Source of the DNA: Thermoplasmata archaeon
GTDB taxonomy: Archaea; Thermoplasmatota; Thermoplasmata; Lutacidiplasmatales; UBA184
NCBI GenBank assembly: GCA_028864975.1
Contig: JAGWLG010000007.1
Coordinates: forward strand, 1-64,000
Direction of reading: 5' to 3'
DNA length: 64,000 nt
Part shown: positions 1 through 64,000 of the stretch, one piece after another
Layout: every line of letters begins with the position of its first letter
Numbering within the stretch: position 1 is the stretch's first letter
The notes under the pieces: generated by a model
The model's input: only the letters and a program-made list of their open reading frames with translations
What the model was told of the DNA's origin: nothing
Databases searched by the model: none
Translations under genes and position numbers: made by a program

Positions 1-23
1 TCTTCCACCCGCTCCGGCTAAAT

Positions 24-1778
24 AGGTGAACGAGTTGTAGCTATGAGATGAGTTGGCACCTGGAGTTCCGCACCATCGATGGGAACCGGTACCTCTACCT
101 CTGCGAGAAGCGGAGGACCGAGAAGGGGCCCCGGAACGTCCAGCAGATCTATGTGGGCACCGCCGAAACCCTCCTCCGCAAGCTCTCGAGCCCCGGCGAG
201 CCCCTGCGATCCTTCGAGTTCGGCAAGATGGCCGCCCTCCTTCACGCAGCCAAGGAGACCGGCCTCCTCGAGGCGTTCCAGCGCCACGTCCCTCGCCGCC
301 CCCTCGACGAGTACGCCGTCGAGCAGCTCCTCTTCCTCCAGCTCGCCGGTCGGGTGGAACGACCCCTGAGCCGGGATGAGATGGCCGACTGGCTCCCCGA
401 CTCGGCCCTCCCGTTCCTTCTCCCTGACCTCGGTCACCCCTCGGCCCGGACCCTCCGCCGTCACCTCAAGCGCCTCTACGGGAACGGGGAGAAGGAGGAG
501 CGAGGGAGGGGCTTGCTCACCCGCGCCGTCGTCCACCGGATCGAGGAGGACGTCTTCCGGACCCTGGTGAAGAAGGGGATCGATCCGCGCCTCCTCCTCT
601 TCGACACCACGAACTTCTTCGTCGACCACCAAGCCGGACTCTTCCCCGCCCGAGGGCACTCGAAGGAGAAACGGTACGACAAGCGGCTCGTCGGTCTCGG
701 GCTGGTCACGGTGGGCACCATGCCGGTCCTCACCGAGGTCTACCCGGGCAACGAGGGGGACGCCAAGGTGTTCGCCCGGGTGTTCGACGCCCTGGTGAAG
801 CGTCTGGTCGACCTGGAGGTGGCCACGGAGAAGATGATCGTGGTCTTCGACCGGGGGATCAACTCCGAACCCAACTTCGAGATGGTGCGAGGGGCGATGC
901 ACGTCATCGCTGCCCTGAACCGCCAGCAGGCGGCGAAGCTCTTCCGGCTCGAGCTCTCCGAGTTCCAGGAGGTGGCCAAGGACGCGGAGGGGAACCCCGT
1001 CCTGGGGTTCTCTACGCGATGGTTCGGGTTCGAGCAGGACTGGCGGGTGCTCGTAACCTACCGAAGAGCGAGCGCCGAACACCAGCAGAAGACCTGGGAG
1101 GATGTGCGGGCTCGGGTCCTTGCGCGAGCCCAGGAGTGGCGGGACCACCCCGCGGCAAAGGAGAAGACGCTCTGGCGGAAGATCGCCCAAGTCATCCCGC
1201 GGGGCTTCCAGTCGGAGTTTGAGGTGAAGGTGGAGGAGGTCCCGGTGACCCGACGTGGGAGGCCCGCCACGGCTTACCGACCCCACATCCGAGTCCTACC
1301 GAGGGCGGAGGCCCGTCTGCGGGCCTCCTTCGGCAAGACGGCCATCATCTCCGACCTGAACGTCGAGGAGCTCTCGCACCGAGCGCTGGTGGAGGGGTTC
1401 GTGGCCCGGGACCAGATCGAGCAGGACTTCCGGTGGCTGAAGGACCGGTATGTGGTCTCGGCCAAGCCGTTCCACGTCTGGCACGACGCGACGGTGCCCG
1501 GCCACCTGTTCCTGTGCGCGATGGGGCTCCTGCTGCTCCGCTACCTTCAGTGGGAGATGCGGGCCCAGGACCTGTCGATGAAGGAGCTGGTGGAGGCGCT
1601 CGAAGCGATCAAGGTGGTCTTGGTGAGAACCACGGAGGGGAAGCCGCGGCTGGTCCTCGAGAAGATGGGACGGGAGGAGGCCCAGGTGTTCACCGGGCTC
1701 AAGCTGGACCAGATGATTCCCGCGTAACTCCCCGGAGGGACCCCGAAATCCGCGGTCCTACAGCTACACGATTTACCT
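24..1778 (+). mobile_element. Insertion sequence, IS1634-like (IS4 superfamily), with imperfect terminal inverted repeats
   Basis: Transposase ORF flanked by imperfect inverted repeats: left aggtgaacgagttgtagctatgag (24-47); right, reverse complement, aggtaaatcgtgtagctgtagg (1757-1778). Exact ends uncertain. Confidence 0.7.
48..1727 (+). CDS. IS1634-family transposase
   Basis: 559 aa ORF; DDE-type features (LLLFDTTNFFVDH, FDRGINSEPNFEM, DQIEQDFRWLKDRY) typical of IS1634 transposases. Confidence 0.85.
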   Translation: MSWHLEFRTIDGNRYLYLCEKRRTEKGPRNVQQIYVGTAETLLRKLSSPGEPLRSFEFGKMAALLHAAKETGLLEAFQRHVPRRPLDEYAVEQLLFLQLAGRVERPLSRDEMADWLPDSALPFLLPDLGHPSARTLRRHLKRLYGNGEKEERGRGLLTRAVVHRIEEDVFRTLVKKGIDPRLLLFDTTNFFVDHQAGLFPARGHSKEKRYDKRLVGLGLVTVGTMPVLTEVYPGNEGDAKVFARVFDALVKRLVDLEVATEKMIVVFDRGINSEPNFEMVRGAMHVIAALNRQQAAKLFRLELSEFQEVAKDAEGNPVLGFSTRWFGFEQDWRVLVTYRRASAEHQQKTWEDVRARVLARAQEWRDHPAAKEKTLWRKIAQVIPRGFQSEFEVKVEEVPVTRRGRPATAYRPHIRVLPRAEARLRASFGKTAIISDLNVEELSHRALVEGFVARDQIEQDFRWLKDRYVVSAKPFHVWHDATVPGHLFLCAMGLLLLRYLQWEMRAQDLSMKELVEALEAIKVVLVRTTEGKPRLVLEKMGREEAQVFTGLKLDQMIPA

Positions 1779-1798
1779 CGAGAACTCGCCTAGCATGA

Positions 1799-2293
1799 CC
1801 AAGTTCCGCTGACTGCCTCCCTTCGAATGCCAGCTCGCTGACATGTACATCCTCAGTCCCCGGTGTCTACGCAGTTCAAGTTGGAGTGAAAGACCACAAC
1901 AACTTTACGGCAGTCAGCGACTTCCTTGTCTTCACACTTTTCCAGAACGGGTTGAGCCTGTTCTTGAATCTTACAGGGACGAAAGGCGCTAGCGTCAACC
2001 TAACTCTCCTTGACGATGGCGCCCCCTCGGGTTCCTTGGTTCTGACCCGGTCGGAAGGTCCACCTAATTCCTTTGTCCTGCCTGGACACGGGCTCGAAGC
2101 CGGTCATTCCTACACTCTCCTCTTGAGCTACTTGCCAAGTTCCATCGGTGGGGGTAAGGGTGGGGCGAATCCAGCCAGTTTGGAGCTGCGTTGGTGGGGG
2201 AACTCGAGTGGGTCCATCATGCTCTCCCACGCATTCGTCTCGAGGCAACCCGACACCTACGTTTGGAGCATCGCTCTCAGCAGTCTGGTCTGA
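1799..2293 (+). pseudogene. 3' remnant of a secreted/surface Ig- or PKD-like protein, probably truncated by the IS
   Basis: Reading frame is open from just outside the right IS end (stop at 1796-1798) and reads ...GVYAVQVGVKDHNNFTAVSDFLVFTLF, a PKD/Ig-like strand; no good start. ORF track start 1886 is an internal GTG. Confidence 0.45.
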
Positions 2294-2345
2294 ACCGAAT
2301 CAGGGGAAGTACTGACCCTTCGTGAGTGAGCCTGAACCCTCGACG

Positions 2346-2651
2346 TCACCCCCGAGCGGGTTCACAGGTCCGCATCGGGCACCCGCGCCCCCTCGCGTCC
2401 CACCTGTCCCCCTCCCTGACGCACCCGCAGGGCGTCCTCGCCGCGTCTCCCCCTTCTGCGAACGACTCGAGCGTCACCGCGGGCTTGGGCCATCGGTAGT
2501 GGGGCCCCAGAAGGGCCCGGTGCGCCGGGCAGGTGCACTCGCTGATGTTCCAACCCCCTCCCACCTTCTCGCAGCCACAGGGGGCCCTCTTGGGGGCGCA
2601 GACGCCCCCGCTCGCGGTCCGAAGAACCTCCAGGACGGGCTGGCCCACCAC
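2346..2651 (-). CDS. Small protein with two Cys-rich (zinc-binding-like) repeats
   Basis: 101 aa; PCGCEKVGGGWNISECTCPAH and PCGCVREGDRWDARGRGCPMRTC; immediately downstream of the 2655-3431 ORF. Confidence 0.45.
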   Translation of the reverse strand: MVGQPVLEVLRTASGGVCAPKRAPCGCEKVGGGWNISECTCPAHRALLGPHYRWPKPAVTLESFAEGGDAARTPCGCVREGDRWDARGRGCPMRTCEPARG

Positions 2652-2654
2652 CCA

Positions 2655-3431
2655 CTATCGCGCCGTCGCCTGGGCGCGCTCGACCGCGGCTTTCACCCGG
2701 GGTGGGAGACCCTCCGTGGACACCCGCTGGAGGAAGACCGTCCCATCGGGTCGCAGGAGTTCGTCGGGCCTGGCGCTCTTTCGTACCTGCTGGGCAACGG
2801 CCAGCATGACCTCCAAGGCGGAATCGGGCCGCGGGGGGTGGAGCTGTTTCCGCTGCCACTCGCGGTAGCTCTTGAGATCCCAGGCGAGGAACCCGAGGGC
2901 GGCAACCACCAGGGCCAGCCCTAGGGGGAGCGCGAACCCGCCCGTGGCCTTCCCAGCAGCCCCAGGATGGACGAGGGCGTCCGCGGAGATCGCCGCGCCC
3001 GTAGCCAGGATGCCGAGGCTCCAGGCCATCTGCCCCAGGTGGCCCGCCCGGGACTTCGTAATGAGACCCGTCGCCCCGATGGCTTGCGAGAGCTTCAGGA
3101 CGTCCGCCATCGTGGGGGCGTCCCCGCCGAGCAGGCCCAAGTAGAGGGTCCGAGCACAGGCATCCGAGAATTCGTCCGCGCGGACAAGTCGGCGCAACCG
3201 CTTCCTCTCGCGGGGGGTGAGAGGAGTCTCTTGGGGGCCCGCGGCTTGGGCGATCTCGCGGACGCGCCCCGGGGTGAATACCAGCTCGACCGCGTGGAGC
3301 ATGCGGGGTGCGGTGCGGTCGGTGTCCACGTAGCTCCCGAAGATGCACTGGGCGACGCGGTGCTCGTCCGTCCGCGATTGGAGGAGCGGGCGGCGAGCAT
3401 CGAGGAAGGACTTGGCGGCAGGGAGAGCCAT
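2655..3431 (-). CDS. Hypothetical membrane protein
   Basis: 258 aa ORF with central hydrophobic segments (MAWSLGILATGAAISADAL, LPLGLALVVAALGFLAW). Confidence 0.6.
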   Translation of the reverse strand: MALPAAKSFLDARRPLLQSRTDEHRVAQCIFGSYVDTDRTAPRMLHAVELVFTPGRVREIAQAAGPQETPLTPRERKRLRRLVRADEFSDACARTLYLGLLGGDAPTMADVLKLSQAIGATGLITKSRAGHLGQMAWSLGILATGAAISADALVHPGAAGKATGGFALPLGLALVVAALGFLAWDLKSYREWQRKQLHPPRPDSALEVMLAVAQQVRKSARPDELLRPDGTVFLQRVSTEGLPPRVKAAVERAQATAR

Positions 3432-3551
3432 GCGCCATCAGCAATGACGCGCCTCAAGCATGAGCGTATGGGAGAACGGTGCTCGCCTCCCCGCGCCCCG
3501 GCAAGCCTCACCCCGATAGGGAGATGTTCCGGGACGGCGATTCCCCGAGCG

Positions 3552-4118
3552 ATGTCCCTCTTCGGGAGGCCCACACCCCCGCCACTGAGCTTCCGCGAGC
3601 GGGAGGCGGAGATCGAGCGTTGCGCGAAGGAGGCGCTCCTCCTGGAGGCGCGCTTCAATCGCCCCATCGCGAAGAACGACCTCTTCTTGAAGCTCCACAT
3701 CCCGTTCGAGCTCCTCGACCGCGTCACTCGGGCTATCTCGAGGGATGTCCGGGTGGACCTCGCACTCCTCGGCTCCTCAGAGCGCGACCGCTTGGAGCGG
3801 GAGAGCCACGACGTGATCGTTCGCGCTCTCGCGGAGCGGGCGAAGCCAATCGAGAAGAGGGGGCTCACGCTGGCCGACGTGGCGGTGCTGAGTCCACCGA
3901 ACCGCTCGTTGGTGGACCTTCAGCGCCTCTTCGGTTACATGCGGGCTGTGCTGGAACTCAAGGAACTCCCTCCCCGCATCGCGATGCCGTCGGAGGTCTC
4001 TCGGCTACTTCCGAGGGCGGCCGCCCTCCCCGCCGATGAACGGACCCCGTTCCGCCTCGTCAGGGACCTCGACGTCGGAATCTACACGGCGAGGCTCGTG
4101 AAGGCGGCCCTGGGGTGA
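3552..4118 (+). CDS. Hypothetical protein
   Basis: C-terminal part of ORF 2967-4118; likely ATG at 3552 (MSLFGRPTPPPLSFREREAEIERCAKEALLL). Upstream extension overlaps an antisense gene. Confidence 0.55.
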   Translation: MSLFGRPTPPPLSFREREAEIERCAKEALLLEARFNRPIAKNDLFLKLHIPFELLDRVTRAISRDVRVDLALLGSSERDRLERESHDVIVRALAERAKPIEKRGLTLADVAVLSPPNRSLVDLQRLFGYMRAVLELKELPPRIAMPSEVSRLLPRAAALPADERTPFRLVRDLDVGIYTARLVKAALG

Positions 4119-4121
4119 CCC

Positions 4122-4892
4122 ATGACGGAGCAATTCAAGTTCGGATGGCGACCGACGGTCGAGGGGCTACTTGCCCACGCCGAGGGGCACTTCATCCACG
4201 TACGGGCAGCTTACGCAGTGCGGCCGGTCACGAAGATTGTCAGCGAGGGGGATAGTGGGGCCTTCCCGGTCACGATCTCTGAACCGGAGGTGCCTCCTCG
4301 GAGCATCCAGCTCTCTACCGCCATCGAGACGAAACACATTCTAGAGGACTTGAGGTCGGTCTTCGACCATTCGGCGGTCTACCTGGCGAGGGAAGTTCTC
4401 CTGCAGCCGGTGATCGCCAAGACGAACTCGATGTTGGGTACCGATGGGGCGAGCTTCCCTATCTCAGCCGACGAAGAGGGGTGGAAGAGCGAGATCGGCC
4501 GGATTCCCTGGAACGTGGCCGGCCCGAAGACGTTGGCCTTCCTCCAATCCTTCCAGCCCTTCGTGGACCCCCCGAAGAACGGCTGGCTCCGGGTGCTACA
4601 CAACTTGGTCAACGAGAACAAACACAGTTCACTGACGGAGTTCTTTGTCCAGCCTTCGGACGATCGGCTGTCGTTCCGACGGGGCGAGTACACTTACAGC
4701 TTGGAGGTCCTCTCGTTGACGATCCCTAGCGCGAAGCTCGCTCGGGATGGAGCGACCAGGAATCCCGTCCCGGACGCGTGGACCTTTTTCGACGAGGCGT
4801 TCGCGGGGACCAGGAAGTTCATCGAAGCGGTCGCGGCCGCCGTGCCTGAGCTTCGGAAGGAGAGCCGGGCGAATGGCGGGAAGGCAGTCTGA
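4122..4892 (+). CDS. Hypothetical protein (HEPN-like feel, unproven)
   Basis: 256 aa ORF directly after 4118; contains NLVNENKHSSLTEF. Confidence 0.6.
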   Translation: MTEQFKFGWRPTVEGLLAHAEGHFIHVRAAYAVRPVTKIVSEGDSGAFPVTISEPEVPPRSIQLSTAIETKHILEDLRSVFDHSAVYLAREVLLQPVIAKTNSMLGTDGASFPISADEEGWKSEIGRIPWNVAGPKTLAFLQSFQPFVDPPKNGWLRVLHNLVNENKHSSLTEFFVQPSDDRLSFRRGEYTYSLEVLSLTIPSAKLARDGATRNPVPDAWTFFDEAFAGTRKFIEAVAAAVPELRKESRANGGKAV

Positions 4893-4927
4893 GCCGGTTC
4901 TCGGTGGGGCGGCGTCGGGGTGGGTCG

Positions 4928-5641
4928 GTGAAGGTCACTCCGGAGGCTGACGGGCTGCACCTCGTCGGCGGGCTCTTGTCGAAGAAGGAAAAGGTCGTTC
5001 CCTGGAGCTGGCTCGCGGTGGTCCGCGACGAGGGCGGGCCGCTCTCGAGCCTCCGAATGTTCTACGTCGACCCCGCGGACCCGGGGGACAAGAAGGAGAT
5101 TGAACCCCCGCGAGGGGAGATCGCCGGAATCCTGGGACACTCGAGCTTCCCGCGTGAGCTCGTCTTGCCCGCGACGGCGAAGCGGTTCGGACTGGAGCCT
5201 GGACGCGTGGAGGGGTACGGGCCACCCCTCGGGACCCCATGGCTCGCGGGACCTAAGGTCGGACTCGGCAGGAATAGCCCGGATGACCAGCTGGTGGCCC
5301 TCGTGCTCAAGTCCTTCCCGAAGGTCCTCCAGGGTGGTTTCATCGGAACGACGGATGTCGCTCCGTTCGATCGCGGGGTCGCGTTTCAGAACGGAAGTGA
5401 CAACAACGAAGTGGCCCGTTGGGAGGCCATATCCCCCTCGCGGCTCCCTGCCCCGAACTGTGTCTACTGGATCTCGCTATTCGGACCCGCCGATACGGAC
5501 GAGATGTACGGATTCGCGCTCACCTTGGACCAAGCGCGGGCGCTCGTCTCGCACCCTTCGGCGGCGGTCTGGGACCTCCCTGACACGGTCTACTCCGTGC
5601 TCAACGCGAGCCGACCGGAGAAGCCGCTACGCTCAGGCTGA
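4928..5641 (+). CDS. Hypothetical protein
   Basis: ORF 4904-5641; probable GTG at 4928 (KVTPEADGLHLVGGLLSKKEKVVPW). Confidence 0.55.
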   Translation: MKVTPEADGLHLVGGLLSKKEKVVPWSWLAVVRDEGGPLSSLRMFYVDPADPGDKKEIEPPRGEIAGILGHSSFPRELVLPATAKRFGLEPGRVEGYGPPLGTPWLAGPKVGLGRNSPDDQLVALVLKSFPKVLQGGFIGTTDVAPFDRGVAFQNGSDNNEVARWEAISPSRLPAPNCVYWISLFGPADTDEMYGFALTLDQARALVSHPSAAVWDLPDTVYSVLNASRPEKPLRSG

Positions 5642-5735
5642 TGAGGGTCGAGCTCCCGCCCGCTCCGCCGAGGCGGACCGCGTGGCGGAGGAGGCCCTTG
5701 CTCTCAAACGGGCGATGCGCCATGGGGGACGAAGG
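5636..5735 (-). pseudogene. Relic of Orc1/Cdc6-like C-terminal winged helix
   Basis: Minus strand reads PPWRIARL / ESKGLLRHAVRLGGAGGSSTLISL across a frameshift, matching LWRHLVGLERKGIVRREVRVGGAGGSSTQVSL in ORF 9565-10836. Confidence 0.55.
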
Positions 5736-5869
5736 ACCACGTCGGGCGGTGTGGCCTTCGAGCCGCACGTCCACCAGGTGGACAGGTGTTCGGGAAGGAC
5801 CCGAGCCTCTCCAGCACAGCTGAAGAGGACGCGAACGGAGATATCCAGGGTCCGCGCTAGCTCTCTCTC

Positions 5870-7258
5870 ATGATGGATGGCCCCCGGCTCCGGACGGGCG
5901 CCGCCGTGGTCGTCGTGGGCGCGCTGATCGTGGCGGGGTTCAGCACACTCCTCTATGGTGAGTGGGTCTCCGCACAACCTGACCCCTGGGCAGAGGTCGT
6001 CGGTAGCGTCAACGTGCAGGGATGGGGAAGTTTCGGGAACGTGGTCTACGACCCTGTGAACCGGCAAGTCTACGTGGACAGCGCTAGGCCCGGCTCCTGG
6101 TACCCCGGACAGAACGTCACCATCTTGAACCCGGCCACAGGGAGGATTGTGGGATCGGTCCCCGCCGGGCCGGAGCCCGCCGCAATGACGGTGGACACGC
6201 GGAACGGAAACGTCCTCGTCGCGGACTCAAGCTCGGCCTACGGCGGCTGGGCCGAACGTTTCAACATCACGGAGCTGAGCGGAAGCAACAACACTCCGCT
6301 CTGGAGCACGCCCCTGGACTTCATCCCCAGTGCACTGGCCTTCGACCCGGTCAACGGGCTCGTTTACGTGGGGGGGTATGGTAATCCTTCGTTCGCGAAC
6401 CTGACGGTCCTGGACCCGGCGACGGGGGAGATCGTAGCCGAGACGCGAGGGGAAGCGAGCGCGGTCGCCGTCGACCCGGCGATGGGGTTGGTCCTCTTCG
6501 CGAACACGACGCGCGGGCCCCCCACGGTCATGGTCATGGACGGGAACACTCAGCGGCTTGTGAAGAATGTCACGACCGGGACCGAACCTTGGGGGTATGC
6601 CTCGCCGTCGATGGCGTACGACCCCCAGACGGGCGAGATTTTCGAATCCGGCGTCTCCCTTTCGAACGTGCGGAGGGCATCCTTCTCGGTCTTCAATGCG
6701 ACCTCGGGGTTTGTCGCGGCCTCGGACGTTCCTCTGCCCGGGGAAGACGGGATAGGAGCGAGCATCGTGTACGATGGACAGAACGGACGACTGTACGCCC
6801 TGGGGTGGGAATGCGGTGGGGGTTCGTCCGGGAGTGGGTGCGTGATCGCGATCGATGGAAGGACGCACGCGATCTTGGGCACGGTACCGGTGGGCTCTGA
6901 ACCCAACAGTATCGCCTTCGACCCCCAGAACGGGGACCTCTACCTCTCCGACTCCGGAGGGGCGAGAGTTTGGTTCGTCTCGACGCAGGCGGCGGCCCCG
7001 CCTCCCCTGACCTCTCTTCCGAACGCTTCGGGGCTCCTCCTGGGACTGGCGTTGGGTGTCGTGCTCGTCGCTGTCGGCGCGCGAGAGATGTGGGCGGGTC
7101 GCCAGGGCGGGGAGCACCGAGTCCCCGAATGGGTCCGTGCCGCCGAGCGGGCGGAAGAGCGTGCGAGCCGGACGCTCTTCGAGAAGCCCTCGACGTGGTT
7201 TTTGATGACGCTCACGGTCCTGGGTGCGATCCTGCTCCTGGCCCTCCTCGCGGGATGA
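5870..7258 (+). CDS. Membrane-anchored YncE/NHL-like beta-propeller surface protein
   Basis: 462 aa; N-terminal TM, repeats such as VVYDPVNRQVYV / FDPVNGLVYVGG / FDPQNGDLYLSD, and a C-terminal TM. Confidence 0.75.
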   Translation: MMDGPRLRTGAAVVVVGALIVAGFSTLLYGEWVSAQPDPWAEVVGSVNVQGWGSFGNVVYDPVNRQVYVDSARPGSWYPGQNVTILNPATGRIVGSVPAGPEPAAMTVDTRNGNVLVADSSSAYGGWAERFNITELSGSNNTPLWSTPLDFIPSALAFDPVNGLVYVGGYGNPSFANLTVLDPATGEIVAETRGEASAVAVDPAMGLVLFANTTRGPPTVMVMDGNTQRLVKNVTTGTEPWGYASPSMAYDPQTGEIFESGVSLSNVRRASFSVFNATSGFVAASDVPLPGEDGIGASIVYDGQNGRLYALGWECGGGSSGSGCVIAIDGRTHAILGTVPVGSEPNSIAFDPQNGDLYLSDSGGARVWFVSTQAAAPPPLTSLPNASGLLLGLALGVVLVAVGAREMWAGRQGGEHRVPEWVRAAERAEERASRTLFEKPSTWFLMTLTVLGAILLLALLAG

Positions 7259-7354
7259 CCGAGGTCGACCGGTGGTCGGCCTCCATGTAGTCGTCCTGAA
7301 CGCCTAGTTTCCGCCCCCCTTGTCGCCTTTGGAGGGTATGGAGCGCCATCCCAG

Positions 7355-7715
7355 TCATGGGTCACCGGGTTGAGGCCACCGCCTCGCCAGAAAGATCTGC
7401 GTCCCACGTCCCCCTGTTCCACCGACGCGGACTTCACGGGTGACCCTCCCGAACCTTTCGACGCGAACCAGGTGCCGCCACAGGCGGGCCTGGGTCGGGG
7501 CGCGCATCCCCGAAGACGTGCATTCCTCGCCGACGCGGCGGCGGAGCTCCCCCGCCGTGATGCTGCCGGTCGCGGTCCGCAGAACCTCGAGGATGGCCTG
7601 GCCAAAGCCCTCGGCGTTCGGGCCGTGCTTCGTGAGGTTCGGCGGGACCGCCACGTCCTCGGCCTCGTGCCAGCCGCCCCCGCGGGCCTCGGCCCGCGGG
7701 GTGTCCTCGGGGGGG
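7355..7715 (-). pseudogene. Truncated Orc1/Cdc6-like paralog (C-terminal winged helix)
   Basis: ORF 7355-7654 plus upstream frame EDTPRAEARGGGWHEAEDVAVPPNLTKHGPNAEGFGQAILEVLRTATG...APTQARLWRHLVRVERFGRVTREVRVGGTGG; collinear with the C-terminus of 9565-10836. Confidence 0.55.
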
Positions 7716-7726
7716 GCCGGGGGGGT

Positions 7727-8461
7727 CTATCCGGCCTCTGACGGTAGCGGTGGCCCGGCCCCTTCGAGAAGCTCCGTCGGGACCTTCTCGATCCCCGGGA
7801 CGCGCTCTGGCCCCAGCACCTCGAGGTCGCCGAGATCGACCGACTCCACTTGGACGCCCCACTTCCGGGCCTCCGGGCGGGCGAGGTCCCGCACGCGCTC
7901 ACCGAGCCGCCCCCGGTCCTTGACGACCTCACGGATGGGGGTCCGTTTCAGCTCCTCTTCGAGGCGAGAGGCGACCAGCGCGGCCGTGGCGAGCCGGTAT
8001 TCCTGGACCTTGATTATGGCGGCGACGGGGTCGGCGACCTTGAAGTAGAGCTTCCCCCCGAGGAGGGCGCGGATACCATCGGAGGTCCGGCCCTCGTACT
8101 TCGTGAGTGGTCGCTCTTGCGTCCGCAGGTCCACACGGATGACGTGGGCGAGAGGGTTCACGATGCGGAACCCCGGAGCGACGGCGCCCTGGAACTTCCC
8201 CAGGACGAAGACGAGCCCCGTCTCGTACGGGTGGATCGCCTGCATCCCGTGGAAGAACGTCACGACGAGGAGGAGGGCGAAGAGCCAGGAGAGCACCGCG
8301 AAGGTCGATAGGCTGGGCGTGAGGAGGAGCACCAAGACCCCGAGCGCGAGGAGCATGAGGATCGACACGACGAGGGCGATGGCGCCCCCGCGCCACGTAT
8401 AGGCGGGAGGACCGGACAGGGTCGGGGGAGCCGTCAAAGGGGAAAGGGCTCCCGCGACCAC
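7727..8461 (-). CDS. SPFH/Band 7 (stomatin-like) membrane protein
   Basis: ORF 7727-8971 with likely GTG at 8461; N-terminal TM pair, MQAIHPYETGLVFVLGKFQGAVAPGFRIVNPLAHVIRVDLRTQ...GVQVESVDLGDLEVL. Confidence 0.75.
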   Translation of the reverse strand: MVAGALSPLTAPPTLSGPPAYTWRGGAIALVVSILMLLALGVLVLLLTPSLSTFAVLSWLFALLLVVTFFHGMQAIHPYETGLVFVLGKFQGAVAPGFRIVNPLAHVIRVDLRTQERPLTKYEGRTSDGIRALLGGKLYFKVADPVAAIIKVQEYRLATAALVASRLEEELKRTPIREVVKDRGRLGERVRDLARPEARKWGVQVESVDLGDLEVLGPERVPGIEKVPTELLEGAGPPLPSEAG

Positions 8462-8469
8462 GTGTCCCT

Positions 8470-8890
8470 CTACGGCGGAGGGGAGACAAAGCCTTGCCGT
8501 CCGCTGGTGAGGCTGACGAGGGCCGAGCTCCCGCCCGCTCCTCCCATCCTGACCTCCCGGCGAACGACACCTTTCCGCTCGAGCCCTACGAGGTGCCGCC
8601 AGAGCCGCGCCTGCGTCGGGGGGCGGAGTCCGAGCGCCGCGCAGCGGGCTTCGACTCGTCGGCGAACTTCCCCGACGGCCAAGGGTCCGTTGGAGTTTCG
8701 AAGGACTTCCAGGATGGTCGCGCCGAACCCCTCGGCGTCGACGCCGTGGCGCGGGACGTGGGGCGGGAGCGCTACGTCGTCGACTTCGACTCGGGAGGCT
8801 CCCCGAGCCTCCGCCCGCCGGCCCGCCTCGCCGAGCAGCTCGCCGACCATCGAGAGGCCCCAGCCGTGGGCGACGGAGGCGAGGGGACCC
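8470..8890 (-). pseudogene. Truncated Orc1/Cdc6-like paralog (end of AAA lid plus winged helix)
   Basis: LASVAHGWGLSMVGELLGEAGRRAEARGASRVEVDDVALPPHVPRHGVDAEGFGATILEVLRNSNG...LWRHLVGLERKGVVRREVRMGGAGGSSALVSLT matches the C-terminus of 9565-10836. ORF track start 8850. Confidence 0.6.
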
Positions 8891-9010
8891 CGATCCGAGA
8901 GAACTGACCGAGAGACTGAGGCCCGGGTCCCCGAGCGAGGACCCGTCGGCGGTCTGGAGGACCAGCCGCATGGGTCCGAAAGGCGGGCGATGGCCGCGCC
9001 CTTGAGCCGC

Positions 9011-9562
9011 TCAGGCGAGGGGCAGTGAGGACTTGGGGGAGGTCTTCCACTGCTCGTAACTCTCCTGGAACCGCTGCATGTTTTCGCGGGTCAGGACCGT
9101 CGAACTCGTTGGCATGGTCCTGCTCCCCTTCGGAGGTGCAGGCTCGACCTTCCAGCTCACGAGAGGTGGCAGGAACCCGCCGTGGCGGACCTGCTGTATC
9201 CGCTCGAAAGGTACCTCCACCGCCTCCCGGGGGGCCCTACTGCCCTTGGAGAGCGGGTGGAGCCACACGGTCATCGACCGAGGGCCGAACTCCACTGGAT
9301 CGGCACTTGCCGCTACGAAGGCGGGCGCCATCACGCGGCGCGTGAGCACCGGACCCCCGAGGATGCCGAGAACACTAAGAATTGCCAGGTCCGCCAGCCA
9401 CCCGAGGAGGGGGCTCAGGGGGGGAGTCAGCAGAGGCTCGACTACGCCGGAGAAGAGGACGGGAAGAACCACGAGGAGGAACGCCAGCAATGGAACCCCC
9501 ATGAGGTCCGCCCGGTCAAAGAAGCGGAGCACAATTGGACGAATGTCGTTCGGGTGGGGCAT
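9011..9562 (-). CDS. Hypothetical membrane protein
   Basis: MPHPNDIRPIVLRFFDRADLMGVPLLAFLLVVLPVLFSG; start at 9562, just after the stop of the Cdc6-like gene at 9565. Confidence 0.6.
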   Translation of the reverse strand: MPHPNDIRPIVLRFFDRADLMGVPLLAFLLVVLPVLFSGVVEPLLTPPLSPLLGWLADLAILSVLGILGGPVLTRRVMAPAFVAASADPVEFGPRSMTVWLHPLSKGSRAPREAVEVPFERIQQVRHGGFLPPLVSWKVEPAPPKGSRTMPTSSTVLTRENMQRFQESYEQWKTSPKSSLPLA

Positions 9563-9564
9563 GA

Positions 9565-10836
9565 TCAGGCGAACGAATGATTGGCCATGAGAGTTCTGTC
9601 CTCCGAACGGCCTTCGGGAGTGAGCGAGACCTGGGTTGAGCTCCCACCTGCTCCGCCAACGCGGACCTCCCGTCGGACGATGCCCTTCCGTTCCAGGCCG
9701 ACCAAGTGCCGCCAAAGGCGCGCGGGGCTCGGCGCTGAGACCCCCTCGGCATGGCAACGCACTCTCAGGAGACGACCCAGTACTCCGACGGAAAGAGGCC
9801 CGGGAGACGCCCGTAGGGACTCGAGGACGAGGGGATCGAGCGGTCCACCCTCTCGGGCGGCGACCCGAAGGCCTGCCGGGACCCCGACATCCTGAGCTTC
9901 CACTCGGCTTGACCCGCGCGATTCCGCACGGCGCCCGGCCTCGAGAAGGAGGTCCCCTACGGCGGAAAGCCCCCAGCCTCTCGCCACGCTCAGGTCCGCG
10001 AAGGCATGAATGGCCGTGGGGTCCGGCTCTTGCCGGAATGCGAGGTTCGCGCGAACCTGGGTGGCTTGGCAGAGGTCGTGGTGATTGAGGGGGGACAGAC
10101 GGGACCGGACGGCCTCCACGTCCTCGGGAAAGGCATCGCGTTCACCAGCAGCCACCACGAGGAGCGGGGGGAGACCCGCGGCGCCCTCGGGCATCAGGCG
10201 CTCGGGCCGAGCGAGGGGCCGGACCACACGGGCGAGGTCAGCTTTCGCACCAACTTGGTCAAGTAGGAGGATGGCGGGCCGGCCCATCGTCCTCAAGCGC
10301 CGGAGGAAGAGGAGCAGGCCGAACTCGGCCGAGGCTCCTCGGCCGTCGTACGACGGGTCGAGCTCGCGGAAGAGGGCGGTGGCGAGGGACGCAGGCGACC
10401 TACCGCAACCCGAGCCCCCTGCGTCCCGAGCGAGGCCCGTGCCCGAGGGGATGACCCGAGGGGCAGGGCCGGCAACCAGGGCGCTCGGAGTGCGGTGGGT
10501 GGAGGCGTCGACATGGATGACCAGAGGTGCCCCCTTCGCCCCCGGCCGGGTCAGCCGGTCCTTCGCGGTGGCGACAAGGTGGGCGGCCATCGCCGAGGTC
10601 CCCGAGCCCTTCGGGCCGAAGATGGAGACAGCGACGCGTCCCTCGTGGGCCAGGCCCCGAAGGACTCGGGTCTCGACCTCGGAGAGGACCTCGTCGCGGC
10701 CGATGAGGGCGGGCGGCGTCCAGGAGCGCTCGAGGACCTGGAGGTCGCGCCAGAGCCCGGGGGTCGCTTCCTGGGAGACTCCCAGGTTGTGGTCGTTCTC
10801 GGTCTGGGCGTGGCTGATGGTAGGCGTTGCGGACAT
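9565..10836 (-). CDS. Orc1/Cdc6-like AAA+ ATPase, degenerate Walker motifs
   Basis: 423 aa; IGRDEVLSEVE, Walker A region GPKGSGTS (Lys replaced), Walker B region ILLLDQVGA, C-terminal winged helix. Confidence 0.7.
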   Translation of the reverse strand: MSATPTISHAQTENDHNLGVSQEATPGLWRDLQVLERSWTPPALIGRDEVLSEVETRVLRGLAHEGRVAVSIFGPKGSGTSAMAAHLVATAKDRLTRPGAKGAPLVIHVDASTHRTPSALVAGPAPRVIPSGTGLARDAGGSGCGRSPASLATALFRELDPSYDGRGASAEFGLLLFLRRLRTMGRPAILLLDQVGAKADLARVVRPLARPERLMPEGAAGLPPLLVVAAGERDAFPEDVEAVRSRLSPLNHHDLCQATQVRANLAFRQEPDPTAIHAFADLSVARGWGLSAVGDLLLEAGRRAESRGSSRVEAQDVGVPAGLRVAAREGGPLDPLVLESLRASPGPLSVGVLGRLLRVRCHAEGVSAPSPARLWRHLVGLERKGIVRREVRVGGAGGSSTQVSLTPEGRSEDRTLMANHSFA

Positions 10837-10865
10837 CGGTCCCTCTCACGGAGCGAGAGGGACCG
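10837..10865. repeat. Perfect inverted repeat abutting the Cdc6-like start codon
   Basis: cGGTCCCTCTC-acggagc-GAGAGGGACCg; 11-bp stem, 7-nt loop. Confidence 0.7.
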
Positions 10866-10892
10866 GGGCCTCCGGTGCACAGTCCGAAACGC

Positions 10893-11216
10893 TCAGTCGT
10901 CGTACGCGTTCTCTCTTAGCCTGAGAGTCCAGAGCAGCACGGAATCATCCGGGCGTCCAGGGCATCGTCCGCATCCCAGGGAATCTGGGCAGCTCCCTGT
11001 TCGACAAACCTTGCAGATGGTGAACCGGATTCTCCAATCGCCGACGCGAAGGCGCCGATAACAAGAAAGGGACCCTTTGAGTTGAATGGTGTTTCTGAAC
11101 GGGTCTGCGGCGAAGTCTCCTCGAATCTTTCCCTCAATCCGCTTTCGCTCGCCGACGTCGACCTTGGCGAGGGTGCGGTCGAAAGTCTCGGTAGAGAAAA
11201 CTTGGTAGGCCATCAC
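10893..11216 (-). CDS. RelE/ParE-family toxin
   Basis: MMAYQVFSTETFDRTLAKVDVGERKRIEGKIRGDFAADPFRNTIQLKGSLSCYRRLRVGDWRIRFTI...LLWTLRLRENAYDD is a RelE-type layout. Confidence 0.8.
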   Translation of the reverse strand: MMAYQVFSTETFDRTLAKVDVGERKRIEGKIRGDFAADPFRNTIQLKGSLSCYRRLRVGDWRIRFTICKVCRTGSCPDSLGCGRCPGRPDDSVLLWTLRLRENAYDD

Positions 11217-11854
11217 CCATCCGAAGGGAGCAACCGCACTCGCCCTCGTTGGATGTCCTCACGAGCTGATGCCAAGTCGGCGGAGGACTCGGGGTCGAGA
11301 AGAATCTCAAACGTTTCGAGCCAGTCCTCACCGATGTTCAAGTGAGTGGCAACCGGGCGGTCAGCGGGAGACAGTAGGCGGACTCCCATAGGTACCGAGT
11401 CTATGGACACCATCTTGTCATCTTGGGGCACCTTCAGGCTGTGGACGAAGTCAACCAGCCTGACACGACTGTAAGCGCCATACTTCCGGGCAACTTGATC
11501 AACGATCTGGGTCAATCCGGAGTTCGCTTCGAAGAACTCCTTAGCCGTCTCAAGGAACTCTCTTCCCCTCGGTGTTACGGAGTGGTCCTCAGTGATAAGC
11601 CCCGAGGCTGCCAGTCGACCCAAATCGGAGTAGACCTGTTGAGACACCGGGCCCAACTTGTCCTTAACGAACGAGTAACGGAATGCCTGGACTCCGTCCT
11701 CGGCACAGCTGCGGTTCACCAGGTACGTCCACTTGTTAGGCTTCACCGCGCCCACCGGGTGATTCTTGGGATTGGCTTCCGCCAGAAGTCGCAGGAGGAA
11801 GATTGAGTCCACGGCAGCAGTAGGGGACGGCTGTGCTCTCAGATTCTCAGGCAT
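11213..11854 (-). CDS. Putative antitoxin: Panacea/YwgA-like N-domain with RelB-like C-terminal tail
   Basis: 213 aa; NKWTYLVNRS...FRYSFVKDKLGPVSQQVYSDLGRLAASGLITED...TPRGREFL then FEILLDPESSADLASAREDIQRGRVRLL; 4-nt overlap (ATGA) with the RelE-like ORF. Confidence 0.6.
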   Translation of the reverse strand: MPENLRAQPSPTAAVDSIFLLRLLAEANPKNHPVGAVKPNKWTYLVNRSCAEDGVQAFRYSFVKDKLGPVSQQVYSDLGRLAASGLITEDHSVTPRGREFLETAKEFFEANSGLTQIVDQVARKYGAYSRVRLVDFVHSLKVPQDDKMVSIDSVPMGVRLLSPADRPVATHLNIGEDWLETFEILLDPESSADLASAREDIQRGRVRLLPSDG

Positions 11855-12263
11855 GCAAATTCATCGGTCCGGCGCTCTGGGGTTCGCAGTCAGGCCGCTA
11901 GAATAGGGCATGGTCGCCTGGGGGTAGGTCTGAGGAGAGGCCCTCATCCTCGGGAGGCGCTCACGCACGGATATAGTCCCCCTCAAGCCCGGAGGCACCC
12001 TGAACGAGTCGTTGCTTAAATACGTCGATGCCGCCCGTTTGGAGGGTCATACCGATATCGTCACCCGTGAATCGGTGCAGACTCGCCCGAACCGGCAAAC
12101 CCGGCGCTCCCCCGGCCTCGGCCCCGCCTCTCCAATGTAGAGGCTCACGTGCCGCGCTAGCCCCGCGAGGATTCCGCGCGGGCTGGCGTCTAGCTTGCGA
12201 TAGAGAAACTCCTCACGTATCGGCAGCCGGAAACCCCTCAGGGGGACGCGTCGGGTTCCCTCA

Positions 12264-13247
12264 TTGTCCCGCCGTCACTCCTCGACGGCAGAAGCTCCCT
12301 CAACGCTCTTGAGTCCGTGGGTTGTCGACCTCGCGAGCGGGGTAGGAGGAAGAGACTTGCCAAGGTTGCGGGGGGCCGCACGGTCGAAACTTGCCCAGCG
12401 CGCTGAGGTGGTGCTCGACCGGAAGGGGATTCGACTCCTAAACGCGGATGTCCTCAGCGTGGGGCTGGAGCCCTCCAGCGTGGACCTGATCGTCACCTCT
12501 CCCCCCTATGGCGTGGATATCAAGTACGCCACGTTCGCCGACGACCTCCCCTACGAGGCTTACCTCGACTTCACCCGGAAGTGGCTCTCGAGCTGCCTGG
12601 GGTTCCTGAAGTCGGATGGGAGACTCTGTCTCAACCTCCCTCTCGACAAGAACAAAGGGGGTCAGCAGAGCGTCTACTCTGACGTGCTCCAGGTCGCGAA
12701 GACGGCGGGCTGGAAGTACTTCAGCACGATCATCTGGAACGAGCAGAACATCTCCCGTCGGACGGCCTGGGGGTCCTGGCTGAGCGCCTCCGCTCCCTAC
12801 GTGATCGCCCCGGTGGAGGTGGTGGTCCTTCTCTACAAGGGGACCTGGGAGAAGGCCTCGAAGGGAGAGTCCGACGTCGCCCGCGACGACTTCATCGCGT
12901 GGACGAACGGGATGTGGACGTTCGGAGGGGAGACGCGGGATCTGGGTCATCCCGCCCCGTTTCCCATCGAACTCCCCCGTCGCTGCATCACGCTCTTCAG
13001 CTACGTTGGGGACACGGTCCTCGACCCCTTCGCGGGCTCCGGTTCCACCCTCCTCGCCTGCCTCGAGACACGTAGGAGGGGCATCGGCGTCGAGATCTCC
13101 AAGACCTACTGTGACCTAATCAAGAAACGCCTGACCCAGGCGCACCTCTTCGAGCGACGCCTCGACGAGGCTCCGGGAGACCCCGCCAGCGACGTTCAGG
13201 CGGGGCCGAGCTCGTCAGCCCACCGAACGAGGTCCGGGGGGAGCTGA
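12264..13247 (+). CDS. DNA methyltransferase (N4-cytosine/N6-adenine type)
   Basis: Motif IV TSPPYG and motif I DPFAGSGSTLLAC...RRGIGVEIS. Confidence 0.85.
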   Translation: MSRRHSSTAEAPSTLLSPWVVDLASGVGGRDLPRLRGAARSKLAQRAEVVLDRKGIRLLNADVLSVGLEPSSVDLIVTSPPYGVDIKYATFADDLPYEAYLDFTRKWLSSCLGFLKSDGRLCLNLPLDKNKGGQQSVYSDVLQVAKTAGWKYFSTIIWNEQNISRRTAWGSWLSASAPYVIAPVEVVVLLYKGTWEKASKGESDVARDDFIAWTNGMWTFGGETRDLGHPAPFPIELPRRCITLFSYVGDTVLDPFAGSGSTLLACLETRRRGIGVEISKTYCDLIKKRLTQAHLFERRLDEAPGDPASDVQAGPSSSAHRTRSGGS

Positions 13248-13939
13248 CGCAGGGGACGAACGATGCCCCCCAGGGTTGTGACCCCATCCCGCGACGGGAT
13301 GTAGTTCTTCCTGAACTCGGCGGCGTCCTCGACGTACAGACCGGCTAGGAAGCCCTCCGCAAGCTTTCTCGCGATGAGCGCCGTTTCCCAGGTCGGCCCC
13401 CCGAGCTCGGACTTCCAGCGACCCTTCGTTGAAGTCCCCGCATCCGGAGTTGCGACCACCACCCGGAGGTTCTTGATAGTCCGGTAGAGAAGACTGTAGA
13501 ACAGCGTCTCCGTCATTCGGGCGTGGAAGCTTGTCTTGCAGCTGATGATGGCCACCGGATAATCGTCCCTTGCGGCGATGAGGTCGATGTCGCCCCAGAC
13601 GCCCAAGTCCGCCTTCGCAAAGTTCCGGCTCACGACGGGAATTTTCAACAGCCGGTAAAGTTCGGGATGCCCTTCTTCGAGGCGCCTTGCCTTCTTCCCA
13701 TCGAGGATCTCGACACCCTCTCTTCCCAGGCGAGAGCGATCGAAGGACTCGAGACACGCCTTGACGTGAAGCTCCCAAGCGCGCCCGGATCTCGAGGCTC
13801 GCGATTGCCGTGCCCGTACCTCGGTAGCGATATCGAACGCGTCGTCCTTCAACGGTCCTAGACAAGGGACAAGCTCTACGAAAGCCCTCCCGTCGTCGCA
13901 CGGCTCGGCCGGACCGGGGAACCCACCTGCCTCGCTCAC
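13196..13939 (-). CDS. Type II restriction endonuclease, PD-(D/E)XK (possibly BsaWI-like)
   Basis: 247 aa; GDIDLIAARDDYPVAIISCKTSFHARMTETLFYSLLYRTI, convergent and 3'-overlapping with the methyltransferase. Confidence 0.7.
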   Translation of the reverse strand: MSEAGGFPGPAEPCDDGRAFVELVPCLGPLKDDAFDIATEVRARQSRASRSGRAWELHVKACLESFDRSRLGREGVEILDGKKARRLEEGHPELYRLLKIPVVSRNFAKADLGVWGDIDLIAARDDYPVAIISCKTSFHARMTETLFYSLLYRTIKNLRVVVATPDAGTSTKGRWKSELGGPTWETALIARKLAEGFLAGLYVEDAAEFRKNYIPSRDGVTTLGGIVRPLRQLPPDLVRWADELGPA

Positions 13940-14002
13940 ACTCCTCGAGAGGGCGCGCCGCCGACCCCGGGCTGGTCCGTCCGAAAACGTGGCCCGTTCG
14001 CG

Positions 14003-14575
14003 TCAGCTGAGCCCGGCAGAGCGCGCCCCCGCGCACACCGCGCCGAACGCGCACGTCCGGCACTTCCCCGGAGCGGGGTCCATCGCCCCTCGGTAGGGCT
14101 GCCGCCACTCCTCAAGCACACCGAGCACCTCGGCCCGCGCCTCATCGTCCCACCGGACGGGGATCTCCGTCCCGTCGCCGAAGGAGAGGACGCCGAAGGG
14201 CGGTGGGGCGCCGGTCGCTTCCTCCAGGAGCAGGCAGTAGGCGAGCAACTGGATCCGGTGGGAGGGGTAGGGCACCCCGCTTCGCGGCGCCCGGGTCGAT
14301 TTGATCTCGACGGGAACCAGCCGGCCGTCCCGCGAGCGGCGGAGCTCGTCGGGACGGCCTGAGAGGCGATAGCGGGGGGAGGAGAGTGTGCGCATGCCGC
14401 CGCCGAGGGACGGTTGGTCGACCGCGAGGGCGCGGGCGGGGGTGAGGACGGGAGGGTTGAAGAGGCGGTAGAGCGCCCATGCGGCGACGCCGACGAGCCC
14501 CAGGAAGAGCGCCGCGTAGACAACGTCGACCATGTCGACATTGTCGACAAAGTGGGCAATGTCCACTAGAGCCAC
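14003..14575 (-). CDS. Membrane-anchored Cas4/Dna2-like nuclease, C-terminal half
   Basis: N-terminal TM (VYAALFLGLVGVAAWALYRLF), then RLSGRPDELRRSRDGRLVPVEIKS, HRIQLLAYCLLLEE and C-terminal CRTCAFGAVC (C-x2-C-x5-C). Confidence 0.75.
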   Translation of the reverse strand: MALVDIAHFVDNVDMVDVVYAALFLGLVGVAAWALYRLFNPPVLTPARALAVDQPSLGGGMRTLSSPRYRLSGRPDELRRSRDGRLVPVEIKSTRAPRSGVPYPSHRIQLLAYCLLLEEATGAPPPFGVLSFGDGTEIPVRWDDEARAEVLGVLEEWRQPYRGAMDPAPGKCRTCAFGAVCAGARSAGLS

Positions 14576-14856
14576 CCCAGGACGTAGGCGAGGCCCGCCC
14601 CGAGCGCGAGCGCGACCAGTAGCGCCGCCGCGTACGGCGCTCGCGACGCCTTGACCGGCATCGCGTCGACCGTCTCGATGCGCGCGTGGACCTCCTCCCC
14701 CCTGTAGAACGCCTCGACGGGGGGTCGATATTCCGCCCCCTCGGGGACGTCCTCGGGGTGGCGCTTCCAGTACCAGGCTCGCCTACAGTAGGCGAAGTCG
14801 CCGAGCTCCGAGGCGGTGGCCCAGGGGCCACCGCCGGGCCGGCCGTCCGTCTGCAC
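14566..14856 (-). CDS. Membrane-anchored Cas4-like nuclease, N-terminal half
   Basis: ASELGDFAYCRRAWYWKRHP (Cas4 N-terminal Cys motif), RGEEVHARIE, C-terminal TM (APYAAALLVALALGAGLAYVLGWL); overlaps the next ORF by 10 nt. Confidence 0.7.
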   Translation of the reverse strand: MQTDGRPGGGPWATASELGDFAYCRRAWYWKRHPEDVPEGAEYRPPVEAFYRGEEVHARIETVDAMPVKASRAPYAAALLVALALGAGLAYVLGWL

Positions 14857-14992
14857 GACCTCAAGGCTCGCGGTCCGAGTATTTCACCGTGGGGGGGATG
14901 GTGAAACCGGGGGAGGGGTGCGAAGCCGCCCCAACCGGGAGGGGGCGAGGTGGCTTAGGCAGTTGAAATAGGGGTTCCGCCGATGCCTGCCC

Positions 14993-15328
14993 ATGAGCGA
15001 GGCCGCATCAGAAGCGTGTTGCCGAGAGTGCCGAGCGAGCTCGCCTGCTTATAAGCTCGGTAGCGTCGGAAAATCAACGGAGCGCGCCCCCATGAACCCA
15101 GCGAACGAGAACCTAGACCTGTGCCCGAGCTGCCAAGAGACATTCGCACAATTGGATCCGTGCCAAGGAAAGTCGTGGTTGGGCAAGCGGATCTGCAGGC
15201 TCACTGATGCTGTAGAGGAGGTCCGAGCATTTGGGATTGGCGTCAGGTTCCGGGATCCGCGCCGCACGGCGATGCTTCCGAAAGGGCCCGGAGGAATGCC
15301 ATCATCGGCCCAACCTGACCGAGCCTAA
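14993..15328 (+). CDS. Small putative zinc-binding protein
   Basis: 111 aa; ACCRECRASS ... LDLCPSCQETF. Confidence 0.35.
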   Translation: MSEAASEACCRECRASSPAYKLGSVGKSTERAPMNPANENLDLCPSCQETFAQLDPCQGKSWLGKRICRLTDAVEEVRAFGIGVRFRDPRRTAMLPKGPGGMPSSAQPDRA

Positions 15329-15365
15329 TCGGCGGCCCCGACATCTTTCCAACTTTGCCGACGCC

Positions 15366-15389
15366 GACTGGGCGTAGCTACGCCCAGTC
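15366..15389. repeat. 24-bp perfect palindrome
   Basis: gactgggcgtagctacgcccagtc, between two convergent ORFs. Confidence 0.8.
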
Positions 15390-15510
15390 CGCGCAGAGGA
15401 GCTCGGCCTGCTGGAGAAGCCCGAAGTCAATCGCCCCGATAGCGAAATGGTTCGCCGTCGCGCTTCGTGGACTTCCCCCGGTTCTCCAGAGAAGCCGAGT
15501 GAACGAACCC

Positions 15511-16179
15511 CTAGCGACTCGCTCGAGATCTCCTGCCGTACACCGGGCGCCACACCCCTGGTCGATGCTCGTATTTCCAGAAGTCCCGCCCGTTTACCTT
15601 GTACGGGCACACCCACTGTGCCGCCTCGGTCATGCTACTGAAGTACGTACCGTTGAGCAGCACTCGCCCGTCCTGGAGCAGTAGGGCACCGATCCTCCGT
15701 TTCCGCGTTTGGCCCACGAGTATGCCCCCGCTCCGAAGAATCCTCTTTCGGAGTCTGGCTGGGAGCTCCCTCCCCCTCGCAGAGACGTCGCGGCGCAGCA
15801 GCGCCCGGGCATCCGCGCGGTGGGATGCCTGGTCGAGCAAGTGGTTGAGATCCAGCGCTCGCACGAGTTTACCTCGCTGGCGTATTCCCGGCACGTCAGG
15901 ACTGACGTGGTGTAGGAGAGCCTCAAGCCCTCGCACATTGATGAGCGGGGGAGAGGAGTACACGCTGAATCTGTTCCAACTGCTGCGATGGCGGTCCTTC
16001 CCATGCTGATTGAGGCGCGTCCAGAGATTCGTGGCCATCCCCACGTAATAGAGAGACTTGCCGGAGTAGAGCGCGTAGATCCCGGGTCTTCGGCTCAGGA
16101 ACTTCTGAAGAGTTCGACTGTCCAGGAGCGCGCGGTCTAGCTTCTCAGCGTAGGTGTCGACGATTGCCTTCGTCGTCAT
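15511..16179 (-). CDS. GIY-YIG nuclease with RAMA/DUF4357-like C-terminal domain
   Basis: RRPGIYALYSGKSLYYVGMATNLWTRLNQH; C-terminal GALLLQDGRVLLNGTYFSSMTEAAQWVCPYKVNGRDFWKY. Confidence 0.75.
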   Translation of the reverse strand: MTTKAIVDTYAEKLDRALLDSRTLQKFLSRRPGIYALYSGKSLYYVGMATNLWTRLNQHGKDRHRSSWNRFSVYSSPPLINVRGLEALLHHVSPDVPGIRQRGKLVRALDLNHLLDQASHRADARALLRRDVSARGRELPARLRKRILRSGGILVGQTRKRRIGALLLQDGRVLLNGTYFSSMTEAAQWVCPYKVNGRDFWKYEHRPGVWRPVYGRRSRASR

Positions 16180-16297
16180 TGTTTGAGAGGATGACTGTTC
16201 GGCGCTCTTAGACCATTCGAGAGCAGGGTCGGGTGGGATTGAGAAACCAACCTACTCAAGTGGTTGCGCGACGCCCCGCGGGACTGGGCCTAAATCG

Positions 16298-16501
16298 TTA
16301 CGACCAGTCTGCTGACAGCAACTCCGCTTGGTGCAGAACGATGCGGGTCGCCTTCTCCTTCTTGTCGGCCGGGTAACCGTGCGCCTTGAGGACGCGTTTC
16401 AACATGATGCGGAGCTTCGCTCGGACGCTCTCGCGGCTCGTCGGGTCGATGGAGACGTTCTTGCGGACGATCTCGACGAGCTCAAACCGGGACGACTCCA
16501 A
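16298..16501 (-). pseudogene. Orphan C-terminus of a type I HsdR (DUF3387-like)
   Basis: [64 protein letters not shown] start, overlaps the 3' end of the SIR2-like ORF. Confidence 0.7.
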
Positions 16502-17552
16502 AGGACTTCGCAGCTCTGACCGCCGCGCTCGACGAACCCAATCGGTCGCTGACGGTGGTCACCTTTGGTTTCTCGTCTCGATCAAGCCAGCCTAGGATGT
16601 CCGAAGGGTGTGGATGCAAAACGACCATTCGCTTCGGACCGGAGTGCAAAGCCTCCTTGATGACCGTCCTGATGAACTCGTCCTGGAACGAATAACCGAT
16701 GAAGAGCCAACAGTCCCGCTGACTCAGGTCCAACTTGAACTGTGCCAGCAGGTCCATCCAAGGACGTAGATAGAGGTCCTTCTGTTGGATCGGGTAGAGC
16801 ATCACTTGGGCGTCTATTGGAACATCCCCAACGTGCCCTCCCCCCTTCGGGTGCTCAACCACCCTTCCGTCCCGGAGGAGGTACCAGTCGAAGGATCCGT
16901 GAAGCTTCACGAGCCGTGGATCGTTTGCGTTGAGTTGTGAAACATGGAAGACCGGGGTTCGTGTCTCGTCGAGCATGAAGGGAGTGTTCAGCAGGCCCCT
17001 CCCATGGAAGAGGCGCTCTACCACGAAGTCATAGTTCGTCGTGAAGATTGGAAACTGAACTCGTGTGAACGGTCCCTTTCGGGAGTCCGAAGGAGGGGCA
17101 AAGGCACCCTGCACAGTTTCGAGCTCTTGGAACAGATTGAGAAAGGGACGGAACAGTTCTGGCCCGCCAGTGTCGAGCGTTTCGGGAGAGCAGAGGGCTC
17201 GAACCCTTTCCTTCAAAGTGGTCAGCAGGTTCTCCGCGAGTTGGCTTTCGCGCTTACCACTCGAGAGCGAGGACCTTGGGCTCTCCTGCAATACTTCGGA
17301 CACGAGATACCAACTTGGGTACCCGAGATCTTCCGCGGTAAGGTCCTTCGCAATTGCGTCAACGATACTGAAGATTGACTCAATGTCCGGGGTCACCCTG
17401 TGGCGCTTGAAACCACCCATGATCTCGTCGAATAGATCTCGCTCTCGACCCTCCTCGATCTCGTCGAAAATCGCGGGAACCAGCTCCCTCATCGTAGGGA
17501 CGCCAAGCGCTCGCGAGGCCCCCGCTCCAAGGAAAACCAGGAATCGACTCAC
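16482..17552 (-). CDS. SIR2-like domain protein (putative NADase-type defence effector)
   Basis: [57 protein letters not shown]. Confidence 0.8.
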
Positions 17553-17755
17553 CCTCAGAGACCTCGGCCGAACGTGTCAAGAGGTAAGAGTATAGAATCG
17601 CTTGGACCCACCAGCTTTCTGCGTTGGGGGTGGTCTGCAGTCATGGTCCGCACTCGCCCCGTCCCTTCCTGACCGGAGAGCTGATGGCCGCCCCCCGGGG
17701 GTTCCTGGTCCGGGAAGTTCACCCTGATATCCTGCCACGGCGCTCCATACCCGCC

Positions 17756-18226
17756 CTACTCGCGATAGAGCTCGAACTCAATCTCCCGGTCGTTCTGCTT
17801 TCCCCTCGCATCGAATACGAAATGCCAGTTCCCGGTAGTTGGGATATCGATATCGACGTGGGCCGCTGCGACTTCCGTTTCTCGCTCGGCCGCGGTGAAC
17901 GACTCCTCCCGATACAAGGCTGCGTAGTTCCGAGAGTCCACAATCCACAGCGTAAATCTCTGGCCGGTGGTCTCGGTTGCGACCCCAGTAACTCGATCAC
18001 CCTCTGACAGCCTTCGGGAGAAGTCGCGTAGCGCCCCCGCATCGAGAACGAAGGTCTTCTTGAACAACCGTTCCGCTGCCGCGTTTAAGGCACCACCCTT
18101 GCTATCTTCGGCGGTCCGGTGCCTGCGCTGCAGATAGGGGAGCAGGGCGAAGAAGACCAGGAGAAACGTCCCAATGGCGGTCGCGACGACCGCCACAAAC
18201 TCGACCCAGAATGTCCAGTCAGGCAC
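17756..18226 (-). CDS. Membrane-anchored protein in the type I R-M operon
   Basis: N-terminal TM (WVEFVAVVATAIGTFLLVFFALLPYL), C-terminal beta-rich VDIDIPTTGNWHFVFDARGKQNDREIEFELY; start overlaps hsdM stop. Confidence 0.65.
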   Translation of the reverse strand: MPDWTFWVEFVAVVATAIGTFLLVFFALLPYLQRRHRTAEDSKGGALNAAAERLFKKTFVLDAGALRDFSRRLSEGDRVTGVATETTGQRFTLWIVDSRNYAALYREESFTAAERETEVAAAHVDIDIPTTGNWHFVFDARGKQNDREIEFELYRE

Positions 18227-19805
18227 CGGCCCCGCGCTCCTCGGACCTCACTTCACCTTGGGATTCTGCCCCCTTTCCCGTGCCCTGCGCGGGGACGAGG
18301 TTGACGCGCGCCGCGAGATCGTTCGCGATCGCCGCGAACTGCTCCGCGGCATCCTCGAGGTCCTCCGCGATCTCGGCCGCGAGGACGTGGGGCTCGGGGA
18401 GGTTCGCGGAGTCCTCCAGCGACTCGTCCTTGACCCAGGTCAGGTCCAGGCTCGCCTTGTCCCGAGCAAGCAGCTCCTTGAGGTCGTACGACCGCCAGCG
18501 ACCCTGCGGGTTCGACTTGGGATCGTAAGTGGCCCTGCGCGCATGACGGTTCACGGGGTTGTAGAGCTGGACGAACTCGTCCAGGTCTTCGCGTTTGAGC
18601 GGGTTCGTCCTCAGCGTGAAGTGCTGGTTCGTGCGCAGGTCGTAGACCCAGAGCTTCGTGGTCCAAGGCTTGGGGCTTCCCGGCTTCTTCTCGAAGAAGA
18701 GGACGTTCGCCTTGACGCCCTTGGCGTAGAAGATCCCTGTGGGGAGGCGGAGCAGCGTGTGGACGTCGCACGTCTCGAGGAGCTTGCGGCGAATGGTCTC
18801 CCCCGCGCCCCCCTCGAAGAGGACGTTGTCAGGGACCACGATGGCGGCGCGCCCGCCCATCTCCAGGAGGCTCTTCACGTGCTGAAGGAAGTTGAGCTGC
18901 TTGTTGCTCGTCTCGGCCCAGAAGTCCTCGCGGATTATGAGCAGGGCCTGCCTGTCAGCGCCCGCTTCCTCGTTGGTAATGGTGAACGCTGCTTTCCTCC
19001 CAAACGGCGGGTTCGTCAGGACGACATTGAAGTGATCGCTTGGAGCGGCCCGCAGGCTGTCATCAGTCCTCACGGGGGGTTCCGCCTCGTCAGCCTGAGG
19101 GCCGATCCCGTGGAGCAGGAAGTTCATGGCGCACAACCGAGTGACCCCATCGACCAACTCAACTCCCTGGAGCGTGTTGAGCTTCAGGCGCTTCTTCTGG
19201 GCCCGGTCGAGGTTCGGATTGTTGCGAACGACGTAGTCGTGCGCCGCGAGAAGGAAGCCCCCCGTTCCACACGCCGGGTCGCAGATGGTTTCTCGAGGTT
19301 GTGGGTTGACCACTTCGACAATAGCTCGGATCAAGGGTCGCGGGGTGAAGTACTGTCCAGCTCCTCCTCTCACGTCCTCGGCATTCCGCTCCAGTAGCTC
19401 TTCGTACGCCGCGCCTTTGACGTCCACGTCCAAGCTCATCCAGGATTCGTGGTCAATCAGATCCTTAACAAGTCGTTCCAAGAGTGCGGGGTCCTGAATC
19501 TTGTTCTGGGCCTTTCGGAAGATGAGGCCTAGCATCCCCTTCTCCTTCCCGAGTGACTCGAGGACATGGCGGTAGTGGGTCTCGAGGTCGTCCCCGGAGC
19601 GCCTGAGTAGTGAAGGCCAGGCGAATTGCGCGGGTACGGGAGAAGAGCGATTCCAGGGAGCATGGGTCTGCTCGTCGGCCATCTTGAGGAATAGAAGAAA
19701 CGTCAACTGCTCCAGATAGTCCCCGTACGAGAGACCCACGTCGCGAAGATTGTGGCAGTAGTCCCAGAGTCTTCGGCCTATCTGTTGGGAGTGATTGGTT
19801 GCCAT
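18219..19805 (-). CDS. hsdM: Type I restriction-modification DNA methyltransferase subunit
   Basis: 528 aa; AGQYFTPRPLIRAIVEVVNPQPRETICDPACGTGGFL and VLTNPPFGRK. Confidence 0.92.
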   Translation of the reverse strand: MATNHSQQIGRRLWDYCHNLRDVGLSYGDYLEQLTFLLFLKMADEQTHAPWNRSSPVPAQFAWPSLLRRSGDDLETHYRHVLESLGKEKGMLGLIFRKAQNKIQDPALLERLVKDLIDHESWMSLDVDVKGAAYEELLERNAEDVRGGAGQYFTPRPLIRAIVEVVNPQPRETICDPACGTGGFLLAAHDYVVRNNPNLDRAQKKRLKLNTLQGVELVDGVTRLCAMNFLLHGIGPQADEAEPPVRTDDSLRAAPSDHFNVVLTNPPFGRKAAFTITNEEAGADRQALLIIREDFWAETSNKQLNFLQHVKSLLEMGGRAAIVVPDNVLFEGGAGETIRRKLLETCDVHTLLRLPTGIFYAKGVKANVLFFEKKPGSPKPWTTKLWVYDLRTNQHFTLRTNPLKREDLDEFVQLYNPVNRHARRATYDPKSNPQGRWRSYDLKELLARDKASLDLTWVKDESLEDSANLPEPHVLAAEIAEDLEDAAEQFAAIANDLAARVNLVPAQGTGKGAESQGEVRSEERGAGA

Positions 19806-19814
19806 TGGTTCACC

Positions 19815-21149
19815 TCATCCCGCGACCGGCTTCTTTCGGTTTCGTCCCGAGGGAGATGAGGCTGCCGGGGCACGGCCATGCCTGACTCGCTCGAGGAGCG
19901 CGCTCGCGGACTCGTCGCGGGGGTCCTGGGCGGCGAGGCGGCCCTCGAACGCGGTCTTGAGAATGGACTGTCGTAGTGCACTGCTGCGAGTCAGCGCCCC
20001 GCAGATTCCCAGGAGGGATTCCCGTGAGTCTTTGAGAAGGAGAGACACTTCTCGAACAAGAGACGCCTGTACCTTCAGATCTGGCAGAGGAACTAGAATC
20101 GTCTCCATCTGAGGGTGAGAGATCTTGAAGATCCCAGCCGTGGTCTTCACCCTTGCTTCGATTTGTCTTCGCACTCCGCGTGACGCCCACATGAGAGCAA
20201 CCCAGCGCGGGTCTACCCGTGATCTATCCAGTCGAACTCGAGTCATCGTGTCGGGATAGACTATCTGCCGAGGGGGGGTTTGGGCTACGGTGCCCCGCCC
20301 GACCAGATGCAGACTCCCGTTTCCGCGAGAAATGAAGAACTCATCAGCTCGGATTGCTAGGTCCCTAGCTGTCTCACTGTCTAACGGCAGATACCGAACA
20401 TCGGTGTAGTCGAAGCCGTTCTCGCCCATCGCTGAGAGGCGTAGCGCAGGAGTACCAGGGGGGGTATCGGAGCCTTTGATTGAGATTCCATTACAGAGGT
20501 GCTCAGTAACCAGCGACCCAAGCTGAGTCGTGGTCGTTCCCCCAATCATCCAGACGCTTTCGAGAACGCTCGCTCGGTAGCGCTCTAGTTTCGATCGCGC
20601 CAACTCCAGCGCCGCCACCCCCGCCTCCAACCTCGCGAAGTTAGCCTCGATGGCCTCCACGATGCGGCGCTGCTCGGGGAGGGGGGGGACAGGGAGGGGG
20701 AACTCCCGAACGTCTTTCTGACGGATCGCGGGATAGAGCGCCCCTTGAACCTTAGCTGACATGGCCTGCACAAAGCCAGGAGTCTGAGTGAAGTAGTAGA
20801 TCCAACGAGGGTCGAGTACGCGTGTTCGGAGTACGTCGAATCCAGTCGATCCCACTGCGCCGTCAAGCGCGAGTGGTACAAGCGCTACAGCATTGAGATT
20901 CGGTCGTGTCATCGAAACAAGCACGTCACCCGCTTTCAGATTCTGCCGAGCCCGGCTAGGGGCCTCCGTATCACTGAGTGTCCTCGGCGATTCGATTCGT
21001 TTGGTCGCATTGTCTACACTGCTGATGTCGACGTAGGCGAACTCCCCTCGCTCGGTGGGACCCTCTTGCGATACCTTCGATTCAACCATCTCCCCGATGG
21101 TCGCAGCGCCCCAGCCTTCCGGAAGATTGGCGACTCCCACGAATCTCAT
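19815..21149 (-). CDS. hsdS: Type I restriction-modification specificity subunit
   Basis: Within ORF 19815-21539; start MRFVGVANLPEGWGAATIGEMVESK at 21149; two target-recognition domains with PLPPLPEQRRIVEAIEANFARLE spacer; ATGA overlap with upstream ORF stop (21146). Confidence 0.9.
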   Translation of the reverse strand: MRFVGVANLPEGWGAATIGEMVESKVSQEGPTERGEFAYVDISSVDNATKRIESPRTLSDTEAPSRARQNLKAGDVLVSMTRPNLNAVALVPLALDGAVGSTGFDVLRTRVLDPRWIYYFTQTPGFVQAMSAKVQGALYPAIRQKDVREFPLPVPPLPEQRRIVEAIEANFARLEAGVAALELARSKLERYRASVLESVWMIGGTTTTQLGSLVTEHLCNGISIKGSDTPPGTPALRLSAMGENGFDYTDVRYLPLDSETARDLAIRADEFFISRGNGSLHLVGRGTVAQTPPRQIVYPDTMTRVRLDRSRVDPRWVALMWASRGVRRQIEARVKTTAGIFKISHPQMETILVPLPDLKVQASLVREVSLLLKDSRESLLGICGALTRSSALRQSILKTAFEGRLAAQDPRDESASALLERVRHGRAPAASSPSGRNRKKPVAG

Positions 21150-24100
21150 TCCGCCAGCACCCCATTCAACTCCTCGATCACCTTCGTCAGCTCCTTCCCG
21201 AACACCACGCTCGCTTTCCCCAAGCCACCCTTCTGATTGAACGGCGGCAGGTCGAAGTCGTCCGCCTCGATCTGGAGGCTCGACGCGACGTGGTCCCGCA
21301 TCATCTCGAGCCAGACTCGTTGCTCCGGTGTGAAAGGCTTCCCTCGTCGCTCCTGCCCCTTCACCCACTCCTCGAACCGTTCCTGAACGTGTTGAGGGAA
21401 CGGCTCTAGCACCTGTTCTTGTTTGAGCGCAAACCGTACCAAGCTCACGATATCCGTCAGGAGCCTCTTCTGCCCTGCCCCCCGCACGCGGTCCTTCTCC
21501 AATGTCTCGTAGGCCCGCCACAAGACTTCCGGCGTCCACTGCCTGGGTGGCGCGCTGATCGTATCGGCGAGAGCCTTCACGTCCTCGAACGTGAGGTGCA
21601 TCCCGCGCGGCTTCGAGTAGAGGACCTGCAGCGCCGTGATCTCGTCCCTGTGTTTCTCGATGAACTCCTCGAAGCTCCTCACGAGCGCACGCGCCTTCTC
21701 CTTGGCCTCCGCCGAGAACCCGGCCTCGAGCAACTGGTCCTGGCTCACGGAGTCGATGGTCTGGTCGGCCCGCTTCTTGACCTCCAGGATCTTCGCCCGC
21801 AGCGCGGGGTTCGCCGCGAGAGGCTTCACCGCCTCCCGCAGCATCTCCTCCTTCACCTTCGCGACCGCGTCCTCGGGAGGGGTCGCTCCTGAGGCTAGCT
21901 GGAGCGCCGCCCTCGCCCTCTCCGCATGCACCTGCGGGTCGAGAGCCCTCACCAGCCCGCCGGCGAGGTCCTGAAGGCTGGCACCTCCGCTCACCTCCTT
22001 GACCGCGACCCTCTGCTCATCGGTGAGTCGTCGGTCGAGCCTCGCTAGCTTTCCCGCGAGCGTGCTCGCCACGCGCTCCCCTTCAGCCCCGAAGGCGACC
22101 TTCTTCAGAAGCGCGGGGAGGCTTTCGAATACCCGCTCCAGCTCCACCCCCGGACGCTGGTCCAGCGAGAACGTGTCACTCAGGTCCGAGTTGCAGACCC
22201 CGACACAATCGACAATGACGAAGTGGTCCTTCGAGACCGCGTCGGGTCCCGAGACCGCGATCAGGTCCGTCGGCGAGATGACCCGGACCGCGCGCCCCTT
22301 CATCTGTTCGAAGTAGGTGCGCGACTTGACCCCTCGCAGGAACATCACGATCTCGAGCGGCTTGATGTCGGTCCCCGTCGCGATCATGTCGACGGTCACC
22401 ACGATGCGTGGCTGGAAGGTGGTCCTGAACGACTGGAGGAGGTCCTCCGGTTTCGCCCCCGTCGTGCGATACGTGATCTTCTGGCAGAACTCGTTGCCTT
22501 TGTCGAAGACCTCCCGGATGGTCCGCACGATGTCGTCGGCGTGCGAATCATCCTTTGCATAGACAAGGGTCTTGGGGACCTCGGCGCGTCCTGGAAAGAT
22601 CTCGGTCGGGAGCTTCTGCTTGAACGTCTCGAAGACCAGGCGAAGCTGGTCCTTCACCACGACCATCCGGTCCAGCTCTTGGGGGGTGTACGTGAGGTCT
22701 TCGTCGAGGTGGTAGGACCGCACTCGACGCGAGATGCGGTCACGCTTCTCCACCCACGCCCCCTTGTCGATGGTTCCACCGTGAACCGTCCGGTCGGTCC
22801 GGATGCGGTAGACGTCGAAGTCGACGTTGACGCCGTCAGCGACAGCCTGGGCGTGGGTGTACTCCTGGACTTCGTCCAGGATGAGCAGCACCTTGCCGCG
22901 GTCCTTGCGCGCGAGCAGGAAGGACCAGAGCAGGGAGAGAAGGGCCGCCCCCAGGTAGGAGGAGGCGCGGACCCCGATCGCCGTTCGCTCCAGGTCAAAG
23001 AAGGTCACCGCACCCGGCTCGAGCGCCCGGGAGAGCGACCACCGGGGGGCGCGGGTGGCGAGAAGACGAGAGATGGCGGACGAGAGCGCGACCTCCTGAA
23101 CGATGCGGAGGGCTCCTTGCCGCTCCTCGGGGCCCTCCCTTCGGATCGACTCCCAGAGCGCGAGGGCCTCCTTCCCCCCTTCGTCCTCCGAGGAGAGCGG
23201 GCCGACCCACCGGTCGGGCTCGGAAAGGAGCTCATGAGCGTCGCGCAGGGTCGAGCCCGGGCAGGCCGAGAGCACGAGGAACGTCCGCGTGAGAAGGTCC
23301 TCGATCCGGGGCCCCCAGTAGAAGGTCTCCCCGTAGCGTTCCGCCCGCACACGCCGAAGTGCGGTCACGAGCTCGCTTACCCTTCGCTCTCGTTCCGCGC
23401 GGGCATTCGCCCCGGTGAGGCCGGTTGGAAGCTCCAGAGCGTTGATCCCTACAGGTGAACGGAGCGGGGCGACCCAGACCGATCGAGATCGCGCTGCCGG
23501 GGAGAGCAGGTGCAGGACCCCTTGAGCGGTCTCCCCCAGGGGATCGACCACGATCAGCGACGTTCGCCCGTCTCCCATGGCGTCGGCGGCCAGACGCTGT
23601 AGGAGCGTGCTCTTGCCCATTCCTGTCTCCCCCGCCACGGTCAGGTGATGTCCCTCGCCCCGCGTCAGCGACCAGCCAACGCGCTCCCCTGCGGGATCCG
23701 TTCCCACGTGGAGGTCCCTTGTTCCGGTGGAGGGGAGGGACCGAAGCCCAGGGGTCCGCCGGGCGTCCCAGGGGGGCAGCCAGAGCATCAGTTCGGCGGG
23801 AGTGACCAGCGCGGGGGCTTGCCCGAAGCCCAACACGCGAAACCAGTCCTTCGGCAGATCGAGGCGGGTCGTCGCCTCCCACTTTCGAAGCCCGCCCTCG
23901 CCGCGGACCCAACGAACTTGGAAACTCCCTCCCCCAGGGACCCCCGAGATGGCGCCCCAGAGTGAACTGACCGCGTGCTGCTCCTCCTTCGTGGGAGTGT
24001 TTCCCCCAGGCCCCGTGATGGCCAGGGCCCCACCGCACTCCCAGTAGGGACCGGGAGCGCGCTCCCCCCGGAGGTCCTCCATCTCTCGTTCCAGTCGATG

Positions 24101-24676
24101 CGCAGGGGGCAACGGTAGCGGCGTGTCGCGGTCGCCACGGGGGAGATGCAAAGCCCGAGGGGTCGCAGCAGGGGCCGAAGGGCCCACCGGGCGCGCCACG
24201 AACCGTATGCGCACCTCTCGCCGAGGCCCCCGGAGCGAAGGAAGGAGCAAGGTCCAGGGAGAGATCGAGCGCTCGCTTCGCGAGGACCGCATCGGGGCCG
24301 AGGTCGCTCGTGCCGTGGCCCCACCTATCGTTCCGATGAGCGAGCCCGGCGGGGGCGGACTCGGGGCCGACGGGCTCAAGGACCACGACCACGGAAGGAT
24401 GCGAGGCCCCCATAGGGCCATGACGGCCGCGCGGTGCTCGAGGCGGGTGAGAAGCGAGAGCGTCCCGGCCCCGGACCTGTCGAGATGCACCTCCAACGCG
24501 AGCGTCGCGCCTCGTGCGTGCAGGGCCCGGAGCGCCTCCTCTCTTTCGAGCGCGTGTGCCCACGCGAGCTCCCGGTCTTGCCGGGCGAGGGCCCCTGGGA
24601 AGAGTCGGAACGTGGCCAGTTCCCGCGAGGGGTCCGAAGGTCGGGGACGGGAGGTGGATAGGATCCTGGGTCGCAT
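21146..24676 (-). CDS. Chimeric ORF: HerA/TraG-like ATPase (N-term) joined to the C-terminal half of type I HsdR
   Basis: 1176 aa; Walker A VAGETGMGKST and Walker B KVLLILDEVQ, then immediately EYTHAQAVADGVNVDFDVYRIRT...VPKTLVYAKDDSHADDIVRTIREVF..., characteristic HsdR sequence. HsdR nuclease and first helicase domain are absent. Confidence 0.8.
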   Translation of the reverse strand: MRPRILSTSRPRPSDPSRELATFRLFPGALARQDRELAWAHALEREEALRALHARGATLALEVHLDRSGAGTLSLLTRLEHRAAVMALWGPRILPWSWSLSPSAPSPPPPGSLIGTIGGATARATSAPMRSSRSERSISPWTLLLPSLRGPRREVRIRFVARPVGPSAPAATPRALHLPRGDRDTPLPLPPAHRLEREMEDLRGERAPGPYWECGGALAITGPGGNTPTKEEQHAVSSLWGAISGVPGGGSFQVRWVRGEGGLRKWEATTRLDLPKDWFRVLGFGQAPALVTPAELMLWLPPWDARRTPGLRSLPSTGTRDLHVGTDPAGERVGWSLTRGEGHHLTVAGETGMGKSTLLQRLAADAMGDGRTSLIVVDPLGETAQGVLHLLSPAARSRSVWVAPLRSPVGINALELPTGLTGANARAERERRVSELVTALRRVRAERYGETFYWGPRIEDLLTRTFLVLSACPGSTLRDAHELLSEPDRWVGPLSSEDEGGKEALALWESIRREGPEERQGALRIVQEVALSSAISRLLATRAPRWSLSRALEPGAVTFFDLERTAIGVRASSYLGAALLSLLWSFLLARKDRGKVLLILDEVQEYTHAQAVADGVNVDFDVYRIRTDRTVHGGTIDKGAWVEKRDRISRRVRSYHLDEDLTYTPQELDRMVVVKDQLRLVFETFKQKLPTEIFPGRAEVPKTLVYAKDDSHADDIVRTIREVFDKGNEFCQKITYRTTGAKPEDLLQSFRTTFQPRIVVTVDMIATGTDIKPLEIVMFLRGVKSRTYFEQMKGRAVRVISPTDLIAVSGPDAVSKDHFVIVDCVGVCNSDLSDTFSLDQRPGVELERVFESLPALLKKVAFGAEGERVASTLAGKLARLDRRLTDEQRVAVKEVSGGASLQDLAGGLVRALDPQVHAERARAALQLASGATPPEDAVAKVKEEMLREAVKPLAANPALRAKILEVKKRADQTIDSVSQDQLLEAGFSAEAKEKARALVRSFEEFIEKHRDEITALQVLYSKPRGMHLTFEDVKALADTISAPPRQWTPEVLWRAYETLEKDRVRGAGQKRLLTDIVSLVRFALKQEQVLEPFPQHVQERFEEWVKGQERRGKPFTPEQRVWLEMMRDHVASSLQIEADDFDLPPFNQKGGLGKASVVFGKELTKVIEELNGVLAE

Positions 24677-24732
24677 CTGGCGGATGGGCGTCGCAGAGGA
24701 TTAAAGGGCGCAGGGGACCGCGACCTTCCCTG

Positions 24733-24838
24733 CTAGTTGCTGGGCGCACCGATACATCCTCGAGAGATGGGTGGAGGGGGGCCACCCATGGGGGCCATCC
24801 AAGTCCAGGTCGCGGAGATCGAAGACGAGGTCCGAGAG
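24733..24838 (+). repeat. Partial duplicate of the drg promoter and 5' coding region
   Basis: ctagttgctgggcgcaccgatacatcctcgagaga...atggggg...gtcgcggagatcgaagacgaggtccg matches 26198-26300 with few differences. Confidence 0.85.
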
Positions 24839-25231
24839 GGTCGAGGAGGTCGTCCTGGCGGTCGAGAACGGCCAACTCACGGTCGATCAGACCGCGGACG
24901 CGGTCGCGAAACTGTTCCGTGCCTACCGCGCCAAGCGGCGGTAAAGCCCCTCGCGGTCCTGCATGTGGGTCCTGGGCCGGTCCATCATGGAAGCCCAGAC
25001 GAGGCTCGATAGGGCCGGAGGCGCCGGGACGATCTCACGTCTACGACCTTCCGCCGAGGGCGGTGGCTTTCGGGCCTTCGCCACGGCGCTCATGACACCA
25101 GGATACGGCCGCGCGTCCATAGGCAGGAACGGGGCGCCGCGCCCCGGGACTCGACGTCGGCCTCGCTCCCGTCACTCTCCCCCTCCACTCGAACCCCACC
25201 CTTCATACTCTCCCGTCTCGAACTCCTAGCC

Positions 25232-25513
25232 ATGCGCGACCTCGAGATCCCTCACGCAGGGGAGGTCCTCGAGGGCCCCCTCTTCACCGAGCCCATGCGA
25301 GTGGAGGCCGTTCGCTGGAACGGCCTCGATGCGTGGCTCCTGGACCTCATCGGCACCCAGACCCAGAAGTTTCGCCGTTGCCGCGTAACCTACGCCCATC
25401 TGGAGCAGCTCCAACCGGCCCACCCGCCCTCGAGGCTATCTGCGGCTGCGCCGTGGGCGAAGGAAGAGGCGACAGGACCACGCCCATCGACCGGGAGCGA
25501 AGGCACGCGGTGA
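25232..25513 (+). CDS. Short ORF resembling the N-terminus of large SNF2/DUF3883-type helicases; possible remnant
   Basis: MRDLEIPHAGEVLEGPLFTEPMRVEAVRWNGLDAWLLDLIGTQTQKFRRCRVTYAHLEQL. Confidence 0.3.
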   Translation: MRDLEIPHAGEVLEGPLFTEPMRVEAVRWNGLDAWLLDLIGTQTQKFRRCRVTYAHLEQLQPAHPPSRLSAAAPWAKEEATGPRPSTGSEGTR

Positions 25514-25747
25514 CCCCCTCCTCCGCGGGAGTGGGGTTCCAGCTGGAGGGGGTCATGCCGACCATGGCCTGCCTGACCTGGGAGCAGGCCAAGCTGCTCG
25601 GCGCCGACCTGGACCGAGCCTGCGAGGACCACGAGAAGGAACTGTCGAGCGAGCCGTCCGCGAAGTAGACCGGACAACCCCCCCCACCATCAGGTCGAGC
25701 TGAGCCAAGACTTATGACGGCTGACTTTCGATAACCGGGAGACGCTC

Positions 25748-26113
25748 ATGGGCCTAGCCCTGCCCTTCCCCACCTATCTCGCTTCGCCGCGGGCAGCGAA
25801 GACCCACGAAGAGTACGTCGTGAGCTTGACGATCCTGTTCATCGGGCTCTTTCTCTACATCCTCACCGCCGTATGCGAGGGACTGGGACACGGGACGGGA
25901 AGTGGTCTTACCTCATTCTATTACGAAGTGGTCGGGGGCACCGGGTCCTCGATGATCCTCGTCGGGGCGATCTTCGCGTGGGTACGTCACGCCGAACTGC
26001 GACGGCTCAAGTCCGCGACGTTGATCTTTGCCCCCTGGCCCGCGACCGTCCCTCCTCCCCCGCCCCCACCTCCTCCGCCTCCCGCTGCGGTCTTCCCCCA
26101 ACCTCGTGGCTGA
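25748..26113 (+). CDS. Hypothetical membrane protein with poly-proline tail
   Basis: Two TM segments and PPPPPPPPPPP near the C-terminus. Confidence 0.55.
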   Translation: MGLALPFPTYLASPRAAKTHEEYVVSLTILFIGLFLYILTAVCEGLGHGTGSGLTSFYYEVVGGTGSSMILVGAIFAWVRHAELRRLKSATLIFAPWPATVPPPPPPPPPPPAAVFPQPRG

Positions 26114-26249
26114 GCGCGGTGCGTCCCAGGGTCCTTGCCGCGGGGGCCCCCGCCCTTTGCCTCTCCCCTCCGCCCTGGTGGGGACCCACGTTCGCAGCTA
26201 GCTGCTGGGCGCACCGATAAATCCTCGAGAGAGAGCTGGAGGGGGGCGC

Positions 26250-27359
26250 ATGGGGGTTATCGAGGACCAGATCGCGGAGATCGAGGACGAGATCCGCAGG
26301 ACTCAGAAGAACAAGGCGACCAACGCCCACATCGGCCGGCTCAAGGCCAAGATCGCCTTGCTCCGGATCGCTCGGGAGAAGGCGGGGAAGGGCGGAGGAG
26401 GTGGTGGGCTCGGCTATGCGGTCCGCAAGAGCGGGCACGCGACCGTGGCCCTCGTCGGCTATCCCTCGGTCGGGAAGTCCACGCTCCTGACCCACCTCAC
26501 CGGGGCGGAGAGCGCGGCGGCGGCCTACGAGTTCACGACGACCACGATCATCCCCGGCATGCTCAGCTGGCGAGGGGCAGCCGTCCAGATCCTGGACATG
26601 CCCGGGCTGATCCCCGGGGCGAGCAAGGGTCGTGGGCGAGGCCGCGAGGTCATCTCGGTCGCTCGCGGAGCCGACCTCATCTTCTTCCTCCTCGACAAGG
26701 ACCACCTCGAGTTCCGCTCCCTGCTCGCCGAGCTCGAGCAGGCCGGCATACGGGTGAACGGGCGCCCTCCGAAGATCGTTGTGACCGCCTTGGAGCGAGG
26801 AGGCGTCGAGGTCCACAGCACCGTGAAACTGACCAAGATCGACATCGAAACGGCCCAGGGCATCGCGAAGGAGTTCCGGGTGCACAACGGTTCCATCGTG
26901 TTCCGGCAGGACGCGACCCCAGACGAGCTCATCGACGTCCTCGCCGGCAACCGGGTCTACATCCCCGGGATCCTCGTCATGAACAAGGCGGACCTCATTC
27001 CCGCCTCGGAGCGGCCTGCGATCGTCGCCAGGCTCTCGCCCTGGAAGCCGGTCTTTGTTTCGGCCCAGAAGGAGTCCGGGTTCTTAGAGCTCAAGGAGGC
27101 GATGTCCGAGGCGCTGGCCTTCATCCGGGTCTACGTGAAGCCGCCGGGGCAACCCCCCGACATGGCCGAGCCGGTCATCCTTCGCAAGGGCGACTCCGTC
27201 GATTCGCTTCTGAAGCGTCTCCCTCCGGAGCTGGGCCTTTCGTTCAAGTCCGCGCTGGTGTGGGGGAAGAGCGCGCGGTTCCCTGGTCAGACGGTCGGTC
27301 GTGAGCACTCCCTCGCGGACCAGGACATCGTAACCGTAACGATCCAACGCGGCGCGTAG
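26250..27359 (+). CDS. drg: DRG-family GTPase with TGS domain
   Basis: GYPSVGKSTLLTHLTGAESAAAAYEFTTTTIIPGML...LDMPGLIPGASKGRGRGREV; C-terminal TGS. Confidence 0.95.
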   Translation: MGVIEDQIAEIEDEIRRTQKNKATNAHIGRLKAKIALLRIAREKAGKGGGGGGLGYAVRKSGHATVALVGYPSVGKSTLLTHLTGAESAAAAYEFTTTTIIPGMLSWRGAAVQILDMPGLIPGASKGRGRGREVISVARGADLIFFLLDKDHLEFRSLLAELEQAGIRVNGRPPKIVVTALERGGVEVHSTVKLTKIDIETAQGIAKEFRVHNGSIVFRQDATPDELIDVLAGNRVYIPGILVMNKADLIPASERPAIVARLSPWKPVFVSAQKESGFLELKEAMSEALAFIRVYVKPPGQPPDMAEPVILRKGDSVDSLLKRLPPELGLSFKSALVWGKSARFPGQTVGREHSLADQDIVTVTIQRGA

Positions 27360-27577
27360 ACCAGATCCCAGGCTCCTGCGCCCTTCACGGGGCCGAGCAA
27401 CGGTTTTGCGAACCGACACCCCCGTGCTCACCCATCTCTCCTACTGGGACGAGCGACACGGGAAGGTGAACTTTGGGTAGGTCCGCAGGGAAGAGGCCGA
27501 GGCCCTGTTCGACCGATGTGATGTAACACCTGGGGGCTGGATCCGCTCGTGGCTGTCGGGCCGTTCTGCGGAGTGAC

Positions 27578-28324
27578 CTACGCCTCTCGACCGGTCCCTC
27601 GGTAATGTCCGGTGATGACGAAGTGGCCCCGGTGAAACGGTTCCAGCGAGACGGAAGGCCCAAGGTCGAAGGACCTCGACAGAGAGCGGGAGGCCTCCTC
27701 CGCGGGCGAGAGGGGTCCCCGACCGCCCCCCTTCCGAAGGCTCGGGACCTTGAGGGCAAGGACCAGTCCTCCTCCACTTCGAAGGAAGAGCCGAGCGTGG
27801 TCGGTCGCGATCTCGGCCTGCTCGGGCTGGGAGATGTCCAGGTAGAGGGCGTCCACAGGAGGGACCCACGAAAGGTAGGTCCGAGGCTCCCGGGCGTCTC
27901 CCAGGATGGGGAAGAGGTTCGGCCATCGTCGTGCCACGTCAAGAAGTCGCTGGAACGGTCGGGGACTCTTCTCCACCACGTAGACACCGCCTCGGCGCCC
28001 CACCAGGTCCGCCACGTGGGACGCCGTGGTTCCGGTCGCACCCCCCAAGTAGAGGACCCTTCCTCGGGGAGGGACCGGAAGCTCGCGGAGGCCCTTGCAC
28101 AGGGCGGCTCCAAGCTTGCTTCGCGTGGGGTCGATCGCCCTCCACGTCGCGTCGTCCTGCTCGCGCAACCGCTCCCCGTAGACCTCCGGGGTCTCTCCGA
28201 GGGCCCGGGTCCAGAACGTCGGTCGGTCGTCGGGAGGGGACCGCGCGAGCGACAGGCCAGGGAACGGGAAGGTCCAGCTCCCGCGGGACCGCTCGAAGGG
28301 GGTCATGGACGCCCTCCCGCCCAT
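27578..28324 (-). CDS. flpA: Fibrillarin-like rRNA/tRNA 2'-O-methyltransferase
   Basis: RSKLGAALCKGL...GRVLYLGGATGTTASHVADLVGRRGGVYVVEKSPR...LYLDISQPEQAEI. Confidence 0.92.
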   Translation of the reverse strand: MGGRASMTPFERSRGSWTFPFPGLSLARSPPDDRPTFWTRALGETPEVYGERLREQDDATWRAIDPTRSKLGAALCKGLRELPVPPRGRVLYLGGATGTTASHVADLVGRRGGVYVVEKSPRPFQRLLDVARRWPNLFPILGDAREPRTYLSWVPPVDALYLDISQPEQAEIATDHARLFLRSGGGLVLALKVPSLRKGGGRGPLSPAEEASRSLSRSFDLGPSVSLEPFHRGHFVITGHYRGTGREA

Positions 28325-29430
28325 CGCCCCCGGCGAGGCCGCGTGCGTGGTCGAGCTCTTCGGTCGGAGGGTTCCGGCCCACGGTGCCGAGTCGGTCCGA
28401 GGCGTGCGATCGCCACCCGGACCCTTCGCGGCTCGGCCAAGCGGGCCGGCCCGGAGGGTGGGGAGAAGGGAGCGCGACGCCGTGGGCGCCCCTTCGCCAG
28501 GGCGGCGATGCGCCGTTCCCTCCGCTCCACGAGGTCCGCCCCGACCGACCCCTGGGTCTGGAGGTCCGCTCGGACCGCGACCACAAGCAGGGAGGCCAAC
28601 GAGCGGGCGAGCGCTCCTCTCCGATGCGGCGGAACGCGGTCCATCCCCTCGGCCCCGACCATGACCCCGTGCCGAGGGCCTGGGGTCCCAGGTCTGCGCC
28701 GTCGTGCCCCCAGGACCTGCAGTCGCGAAGAGTTGAGCCGCAGGAGGGCCGAGGTGGAACCCGCGAGGGCGAGGAGCCGGGCGGCGGTCCGGCTTCCCAC
28801 CACCGCTGAGGAGTTGGGCAAGGTCCTGACCGCGACCTCGTTCAGCGCACGATCGAGCTCCTGCATCCGCCCATCGAGCGATCGAAGGTGTTCCTCGGCC
28901 TTGCCGGCGTAGGTCGAAACGGGGGTGCCAGGGGCAGCCGCTCCCGATAGCGCACTCAGGGCCTCACGTTCTTTTCGCAGAAGGCGCTGGAGCCGGTCTC
29001 CCTCTCGGCTCAGGGTGATGATGACCTCTTCGGGGGACGCGAGCCGCTGCTCGAGGGCGGCTGCCGCGACGCCAAGGAGCAATTCTCGGTCCGGCTCCCA
29101 GGTCGCGGGTGGAAGGGCCTCTCGCAACGAGGCCACCTCGCGAGAGGAGGCCTCGGAGACGCGAAGCTTCGCCGCCTCGGCGAGGGCCCTCGCAGTTCGG
29201 TCCCCGACACGGACGGGGGGACCTTCGCGGTACGAGGAGAGGGCGCCCACCGCGTTCCCCAGACCGCGGGAAGGCAGTTCTCCACGGGCGAGCGACGCGA
29301 GCGCTTCGAAGAGCTCCTGGCCCTCGTGCGACCCCCCTGGCGAGAGGGTAACCCGACGAGGTTGGCGGCTCCCCGGGGTGAAGACGAGCAGCTCGCGTCC
29401 CACGACCAGGAGGAGGGGCCCGACGCTCAC
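28303..29430 (-). CDS. Nop5/Nop56-58-like C/D RNP protein
   Basis: NSSAVVGSRTAARLLALAGSTSALLRLNSSRLQVLGAR...; directly upstream of and overlapping flpA. Confidence 0.88.
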   Translation of the reverse strand: MSVGPLLLVVGRELLVFTPGSRQPRRVTLSPGGSHEGQELFEALASLARGELPSRGLGNAVGALSSYREGPPVRVGDRTARALAEAAKLRVSEASSREVASLREALPPATWEPDRELLLGVAAAALEQRLASPEEVIITLSREGDRLQRLLRKEREALSALSGAAAPGTPVSTYAGKAEEHLRSLDGRMQELDRALNEVAVRTLPNSSAVVGSRTAARLLALAGSTSALLRLNSSRLQVLGARRRRPGTPGPRHGVMVGAEGMDRVPPHRRGALARSLASLLVVAVRADLQTQGSVGADLVERRERRIAALAKGRPRRRAPFSPPSGPARLAEPRRVRVAIARLGPTRHRGPEPSDRRARPRTRPRRGRWAGGRP

Positions 29431-29448
29431 GGTCGATCCGCTCCGGGA

Positions 29449-31008
29449 TCACGCGCCCGCGAAGTCGGAGAGCTGGCGCTGGAACCTCTGGTGCTCCTGG
29501 GGAATGTCCACCGGGTAACGGCCGGTCAGGCAGCCGACGCAGAGCGAGCGCTCGGAGAGGTCGATCGCCTTGACGAGCCCCCCAATCGAGAGGTAGCGAA
29601 GGCTGTCGGCGCCCAGGAGCTTCGCGACGTCCTCTTCGGTCCTCTGGAAGGCGACCAGCTCTTTCCGCTCCTTCATGTCGATCCCGAAGTAGCATGGGGC
29701 GACGATCGGAGGGCACCCGATCCGCAGGTGGACCTCTTTCGCGCCGTTCTCGCGGACCATGGCGACGATCTCGCGAAGGGTGGTGCCCCGAACGATGCTG
29801 TCGTCCATCAGGACCACGCGCTTGCCCTTGAGGATCCCTGGGAGCGGGTGCAGCTTCACACGGACCTCCTCCTCGCGCCGCTTCTGGTCGGGAAGGATGA
29901 AGGTCCGCTCGACGAAGCGGCTCTTGATGAGCCCCTCGGCGTAGGGGATCCCTGCGACCTCCGAGAACCCTAAGGCCTGGGGCCGGGAGGAGTCGGGAAC
30001 GGGAACGACCACGTCCGCCTGCACCGGCCCCTCCTTCGCGAGCGTGGTCCCGATCCGGTGTCGCACCTCATAGACCAGTTTCCCGTCCATGATCGAGTCG
30101 GGCCGCGAGAAGTAGACCCATTCGAACATGCAGTGCGCGAGCTGCTTGGCCGGTGGAGCGCCTTTCGAGGTGTGGAGGACGTTCCCTCGTTCTACGGCGA
30201 TGAGCTCCCCCGGGGCCACATCGCGCACGAGCTTCCCTCCCATGAGCTCAAGCGCGACGGACTCGCTGGCGAGGGCGTACCCTCCCTCCAGGGTCCCTAG
30301 GCAGAGCGGTCGGATCCCCTGCGGGTCTCGGAACCCGTAGAGTTTGTTCCCGTGGAGGAGCGTGACGGCGTACCCTCCGGACATCTCGACCATCGCTCGG
30401 CGGATCGCCGTGGGCATGTCCCGGCTGCGCGTGAACTCGTGGGCGATAAGCTGCCCCATAGCCTCCGTGTCCGAGCTTCCCAGGAACTCCACGCCCATCG
30501 CGGTGAGACGGGAGCGGAGCCGGCGGAAGTTCACGAGGTCGCCGTTGTGGCCGAGGGCGAGCTCGTCGTCCCCCATGCCGACGTTGAGCGGCTGGACCGT
30601 GTCCTCCTCCATGATGCCCGTCGTCCCGTATCGGACGTGGCCGATACCGATGGAGCCCCGCAGGGTCTCCAGCGCATCGCGGTCGAACACCTCGTGGACG
30701 AGGCCCCGGGACTTGCGGGTGTAGAGCTGGCCGTGGGAGGCTGTCACGATGCCAGCGGACTCCTGCCCCCGATGCTGGAGCGCGCGGAGCCCTCGGTAAA
30801 GGTACGGCGACGCCCCCTTGCCGGGGACCGAGACCCCGACCACGCCGCATTTCTCGCGGACGTCCACGTCGGACGGAGCGTCCGGTGGCTTAAGGCGTAC
30901 GACCTCGCCTCCGACCGGAGGTTCGGCAACCTTCTCGTACTCCGAGGTCCACTCGTCGCGCCGTCCTCTCCCCCATGTCGTCGGATCCGATCGCCTCTCG
31001 CATTCCAC
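29449..31008 (-). CDS. purF: Amidophosphoribosyltransferase
   Basis: REKCGVVGVSVPGKGASPYLYRGLRALQHRGQESAGIV...VVLMDDSIVRGTTLREIV. True start may be the GTG at 30867. Confidence 0.95.
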   Translation of the reverse strand: MECERRSDPTTWGRGRRDEWTSEYEKVAEPPVGGEVVRLKPPDAPSDVDVREKCGVVGVSVPGKGASPYLYRGLRALQHRGQESAGIVTASHGQLYTRKSRGLVHEVFDRDALETLRGSIGIGHVRYGTTGIMEEDTVQPLNVGMGDDELALGHNGDLVNFRRLRSRLTAMGVEFLGSSDTEAMGQLIAHEFTRSRDMPTAIRRAMVEMSGGYAVTLLHGNKLYGFRDPQGIRPLCLGTLEGGYALASESVALELMGGKLVRDVAPGELIAVERGNVLHTSKGAPPAKQLAHCMFEWVYFSRPDSIMDGKLVYEVRHRIGTTLAKEGPVQADVVVPVPDSSRPQALGFSEVAGIPYAEGLIKSRFVERTFILPDQKRREEEVRVKLHPLPGILKGKRVVLMDDSIVRGTTLREIVAMVRENGAKEVHLRIGCPPIVAPCYFGIDMKERKELVAFQRTEEDVAKLLGADSLRYLSIGGLVKAIDLSERSLCVGCLTGRYPVDIPQEHQRFQRQLSDFAGA

Positions 31009-31292
31009 GAATCCCTCTCGCCGTCCACCGTTGGTGCGGTCGTGCCCTCGTGGTCACAGGGCTCGTCATCGCGCTCGTAGGCGTGGCGACCTTCCATCCT
31101 CCGACCTGCACGGGGGGAGGTCCGGGATCCCCGTCGGCATGTACCTCGTGGGAGGACTCCCAGTGGTTGATGATCGGCGGGGTCTTCCTCGCGGTGACCG
31201 CGATGCTCTATCTGGCCGCTTTGCTGAGGGAGGAAAGGCGCCCGGCGGAACCGGCGCGAGGGTCGTCCGTCGTCCGCCCAGGTTCCCCCTGA
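30975..31292 (+). CDS. Small two-TM membrane protein
   Basis: ALVVTGLVIALVGVATF and LMIGGVFLAVTAMLYLAALL. Confidence 0.5.
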   Translation: MSSDPIASRIPRIPLAVHRWCGRALVVTGLVIALVGVATFHPPTCTGGGPGSPSACTSWEDSQWLMIGGVFLAVTAMLYLAALLREERRPAEPARGSSVVRPGSP

Positions 31293-31295
31293 CCG

Positions 31296-31940
31296 GTGGG
31301 GGTCTCAAGGGCGGACATGCCCTTGGTGTCCGGCCAAAGTTCCTTAGGCGGACTTGAGTGTCGGGGGGTCGTGGTTACACGCTACCCGTTCCCACCGCCG
31401 TGGAAACTACGGGACCTCGCAATCCAGGAAAACTGGTGGCTGGGAGAGATCCACCGGCGATACGCGGCCGCGCGTTGGAAGTGGGTGGCGGCGTGGGCGG
31501 CCGGCCTCGGATGGGCTCTCGTCATCACGATCTGGATCGGTTTCTACCTCTTTGGCGGCCCCTTGATCTGTGTCAGTCCACCCCTCGCGTGCTCCGGGCC
31601 CCTATCGACCGCGTTGGAACTTCTCGGGCTGGTCCTGATCTTCGAGGCGTTCCTGGCGAGCGAGGTCCAGCTGACCACGTGGGCCGGCAACATGGGCGAG
31701 GCGATCTTGGAGGCCGCCCGCAACGCCGTCGACGAGCACTTCGCGGCGGCTGAAGACTCAGCGATGGCCGACGCGCTCCGGAAGGAGCTTCAGCGCTTGC
31801 GACCCATCGTAATGGACCGGTACCGGCTCGGCGCTGGGGGCAGCAGTACGTACCTGTTTCGTGGCTCGGTCATGAACGTCGCACGCGCGCTCGCCGACCA
31901 GTGTCGGTCCGCGGCGCCGCCGCTCCCTCCCTCTTCGTGA
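31296..31940 (+). CDS. Hypothetical membrane protein
   Basis: 214 aa with two TM segments; real start may be downstream (VVVTRYPFPPPWKLRDL). Confidence 0.6.
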   Translation: MGVSRADMPLVSGQSSLGGLECRGVVVTRYPFPPPWKLRDLAIQENWWLGEIHRRYAAARWKWVAAWAAGLGWALVITIWIGFYLFGGPLICVSPPLACSGPLSTALELLGLVLIFEAFLASEVQLTTWAGNMGEAILEAARNAVDEHFAAAEDSAMADALRKELQRLRPIVMDRYRLGAGGSSTYLFRGSVMNVARALADQCRSAAPPLPPSS

Positions 31941-32065
31941 GGGGCCGCGGTAGTGGGGGCCCACGAGGACCCACGGATAGGCTCGGGACCGCGGAAGGCA
32001 ACGTACAACAGGAACAGGTTTCGGGCCCCCGATGACTCGGGGGCCCGGAGGGTTGCGAAGAGGTG

Positions 32066-32383
32066 TCAGCCGAAGAGGGCCGAGAGACCCGCGGACGCCT
32101 CCTCCTCGGAGACGGCCGGCTTCTCTTCTTCCTTCTTCTTCTCTTCCTTCTTCTCGCCGCCCGCGTGGGCCGCAGGCGCCGCCGCGGCCGGAGCTGCGAC
32201 GGCCATGGTCTCGGCTTTCGCCAGGACGTCCTTGATGTTCACTCCCTCTAGGGAGGCCACCAGGGCTTTCACCCGGGCCGCGTCGCTCTGCACCCCGGCG
32301 GCCGTGAGGACGCCGTTGATGCCCTTTTCGTCGATGGGTTTCCCTGCCGCGTGGAGCAGCATTGCGCCGTAGACGTACTGCAT
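32066..32383 (-). CDS. rpl12: Ribosomal protein P1 (archaeal L12)
   Basis: [32 protein letters not shown]... acidic tail [13 protein letters not shown]. Confidence 0.95.
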
Positions 32384-32401
32384 GTCTCTCTCCCTCCGAA
32401 T

Positions 32402-33304
32402 TCACTTCGTGTGGAGCGTCTCGACCGCCCGGGCCTGCCGTTCGGCCTTCATGAGAAGGGCCTCGACGGTCTCGGGCGTGGGGAAGGCCGTGTCCAAGGC
32501 GAGGGCTCTGGCCTCGCGGTAGGCACGGGCGAGCAGGTGGGGAATCGTCTCGGGCGAGGCCCAAGCGAGCTCCACGGCGAGCTTCAATGCCTGGCGGTGC
32601 GCGACACCGAAGTCCGCGCGCAGCACGTCCAGGTCGACCGCGAGCGAATCGCGGGGGTAGAAGAAGTCCGCTTCGACCGCCCCGCGGAGCATGAGCCCCA
32701 CCTCGAGCGGGAGGATCTCGAGCCGGGTGAGCATCGTCGCGACCTCGCGAGAGATGACCGCCCCTTGCTTCACGATGGTCGTGTCCTTCTTCATCACGAC
32801 CTTCCCCTTCTCGATCGCCGCGGGGAAACCGGCGTGCTGGAGCTCGCCCACGATCGGGCCGGGCTTGAAGGACGTCTCACCGGCCTGGACGACGATGTCC
32901 TTGGGCGCGTGCTCGCCCCCGCGGGCGGCGGCCGGCTGACGGGTCTTGTCCAGCGACCCGTAGACCACGAAGGGATTCGCCTTGGACATCAGGAGCGCGG
33001 TCTGGTCCGAGACCAGCGGGAGGAGCTGCTTCAACGCCGGGCGCGACTTCGCCGCCTGCTCGAGCGCGTGGCCGATCTGCGAGTTCGGGGCCACACGGAT
33101 CGGGCTCCCCTTGGCCGCCAGGTCGCGTCGCATCGACTGCAGCGCGGCGGCAGGGACCCCCCGGATGGCGACCACCGCGACAACGGGGTGATCGGCGATC
33201 TCCTTGGCCAGCCGCTTGACGGCGTCCTTCTTGCGCTGGCGGGTGGGGCTCGTCTCAACAGCGTGGTGGGCGGCAGAAGAGGTCGAGTGAGCGGCAGCGG
33301 CCAT
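32402..33304 (-). CDS. rplP0: Ribosomal protein uL10 (P0)
   Basis: KEIADHPVVAVVAIRGVPAAALQSMRRDLAAKGSPIRVAPNSQIGHALEQA. Confidence 0.95.
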   Translation of the reverse strand: MAAAAHSTSSAAHHAVETSPTRQRKKDAVKRLAKEIADHPVVAVVAIRGVPAAALQSMRRDLAAKGSPIRVAPNSQIGHALEQAAKSRPALKQLLPLVSDQTALLMSKANPFVVYGSLDKTRQPAAARGGEHAPKDIVVQAGETSFKPGPIVGELQHAGFPAAIEKGKVVMKKDTTIVKQGAVISREVATMLTRLEILPLEVGLMLRGAVEADFFYPRDSLAVDLDVLRADFGVAHRQALKLAVELAWASPETIPHLLARAYREARALALDTAFPTPETVEALLMKAERQARAVETLHTK

Positions 33305-33332
33305 CGGTTCCCCTTCCTCCCTTACGTCCGGT

Positions 33333-33971
33333 TCACCAGAGTCGAACGGCCGGTCCCATCGAGGTCTTCACGTAGACGCTCGCGATGTTGTGCCGTCCCC
33401 TCTCGAGCTTGCCCACGACGCGGTTGAGGACCAACTGCAGGTTCTCCGCGAGCTGCTCAGGGGGCATGCTTCGGATCCCGAGCGGGGCGTGGAAGGTGCG
33501 CTTCCCTTTGTTGCGGACCCGGATCCCTTGCTTCAAGTTCTTGATGATGGAGGTCGGGTCGCTGCCGGGGGGGATGGGCCGCGGCACCTTGCCTCGCGGG
33601 CCCATCACGGGACCGAGCTTCTTTCCGATGAGGGGCATCATCGGGGCTTCGGCCAGGAAGAAATCGATCGCGTTCACCTGCTTGCGGGAGATGCGCTTGG
33701 TCTTGAACAGCTCATCCATCTGGTCGGGGGTGATCACGAGATCCGCGACGCTGCGGACCTTCTGGGCCATCTCGTTGCTGCCGAAGACCCCGACCTTGAT
33801 CGTCTTGCCCCGGCCCTTCGGGAGGATGACCTCCTCCTCGACACGGTTCTTCGGGAGGGTGAGGTCCAGCTCCTTGAGGTTGATCGCGACCTCGACCGTC
33901 TCCGTGAACTTGCGTTCCGGGGCGGCCTTGAGGGCCTCCTGGATGGCCTCGACGGGGGTCTTTTCCGCCAT
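33333..33971 (-). CDS. rpl1: Ribosomal protein uL1
   Basis: MAEKTPVEAIQEALKAAPERKFTETVEVAINLKELDL...GKKLGPVMGPRGKVPRPIPP. Confidence 0.95.
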   Translation of the reverse strand: MAEKTPVEAIQEALKAAPERKFTETVEVAINLKELDLTLPKNRVEEEVILPKGRGKTIKVGVFGSNEMAQKVRSVADLVITPDQMDELFKTKRISRKQVNAIDFFLAEAPMMPLIGKKLGPVMGPRGKVPRPIPPGSDPTSIIKNLKQGIRVRNKGKRTFHAPLGIRSMPPEQLAENLQLVLNRVVGKLERGRHNIASVYVKTSMGPAVRLW

Positions 33972-34003
33972 GGGAGTTCCGAGCGGCGGCGCCAGAAGAA
34001 GGT

Positions 34004-34015
34004 GCATATAAAAGG
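34004..34015 (-). promoter_or_regulatory. Putative archaeal TATA box for the L1-L10-P1 operon
   Basis: Minus-strand CCTTTTATATG about 35 bp upstream of the L1 start. Confidence 0.5.
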
Positions 34016-34069
34016 GTAGGGACGCGGCCCTCGGCGCCGGGTGGTGCTGCGAGCTGCCCCGCGCGGTCC

Positions 34070-35458
34070 CTAGCAGTTCGCCGAGGAGGGGGGCTCGACG
34101 GGAATCTGTCCGCTCCCTTGGGTGGTAGTCCCCCCCGAGCTGTACGTTGCCGAGACGACAAGGAGTCCCCCCGCCGCGTCATTGGCCGGCACGGTCCCGG
34201 TGACCGAGGTCCAGATGACATCGCCCGAGCCTCCTCCCGCGGACTGGCCCGTGATGAGGACATCTCCGGGGAGGCCCGAGACCATCACCGTTTGCCCGGC
34301 CAAGGTTACCGTGGCGCCCGACAAGGGGTACCTGTTCTTGTCCGACACTGAAACCTTGAGCGCGACGTTGGCGTGGGCGTTCACGGCGAAGCTGCAGCTT
34401 CCATCGGGGCGGGTCGTGAAACAGGCGCTGTCGCCGCCGACCGCCGTATTGCATGAGGGATAGTCCGGTTGAGAGATGGTCGTGCTGCCATCCCCCGCCA
34501 CATCGTATGTCATCGACCCGATCGAGGGGGCCACGTACCCTCCGCAGGTCTGCGAAAGCGACTGAGAGAGGGCGATGGCGCCAGTGGTCGCGTTGAAGAT
34601 CACTTCGAACTCGGGATAGGTTCCTCGCGGCTCACCGGGAGATGAGGTGAGACAGACCCCGACCAGCATCGCCCAGTAGGTCCCTGCGGCAAAACCGCCT
34701 CCGTATGACTGCGTGAACCGTATCACTCCAAGCTCCACGCTCGCGTTCGGGTAGGACTTGAAGGTCTGGGCCGCTCCTGCGGCCATACCGTCGCTGGCGG
34801 CCTGCGTACTGTCCATGATCCCGGTCGGGATGGCTCCAAGGGAGCCCACGGGGATGGACGTGCACGTCGACAGGCTGGCTGCGGAGCCGTTCTCGACCAC
34901 CACAGCGAGGGAGGCATAGGAGTTCGGCGCCACGAGCTTCTCGTAGAAGAACGCCCAGTCCGGAGCGAGCCCCCCGGTCGTGGACCCGATCATCGCCGGG
35001 ACCCACATGGTACTGCAGCTTCCCTGGCCGCCTTCGCGGTAGGCCTGGGGAGAGGAGATCGCGATGGCCTCGTAGAGCATCCAACCTCCGCCCTGGTCGC
35101 CTTGGGCATAGGGGTCGGCCATGGCACGGGCCTGGGCAAACGACATGCCGTTCGTCGTCGGTCCCGGAGGGTGCCCGAGCCCGAGGGGATTGCCGAGCGG
35201 GGCGGAGCCCAGGGAGGGTGCCACGACGAAGAGGACCAGGAGCGCGGCGACGACCACAACAACGAGGACACCCACGAGGCGGAGCGAGTGGGTTGAAGGA
35301 CGAGGGGCGTAGGCAGGGGCTGGACCATAGCCGAGCCCTCCCGCGGGAGGAGGATAGACGACGCTTCCGCATTGGGGACAGGGGGTCGGTGAGGCGGCCG
35401 GCGTGAAGGCGCCGCACCGAGGGCACGGGAGCCAAGGAACCGTGCCAGGGGTCGCCAA
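34070..35458 (-). CDS. Zinc-ribbon / single-TM protein with large extracellular domain
   Basis: CPRCGAFTPAASPTPCPQCGS, TM LRLVGVLVVVVVAALLVLFVVAP, long secreted region with Ig-like end. Confidence 0.75.
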   Translation of the reverse strand: MATPGTVPWLPCPRCGAFTPAASPTPCPQCGSVVYPPPAGGLGYGPAPAYAPRPSTHSLRLVGVLVVVVVAALLVLFVVAPSLGSAPLGNPLGLGHPPGPTTNGMSFAQARAMADPYAQGDQGGGWMLYEAIAISSPQAYREGGQGSCSTMWVPAMIGSTTGGLAPDWAFFYEKLVAPNSYASLAVVVENGSAASLSTCTSIPVGSLGAIPTGIMDSTQAASDGMAAGAAQTFKSYPNASVELGVIRFTQSYGGGFAAGTYWAMLVGVCLTSSPGEPRGTYPEFEVIFNATTGAIALSQSLSQTCGGYVAPSIGSMTYDVAGDGSTTISQPDYPSCNTAVGGDSACFTTRPDGSCSFAVNAHANVALKVSVSDKNRYPLSGATVTLAGQTVMVSGLPGDVLITGQSAGGGSGDVIWTSVTGTVPANDAAGGLLVVSATYSSGGTTTQGSGQIPVEPPSSANC

Positions 35459-35531
35459 AGAGCCTCCGGGCTGGACTATGCGTCCAGGTCGCAGAAATAC
35501 CTCTCGTTGTCGCGAGGAGGGGCTCCCGAAG

Positions 35532-35825
35532 TCAGGGAGCTGGCGTCTCGCGCTCGGCGACAGGAAGCCCTCGGTGGTCCTCCTGCCCGCAGCAGGCGAG
35601 CGGGTTCAGTCCGTGCCGGCAGACCCCGACCGTTCCCGAGCTCTCGTGGACGAAGCCCATCCCATCGACGAACCTCAGCGTCCCCTCGCACCAGTGGCAG
35701 ATCTTCGGGGCGGCGTACGAGGCTTGCCTCGCCTTCGAGCAGGCAGGGCAAAGGTCGCTCGGTCGCTCTTCCCCGTCCTCGTTCCCGACGACGATCCCGC
35801 AGTTCCAGCAACGGTAGAACGGCAT
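35532..35825 (-). CDS. Zinc-ribbon protein
   Basis: MPFYRCWNCGIVVGNEDGEERPSDLCPACSKARQASYAAPKICHWCEGTLRFV. Confidence 0.65.
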   Translation of the reverse strand: MPFYRCWNCGIVVGNEDGEERPSDLCPACSKARQASYAAPKICHWCEGTLRFVDGMGFVHESSGTVGVCRHGLNPLACCGQEDHRGLPVAERETPAP

Positions 35826-36029
35826 GCGACCTCGTGCGAACGCTCTTCCTGCGATAGGTGCGCGGCGACTTAAGGAAGTTCGGGGCTCGGCGCGTGACCC
35901 CGCGGGTCCCCACCGCGGGGTGCTCGACAACCTAAACCAAATAATACGAACAGAATGTGGCTCCAGCCCAAGCGGGGCCCGAGGGTTCGTGCCAGAACGA
36001 GCCTTGGGCTTTGCCCTGACAGGGAGACG

Positions 36030-37733
36030 ATGACCGAGCTGCTAACCGAGGTCCGAAAGCTCGGGTCCTCCTGGGCGCAGTTCGATGCCTATTGGGCCCA
36101 ACCCGCGAAGCACGCGAAGTCGGCGCCCGGGCTCGTGATCATCCACACGATCCTCGGGCTCACGGAGCACGAGAAGGCGCTCGCACGGACCTTCGCCGAG
36201 CTGGGGTTCGTCTGCGTGGCTCCGGACCTGTACAGCCACCAACGGATGCAGGTCCCCCCTGAAGACGCCCAGGAGGTCGAACGAATCCTCCGGGACGTTC
36301 CCTTCAATGGGACCTTCGTTCCGGGATTCGAGAAGGCGATCGCCTCCAGGTCGCGACAGGACCAGGAGCGCCTCCGCAAGGCTGCCCGCGTCGGGGTCTT
36401 CGCGCCGGACCCGAACGCCCTCTCGGACCTCAAGGTGTGCGTCTCGACGCTCTGCGCCACCCCGGGGGTCGATCACCGGGGGGTCACCTGCATCGGGCTC
36501 AGCATGGGGGGAGGTTACGCATGGACGCTGGCGACCGTGGAGCCCCGGGTCCTAGCGACGGTCGTCTACTACGGTCGGCCGCTCCTCCCGTACGACCAGC
36601 TCCAGAAGCTCAAGGGACCGGTCCTCGCCGTCCACGCGGGGGAGGACACTCGCCTCCTCGAACTGCTCCCCGAGATCGAGGCGGAGATGTCCTCCCAGGG
36701 GCGCTCTTTCACGCACATCACCTACCCCAAGGTGCACCACGGATTCCTGAACCCCGAGGTCTCGGCCTACCACCAGGGATGCGCTCAGGACGCGATCCTT
36801 CAGGCCCTGGCCTTCTTGAAAGAGGTCGAAGGGTCGATCCCCAAGGAGGCCGAGAAGGCCCTGGAGAGCCGGCTCCTGCCCGCCGACGCCGCCCCGCCCG
36901 GGCGCGCGGTTCCCTCCCTCGCGGAGGCGCCCCCGGTCCAAGTTCCTCGCCCCTCTGCGGAGGCCGAAGCGGTCCCGGTCGCGGCAGTGGCCGCGACGTC
37001 CGTGGCCCCTCCTACCGAACCTGAGGGGGAGGCCGCCTCGGAGGAGGTCGCAGCAGAGGTGCCTGCGGAGGTGGATGTGGAGGCCTCGGCGGAGGCGCCA
37101 GAGCTCGAATCCTCGGAGGAGCTCCAAGCCGAGCTCTCGGAGGAGGAAGAGACCAACGAGGTGGAAGAGGAGGCGGAGGAACAGGAAGCGCCGAAGGTGG
37201 AGGCGGCCCCGGAACCTTCCACTCCCGAACCCTCGAAGCCGGTCGCGGAAGGGCCGGCCCAAGAGGAGCTCCCCGCGGACCCGGTCGCCGCCTCGACAAC
37301 CCGCCCCAGCCCTCCTGTTCGCCCGTCGGCCGCTTCAGCTCCCCCGGCGACACGATCGAAGGCCGCCGTTAGTGCCGCCGAGGTCGAACTGCTTCTGAAA
37401 GGGGTCGCCCCGGTAGGCGCGTCGAGGAAGGGGTCCCCTCGAGCTCATGAGGAGCCTCCGGCGAAGCCCACCCTGGCCGCGGAGGGCTCCAAGGCGCGTT
37501 CAACCCCCGCCCCCAAGCCCGCGCGCCCGTCCGCCCGCGAAAAGGAACGCGAGCGGGAACGGGAGAAGGAGCGGGAGCGGGAAAGGCAGAAGGAGAAGGA
37601 AAGGGAAAAGGAGCGCTTGGCCCAGCGTGAGCGGGAGAAGGCTCGCGAGAAGGCCAAGGAGAAGCCCAAAGAGAAGCCGGGGAAGGGCAAGGAACCCGAG
37701 AGGACGAAGGCCGCTTCCCGCAAGGCTAAATAG
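36030..37733 (+). CDS. Dienelactone-hydrolase-like alpha/beta hydrolase fused to a long acidic and E/K/R-rich tail
   Basis: GLVIIHTILGLTEHEKALARTFAELGFVCVAPDLY, GLSMGGGYAW, VHHGFL; C-terminal AREKEREREREKERERERQKEKEREKER. Confidence 0.75.
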   Translation: MTELLTEVRKLGSSWAQFDAYWAQPAKHAKSAPGLVIIHTILGLTEHEKALARTFAELGFVCVAPDLYSHQRMQVPPEDAQEVERILRDVPFNGTFVPGFEKAIASRSRQDQERLRKAARVGVFAPDPNALSDLKVCVSTLCATPGVDHRGVTCIGLSMGGGYAWTLATVEPRVLATVVYYGRPLLPYDQLQKLKGPVLAVHAGEDTRLLELLPEIEAEMSSQGRSFTHITYPKVHHGFLNPEVSAYHQGCAQDAILQALAFLKEVEGSIPKEAEKALESRLLPADAAPPGRAVPSLAEAPPVQVPRPSAEAEAVPVAAVAATSVAPPTEPEGEAASEEVAAEVPAEVDVEASAEAPELESSEELQAELSEEEETNEVEEEAEEQEAPKVEAAPEPSTPEPSKPVAEGPAQEELPADPVAASTTRPSPPVRPSAASAPPATRSKAAVSAAEVELLLKGVAPVGASRKGSPRAHEEPPAKPTLAAEGSKARSTPAPKPARPSAREKEREREREKERERERQKEKEREKERLAQREREKAREKAKEKPKEKPGKGKEPERTKAASRKAK

Positions 37734-37757
37734 AGCATCTCGCTCGGCGGCCCGCCC

Positions 37758-38045
37758 ATGCATTTCCCGAAGGAGATCAAGACGTACTGCCCGAAGTGCA
37801 AGACGCACACGGACCACGACGTCGAGAAGGGCAAGAAGCGGACCGCGAGCGAGCTCGCCTGGGGTCAGCGACGCTTCCGCCGCGCCCAGCGGGGGTACGG
37901 AGGGTTCCCCCGACCGAAGCCGGAGGGCCGCGCGAAAGCCGTCCGCCGGGTCTACCTCAAGTACCGTTGTCAGAAGTGCAAGTACGTGGTCCAGCCCAGG
38001 TCGTTCCGCTCGAGCCAGCTCGAGCTCACGGACAAGGGGAAGTGA
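37758..38045 (+). CDS. rpl44e: Ribosomal protein eL42 (L44e)
   Basis: MHFPKEIKTYCPKCKTHTDHDVEKGKKR...YRCQKCKYV. Confidence 0.95.
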   Translation: MHFPKEIKTYCPKCKTHTDHDVEKGKKRTASELAWGQRRFRRAQRGYGGFPRPKPEGRAKAVRRVYLKYRCQKCKYVVQPRSFRSSQLELTDKGK

Positions 38046-38257
38046 TGGCGCCGGAAGAAGAGGGCCTCCCGCCCGAGAACGCGCCCCGCCCACGCGCACC
38101 GTTCGTCGTCGTGAAGTGCAAGGACTGCTCGAAGGAGCATGTCGTCTTCTCCCGACCCGCGACCTCGGTCAACTGCAGCATCTGCGGGGCTCCGCTCGCG
38201 CGCCCCACGGGGGGCCGCGGCAACTTCCTGGGCGAGGTCGTCCGGACGGTGGCGTGA
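38045..38257 (+). CDS. rps27e: Ribosomal protein eS27
   Basis: FVVVKCKDCSKEHVVFSRPATSVNCSICGAPLARPTGGRG. Confidence 0.93.
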   Translation: MAPEEEGLPPENAPRPRAPFVVVKCKDCSKEHVVFSRPATSVNCSICGAPLARPTGGRGNFLGEVVRTVA

Positions 38258-38296
38258 GCCCTTCCCTCCGGAGGGGGAAGGGACGGGGGTCGGAGG

Positions 38297-39073
38297 ATGC
38301 CACTACGAGGAGAGTTCCCCGAAGAGGGGGAACATGTGGTCGCGACCGTCCAGTCCGTGCGCAATTTCGGGGCGTTCGTCGCCCTCGACGAGTACGAGAG
38401 CCGGGAGGCGTTCATCCATCTTTCCGAGGTCGCGACGGGGTGGGTCAAGTACATCCGTGACTACATCCGGGAAGGTCAGAAGATCGTCGCGCGGGTCATC
38501 CACGTGGACCGGGACAGCAAGCAGATCGACCTGTCCTTGAAGCGCATCAACGAGCACCAGCGCCGGGAGAAGCTTCAGACCTGGAAGAACGAACAGCGGG
38601 CGGACCGTCTCCTGACCGTGGTCGCCCAGTCGCTCAAGCTCGACCTTCCGCAGGCCTACCAGCAGTTCGGGGAGGGGCTCGTCGAGAAGTACGGCTCCCT
38701 GTTCAAGGCCTTCGAGGTCGCGTCGCTCGAGCCCAAGAAGGTCGCCCAGGACGGGTTCAAGGGGGCCTGGGTCCAGGCTTTCACCAAGGTCGCCCGGGAG
38801 AACATCTCCCCTCCCAAGGTCTCGGTCTCCGGCATCCTGGAGGTCGCCCACCCCGGGTCGGACGGGGTCGTCCACGTGCGCCAGGCTCTGGCCGAGGCGG
38901 AAGCGGTCTCGCCCGAGACCGTCGAGGTCCAGTACGTGGGAGCGCCGAAGTACCGCGTTGTCGTCTCCGGCACCCAGTACAAGCAGGCGGAGGAGATCCT
39001 CCGGAAGGCCAGCGACGCCGCCCTCTCGACCATCAAGTCCTCCGGGGGCCGAGGGAACTTCACCCACGCGTGA
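38297..39073 (+). CDS. eif2a: Translation initiation factor aIF2 alpha subunit
   Basis: S1 domain EEGEHVVATVQSVRNFGAFVALDEYESREAFIHLSEVATGWVKYIRDYIREGQKIVARV. Confidence 0.95.
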   Translation: MPLRGEFPEEGEHVVATVQSVRNFGAFVALDEYESREAFIHLSEVATGWVKYIRDYIREGQKIVARVIHVDRDSKQIDLSLKRINEHQRREKLQTWKNEQRADRLLTVVAQSLKLDLPQAYQQFGEGLVEKYGSLFKAFEVASLEPKKVAQDGFKGAWVQAFTKVARENISPPKVSVSGILEVAHPGSDGVVHVRQALAEAEAVSPETVEVQYVGAPKYRVVVSGTQYKQAEEILRKASDAALSTIKSSGGRGNFTHA

Positions 39074-39089
39074 GGTCTTCTGCCCGGCC

Positions 39090-39323
39090 ATGACCATGAC
39101 GAACGCGGAGCTGCGCCGCTGCCGCGCCTGCCACCGCTACACCTTCCAGGAGACCTGCCCTCAGTGCAAGGCCACCACCGGGAACCCACACCCCGCCCGT
39201 TGGTCGCCCGAGGACCGCTACGCACGCTACCGGCGTGCGCTGCTCGCCGAGGTCGCGGCCCGGGCCGTCTCCCCTGAGCCGGGGGGCACCGTCGAGGGCT
39301 CCCCGCCCTCCGAGCAGCATTAA
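39090..39323 (+). CDS. nop10: H/ACA RNP protein Nop10
   Basis: LRRCRACHRYTFQETCPQCKATTGNPHPARWSPEDRYARYRR. Confidence 0.92.
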   Translation: MTMTNAELRRCRACHRYTFQETCPQCKATTGNPHPARWSPEDRYARYRRALLAEVAARAVSPEPGGTVEGSPPSEQH

Positions 39324-39350
39324 GAGGCGCGGAGCCTTTCGGGGGCTCTG

Positions 39351-39863
39351 ATGCAGCAGCGGATCAAGGTCGTGAACGAGATTAGCGACCTCGTGCCGGT
39401 GCTCCGGGCAGTCGACTCTCCCCTCAAGCTCCAGCTCTTCCAGCGGCTGGCCGAGACCTGGCTCACGCTCCAGGACATCGAGACCGAGTTCGGGAAGGAG
39501 GGCGTGAAGGTCCTGGGCTTCTTCGAGAAGTTGAAGCTCGTCGACTCCCGGTGGGTCTCTCGAGAGGGAAGGAAGACCCCGGACAAGAGCTTCCACAGCT
39601 ACTACTCCACGGTCAACATCAACACGACGGCGCCCCTCTCGGAGATCTCGGAGATCCTCTCCGTCGCCTCGATGGCCGACAAGGACTACGGGCGACTGGA
39701 GAAGCAGATCATGGATTGTGTCGGAGACCAGGGCCGGTTCTTCTCCGACGTCGCGGAGGAGCTCAAGATGAGCCCGACCCGCCTCAAAGGCCTCATCAAG
39801 AGGTCCGAACGGCTCGAGTTCCGGGGCCACCGGATCGAGCGCTTGAACGGCTCCCGCGACTGA
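39351..39863 (+). CDS. Winged-helix (ArsR-like) archaeal DNA-binding protein
   Basis: VLRAVDSPLKLQLFQRLAETWLTLQDIETEFGKEGVKVLGFFEKLKLVDSRWV. Confidence 0.7.
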   Translation: MQQRIKVVNEISDLVPVLRAVDSPLKLQLFQRLAETWLTLQDIETEFGKEGVKVLGFFEKLKLVDSRWVSREGRKTPDKSFHSYYSTVNINTTAPLSEISEILSVASMADKDYGRLEKQIMDCVGDQGRFFSDVAEELKMSPTRLKGLIKRSERLEFRGHRIERLNGSRD

Positions 39864-39867
39864 CCCG

Positions 39868-40485
39868 ATGGGCGAAGGCGATCGCCGACCCCGCGTCGAG
39901 GTGCTGCGTCTGGGTCATCGCCCCTCTCGCGACCCCCGGCTCACGACCCACCTCGCGCTCACGGCCCGGGCCTTCGGCGCCGGCGCGATCCATGTCGAGC
40001 CTCCGGACCTCTCCCTTGCCGAACGGGTGAGGTCGGCGACCGAGCGGTTCGGAGGGGAGTTCCGCGTCGAAGGGGTCCGTGCGTGGCGACCCTTCCTCAA
40101 GGGATGGGCGGGGACCACCGTCCATCTGACGATGTACGGAGAGGACCTGGACGAGGTAGCTCCTCGTCTCAAGGTCGCTCCCGGGCCGTTCCTGGTCATT
40201 GTCGGGGGCCCGAAGGTCCCTCGGGAGGTCTACGAGCTCTCCACGTTCAACGTCGCGGTCACCCATCAGCCCCACAGCGAAGTGGCCGCGCTCGCGCTCA
40301 CGCTGGACCGGCTCCTCGGGACGCCCCGGGAGGAGCTTCGGCCGCGGGCGAGGCTCCAGGTCCTTCCTCACCCGAGGGGCAAGAAGGTGGTCGACCACGA
40401 AGGCCGCGCCGTGGACGGGTCGTCGGCCGACACGGAAGATCTCGAGGACGAGCCCGCTCCTCCCCCGGCTCTGGGGTCTCCATGA
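39868..40485 (+). CDS. tRNA (cytidine-56 2'-O) methyltransferase aTrm56
   Basis: VEVLRLGHRPSRDPRLTTHLALTARAFGA...LVIVGGPKVPREVYELSTFNVAVTHQPHSEVAALALTLDRL. Confidence 0.85.
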   Translation: MGEGDRRPRVEVLRLGHRPSRDPRLTTHLALTARAFGAGAIHVEPPDLSLAERVRSATERFGGEFRVEGVRAWRPFLKGWAGTTVHLTMYGEDLDEVAPRLKVAPGPFLVIVGGPKVPREVYELSTFNVAVTHQPHSEVAALALTLDRLLGTPREELRPRARLQVLPHPRGKKVVDHEGRAVDGSSADTEDLEDEPAPPPALGSP

Positions 40486-41462
40486 ACGACGCGATCCCCC
40501 CGGCCCGAGCTCCCCTGCGGGCTCGGGCCCCCGGCAAGGCGATTCTTTTCGGAGAGCACGCGGTCGTCTTCGGAAGGACCGCGGTGGTCCTCGCCTTGGA
40601 GCTGGGCACTGAGGTTGCGATCGACGAGGGCGCGCCTGGCGGTGAGAGCACGTACAACGGATCCGCGGAGGCAGCGCGTTCGAACCCCTACCTGCAGGAG
40701 GCCCTTCGGTCCCACTCCGCGGGCCACGCTTTGGCGCTGAACGTCCGTTCGGATATCCCGAAGGCCTCGGGGCTCGGTTCCTCCGCCGCTTTCACGGCGG
40801 CCTTGATGGCGGGACTGCTCTCCCTTCAGGGAGGGTCTTCCCGAGCTCGACTGGCCGAAGAGAGCTTCCGAACGGAGCGGGGCGCCCAAGGGGTGGGCTC
40901 GCCTGTCGACACGAGCGCGGCCGTGGCGGGCGGGGTGCTCACCGTCGGGCATCAGGGACTCCCCGGCGCCACCGCCCTCTGGTCGCTACCTGCGGTCGAC
41001 GGAGGCCCACCTTGGAGCGTGGGGCGGGTCCCGGACCCCGGCTGGACCTGGGTCGTGGGCTACACGGGCGTGCCCAAGGATACGGCGACGGTCGTGCGGC
41101 GCGTGGGCGAGCGCGTGAAGCGCCCCGACGGGGAGCGTCTCCTCGACGAGATCGCGCACGTCGCGGTCGAGGGCGTCGAGGCTCTTCGAGCAAAGGACCG
41201 CGCGGCGGTGGGACGGGCGATGAAGGAGAATCAACGGCTCCTCGTGGACCTCGGCATCTCCCACCCGCGTCTCGAAGAGCTGCTCGCGAGCATCGACCGC
41301 TACGCTTTGGGGGCCAAGATCACAGGGGCAGGCGGAGGGGGGTCGGTGGTCGCCCTCCCTCGGGAGGGAGAGGAAGTGCTCGTCGGACGGGCGATCTCCC
41401 ATGCGGGCGGCGTGCCGTTCCTCGTACGAGTTGCCCCCAGCGGAGCCGCCCTGGAGGCCTGA
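40482..41462 (+). CDS. mvk: Mevalonate kinase (GHMP)
   Basis: RAPGKAILFGEHAVVFGRTAVVLAL, PKASGLGSSAAFTAAL, AKITGAGGGGSVVAL. Confidence 0.93.
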   Translation: MNDAIPPARAPLRARAPGKAILFGEHAVVFGRTAVVLALELGTEVAIDEGAPGGESTYNGSAEAARSNPYLQEALRSHSAGHALALNVRSDIPKASGLGSSAAFTAALMAGLLSLQGGSSRARLAEESFRTERGAQGVGSPVDTSAAVAGGVLTVGHQGLPGATALWSLPAVDGGPPWSVGRVPDPGWTWVVGYTGVPKDTATVVRRVGERVKRPDGERLLDEIAHVAVEGVEALRAKDRAAVGRAMKENQRLLVDLGISHPRLEELLASIDRYALGAKITGAGGGGSVVALPREGEEVLVGRAISHAGGVPFLVRVAPSGAALEA

Positions 41463-41621
41463 CCGGTCCCTGAGCGGCCACTCGCTGTGGAGTTGATGGC
41501 GAGCGGCCCTTTGAGATGAGGAACGCATCTCCTGGCGCCGAGCTTTCGTCGATCGCCTGCGTACCCGCAGATTGAAGACCCTTGGAGGACTTCTCCCGCG
41601 CAGCGGAGTGGCGGCCCCGCC

Positions 41622-42167
41622 TTGCGAATGCGACTTTCACACCTGCGCGCGGTCGGGCCTGGAGGAGAGGCCATCCCTGCGCCGACACCGTCGGTGACGG
41701 AAGCCAGGGTCCTCGCGAGCCTCCGTCGGGTCCTCCACGACACATCCTTGTGCTCTCTCGCGACGGTCGCGGACGATGGGGGACCCCATATCTGCCACGT
41801 CTACTTCGCTTTCGACCAGGAGTTACGGGTCCACTTCCTCTCGCACCCCGATTCGGCCCACTGCCGACACATTCGTCGGTCGGGTCGTGCCTCGATCTCG
41901 GTCTACGATTCCCACCAGAGTTGGGGGGGGCAAGATGCGGGGATCGCGATGGACGGCGTGGCCAAAGAGTGTCGCGGTACGGACGAGACCGCCGCTGAGT
42001 CGACCTATGCTCGCAGGTTCAAAGGATACCGAACGTGGACCCGGAGCAGTGAGTTCTCTCGATTCGGCCGCAGGTATCGCTTCTACACTTTCACCCCCAC
42101 CAGTCTGAAGGTGTTCGACGAGCGGAGGCTGGGTCCCGGCCTCTTCCTCACCGCCCGGGTCCGCTAG
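41622..42167 (+). CDS. Pyridoxamine 5'-phosphate oxidase-like FMN-binding protein
   Basis: SLATVADDGGPHICHVYFAFDQELRVHFLSHPDSAHCRHIRRSGRASISVYD. Confidence 0.7.
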   Translation: MRMRLSHLRAVGPGGEAIPAPTPSVTEARVLASLRRVLHDTSLCSLATVADDGGPHICHVYFAFDQELRVHFLSHPDSAHCRHIRRSGRASISVYDSHQSWGGQDAGIAMDGVAKECRGTDETAAESTYARRFKGYRTWTRSSEFSRFGRRYRFYTFTPTSLKVFDERRLGPGLFLTARVR

Positions 42168-42296
42168 GACGGTTGACGACTGGGGCGGGTCGTGTCCTTC
42201 TGAGCCCCGAGCTCCTGACCAGGTTCTTGAGAGGCACGGGTCGTGCCCTGATCCACCTCTGGGGAACGGTGGGTCCAAAGCCCCGAAGTCGAGTCC

Positions 42297-43493
42297 CTAT
42301 CGCTTCGCGACGATGCGAAGGACCTCGCCCCCTTGCAGGGGATGGTCTGCACCCAGAGCCCGGCGCGTGCGCCCATCGATGGCCCGTACGAAGTGCTCGC
42401 CGAGGTCCGTGTGGACGCGATACGCGAGCTGGCGCGCCGAGGTCCCCTGCGGGACCAGGTGGGCGTCGGGGAGCACGCGGCCCTGCTTGTCCGTCCACCG
42501 GTTCTCGTCCTCGACGGGGAAGACGACGATCTGCTTCATCGCCCCGAAGACCAGGGACTCGAGGGCCTCGATCACTCCGGTCGTCCCCCATCGCTGGAGG
42601 TAGGACCCCACGTCGTCGAGCGCCTTCTGCTGTCCCCCCGAGAGCCTCGAGCCCTCGACGACCTGGAACTTGCCCTCCCCGGGTCGATAGGAGATGAGAC
42701 CGGCCTTGGCGGCGCGTCGGAGCAAGAGCTCGAGGTCCGCGCTCGTCGCTCGGACCGGTACCGGAGCGACCTTCCCCTCGAGGTCCTTGAGCGCCTCCTG
42801 CGCGACCCGGTCCGCCTTGTTGGCGACGACCAGGCGCGGTCGCGCGATCCGCAGGAGGTCGCGCGCGAGGTGCAGCAGGTCCTCCTCCGTCCACTTGGAA
42901 GGGCGTGCGTGGTCGAGAGGGACGTCGCGCAGCGCGTGCTGCACGTTTCCCACATTGATGCCCATCCCCGTGAGCCGACCCGCGATCGCCTCGTCGAGCT
43001 TGGCGCCGGAGAGCTCCCATCCCCGGGAGGCCTTGTCCCACTGTTTCCCGAGCGCCCCCGCGACCCAGAGGTCGAGCTCCTCCTGGACGAACGCCACCTC
43101 TTCCTCTGGTCGGAAGCTCCCGGGCTCCGCGAGGACCCCCTCGGGCGTGGTCCCTCCCGACAGGTCGACCACGTGGAGGTATCCGTCGGCCTGACGGAGG
43201 TCGTCCAGGAACTTGTTCCCCTTCCCCTTGCCCGCGTGCGCCCCCGGGACCAAGCCCGCGACGTCGACAAGATGCACGGGGACCTGGCGGGTCCCCGCGT
43301 CGCAGGGGGCGTTCCCGGGGGTGCAGGGGGTGCCCTTCTCCCCATGCGGACACGGGAAGCGGACGAAGGAGACCCCCTTGTTCGCCTCGATGGTGGTGAA
43401 GGGATACGGCCCGACCGGGACGTTCAGCAGCGTGAGCGCGTTGAAGAGCGTGGACTTCCCGACGTTCGGCTTTCCGATGAGACCGACCTCCAT
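42297..43493 (-). CDS. OBG/YchF-like GTPase
   Basis: MEVGLIGKPNVGKSTLFNALTLLNVPVGPYPFTTIEANKGVSFV...VDVAGLVPGAHAGKGKGNKFLDDLRQAD; start at 43493 within ORF 42297-44249. Confidence 0.92.
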   Translation of the reverse strand: MEVGLIGKPNVGKSTLFNALTLLNVPVGPYPFTTIEANKGVSFVRFPCPHGEKGTPCTPGNAPCDAGTRQVPVHLVDVAGLVPGAHAGKGKGNKFLDDLRQADGYLHVVDLSGGTTPEGVLAEPGSFRPEEEVAFVQEELDLWVAGALGKQWDKASRGWELSGAKLDEAIAGRLTGMGINVGNVQHALRDVPLDHARPSKWTEEDLLHLARDLLRIARPRLVVANKADRVAQEALKDLEGKVAPVPVRATSADLELLLRRAAKAGLISYRPGEGKFQVVEGSRLSGGQQKALDDVGSYLQRWGTTGVIEALESLVFGAMKQIVVFPVEDENRWTDKQGRVLPDAHLVPQGTSARQLAYRVHTDLGEHFVRAIDGRTRRALGADHPLQGGEVLRIVAKR

Positions 43494-43519
43494 GGAACGA
43501 ACCTCGTGTGGAACCCTTC

Positions 43520-44071
43520 CTACGTGCCGTAGTGGGGCGCGACCTCGCGGAACCCGGATTGACGGTTGACCGTGAGGGCCATGGCGAACAGCAATCCCGA
43601 GAGTCGGTTCGCGTAGGCCAGGACCACCGGGCGCTGGGGCTGCCCCCGGTGAAGCCGCACCACTTCTCGCTCGGCGCGCCGCGCCACGGCTCGAGCGACG
43701 TGGAGGCGGGCCGCGGCGGTCGTGCCACGGGGAAGGACGAACGCGTGCCGCTCCTCGAAGCTCTCGGAGAAGGTGTCGATCTCCTTCTCGAGCCTCTGGA
43801 GGTGCCGCTCCTCCAATCGGTGGGGTGGAGGAGGCTGTCCTGCGGGGGTCGCGAGCTCCGCATTGAGGATGAAGATCTCGTGTTGCAGCCGTTCGAGGAT
43901 CTCCCGGAGGGGACCCAGCTCTGCCGGGAGCTCCGCCTGGGCGAGGCCGAGGTGGCAGCAGAGCTCGTCCATGGCCCCGCAAGCCTCCACGTGAAGGTCC
44001 TCCTTCGGGACGCGGCGGCCGCCGATGAGACCCGTGTCGCCCTTGTCCCCGCCCCGCGTGTAGAGCTTCAG
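43520..44071 (-). CDS. Cob(I)alamin adenosyltransferase, PduO/ATR type
   Basis: Frame reads LKLYTRGGDKGDTGLIGGRRVPKEDLHVEACGAMDELCCHLGLA...VVLAYANRLSGLLFAMAL. Start codon unclear (non-ATG). Confidence 0.85.
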   Translation of the reverse strand: MKLYTRGGDKGDTGLIGGRRVPKEDLHVEACGAMDELCCHLGLAQAELPAELGPLREILERLQHEIFILNAELATPAGQPPPPHRLEERHLQRLEKEIDTFSESFEERHAFVLPRGTTAAARLHVARAVARRAEREVVRLHRGQPQRPVVLAYANRLSGLLFAMALTVNRQSGFREVAPHYGT

Positions 44072-44150
44072 AGCCCCCCCTCTTTCGCGGGACAGGGGCT
44101 GGACGATATAGTCCTCGGCCCGTTCGCGGGTGGCGCAAAGCTAACTTCCC

Positions 44151-47100
44151 ATGCCCGCTCGACTCCACGTGGGCGGACGTCCAGCTCGATCCACCGAGGG
44201 GCTCGCCGACCGTGCCGACGTGGTCCCTTCCCGGGATCCGGCGAGACACGGGGGAGCGCTGGCCGCTCTTCTCCTGAGTTCACTTTTCCTGCTTTCCAGC
44301 ATCGTTCCGATGTCCCACTTCGAGGTCGGAGGGGCCCCCAAGACCGCTCAGGCCACGTCCTCTCCTGTCCTCGCAGCCTCCGCCTCTCCCGCCCCCTCTC
44401 CCCTCGCTTCTCCCTCACGGTCGGAAGGGGCCTCTCCGATCGTTCCCGGCGCGCAGGGAGCTTCGCAGCCCTCACCCACCCCGGGGGGGACCTCTGGGAC
44501 CGCGTGCCCTGCGGCCCAATTCGTGTTGAACGGGACCGAGTCGGACACCACCGTTGCGGCAGGCAGCACGGACTACTGGGCGGCGAGCTACCCTTCGAGC
44601 GAGGCGGGGGAGTGGCTCACAGGTTTCGAGGTCACCTCTTCGGTGGCGTTCGTGAACGCGGGGACCGGCCCCGGGAGCGCGACCGCGCTCGTAGAGCTCG
44701 AGCTCACCCCGGTCGCGTACGCCCCCTGGGGAGGCACCGCGACCTCGCTCCTCGCCCCTCCCCCCGGCGTCGCGGTCGCCAGTTGGACCCTGTACCTGGG
44801 TGGCGGGAACGACGCCTCCGGGCAGACGGGGTCGCAGTCCTGTCTGACCGACACCGTCCCGAGCGCGGACCCCTACGTCACGGTGGTCGTTAGCGCGGGA
44901 TCATCGACCCTTTCGAAGATGGTGACCACGGCCGCCATGTCGGTCGACATGGTGGCCCCGGGCGCCGCGGGCGACTGTCGGACGGGGCAGGGGATCGAGT
45001 ATGGAGGGCAGACGGACAGCTCCCCGGCCGCCGCCGGGGTCGAGTCCTGGGCCTCGAGCGACCCCTCGGCCCTCGTCGGAGAGGCGGTCTCGGGGTTCGA
45101 GGTGAGCCTCTCCGGGGCCTACTCGGTCGCCCCGACGGCCACCGCGGCCTACGCCTCGGTCGAGGCGATGCTGGTGCTCGCTCCCCGGCCGTTCACGGCT
45201 TGGAACAGCAGCGGTCAGGCCGTACCAGGTCTACCCGCGGGCGCGGAGGTCGTGGGGGTCTTCGAGGTCCCGGTCGCGACCACGCAGGGGAGCGGCGCCG
45301 TCGCCGTCTCCACCTCCTGTCTCGACCTCGTGGTCCCTTCCACGCTCCCCTACCTATCTCTGCTCCTGGTCGTGAACAGTAGTTCGACCAACGTCCTGAG
45401 CGCTCAGGTGGAGACGACGACGTTCGTGTCCGCCGCGGGCATCGTTCCCTCGGGGTGCGAGGCGGGGGGCATGCCCCAGTACGGGGGAGAGTCCGACGTG
45501 ATCTCCAGCGGAAGCGGTGGGTCGGGGTTGTGGGCCGCGAGCGACCCCACGGACCTCTCGGGGGACTACCTCAACAGTTTCCAGACGAGCGTGGTCGAGT
45601 CCTATGCGGGAGCCCCCTCCGCTGTTCCGTCCTTTGGAACGACGCTCTTCTGGCTCTTCCTGAGCCCGGTCGCCTACTCCGGGTGGAACTCGGGCGGGCA
45701 GTCGGTCCCTTCCCTTCCGTCGGGGTCTCTGGTGCTCGGGGCTTGGTCCCTCTCGACAGGATCCGGGGGCGACCAGGAGGGGACGGCCCTGTACGTGAGC
45801 TGCCTCCATCTCGTGGTGCCGAACGGCCAGCCGTACCTCAGCCTCCTGGTCGACGAGCGGGGTGCGGTCGGACTCACGTCCGAGGTGCAATCGGTCACGT
45901 ATGCCACGGTGACAACGCATTCGACTCCGTGCTCGATCGAGCGCAACGCGACCGCCCAGCTCGGGCAGGAGGACAGCGTGACGCCGGCGAGCACGACCGC
46001 GTGGTGGGCCGCGAGCGCTCCAGGGACCTTCGGGGGCGACCGCGTGTCCGGCCTGACCCTCAGCACCTCGATCGCCCCCAACCCTGGGGTCGCGGCCCTC
46101 CCTGGTGACGCGTACTCGCTGGTCTGGCTCCTGTCGACGAGCACCCTCTATGCGGGGAACAACGGTCCGGGCACGTCCCTGACGGGCTTCCCCGCGGGCA
46201 CCGTTCTCGCTTCCCTCAAGCTCGCGACGGGTTCGGGGTTCGGTTCCCTCGACGAGTCCGTCTCGCTATCATGCCTGGACGCGATCGTCCCGTCCGGCGA
46301 GCCCTACCTCACGACGATGATCCAGATTGTCTCGGGGCCCGGGGGGAACCTTGACGCTGAAGTGCAATCGATGGTGCGGGCAGAGCCCCCGAGCGAGGCC
46401 AGCCCCTGCCTCGCCCCGGCGTCGCTCCGTGGCCCGTCGATCCAGGCCGGGGGCGAAGCGGACACGCTTTCGTCCTCGGGGATCGGTTGGTTCGTCGCGA
46501 GCGATCCCACGAACCTCTCCGGTGAGGTGGTGACCTCCGTCGCGTTCTCCGCCTCGCTCACGTTCGGGACGGCGAGCGCGACGCCGACCTTCGGAGAGGC
46601 CCTCTTCGCCCTCTTCTTCTCACGGACGCCCTACACGCCGTGGGACTCCGCCGGGCAGTCCTTGGGGAGCTTTCCCCCGGAGACCGCGCCCGTCGGGCAG
46701 TGGATCCTCAAGACCGGCTCGGCCAACGAGAGCGCCGCGGAGTCGAGCGATGCGACCTGTCTCGTGGTACCGGTTCCCCGGGGCGCGCCCTACCTATCGC
46801 TGATGGTCGACCCTCTGGCGGCTTCCACTCCCTCCCTCGCCGCGGAGATGCAGGTCGCGGTCGGGACCGCGACGCCGACCCCGCTGACCTCGGTCGCCAC
46901 GGTCTACCCTCCTTCGGGGGGAGACGCGGGTCGCACCTCCTTCTTCCTCTCGGCCGCTCCGACCGGCGGGGTCGCACCCTATCAAGCGACCTGGTCGCTG
47001 GGGGATGGGACCTGGCTCCAAGGCCACTCCCAGAACCACACGTACACGTCGCCGGGCAACTACGCGGTGAACGTGTGGACCAACGACTCGCTCGGGAACT

Positions 47101-48470
47101 CGACGCTCGCCCGGCTCCTGGTCCCGGTGAGCGCGCTCCCCCGCGCCTCCATCTCGGCGAGCCCCTCAGGGGCGGTCGACGCCGGGGAGAACGTAGCGTT
47201 CTCGGCCAACGTGAGCGGGGGCGCTCCGCCCGTCACGTTCCTCTGGAAGTTCGGGGATGGGGGCGCGGGGATCTTTGAGAACACGAGCCACGTCTATCGC
47301 TTCGCGGGAAGCTACGCGGTCCGGTTCTTCGCGAACGACTCGACCGGGGACTCGGTGAACTCGACGCTCCTGCTCGCGGTCCACCCCGCTCCCACGGCTT
47401 CCCCCTCGGTCCAGCCTTCGGTCGGGGAGGCCGGGACCGCGCTCTCCTTCTTGGCGAACGCGTCGGGAGGGACGGCGCCGATCACCTGGACCTGGACCTT
47501 CGGAGATGGAGGCCGCTCCACCCAGGAGAACACCACGCACACCTACGCGAGCGAAGGGACCTTCCTCACGACGCTCTACGTGAACGACTCCGCCGGGACC
47601 GAGCTCGTGCGGTCCCTCCCGGTGGTCGTCGACCCCCCGCTCAGCACCTCGCTCGGCTTCTCGGCCAACGATGTGCGCGTCGGAGGTCCGAACGGCATCA
47701 CGGTCTCGGCCGGCCCATCGGGAGGCACGGGGACCTACCGCTTCGCCTGGGACCTCAACGGAAGCTCGCTCCCCGAGAGCACGCCGTCGTTCAGCTTCGG
47801 GCCGCGAGGGGCGGGGAACTTCACCTTCTCGCTGGTGGTCACGGACAGCGCGGGCTACTCCACCTCGGCGAACGGGGTCCTGACGATGCTTCCCCCCCTC
47901 GTCGTCCTCGCGACAGCTTCCCCGGAGAACTCGACCCTCGGGAGCACCGTCCAGCTGGTCGCCGAGGTCTACGCCCCCGAAGGACCGATCTCCTACGCCT
48001 GGTCCTTCTTGCCCGCCCCGTGTGAGGGCGCCGACGCCCCCTCGGTGAGCTGCGCGCCCTCGTCCGCGGGGCACTTCGCGGTGAGGGTGGTGGTCACGGA
48101 CTCGCGCGGCGTCCAGGCGGCGGGGTACGTCGGCTTCACGATCAATGGGCCCCCCTCGCGAGGTCCGAGCTTCCTCTCTTCCCCGTTCCTTCTCGAGGTG
48201 GCGGCGCTGTTGGGTGCGGCCGTCCTTATCGCGGTCGTGGTCATCATCGGCCACCGCCGGAACCGTAGGGCCGCAGAGCCTCCCGCGGAGACGGGAGCGC
48301 CAGCGTCGGAGGCTGCCGCGTTCGTCCCCGTACCCCTGACCTCGGCTCCGGCCGTGCCCCCCTCCACCTCTTCCACGCCGAAGCTCCCTGCCGCCGCAGT
48401 CGGTGCGGCGCCCGGACCCTCCGCTTCGGCGAAGCTGGGCGGGCCTCCCCCGCTACCCTTGAAGAAGTGA
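44151..48470 (+). CDS. Large secreted/surface protein: five-fold repeat domain, PKD domains, C-terminal TM
   Basis: 1439 aa; repeated blocks (ASDPTDLSGDYLNSF..., YSGWNSGGQSVPSLPSG), PKD motifs TWSLGDGTW / LWKFGDGGAG / TWTFGDGGRS, C-terminal LLGAAVLIAVVVIIGHRRNRR. Confidence 0.85.
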   Translation: MPARLHVGGRPARSTEGLADRADVVPSRDPARHGGALAALLLSSLFLLSSIVPMSHFEVGGAPKTAQATSSPVLAASASPAPSPLASPSRSEGASPIVPGAQGASQPSPTPGGTSGTACPAAQFVLNGTESDTTVAAGSTDYWAASYPSSEAGEWLTGFEVTSSVAFVNAGTGPGSATALVELELTPVAYAPWGGTATSLLAPPPGVAVASWTLYLGGGNDASGQTGSQSCLTDTVPSADPYVTVVVSAGSSTLSKMVTTAAMSVDMVAPGAAGDCRTGQGIEYGGQTDSSPAAAGVESWASSDPSALVGEAVSGFEVSLSGAYSVAPTATAAYASVEAMLVLAPRPFTAWNSSGQAVPGLPAGAEVVGVFEVPVATTQGSGAVAVSTSCLDLVVPSTLPYLSLLLVVNSSSTNVLSAQVETTTFVSAAGIVPSGCEAGGMPQYGGESDVISSGSGGSGLWAASDPTDLSGDYLNSFQTSVVESYAGAPSAVPSFGTTLFWLFLSPVAYSGWNSGGQSVPSLPSGSLVLGAWSLSTGSGGDQEGTALYVSCLHLVVPNGQPYLSLLVDERGAVGLTSEVQSVTYATVTTHSTPCSIERNATAQLGQEDSVTPASTTAWWAASAPGTFGGDRVSGLTLSTSIAPNPGVAALPGDAYSLVWLLSTSTLYAGNNGPGTSLTGFPAGTVLASLKLATGSGFGSLDESVSLSCLDAIVPSGEPYLTTMIQIVSGPGGNLDAEVQSMVRAEPPSEASPCLAPASLRGPSIQAGGEADTLSSSGIGWFVASDPTNLSGEVVTSVAFSASLTFGTASATPTFGEALFALFFSRTPYTPWDSAGQSLGSFPPETAPVGQWILKTGSANESAAESSDATCLVVPVPRGAPYLSLMVDPLAASTPSLAAEMQVAVGTATPTPLTSVATVYPPSGGDAGRTSFFLSAAPTGGVAPYQATWSLGDGTWLQGHSQNHTYTSPGNYAVNVWTNDSLGNSTLARLLVPVSALPRASISASPSGAVDAGENVAFSANVSGGAPPVTFLWKFGDGGAGIFENTSHVYRFAGSYAVRFFANDSTGDSVNSTLLLAVHPAPTASPSVQPSVGEAGTALSFLANASGGTAPITWTWTFGDGGRSTQENTTHTYASEGTFLTTLYVNDSAGTELVRSLPVVVDPPLSTSLGFSANDVRVGGPNGITVSAGPSGGTGTYRFAWDLNGSSLPESTPSFSFGPRGAGNFTFSLVVTDSAGYSTSANGVLTMLPPLVVLATASPENSTLGSTVQLVAEVYAPEGPISYAWSFLPAPCEGADAPSVSCAPSSAGHFAVRVVVTDSRGVQAAGYVGFTINGPPSRGPSFLSSPFLLEVAALLGAAVLIAVVVIIGHRRNRRAAEPPAETGAPASEAAAFVPVPLTSAPAVPPSTSSTPKLPAAAVGAAPGPSASAKLGGPPPLPLKK

Positions 48471-48477
48471 GCGGGGG

Positions 48478-48499
48478 CGGAAGGGGAACTGCCCTTCCG
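48478..48499. terminator. Candidate bidirectional hairpin between convergent genes
   Basis: CGGAAGGG-gaactg-CCCTTCCG, 8 bp after the stop of 44151-48470. Confidence 0.35.
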
Positions 48500-48534
48500 T
48501 CCGCCCGCAGTTCGGCCCCAGGGTCTGGCCGAGC

Positions 48535-48822
48535 CTAGCCCGCAGGGATCGCCCAGGAGCCGCTGCCGTAGAGCGCCCCCGTGGGATAGACCCGGGTCTC
48601 CCGCACGAACTCCGGCCTCTCCCGACGGACGACCGGGAGGTCCGCGGGGTCGAGCGGGCTCTCCAGGCCGTGGACCGGGCAGAAGGTGATCCGGAGCTTG
48701 CGGTTGAGCTCGGCCTTCGTACCGCACCAACGGCAGACCATGGGTCGGCCTCGACTGTCGGCAAGGGCTTCCAACGTAGCGTTCTCGATCATGTTTGTGT
48801 CCCCTCCTCCTTCCTGTTGCAC
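48535..48822 (-). CDS. Small zinc-ribbon-like protein (RPMVCRWCG family)
   Basis: RPMVCRWCGTKAELNRKLRITFCPVHGLESPLDPADLPV; paralog at 60432-60629. Confidence 0.65.
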   Translation of the reverse strand: MQQEGGGDTNMIENATLEALADSRGRPMVCRWCGTKAELNRKLRITFCPVHGLESPLDPADLPVVRRERPEFVRETRVYPTGALYGSGSWAIPAG

Positions 48823-48835
48823 CGTGGGTTCACCC

Positions 48836-49261
48836 TCAGACCCCCCCGCGTCGCTCGCCCTCCTGGGCAGCGCCGTGCTGGGCCTCCTCGTCCTTCGAGA
48901 GCTGCTCGGCCGTCCGCCGGTCCGTCTCCATCCGTCGAGCTCGTTGCTGGGCGACCTCGCCGAGTCCGAGCTCGAGCGCCTTCTCGAGCGCCGCTTCGAG
49001 GCTCCCGGAGAACCCGTTCGCGATCGACCGCTCGAGCTCGCGGCAAAGGCTCACGGGGACATCGACGAGCCGTCCGCGTGGGGCCTGTTCCCCGGGGGCC
49101 CGCTGGGGGACGCCCGCTTCGCCGGCCTCGCGTAGAACGTGACGGACCGCCTCCGAGCGGTTCGCGAACCCTCGCTCCTCGACGATCGTGTCGAGGTGAG
49201 CGAGCTCTTCCTGGCTCAACCGCACGCCGAGGTAGCGTTCCTCGTTCGCGCGGGATTTCAC
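48836..49261 (-). CDS. Ribbon-helix-helix (CopG-like) transcriptional regulator
   Basis: YLGVRLSQEELAHLDTIVEERGFANRSEAVRHVLREAG. Confidence 0.75.
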   Translation of the reverse strand: MKSRANEERYLGVRLSQEELAHLDTIVEERGFANRSEAVRHVLREAGEAGVPQRAPGEQAPRGRLVDVPVSLCRELERSIANGFSGSLEAALEKALELGLGEVAQQRARRMETDRRTAEQLSKDEEAQHGAAQEGERRGGV

Positions 49262-49271
49262 AAAAAATCAC

Positions 49272-49304
49272 ATGGTCAAACTAGTATATGAATTATGGTT
49301 AAAC
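49272..49304. promoter_or_regulatory. Candidate RHH operator: direct repeats flanking a TATA-like element
   Basis: ATGGTCAAAC (49272-49281) and ATGGTTAAAC (49295-49304), 23-bp period, flanking tagtatatgaatt upstream of the RHH gene. Confidence 0.4.
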
Positions 49305-49449
49305 GCCTCCCAATCCTGAGGGCCCTCCGCGATCCCGAACTCCCCTCGCGCAGAACGCTCGCGTCCTTCCGCACAACCCTGCGACGGCTCCGACGGAGCA
49401 CACATCTTTTTGAGGGCAGGTCACTGCGGACGCCGAACGAGGTCATGCC

Positions 49450-49836
49450 ATGGCGTGGACACAAGCGGAGGTTCGCGAGCTCAAAGAGGGCCGCTACATG
49501 CTGATCGACAACGAGCCGTGCAAGATCCTCTCGATCCAGACCTCGAAACCTGGGAAGCATGGCGAAGCGAAGGCCCGCATCGACGCCGTCGGGATCTTCA
49601 ACGGGAACAAGACCTCGGTCGTCTATCCCGTGAAGCACAAGGTCCAGGTCCCGATCATCAACAAGCGGACCGCGCAGGTGCTCTCGCTCTCCGGCTCGGA
49701 GGCCCAGCTCATGGACCTCGAGACCTACGAGACCTTCAACATCAACCTGGAAGCGGAACAGCAGGGGATCTTGCCTGGGCAAGAGGTGGGCTACATCTCC
49801 GCCATGGGCAAACGCAAGCTCCAGGTCAACCCGTGA
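49450..49836 (+). CDS. eif5a: Translation initiation factor aIF5A
   Basis: [44 protein letters not shown]. Confidence 0.96.
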
Positions 49837-50127
49837 GCGGGACCCTCGCGCGACGGGACCCCTGAGGTCGGTCGGATGCGACCGGGCGAGGGCGCCCGGA
49901 GCCCCCCCTCCGACTATGCCGTTTATAACGTAGCCCGGTATGATTTCCTCGGTCGCGTGCGGGCCGGTTAGGCGAGGCAGGAGGGTAAACCTACGGCCAT
50001 TGGGGGAGGGTTCGGGGCCGGCCGCGCCAAGGACCTCGCCAAGGCTGCGGAGGCCCTTCGCAAGCAGAAGTCCGGCGCGGACGAGGCAAGGAAACGGGCC
50101 GACGAGGCGGTCCAGACGCTGAAGGCG

Positions 50128-53100
50128 GTGGGGGTAGCCCCCACTTCCGAGGTGAGCGAGCTCGAGGGCCAGCTCCGCGACGCCGTCAAAGCGATCCAGT
50201 GGGAGAAGGCCGAGAAGGTCGCGAACGAACTGAAGGAGCACGCGGAGAAGGCCACCCGCGAGGCGCTCTCCTCCCGACTCTCCCCGCTCCGCACGCGCTC
50301 GGACCACCTCGCGCGCGCGCTAGGCGTGTTGCCTCCAGAGGTGGAGTCGGCCGCCAAGTCGGCCGAGGAGGCGCTCAAGGAGGGGAAGTTCCGCGAGGCA
50401 GCGGAAGGAGAGCAGACCTGGGAGCGGGAGCTCAAGAAGTCCGAGGAAGGGCTGACCCGTGCCACACGCGAGCGTGTGCGCGAGGTCGTCGCCTGGGCGG
50501 GCGAGGGCTCCCGCCTGGAGGAGGTCGAGAAGAAGCTCGAACCCTGCTTCCAAGCGCTCTCCGAAGGTGACGCGAAGACCGCGGGCCCGTGCTTCGAAAA
50601 GAACCTCGCCGCCGCGTTGCCCGAGGGCCCCAAGAAGCTCCAGCAGAAGGCGCAGGAGGTCCAGGGGTTGGTGAAGCTCGCGAAGGAGCTCGAGATCGAC
50701 GCCCCAGGGCTCTCGAAGGCCCTCGAGGCCGCGCGCGACGCGACGATCCTCTCCATGGACCGCGCCGCAGCCGCGATCGAGGAGGCGAAGCACTCGACCG
50801 AGCGAGAGCTACGCGACCGCTCGCTCCAGCGCGTGAAGGAGCTCCGTGCCTTCTCCGAGACCCTCAAGGAAGAGGGGGCGGAGTTCTCCGAGGGGGCCGC
50901 GACGTTGGAGGAGGTCCTGAGCCAACTTCCGAAGGCGCAGCTCGAGGACTTGAAGGGGCTCGTCACGAAGGCGACCGAGGCGGTGGAAGGGCCGGCGATG
51001 AGCGTCGTTGCCGCCTACATCGATGAGGTGCGTCCACGGCTCGTCGAGGCCCGTCAGCTCGGGAGGAACGCGCTCCCGGCGATCGAGGAGGTGAACAAGG
51101 CCCGGGACGCCTACCGGAAGAAGGACTTCCGCACAGCGGTCGCGAGCGCGCAGCGGGCGCTCGAGATGGTGAGCGAGCTCGTGGCCGACATGGAGGCCGG
51201 TCACGAGGAGGTCAGCGAGTTCAAGCACCTCTTGACACGGCTCGGTACGGGTGGCCTCAGCTCCCCCGCGTACGACCAGTTCGTCGAACGCGCGGAGGCC
51301 GCGCTCCGGCACAACGAGCTCGACAAGATGCGCTCAGAGCTGCAGGAGGGGCTCCGCGTGGTCGGGCGGGAGAGCCTGCCGTTCTTTCGCGGACAGTTGG
51401 ACTCCTGCCGCAGGGTCATTTCCATGGTCGAGGACCGGGGATGGTCGGTCCCTGAGCTTCCCGAGAAGCTGAAGTCGGTACGCGCCAACTTCCAGGAGGG
51501 TCGCTTCGCTGAGACCGCGGAAGCCCTCTCGAACTTCCGGGCGCTGCTCCGTTCCACCGTCGCGCCCCACCTCTCCCAGCGCCTGGAGGAGCTCGGGAAG
51601 GCGCTCGAGGAGATCCAGGACCCGGATTCCGTCGCCGGCGTCCGTCGCCTCATGGCCGAGACCGACATCGCGCTGAAGGTCAAGGAGGACGTCGAGCAAG
51701 CCCTCGACAAGCTCGCCCAGACCGAGAAGGAGCTCGCGGTCACGTTCGCTGCCCGGGCCTCCAGCCTGGTCGACGAGCTGGACGAGGAGGTCCGCGGCCT
51801 CGGGGACATGGGGCTCGAGACGTCGAACCTCCGCCGCGAGATCCAGCAGATCCACCAGATCTTCGACATGGGGGACTTCGTCAAGGCCTCCCGCGCGAGC
51901 CGGGAGCTCAAGGCCCGGCTGCTCCAGCAGCAGCTCCTCCGCGCGGAGGCGGAGGTCTCCAAGGCGAAGTTCTCCCTGGTCGAGCTGGCGAAGATGGGGC
52001 TCGAGCCGGCGGACCTCAGGGCGGGCCTCGTCGATGCGACGGAGCGGGTCCGCTCGGGGCGCTACCCCGGGGCGTACGCGCGTGCCTCCCAGGTCCGTGG
52101 TGACGTCGAGAGGATCAAGACCACCGCGCAGAAGGTCCGCGAGGAGATCGGATCGCTCGCGGAGATCGTCTCGGGCCTTCGGAAGGGCGGCGTGGGTCAG
52201 GAGGAGCTCCAACCGATCCTCCCCCGCGCCAAGCAGGCCTCCGAGGCCTACCAGGCCATGGACTTCGACAAGGCCCTGACCCTGGTCTCGGACCTCAAGA
52301 CCTCCCTGCGGGCCGTCGCCCAGCGCCGAGAGGCGCTCAAGACCCTCGCGGAGCTGGACGCCCTCTTGGCCAGCAGCCGGCAGGTCCTGGCGAGCGAGGC
52401 GGGGTGGGAGAAGGACCTGCGAGAGGCGCAGTCCAAGGTCGCCAGTGGGGAGTCCGCCGAGGGGCTGGAGGCGTTGAAGACCCTACGTCCGCGCATCGTC
52501 GACGGCGTCCGCTCGGGACTCGATGCGCAGCTCAAGATGCTGGAGGCCGACCTTCGTTCCGCACGGTCGGCGGGGCTCGACACTTCGCAGGTGGAAGGCC
52601 CGCTCTCTGAGGCCCGTCGCAAGCTCTCGGAGCCGATCCCCACGGGGGTGGCCGAGCTCATCGACCGCTCTCGCCGGGAGTTCTTCCAGGGGAGGGCCTA
52701 CCTCGAACAGGCGCAAAAGTCGGTGGCCCTCGCCCGCGAGGCCGTGAACCAAGGCGAATTGGTCCGAGCGGACGTGACCGACCTCAAGCCCCGTCTCGCC
52801 GAGATGGAGGGTCGCTTCGCCGCCGGCGAATCGTCGGTCGCCCTGGAGCTAGCCCAGCGCCTGCACGCGGAGGCGACGGAGCGCGTGCGAACGCAGGTGA
52901 CGAAGACCCTCGCCAGCTTCCAAGCGATGATCAACCGGGCGAAGATGGAGGGGGCGATCACGGCGGTCGCGGAGAACCTCCTCGTTCAGGCTCGGAACCT
53001 GCTCATCGCGGGCAAGCCCCTCGAAGCGCTTCGCCTCGCCACCCGAAGCGAGACGGAGCTCGAGCGGGTGGAGCTCCAGCACTCGCTCGCGACGAACGCG

Positions 53101-54459
53101 CTCATCACCCTCAAGGCGAAGCTCGACGATGCGCGCGACCAGGGGGTGAAGGCCCCCGACGCCGAGCGAGAGGTCGCCCGGGCCGAGGATATGATGGCGC
53201 GCGGGGACTACGCCACGGTCCTCGAAAGGACCATGGACGGGGGAGACTTCCTCCTCCGAGCCTCGGAGCAGCTCCGGCGGGCGAAGGAGGCCGTTGAAGG
53301 GACGAGCAAGCTGCTGGCCACTTTGAGCGGTGTGGAGGCCGACCTCTCGGTCCCGAAGAACGACCTGGACCAGGCCCGCGCCCTCCTGGCGGAAGGTAAG
53401 TACTCCGAGTCCCAGACCCTCGCTCGCACCGCGGGGGAGACCGCCCGTGGGGTGGTGGAGGCCCTGATCGCCCAAAGGATGACGGACGTGAAGGGCCGCT
53501 TCGCGGCCGTCCAGTCTCTGGACGCGACAGCGGCCCAGAACTTCGCTCCCCTGGTCTCCCGCGCCGACGAGTCCCTCAAGGTGCGGGACTGGAAGGGCGC
53601 CTTGGACGGGCTCTCGGCGGCCAAGACGAAGCTGGAGGAGGGCCTCGCATCCCTGCTCTCGGGCGAACAGGAGAAACTGAAGGGACTTTGGAAGGAGGTC
53701 CCCCCGGTCGACGAGGCGGACGCTGCTGCCCGGGCGAAGGTCACCGACGAGCTTCGTGCCGCGCGAGACAAGGCGGACTACGCTCGCTTCAGGGAACTTC
53801 TCGACCAAGCGGTCAAGGACGCGCAATCGCTCCGCCGCAAGCACCTCGAGCGCGAGGTGGCCGACATGGAGTCGCGGGTGCTCCTGGGCGAGCGTCTGGG
53901 CGTGGACATGACCCCCGTCATGGAGTCCTTCAGCGAGGTGAAGATGAACCTCAAGAGCGGACCGATCGAGCCGATGATGGTCCAGCTCGCGAAGTGCGAG
54001 GAGTCGTTATCGAAGCTCCTGGGCACACGGCTCACCGACCGGTCGACCGAGCTCGCGGGGGAGACCGCCTTCGCCCGAGACGGCCTCAGCATGGAGGTCG
54101 CGCCGGTCGAGAGGATGCTCCGGGAGGTGGAGACGCTCCAGGGCTCGGGCGATGTGGTGGGCGCCGCGCGCCGCTTGGTCGAGGCGGAGACCGAGCTCGC
54201 GAAGCGCAAGGAGCTGCACTGGCAGTTGACCAACACCCAGTACATGATCGACCAGAAGCTCGCGACCCTGACCGACCGGAAGGTCGATGTCGGGGCCGTT
54301 CGGGACCTCCTGGGCGAGGCGCTCAAGGCTCGGCAGACCGACTATGCCAAGGCGCTGGAGCTCTCGCAGAAGGCGCTGGACGAACTTCGCAAGCTCCTCA
54401 ACGAGGGTTCCCCCGCGGGGTCGTCCTCGAGCGGGCGCGAGAAGGCGACCTCGAGTTAG
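50128..54459 (+). CDS. Giant alpha-helical coiled-coil protein
   Basis: 1443 aa, almost uninterrupted Ala/Glu/Leu/Arg/Lys heptad-like sequence. Coding frame continues upstream to about 49980 (GFGAGRAKDLAKAAEALRKQKSGADEARKRADEAVQ), so the true start is earlier and unclear. Confidence 0.75.
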   Translation: MGVAPTSEVSELEGQLRDAVKAIQWEKAEKVANELKEHAEKATREALSSRLSPLRTRSDHLARALGVLPPEVESAAKSAEEALKEGKFREAAEGEQTWERELKKSEEGLTRATRERVREVVAWAGEGSRLEEVEKKLEPCFQALSEGDAKTAGPCFEKNLAAALPEGPKKLQQKAQEVQGLVKLAKELEIDAPGLSKALEAARDATILSMDRAAAAIEEAKHSTERELRDRSLQRVKELRAFSETLKEEGAEFSEGAATLEEVLSQLPKAQLEDLKGLVTKATEAVEGPAMSVVAAYIDEVRPRLVEARQLGRNALPAIEEVNKARDAYRKKDFRTAVASAQRALEMVSELVADMEAGHEEVSEFKHLLTRLGTGGLSSPAYDQFVERAEAALRHNELDKMRSELQEGLRVVGRESLPFFRGQLDSCRRVISMVEDRGWSVPELPEKLKSVRANFQEGRFAETAEALSNFRALLRSTVAPHLSQRLEELGKALEEIQDPDSVAGVRRLMAETDIALKVKEDVEQALDKLAQTEKELAVTFAARASSLVDELDEEVRGLGDMGLETSNLRREIQQIHQIFDMGDFVKASRASRELKARLLQQQLLRAEAEVSKAKFSLVELAKMGLEPADLRAGLVDATERVRSGRYPGAYARASQVRGDVERIKTTAQKVREEIGSLAEIVSGLRKGGVGQEELQPILPRAKQASEAYQAMDFDKALTLVSDLKTSLRAVAQRREALKTLAELDALLASSRQVLASEAGWEKDLREAQSKVASGESAEGLEALKTLRPRIVDGVRSGLDAQLKMLEADLRSARSAGLDTSQVEGPLSEARRKLSEPIPTGVAELIDRSRREFFQGRAYLEQAQKSVALAREAVNQGELVRADVTDLKPRLAEMEGRFAAGESSVALELAQRLHAEATERVRTQVTKTLASFQAMINRAKMEGAITAVAENLLVQARNLLIAGKPLEALRLATRSETELERVELQHSLATNALITLKAKLDDARDQGVKAPDAEREVARAEDMMARGDYATVLERTMDGGDFLLRASEQLRRAKEAVEGTSKLLATLSGVEADLSVPKNDLDQARALLAEGKYSESQTLARTAGETARGVVEALIAQRMTDVKGRFAAVQSLDATAAQNFAPLVSRADESLKVRDWKGALDGLSAAKTKLEEGLASLLSGEQEKLKGLWKEVPPVDEADAAARAKVTDELRAARDKADYARFRELLDQAVKDAQSLRRKHLEREVADMESRVLLGERLGVDMTPVMESFSEVKMNLKSGPIEPMMVQLAKCEESLSKLLGTRLTDRSTELAGETAFARDGLSMEVAPVERMLREVETLQGSGDVVGAARRLVEAETELAKRKELHWQLTNTQYMIDQKLATLTDRKVDVGAVRDLLGEALKARQTDYAKALELSQKALDELRKLLNEGSPAGSSSSGREKATSS

Positions 54460-54474
54460 GGGCCGAGCCCTCCG

Positions 54475-54831
54475 CTACTTTCCTAGACCTCGCTCGGCCT
54501 GGGGCAGATGGGGCCCTTCGACCTGGAAGGCGGCGAACCCGTCCTCCACCACGTGGTCGATGGTCGCCCCGGCGAACGCCGCCTGGCTCTCCGGGTCGAC
54601 CACGAAGGGAAGCCCCTCCACCTCGAAGACCACCTCTCCGCGTGTCGCGGGCCGCAGCGCGAGATGGGGGTGGGGGGGGTCCCCCGGCACCATCGTAAGA
54701 TGGACGACGCTTCCTCGGGGGCGGATCCGCAGGAGGTCGGTGAGCGCCTCCCTTGCCGGCGCCGTGAGCCTGAGGGAGATGAGGGGCGGCGAGAGCGCGA
54801 ATTCACGTCGTCCCTTTTGAGGCTCGTCCAT
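54475..54831 (-). CDS. IscA/HesB-like fold protein lacking the conserved cysteines
   Basis: ISLRLTAPAREALTDLLRI...VVFEVEGLPFVVDPESQAAFAGATIDHVVEDGFAAFQVEGP. Confidence 0.55.
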   Translation of the reverse strand: MDEPQKGRREFALSPPLISLRLTAPAREALTDLLRIRPRGSVVHLTMVPGDPPHPHLALRPATRGEVVFEVEGLPFVVDPESQAAFAGATIDHVVEDGFAAFQVEGPHLPQAERGLGK

Positions 54832-54937
54832 GGAGCACATCCGCTCGTCCAGGGGTCGCAGGACCTCCCTTCGATGGGAGGATATAACCTTCGCAAGACC
54901 GCTTGGTAGATAAGTAGGGATGCGCATACACTGACCG

Positions 54938-55105
54938 ATGGTCGTCGTGGCCCAGGTTCATCGGGCCCTGCCCGAGGAGCAGGCCGAGCGGCAGCTGGCC
55001 CTGAGCCGCGCGGTGGACCGTGCCTCGGCCTGGTCCAGCTTGATGGAGCGGCTCCGGTCGAGCGTGAAGGAGCGCGAGGAGCGCCATCGCACGGCGACCC
55101 CTTGA
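54938..55105 (+). CDS. Short helical ORF, 55 aa
   Basis: MVVVAQVHRALPEEQAERQLALSRAVDRASAWSSLMERLRSSVKEREERHRTATP, divergent from the IscA-like gene. Confidence 0.35.
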   Translation: MVVVAQVHRALPEEQAERQLALSRAVDRASAWSSLMERLRSSVKEREERHRTATP

Positions 55106-55198
55106 CCCCGATCGGAGAAGGCTCGTCCTCCGCGACTTCCCCCAGGTGTGCGACGAGCCGACGGGCTCGGCTCACTGGCCATCGGTCTTGGCGAACTT

Positions 55199-55664
55199 GA
55201 TGTATCGGGCAGTCCGTGCGCAACTTGGAGAGCCGAGGTTGACCGCCAACGCAGGTCTCCCGCCGCGGGGCAAGTCCCCCGCTCAGCAGATCGACAAGAT
55301 GATCCGGGACACGCCGGACTGGAGAGGGAAGACCCTGTCCGCGCTTCGAACGGTGATCCTTCGCGCGGACCCCAAGATCGTCGAAGAGGTGAAGTGGAGG
55401 AAACCGAGCAACCCGGATGGGGTCCCCGTCTGGTCGCACGATGGGATCGTCTGCGTCGCGAACATCCTCAAGGGCGCGGTCCGGCTGACCTTTCCCCACG
55501 GTCCCGAGATCAGGGACCCGAAGCGGTTGTTCAACACTCGGCTAGACAGCAAGGTGGTCCGCGCGATAGACGTACAGGAGGGCGGGAGGGTCAACGAACC
55601 GGCGCTGCGGGCAATCGTTCGCGACGCCGTCCGGCTGAACACCTCGAAGGCCCGTGAGCGCTAG
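55199..55664 (+). CDS. DUF1801 domain protein
   Basis: QQIDKMIRDTPDWRGKTLSALRTVILRADPKIVEEVKWRKPSNPDGVPVWSHDGIVCVANILKGAVRLTF. Start approximate. Confidence 0.7.
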
Positions 55665-55758
55665 AGGCGCGGTCGTTCGTTCCTCACGGTGCGCGGCCCG
55701 ACGGGGCGTCCCGGCCCCCCTGTGAGATTCGAGGCCTTTCCGCCCCTGGGAGACGGTC

Positions 55759-57057
55759 TCAGTTGGCGGTCGGACCCTTCTTTGCGCTCCCCTCAGGGTC
55801 GCGACGAGCGGAGGGGGGCGCCGTGGGTTCCTCCATCCCGTCGACATACGCGAGCTCGCCGTGGATGGACTCGTCCAGGCCCATCTCCTCCACGGAGCTC
55901 GAGACCCTCACCGGGGTGATCTTGTCGATGATCCAGAGCATGGCGTAGGTGAAACCGACCGCCCAGACGATGCCGATGGCGGTCGCGGCCACTTGAGCCG
56001 CGAAGAAGTGGGTATCCCCCAGGAGCAGGCCGTTCGGGCCGACCCCGGGGTGATTGAAGGCCGCGTTCGCGAAGACCCCCAGGGCGATGGCCCCGACGGC
56101 GCCGCCGATACCGTGGACCCCCCACACGTCGAGGGCGTCATCCCACCCCCGACGGTTCTTGAGCCATATGGCACCGTAGCAGACGGTGCCCGCCAGGACG
56201 CCCACGACCATCGACGCGCCAGGACTGATGTACCCGGCGCAGGGCGTGATCATGGCGAGGCCCGCCACGGCCCCGGTGAGCAACCCCAGGAATTTCGGTT
56301 TCTTCTCGAAGATCCAGGCCATCGCGAGCCAGACCGTCGCGGCCACCGAGGCGGCAAGGTCGGTGTTGATGAACGCCGTCACCGTGACCGTGTCCACCGT
56401 GAGCTCGCTGCCCGCGTTGAAACCGTACCACCCGAACCAGAGGAGACCTGTCCCCAGGGCGACCAGGGGGACGTTGTGGGGCGCACTGTCCTTGATCCTT
56501 CGAGCTCCCACGAAGAAGACCGCGGCCAGCGCGGCGAAACCCGCGAGGGTATGGACGACGATGCCTCCCGCGAAGTCGCGGACCCCCCAGGTCGCGAGCA
56601 GGCCGCCTCCCCAGATCATGTGGACGAAGGGGATGTAAACGAAGAGAGACCAGGCGACCAGGAAGATGATGTAGGCCTTGAACGAGACTCGGTTGGTGAA
56701 GGCCCCTGAGATGAGGGCGGGGGTGATGATCGCGAACATCATCTGGTAGACGAAGAACGCGTAGAGCGGGATGCTGGGGTCCCCCGCGAACGGGGTGCCG
56801 GGCCCCATGTTCTGCATGAAGGCGTAGTGGAAGTCCCCGTAGACCCCACCCGCCCCGCCGCTGAAGCTCAGCGAGAAGCCCACCGTGAACCACAGGATGT
56901 CCACGATGGCCATCGAGACGAAGCTCTGGATCATGATGGTCAGGACGTTCTTGCGCCCGACCAACCCGCCGTAGAAGAACGCCAGGCCCGGCGTCATCAG
57001 CATCACGAGGCTCGTGGCGATGAGCATGAAGGCGGTGTCGCCGGTGTCGAACGTCAT
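55759..57057 (-). CDS. amt: Ammonium transporter
   Basis: DTAFMLIATSLVMLMTPGLAFFYGGLVGRKNVLTIMIQSF...DVWGVHGIGGAVGAIALGVFA. Confidence 0.95.
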   Translation of the reverse strand: MTFDTGDTAFMLIATSLVMLMTPGLAFFYGGLVGRKNVLTIMIQSFVSMAIVDILWFTVGFSLSFSGGAGGVYGDFHYAFMQNMGPGTPFAGDPSIPLYAFFVYQMMFAIITPALISGAFTNRVSFKAYIIFLVAWSLFVYIPFVHMIWGGGLLATWGVRDFAGGIVVHTLAGFAALAAVFFVGARRIKDSAPHNVPLVALGTGLLWFGWYGFNAGSELTVDTVTVTAFINTDLAASVAATVWLAMAWIFEKKPKFLGLLTGAVAGLAMITPCAGYISPGASMVVGVLAGTVCYGAIWLKNRRGWDDALDVWGVHGIGGAVGAIALGVFANAAFNHPGVGPNGLLLGDTHFFAAQVAATAIGIVWAVGFTYAMLWIIDKITPVRVSSSVEEMGLDESIHGELAYVDGMEEPTAPPSARRDPEGSAKKGPTAN

Positions 57058-57216
57058 GGCCGGTCCTTCGTAGGCTCCCGGGTCGTCCGCCTATGTAATG
57101 CCTGCTGTCGACCGGAACGGGGCCGGACCCTCAGAATTGACCTCGGACGAGCCCCCGTTTCACGACCTCTCCTGCCCTCTTGTAGGGAGGTTTCCTGCTC
57201 TGGGTCAGAAGGGACC

Positions 57217-57672
57217 ATGATCGCGTTGGCGGATGTGGCGGTGTGCGTGAAGGATGCGAGGAAGAGCGCCAAGTGGTGGGTCGAGAAGGTCGGCTTCTCA
57301 ACACACACGCTCGAGGGCCCCGAAGGGCACGCCGTCATGGTCGCTCCTCCCGGGGACCGGTTCGTCGTGCACTTGTGCGAAGGCTTCGACAAGGTCGAGC
57401 CGGGGAACAGCGGGATCGCCTTCGTGACCGACGACCTTGAGGGAACGGTCGATCGGATGACGCGGGCGGGGGTCGAGTTCGTCGAGCCGCTGAAGAAGGT
57501 GGACTGGGGCGGGATGGCGAAGTTCGCCGACCCCGACGGGAACGTCTTCTGGCTCCTGGGAGCTCCGCGGGCCTTCATCGAGCAGGCCACGGCCACTCCC
57601 CCCGTCGTGCCTTCACCACCTCAGGCCGCGACTGCGAAGGGACGAGGTAAGGCTCCCCGTTCCGCATCCTGA
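57217..57672 (+). CDS. VOC/glyoxalase-like protein
   Basis: MIALADVAVCVKDARKSAKWWVEKVGFSTHTLEG...KFADPDGNVFWLLG. Confidence 0.8.
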   Translation: MIALADVAVCVKDARKSAKWWVEKVGFSTHTLEGPEGHAVMVAPPGDRFVVHLCEGFDKVEPGNSGIAFVTDDLEGTVDRMTRAGVEFVEPLKKVDWGGMAKFADPDGNVFWLLGAPRAFIEQATATPPVVPSPPQAATAKGRGKAPRSAS

Positions 57673-57954
57673 GCTCGAGGGCCCTCAGGAGCCGACCGAC
57701 ACGCTCCGAAGGTGTCAGGCTGGAGAACGGCTCCACCGCCCCTGGAAGCTCCGAAGGGTCTCCGGCCCCAGGGAAGGATTCGCGGCCTACCGTCCGCGCA
57801 TGGAGTCGAGCCGCTGACGGAAGGATCTCACCTGTCGAGCTGACGCCGGTCGGAAAGGAGCTGGTCTCCCCCACTTGGACAATCGCGCAGGGAGATCCTT
57901 GGGCGCACCGGCTCGCGAAATCGCTGAAATAGTTGGAGGGGGCTCTCATTCAGC

Positions 57955-58281
57955 ATGGCGTATCCCCCCAACGTCCCCGTCGCCGTTCCGTCCGGGCCGG
58001 TCCAGTACAAGCGACAGTACTCCCTAGCCCTCTTGGTCATCCTGCTCCTTTTCTGTTGGCCGGCCGCCATCATCTACTACTTCACACGGGAGAAGGTCGC
58101 CGTCCAGGAGTTCGCGCCGGGTCAGGTCGTGATGGTCGCCACGCCGGCGGCGACGGGCTACGCAGCTCCGGCCCCAGGCGTCGCCGGCGCTCCCCCCAGC
58201 TGTTCCCGGTGTGGTCGGCCGACCACTTTCATGCCCCAGTACAGCCGCTACTACTGCTACAGCTGTTCGCAGTACGTCTAG
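57955..58281 (+). CDS. Small TM protein with C-terminal zinc ribbon
   Basis: LALLVILLLFCWPAAIIYYFTREK; CSRCGRPTTFMPQYSRYYCYSC. Confidence 0.65.
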   Translation: MAYPPNVPVAVPSGPVQYKRQYSLALLVILLLFCWPAAIIYYFTREKVAVQEFAPGQVVMVATPAATGYAAPAPGVAGAPPSCSRCGRPTTFMPQYSRYYCYSCSQYV

Positions 58282-58349
58282 CGCTGTCCCCAGACCGCTG
58301 GGGCGGACGCTCTCGAACTCCCCGGGGCGTCCACTTGGGTGCGGGCCGG

Positions 58350-59984
58350 TTACGAGGATTCCCGGTCTCCGCCGTGGGTCGGCTCCGCGGCCTCCGCAGC
58401 TTGGCCCCCGTGGGGGGCCGCACCGGTCCCCCCGCCACCATGACGCTTCACATGCTCTCGCAATCCGTGCCCCGCCTCCCTCAGGTTCTTCCGCATCTGA
58501 AGACGTTGTTGCTCGAGCTCTTCGACCTGCGCTTCGTGCTGTTGCAGCGCCTCGGCGTGCTGCACCAACTCGGCCTCGCGCTCCGAGAGCTTGCGGCTCC
58601 TCACGTCAAGCTCATGGGACCTCTTGGCACTGGCCTCCTCTCGGGCCCCTACCTCCTTCTCCCGGGTCTGGAGCGAAGCAGCACGACTCAAGTTCAGTCG
58701 CGTTCTTTGTCCTAGCTCGGCGTCCTGCGCGTTCAGGCGGGCCTGTCTCTCCTCCGCATCTCCGAGCCGCTTCCGGCTCTCCGCGGCAAGCTCGTTCGCC
58801 TCCGCCAGCCTTCGCTGGAGCTCCTCCTCCTGAGTGCTCTTGACCTTCTCCCATTGCTCCTCTTGGGACAACAGCTGCCCCTCTCTCACATTGAGCGAGT
58901 CCTCGTGAGACCTCAGTTGGCCATCTCGCGTCGAGAGCGCCTTCGCTCGCTCGCGCGCGGCAACCTCGCGCTTGTCGAGGTCCTCCTGGGCCGCCTTGAG
59001 CCGAGTTTCGCGCCGTACTAGGTCCTGGGATTGGTGTTTGATCTCCAGTTCCCGTTTCTTGAGCTCGATCTCCTCGAAGGAACCGGCCTTGGGTGCCCCT
59101 GCCGCCTCCGCTCCCCCCGCCGGCGGTCGCCCTGCTGCCTCTTCCTTCTCGGCAAAGGCCTTCTCCCGTGTTGCGAGGCTCTGTTCACGTTCCGTGAGGG
59201 TCTTCTCCGACCGCGTGAGCTCCTCCAACCGGCGCTGCAGCTCCTCCTGCCGCGCCTCGAGGTCACGCTTGACCCCCTCCACCTCTACGATACGGGAGTC
59301 GAGAGTCTGCTCTTTCTGAGAGAACGCGGCTTCCCGCGCCTTGATCGCGTCCTCCCGGGTGGATAGCGCGGACTCGCGGTCCGAACGTCCCTTCTTGCGG
59401 TCCGAGCCTGCGGCTTGAGCTGGCTCAGGGCCCTCGGAGGGAGCTGGGCCCGCTGCGGGAGGGGTCGCCTCGATCGTCCCCACGCCTCCCCGGGGCGGTT
59501 GTGGAGGGGGCTGAGGCCGTGTTGCCGCCCCCGTCGGAGTGGGAGGCGCGGGGGAGGAAGGAGCAGGGGCAGGAACAGGGGCGGCCGAGACGGTAGGGGG
59601 CTGGGAGGGTGGAGGAGGAGGCTGTGACGGGGAGGGTGACGTGGAGTTGGCCCTGGGCGACGGTGGTGGAGGTGGAGGGGGCAAGAAGAGGACCCCGGAG
59701 GTTCCTAGCCGCACCTGCTCCAGTCCCTCCGGGGTGATCCTGGCCTGGAACCCGTCCCCGGCCCTCGCTTCCATCCTGATCAAGCGGTACCCCTGCAGGG
59801 TTTGCAGGGCTCCTTCGATGTCCAGGTCGCGCGCTCCCCGCAAGGACTTCCGGGCATCGCGAAGATACTGGTCCCGTGGGACGGCCAACTGGCCCCCACC
59901 GGAGGCTTCGGCGGTGAACCGCAGGACCATGTACAGAAAGTCCTGCGGAGCGGCGGGGGCAGATTGGACGGATGCCGTCGCCAT
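58350..59984 (-). CDS. Coiled-coil protein with small N-terminal domain and Pro-rich linker
   Basis: N-terminal FLYMVLRFTAEASGGGQLAVPRDQYLRDARKSLRGARDLDIEGALQTLQGYRLIRME, poly-Pro linker, long coiled coil. Confidence 0.75.
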   Translation of the reverse strand: MATASVQSAPAAPQDFLYMVLRFTAEASGGGQLAVPRDQYLRDARKSLRGARDLDIEGALQTLQGYRLIRMEARAGDGFQARITPEGLEQVRLGTSGVLFLPPPPPPPSPRANSTSPSPSQPPPPPSQPPTVSAAPVPAPAPSSPAPPTPTGAATRPQPPPQPPRGGVGTIEATPPAAGPAPSEGPEPAQAAGSDRKKGRSDRESALSTREDAIKAREAAFSQKEQTLDSRIVEVEGVKRDLEARQEELQRRLEELTRSEKTLTEREQSLATREKAFAEKEEAAGRPPAGGAEAAGAPKAGSFEEIELKKRELEIKHQSQDLVRRETRLKAAQEDLDKREVAARERAKALSTRDGQLRSHEDSLNVREGQLLSQEEQWEKVKSTQEEELQRRLAEANELAAESRKRLGDAEERQARLNAQDAELGQRTRLNLSRAASLQTREKEVGAREEASAKRSHELDVRSRKLSEREAELVQHAEALQQHEAQVEELEQQRLQMRKNLREAGHGLREHVKRHGGGGTGAAPHGGQAAEAAEPTHGGDRESS

Positions 59985-60431
59985 GGAGGTGGCGAGCCTG
60001 GCATACCGAATCGAACACTTAGTTGTTGGGAGACGGCAAACAGGCCCGTGGAAGGAGGGTCCCTCCCTAACAGGCGAGGGGGGGCTCTTCTCGGCACCCA
60101 GGGACGACGAGGCGGGATTCCCCGTCCTCCTTCCGCGGGCGGTGGCTCGAAGTTCACGCCCCGAACAGCGCGGAGCGTCACGACCCGTGCGGCTTCCTGG
60201 TGGTCGCAGATGGGGACGCTCTGGTCCGGTGCGGCCCAGTTACGAGATCGGTCGAGCTCAAATACGACGAACGGTGTCCGTTTGTCCGACATGGGTCGGA
60301 CAGTGCTAACCCCGCGAGGGCCCGTAGTCGCGTCCCAGATGGGTCGCCTCCCTCCCTTGGGCCAGCTGTCCAACGAAGTACGCTCGACTCGAGGCCCGGC
60401 GCTCTCGTCACCCTTCTCGTCCGGTAGACCG

Positions 60432-60629
60432 ATGGTCTGCCGTTGGTGTGGCGAGAAGGCCTCCGTCAACCGCATCCTGAGGATCACATTCTGCGCGACC
60501 CATGGATTCGAGGGCCCCCTCGACCCGGGCGATGTCCCGGTCTTCCGGGCGGGGCGCGCGCTGGGCGCGGGGGTCTACCCCGTCTCTGCAGGTCTCGCAA
60601 CGGGCTCGTGGGCGGTTCCGGCAGGGTAG
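60432..60629 (+). CDS. Small zinc-ribbon-like protein, paralog of 48535-48822
   Basis: MVCRWCGEKASVNRILRITFCATHGFEGPLDPGDVPVFRAGRALGAGVYPVSAGLATGSWAVPAG, in frame of ORF 59802-60629; start may be upstream. Confidence 0.6.
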   Translation: MVCRWCGEKASVNRILRITFCATHGFEGPLDPGDVPVFRAGRALGAGVYPVSAGLATGSWAVPAG

Positions 60630-60692
60630 CGCTGGCGAAATGTTCCCGTGCGATGGGTCGCGCCTGAACGCTCGTGGAGAGGGGCGGCAGCT

Positions 60693-61151
60693 CTACGCGG
60701 GGCAGGCAGGAGGCGAAGATCCTGTTCTTGCGGTTAGAGCCGGCCACTGGCTGGCATCGATGCAGAAGAACGCGGTCGCGTGGTGACCGGTGGAGTCGCG
60801 AGTGATGAGGGAACCGGGGTAGTACCCGGCGGCCGAGTAGACGTGGACCACGTTCGTCAGGGCGGAGCTGGAGCCGTCACCGAAGGACCAGGAGAAAGAG
60901 TAGGGCGGCGTACAGCCCGACGCGCTCGCCCAGAAGACCACGGACCCGTTGAGGTAGTCTGTCGCGTTCGGGCTCTCGTTCCAATCTCCTGGCAGCGGGA
61001 TCTCCATGCCCCAGGGTGTGTTGAACGGGCAGTAGCTCGAGTGACCCAGGAACGCGACCAGGCCCGCCCCCGCGGCCGTCCCGGCTATCGCACCGACCAA
61101 GACGGCAACGAACGGGGTGACCCCCCGCTGGCCGTGGATGCGAGGCGGCAT
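60693..61151 (-). CDS. Single-TM protein with one PKD-like domain
   Basis: VTPFVAVLVGAIAGTAAGAGLVAFL; CTPPYSFSWSFGDGSSSALTNVVHVYSAAGYY. Confidence 0.65.
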   Translation of the reverse strand: MPPRIHGQRGVTPFVAVLVGAIAGTAAGAGLVAFLGHSSYCPFNTPWGMEIPLPGDWNESPNATDYLNGSVVFWASASGCTPPYSFSWSFGDGSSSALTNVVHVYSAAGYYPGSLITRDSTGHHATAFFCIDASQWPALTARTGSSPPACPA

Positions 61152-61321
61152 GCGACACCCCCAAGAAACAAGGCTCGCATGCCTGCTTGAGCCTTCGGTC
61201 GAACCGGATTCATATCGACGCACGACGGGGCCAGGATGCCCTGCTGTACAGGAGTCCCCTTCCTCTCAGGGAAGGAGACGAGGAACATGGGAACTAACCG
61301 GGGGGAAGCATTCCGATGCCG

Positions 61322-61903
61322 CTAGACCCCGTCCCTCTTGGCGAGCATCCTCCGGAAGAGCTCCGCCTGCTCGATCGCGTCATCGAGCGCGTTGTGCGTG
61401 TGCTTGCGACCTGATCGAAGGTGGCTCGGAAGGTTCCCCTTCCGAGTGCCGCGCCAGTCCGTGCCTCCTGCTCCCATCCAGAACGACTTCATGTCAAGGG
61501 AGTTCGGGCCGAAGAGGTTCGCGCCCTCCTCCTCCGTCAGGAACTTGACCATGTACCAGCGAACAAACATCCAGTCGAAGGTCCCGAAGGAGGCGAAGAC
61601 GGGACGTGCGGGCAGGACCTCGCGGACCCACCTTCCGAAACGACGCATCGCCTCGGCCGGCTCGACGCCCTCGGCCTCGAGCTTCGAAAGGTCGAGGCCG
61701 TTCACTCGCATCGCATCGGGGTCCGCCTTGGAACCTGGCAGCGGTTGGAGCTCGACGTAGAAGGTCTTCGAGACCTCGCTCAGCCAACAGGCCCCGAGGG
61801 ACACCATGGAGTACTCCCCGGGGATGGGGCCCGACGCCTCGATGTCGACCGAGATCACCTCCTCTCGATAGCGTTGAGTCGGATCCTTAGGGGTCGCCTG
61901 CAT
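61322..61903 (-). CDS. DEDD/DnaQ-like 3'-5' exonuclease
   Basis: VISVDIEASGPIPGEYSMVSLGA...FDWMFVRWYM...HTHNALDDAIEQAELFRRM. Confidence 0.8.
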   Translation of the reverse strand: MQATPKDPTQRYREEVISVDIEASGPIPGEYSMVSLGACWLSEVSKTFYVELQPLPGSKADPDAMRVNGLDLSKLEAEGVEPAEAMRRFGRWVREVLPARPVFASFGTFDWMFVRWYMVKFLTEEEGANLFGPNSLDMKSFWMGAGGTDWRGTRKGNLPSHLRSGRKHTHNALDDAIEQAELFRRMLAKRDGV

Positions 61904-62224
61904 GCTCCTCCATTCACCCGCCGCTCGATGAATCCATCGAGGGGCAGCGGGGTGAAGGGGCTTGGACCGCAACCCCTCGGACTCGGTCCGCTCGGCATGT
62001 GATCCGCGGGGAGGGACGAGCGCCGCGGTCAGACACGGAGCGCGACCGAGCGGTGCTCCGGGGCGGTAGAGCGTACCCCAGCCGGTCGCCGGCATTCACG
62101 TGTGGGGCGGACCAACAATGCCCTCTGCGCAGGCTCATTTCATGGATCGCATCGTCTCGCACAGCCCGTCAGACGGAGGAGGCAGCCCATCTCAAGCAGC
62201 GGAAGGTCCGACGCTTGTACGCCG

Positions 62225-62545
62225 TCAAGTTGAGGGAGAGTGTCCAAAGAGCCACGACGCGGCGCCGACGGGCAACGAAGGGATCGCGGGGTTGGACATC
62301 GCGCTGACGACGAGGAGGTACAGGACGACGGCTAGGATGATCGGTACGACAAAGAGGACGTTGAGGATGATCGCGATGACCTTCATGTCGTGGTCATCTC
62401 GGCTTTGGGCCACGGGCATGTAAGTCGGGACAAGAACGTAGGGAGGGGGCCCCGGGGGGGGAGGGTAGCCTAGGGGGGGCCCGGAGGGAAGCGGTGACCC
62501 CGGAGATGGGGGTGGGGGCGGCGGCTGGCTAAAGTTCGAGGCCAT
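62225..62545 (-). CDS. Small Pro-rich membrane protein
   Basis: QPPPPPPSPGSPLPSGPPLGYPPPPGPPP then MKVIAIILNVLFVVPIILAVVLYLLVVSAM. Confidence 0.55.
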   Translation of the reverse strand: MASNFSQPPPPPPSPGSPLPSGPPLGYPPPPGPPPYVLVPTYMPVAQSRDDHDMKVIAIILNVLFVVPIILAVVLYLLVVSAMSNPAIPSLPVGAASWLFGHSPST

Positions 62546-62908
62546 GCTCGTCGAAGTACCCCTCTGCCGGTATGTAGAGCTGCTTCCCCGTCTATCACCA
62601 GTTAGTCGCGATGATCGCGAGCACATCGACCGAGTCCACGGATCAGGAGGCCGAGGCACGAACGCACTCTGTCCCGAACGGATTACCCCAGGGGAAGAAC
62701 GTCGTGATCGTGGAGGGGCGTGGAGTCGCTGCGAGTGTTCCGACGACCGCGGAGGCCCTCAGGGCACCTCGCGGAGAGCGCGCGCGAGCAGCGGCCTCCC
62801 TCGTTTCCATCCTCACGGTTACGCCTCTCCCGCCGAGTCGGACGGAGGGGGCAACAGAAGCGCAGTCACGGCCGCGACACTGCTCGTCAGGAGGCCCTCG
62901 TCGTCGGG

Positions 62909-63472
62909 CTAGATCAGAGGTGCGCTCCACGTGCCATGGACCTGGACGGTGTCGGCTTGCGAGTCGGCCGCGCAGACCTCCGGAGAGAGCGACCCGGTCT
63001 GGAAGGAGCCCGACCCGCCCGTGCCGCGGGCTTCGTAGAGCACCCGACCCCCCAGGTCCTCCACGAGGAACGTGGCGTCCGTGCCCCCCTCAGTGGACCA
63101 CGTGAGGTGGTAGGTGGCCCCGGTCCGAAGGACCCCGTTCGTCCCTCCCGGATCGCAGACGCCGCTCCCAGGCGGCCCGTAGTACGGGACGTTGAGGGTG
63201 AAGGAGAAAGCCCGCGTGGTGGGTACCGTCACGCTCACGATCAGTATCGCGGCGAGCACCGCCAAGGCCAGCAGCATTATGATCCTCCCTCTCCCGAGAA
63301 AGTACGCGCTAGAACGGGCGACGCGCTCGCGACCTGGGGTGAGCCGCAGAGGAGTGGTGAGCGTGGATGAGCCGCCCGTGAGCGGAGGCTGGAGCGGCGC
63401 GCCACATGAACGGCAGATCCCCTCGTCACGGAAGTGGAGGAGCCCGCACCGGGCGCACTCTCGTGCGGTCAA
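62909..63472 (-). CDS. Zinc-ribbon / single-TM protein with extracellular domain
   Basis: CARCGLLHFRDEGICRSCGAPL; TM IIMLLALAVLAAILIVSVTV. Confidence 0.65.
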   Translation of the reverse strand: MTARECARCGLLHFRDEGICRSCGAPLQPPLTGGSSTLTTPLRLTPGRERVARSSAYFLGRGRIIMLLALAVLAAILIVSVTVPTTRAFSFTLNVPYYGPPGSGVCDPGGTNGVLRTGATYHLTWSTEGGTDATFLVEDLGGRVLYEARGTGGSGSFQTGSLSPEVCAADSQADTVQVHGTWSAPLI

Positions 63473-63667
63473 TGATACCGGCTAGGATGTGAGCTCCCCA
63501 TAGGTCTGCCGATTCGAGCAGCTCCCGGAGATGCGGGGCTGGAGTCGATCGGCGCGCTCGGGAAGATCCCGGTCATCCGTGCCATCACCCTCGAAGGTCA
63601 TTCATCGCCCCGTGCAGCAGGGGAGCTCTTTGTCGGAGAAGGGTCCCCCGCGCCGGCAGTCCCGGAG

Positions 63668-63741
63668 TGCTCCTGGCGGGATTTGAACCCGCGTCAAAGG
63701 CTCGAGAGGCCTCTATCCTTGACCACTAGACTACAGGAGCA
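63668..63741 (-). tRNA. tRNA-Glu (CTC)
   Basis: Cloverleaf on minus strand: TGCTCCT acceptor / AGGAGCA, anticodon stem-loop GAGGC-CTCTCGA-GCCTT, T arm GCGGGTTCAAATCCCGC. Confidence 0.93.
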
Positions 63742-63942
63742 GCGACGGACGGCCTACGTCCGACCCCTTTTGGCCCTTTCTGCTTCGACCCGACGGCCGG
63801 AGCGGGAGTGCGCGGCCGGTCGCTTCCCCGCCCGCAGAACCCTCCGGATGCTCCGGAATACGCATCTCAGTTCCCGAGAGGGAATCCGGTGTCACATCAT
63901 GTCACGGAGTCAAGAAATACTACGTATCCAGTCCGAAGCCGT

Positions 63943-64000
63943 ATGATGGCGCCGGTCAAGGCCCGCACGGGCCACATTGTCATCGATGGGAAGAAGGATT
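63943..64000 (+). CDS. Start of a gene truncated by the window edge
   Basis: Open frame M(M)APVKARTGHIVIDGKKD to the end. Confidence 0.3.
   Translation, partial: MMAPVKARTGHIVIDGKKD

Follow-up and report, generated by a model that had tools for sequence, protein, structure and literature searches.

A putative two-subunit, membrane-anchored Cas4-like nuclease encoded by overlapping genes in a family of uncultured Thermoplasmata

Cas4 nucleases are viewed as soluble single-chain Fe-S proteins. The window studied here, a stretch of 64,000 nucleotides from the genome of a Thermoplasmata archaeon (G000), carries the parts of a Cas4-like nuclease in two overlapping open reading frames (ORFs), each with a transmembrane (TM) helix. 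Is this a broken gene, one gene read in two frames, or a pair of genes in its own right? We consider it likely that each ORF is a gene of its own, coupled to the other in translation, and that the products are the two subunits of a single Cas4-like nuclease anchored in the membrane.

Two overlapping genes at the window locus

A sequence-only reading of the window had described two ORFs, each combining Cas4-type motifs with a TM helix, and translation recovered both as described. We refer to them as the N-half and the C-half; the features of the locus are as follows.

14566..14856 (-): N-half gene, 96 aa; Fe-S cysteine, active-site His helix and one C-terminal TM helix (translation, family conservation)
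14785..14787 (-): Cys24 of the N-half, first Fe-S ligand by homology
14686..14688 (-): His57 of the N-half, RecB-type motif I metal ligand by homology
14572..14628 (-): TM helix of the N-half, about residues 77-95 (hydropathy peak)
14564..14568 (-): TAGTG stop/start overlap of the N-half and C-half genes; 1-nt overlap, putative translational coupling
14003..14566 (-): C-half gene, 187 aa from GTG 14566; one N-terminal TM helix, PD-(D/E)XK core and three C-terminal Cys
14003-14575 (-): maximal ORF of the C-half, 190 aa if GTG 14575 is taken as an alternative start
14459..14533 (-): TM helix of the C-half (AlphaFold helix 15-39 of P0002; hydropathy)
14300..14359 (-): GRPD (Asp76) and VEIK (Glu90, Lys92), PD-(D/E)XK catalytic residues, invariant or nearly so in alignments A1 and A3
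14237..14251 (-): QLLAY (Gln109-Tyr113) of the C-half, RecB motif IV (alignments A1 and A3)
14033..14062 (-): Cys172, Cys175 and Cys181 of the C-half, the other three Fe-S ligands by homology (50/50 family pairs)

In translation, the N-half contains ASELGDFAYCRRAWYW (with Cys24) and RGEEVH (with His57), followed by its C-terminal TM helix; the C-half opens with a TM helix and continues through GRPDEL, VPVEIKS, QLLAY and C-x2-C-x5-C. The C-half matches the Pfam families PDDEXK_1 (2e-10) and Cas_Cas4 (2.6e-7) and aligns with profile positions 61-179 of TIGR00372, the NCBI cas4 model. The N-half alone matches PDDEXK_1 at 0.17, below threshold. The C-half probably starts at the GTG at 14566, the best candidate because an ATG occupies the same position in the nearest relative (TGATG in G001) and a GGTG lies 6 nt upstream.

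The split is conserved across the family

We searched 60 relatives from the family of uncultured Thermoplasmata to which the window's genome belongs (denoted f1), and a strong homologue was present in 55 of them. Isolates SubAcS15-31 and SubAcS13-24, placed in Ca. Lutacidiplasmatales by the literature (PMC9287336), are among the named records that match the family; the placement of the family as a whole in Ca. Lutacidiplasmatales rests on these isolates.

Read on the correct strand, 55 of 57 family loci from these soil archaea were split at one same point (51 called automatically and four by eye, the four being G012, G042 and two diverged paralogues, in G002 and G000:C92). Of the two remaining loci, one is interrupted by a contig end; the other, in a MAG that is 64% complete (G024), has a C-half without an N-half. 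The C frame was -1 relative to the N frame in all 55 split pairs. With the same split point and the same relative frame in 55 of 57 loci, the two-gene layout is well past chance expectation. Both halves are also under purifying selection (dN/dS of ~0.15-0.4 for each, from eight pairs of relatives).

The junction is G-rich and the genome assembly is a draft, which leaves room for the idea that a sequencing or assembly error, or decay into a pseudogene, has broken up an intact gene. This is almost certainly not the explanation: the split recurs at 55 loci of the family and, beyond it, in other phyla, the same layout occurs on closed plasmids of cultured bacteria, and dN/dS is far under 1 for both halves. 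The specific suspicion raised in the sequence-only reading, that one base of the G run is wrong, falls with the conservation of the split across the family and with the unlinked halves of some bacteria. That reading had also called for a search for homologues split at the same point, which are found both in the 55 family loci and in bacteria, and it would have been given up had all homologues been single soluble Cas4-like proteins; the close homologues are instead split, or fused with two, four or more central TM helices.

A second, diverged pair of the same genus (L072 in G000:C92 and L034 in G002:C54) has lost the C-terminal Fe-S cysteines while keeping the two-gene layout, and in L034 the N-half Cys is gone as well. 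Given these cysteine-less, degenerate paralogues, some copies may be inactive.

One product or two

An in-frame start for the C-half (ATG, GTG or TTG within 28 nt of the N-half stop) was found in 49 of 51 family loci, against 23 of 153 control windows. Start positions peaked at -4 (ATGA/GTGA-type; 24) and at -19, and six family loci had a GGAGG 6 nt 5' of the C-half start. No XXXYYYZ slippery heptamer was found in the 51 loci.

These counts bear on whether programmed -1 ribosomal frameshifting might fuse both frames into one two-TM Cas4-like protein. Such a product would resemble the homologues that are fused via central TM helices, and the C frame is indeed -1 to the N frame in every family split pair; this relation is no argument for frameshifting by itself, since ATGA and TAGTG overlaps both yield -1. 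A programmed frameshift calls for a slippery site and a fixed frame and needs no second start, and the pair does not conform to this description: the heptamer is absent, in-frame starts are conserved and in some loci preceded by GGAGG, and in bacteria the frames vary and the halves may be parted by a gene or unlinked. We consider frameshifting extremely unlikely. The bacterial layout decides the matter: halves occur there with a gene between them or on different contigs, and the N-half and C-half are two proteins. A single gene split by frameshift or by sequencing error was likewise rejected as a candidate on the conserved split, the starts, the lack of a slippery site and the bacterial layout.

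The Fe-S and catalytic residues are divided between the halves

All 50 family pairs have the N-half Cys, the GxPD and QxxxY-like motifs and CxxCx5C; the N-half His is present in 49 of 50 and [ED]xK in 48 of 50. Among bacterial pairs, Cys, His and CxxCx5C were present in 20 out of 20. An N-half alignment spanning archaea, Chloroflexota, Acidobacteriota and the Bacillus and Planctomycetota plasmids had the Cys, the His and two Gly as invariant positions. The division is strict, with the conserved Cys and His confined to the N-half, and GxPD, [ED]xK, QxxxY and the three Cys confined to the C-half. The PD-(D/E)XK core with GxPD, [ED]xK and QxxxY that marks the Cas4 family is present, as are its one N-terminal and three C-terminal Cys, here spread over two proteins, with the cluster itself a prediction. 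The pair departs from the family in being neither a single polypeptide nor soluble and free of TM helices.

The hydropathy of the N-half TM was at least 1.78 in all family N-halves. Lys/Arg counts were 3.1 before and 0.5 after the TM in the N-half, and 0.08 before and 4.6 after it in the C-half. Because the Lys/Arg residues beside both TMs lie mostly on the nuclease side, the nuclease parts of both halves are predicted to be cytoplasmic. Comparative genomics, through the residue split and the flanking charges, supports the sequence-only proposal that one Fe-S cluster and one RecB-type site are divided over two membrane proteins facing the same way.

The sequences show the gene structure, the division of residues, the conservation and the joint occurrence of the halves; topology, complex, cluster, activity and substrate belong to the proposal that follows. 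In the mechanism that we propose as the most economical one, each subunit would insert in the membrane with its nuclease part in the cytoplasm, and the single TMs of the two halves would pair as does the hairpin of natural fusions. Pairing would join Cys24 with Cys172, Cys175 and Cys181, and His57 with Asp76, Glu90 and Lys92, such that one [Fe-S] PD-(D/E)XK active site would arise only at the membrane. A two-protein site would hold the nuclease off the chromosome until it is assembled. With less confidence, we suggest that the enzyme may trim or degrade single-stranded or branched DNA at the inner face of the membrane, apart from CRISPR; candidate substrates would be DNA from conjugation, phage injection or uptake, and debris of replication or repair. 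Both the DNA substrate and the pathway are guesses.

Fused relatives and predicted structures

In other Thermoplasmatota (Methanomassiliicoccales, Poseidoniales and other groups) the homologue is one protein of ~325-420 aa with four TM helices, which come after the Cys/His helix and before the nuclease core, at the position of the split point. In Chloroflexota, genome G131 carries both parts in one ORF that has two central TMs, and genomes related to it have the split form. The near relatives are membrane proteins in their fused form too. With either two or four TMs, an even count, these fusions are consistent with a placement of both nuclease parts on one face. Two further fused proteins of ~555 aa (L048 in G087 and L062 in G077) have long multi-TM inserts, with more than four TM helices, inside the Cas4 domain.

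AlphaFold modeled a fused homologue (L141) with a pLDDT of 79.5, the nuclease part being mostly >85, with long helices between. Its best Foldseek matches in the PDB were type I-C Cas4 structures (8d3q, E 2.6e-6, TMt 0.54; 8d3l, TMt 0.65). The window's C-half alone was modeled as a TM helix and core (pLDDT 86.5), and its Foldseek matches were the Cas4 entries 7mi4, 8d3l and 4ic1, as well as Dna2, AdnAB and MGME1.

Comparison with known nucleases

The pair shares with the Cas4 family (TIGR00372/PF01930; CAS-Cas4 and solo-Cas4) the PD-(D/E)XK core, the motif I His, GxxD, D/E-x-K, QxxxY and the 1+3 Cys; it differs in consisting of two polypeptides, with TM helices at the joint, where Cas4 is one. 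In the main text of a family survey, all Cas4 family members are given four Cys and solo-Cas4 is placed in many Chloroflexi (Hudaiberdiev et al. 2017, PMC5704561); in that main text the word "split" does not occur and "membrane" occurs once. The best structural matches, type I-C Cas4 (8d3l, 8d3q) and SSO0001 (4ic1), align with the fused homologue on either side of the TM insert; unlike it, they are soluble single chains, and type I-C Cas4 works with Cas1-Cas2. The Argonaute-associated ACE1 (9iab, 9iac) is also a structural match and a Cas4 family member outside CRISPR, but it is a single chain, named for its Argonaute association. The nuclease domains of Dna2, AdnAB, MGME1 and EXO5 have a similar RecB-like core, but these are parts of helicase-nucleases or stand-alone exonucleases with no split at this point. 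No account of a split or membrane Cas4 turned up in our literature search, which covered a minority of subscription papers and preprints, so that a prior mention elsewhere is possible.

If the proposal holds, the pair would represent a naturally occurring split nuclease, its activity bound to membrane assembly and its genes sometimes unlinked, and it opens a testable question, namely what DNA is processed by Cas4-type enzymes at this site. Annotation would be corrected as well: the C-half is listed as Cas4, Dna2/Cas4 or PD-(D/E)XK nuclease and the N-half as "hypothetical protein," and what is catalogued is half an enzyme.

Bacterial counterparts and plasmids

The same two-gene pair was found in Chloroflexota and sporadically in Acidobacteriota. 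An N-half was detected in 43 of 201 Chloroflexota genomes, and 42 of those 43 also had a C-half (the exception, in which the C-half went undetected, is G171). About 12 further Chloroflexota genomes had a C-half with no N-half match in a single-sequence search; in those that were read, a diverged N-half lay upstream. In Acidobacteriota, one strong and two weak N-half matches were found in 119 genomes. The relative frame of bacterial pairs was 0, 1 or 2. The halves lay on separate contigs in five genomes (G105, G106, G146, G205 and G261) and had another gene between them in three (G110/L147, G189 and G293); the intervening gene, uncharacterized in G189, we take from sequence recognition to be L,D-transpeptidase-like in L147 (G110) and G293.

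Plasmids carry the pair as well: three records of Bacillus subtilis plasmids, NZ_OX419581.1 and CP120602.1 among them, a Paludisphaera plasmid, a Singulisphaera conjugative plasmid, where it lies near a MobF relaxase, and probably the SH-PL62 plasmid. The plasmid pairs are annotated as "hypothetical protein" together with "Dna2/Cas4" or "PD-(D/E)XK nuclease." The B. subtilis C-half had no match among phage records. On one of the B. subtilis plasmids (L262; NZ_OX419581.1, 64-kb), the pair stands in a run with helicase, Hfq, thermonuclease and toprim genes. The B. subtilis versions offer tractable laboratory access.

Of the 180 positions of TIGR00372, the bacterial N-half covers 2-44 (a weak match, E 0.026) and the bacterial C-half 58-178, so the anchors would replace a short stretch of the Cas4 domain. 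The bacterial C-half alone scores above the NCBI Cas4 cut-off. This result, together with the good model of the window's C-half on its own and the fact that the halves may be unlinked, lends some weight to an alternative in which no single enzyme is formed: the C-half would be a membrane nuclease sufficient in itself, and the N-half, with its origin in the same domain, would act as a regulator or inhibitor. We regard this as unlikely: the C-half has nothing to match the fourth Fe-S Cys or the motif I His, both invariant in the N-half, natural fusions have both on one chain, and a C-half is present in nearly every Chloroflexota genome with an N-half. Two subunits of one enzyme is the reading that we retain.

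Phylogeny of the membrane forms

The membrane forms separated from the soluble Cas4s that we sampled (from Chloroflexota) with 100/100 support, and the fused archaeal clade had a support of 98/99. Fission within the lineage, from the fused gene of order mates, was rejected: a topology forcing the family's split form together with L057 and L063 had a p-AU of 0.0005. Grouping the family's split form with the bacterial split forms gave a p-AU of 0.32, and grouping it with the whole fused clade gave 0.086, so that neither grouping was rejected; the bacterial group had weak support as one clade. On these data the ancestral state may have been split, or the split form may have been transferred from bacteria.

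As a broader reading, which we put forward tentatively and with some doubt, the pairs may belong to an old class of Cas4-like Fe-S nucleases that consist of two subunits embedded in the membrane and occur in Chloroflexota, on plasmids of Planctomycetota and Bacillota, in some Acidobacteriota and in one Thermoplasmata family. The split would be ancestral and the four-TM fusion of other Thermoplasmatota derived; the enzyme would be completed only by TM pairing and would police DNA crossing the membrane.

Relation to CRISPR and defense

A survey of 61 family genomes found Cas1 in 14, and not in G000. No cas gene, cas1 and cas2 included, adjoined the loci inspected. A role in CRISPR adaptation is unlikely, since the pair is present in 55 of 60 relatives and Cas1 in 14 of 61 genomes, with none in G000. 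One could still picture the pair as a CRISPR adaptation Cas4 tethered to the membrane and processing prespacers where DNA enters, given that the closest solved structures are Cas4 proteins of Cas4-Cas1-Cas2 complexes. The scarcity of Cas1 and the lack of cas genes beside the inspected loci make this specific picture very unlikely, as does the separation of the membrane forms from soluble Cas4s.

PADLOC gave no match for the N-half, and for the C-half only the Cas4, Cas4-Cas1 fusion and DruK nuclease models; no PADLOC defense model more specific than these generic Cas4-like nuclease models was matched.

Gene neighborhoods

Neighborhoods were described from GC3-guided gene calls at a few loci, automated clustering being dominated by antisense ORFs in this GC-rich DNA. 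They vary among lineages. At the family locus examined most closely (G014), the pair lies between what we take, from sequence recognition, to be L7Ae/S28e/L24e-like genes on one side and ndk and Sua5/TsaC-like genes on the other, and at several other family loci presumed L24e-like genes precede the pair. In Chloroflexota, a translin-like gene lies directly upstream of the N-half at seven loci (L131, L147, L148, L179, L214, L218 and L226) and farther off in L158; a functional link of translin with the membrane nuclease is possible.

The region around the pair looks like a defense island in G000, unlike the locus of its relatives. Directly downstream of the pair, an N6/N4 DNA methylase gene (12264-13247, +) converges on and overlaps a gene for a BsaWI-like restriction endonuclease (13196-13939, -; PF18643). 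Upstream of the pair, positions 15511-17552 encode a GIY-YIG protein (with PADLOC PDC-S14 matches) and a SIR2-like protein. Farther along, a 1176-aa ORF (21146-24676, -) combines a HerA/VirD4-like ATPase N-terminal part with what seems to be a type I restriction HsdR C-terminal part; it lies upstream of HsdS (19815-21539) and HsdM (18219-19805), and the gene is either chimeric or the result of an assembly join. An ORF at 48-1727 (+), at the window's left end, is presumably transposase-like, judging by sequence recognition.
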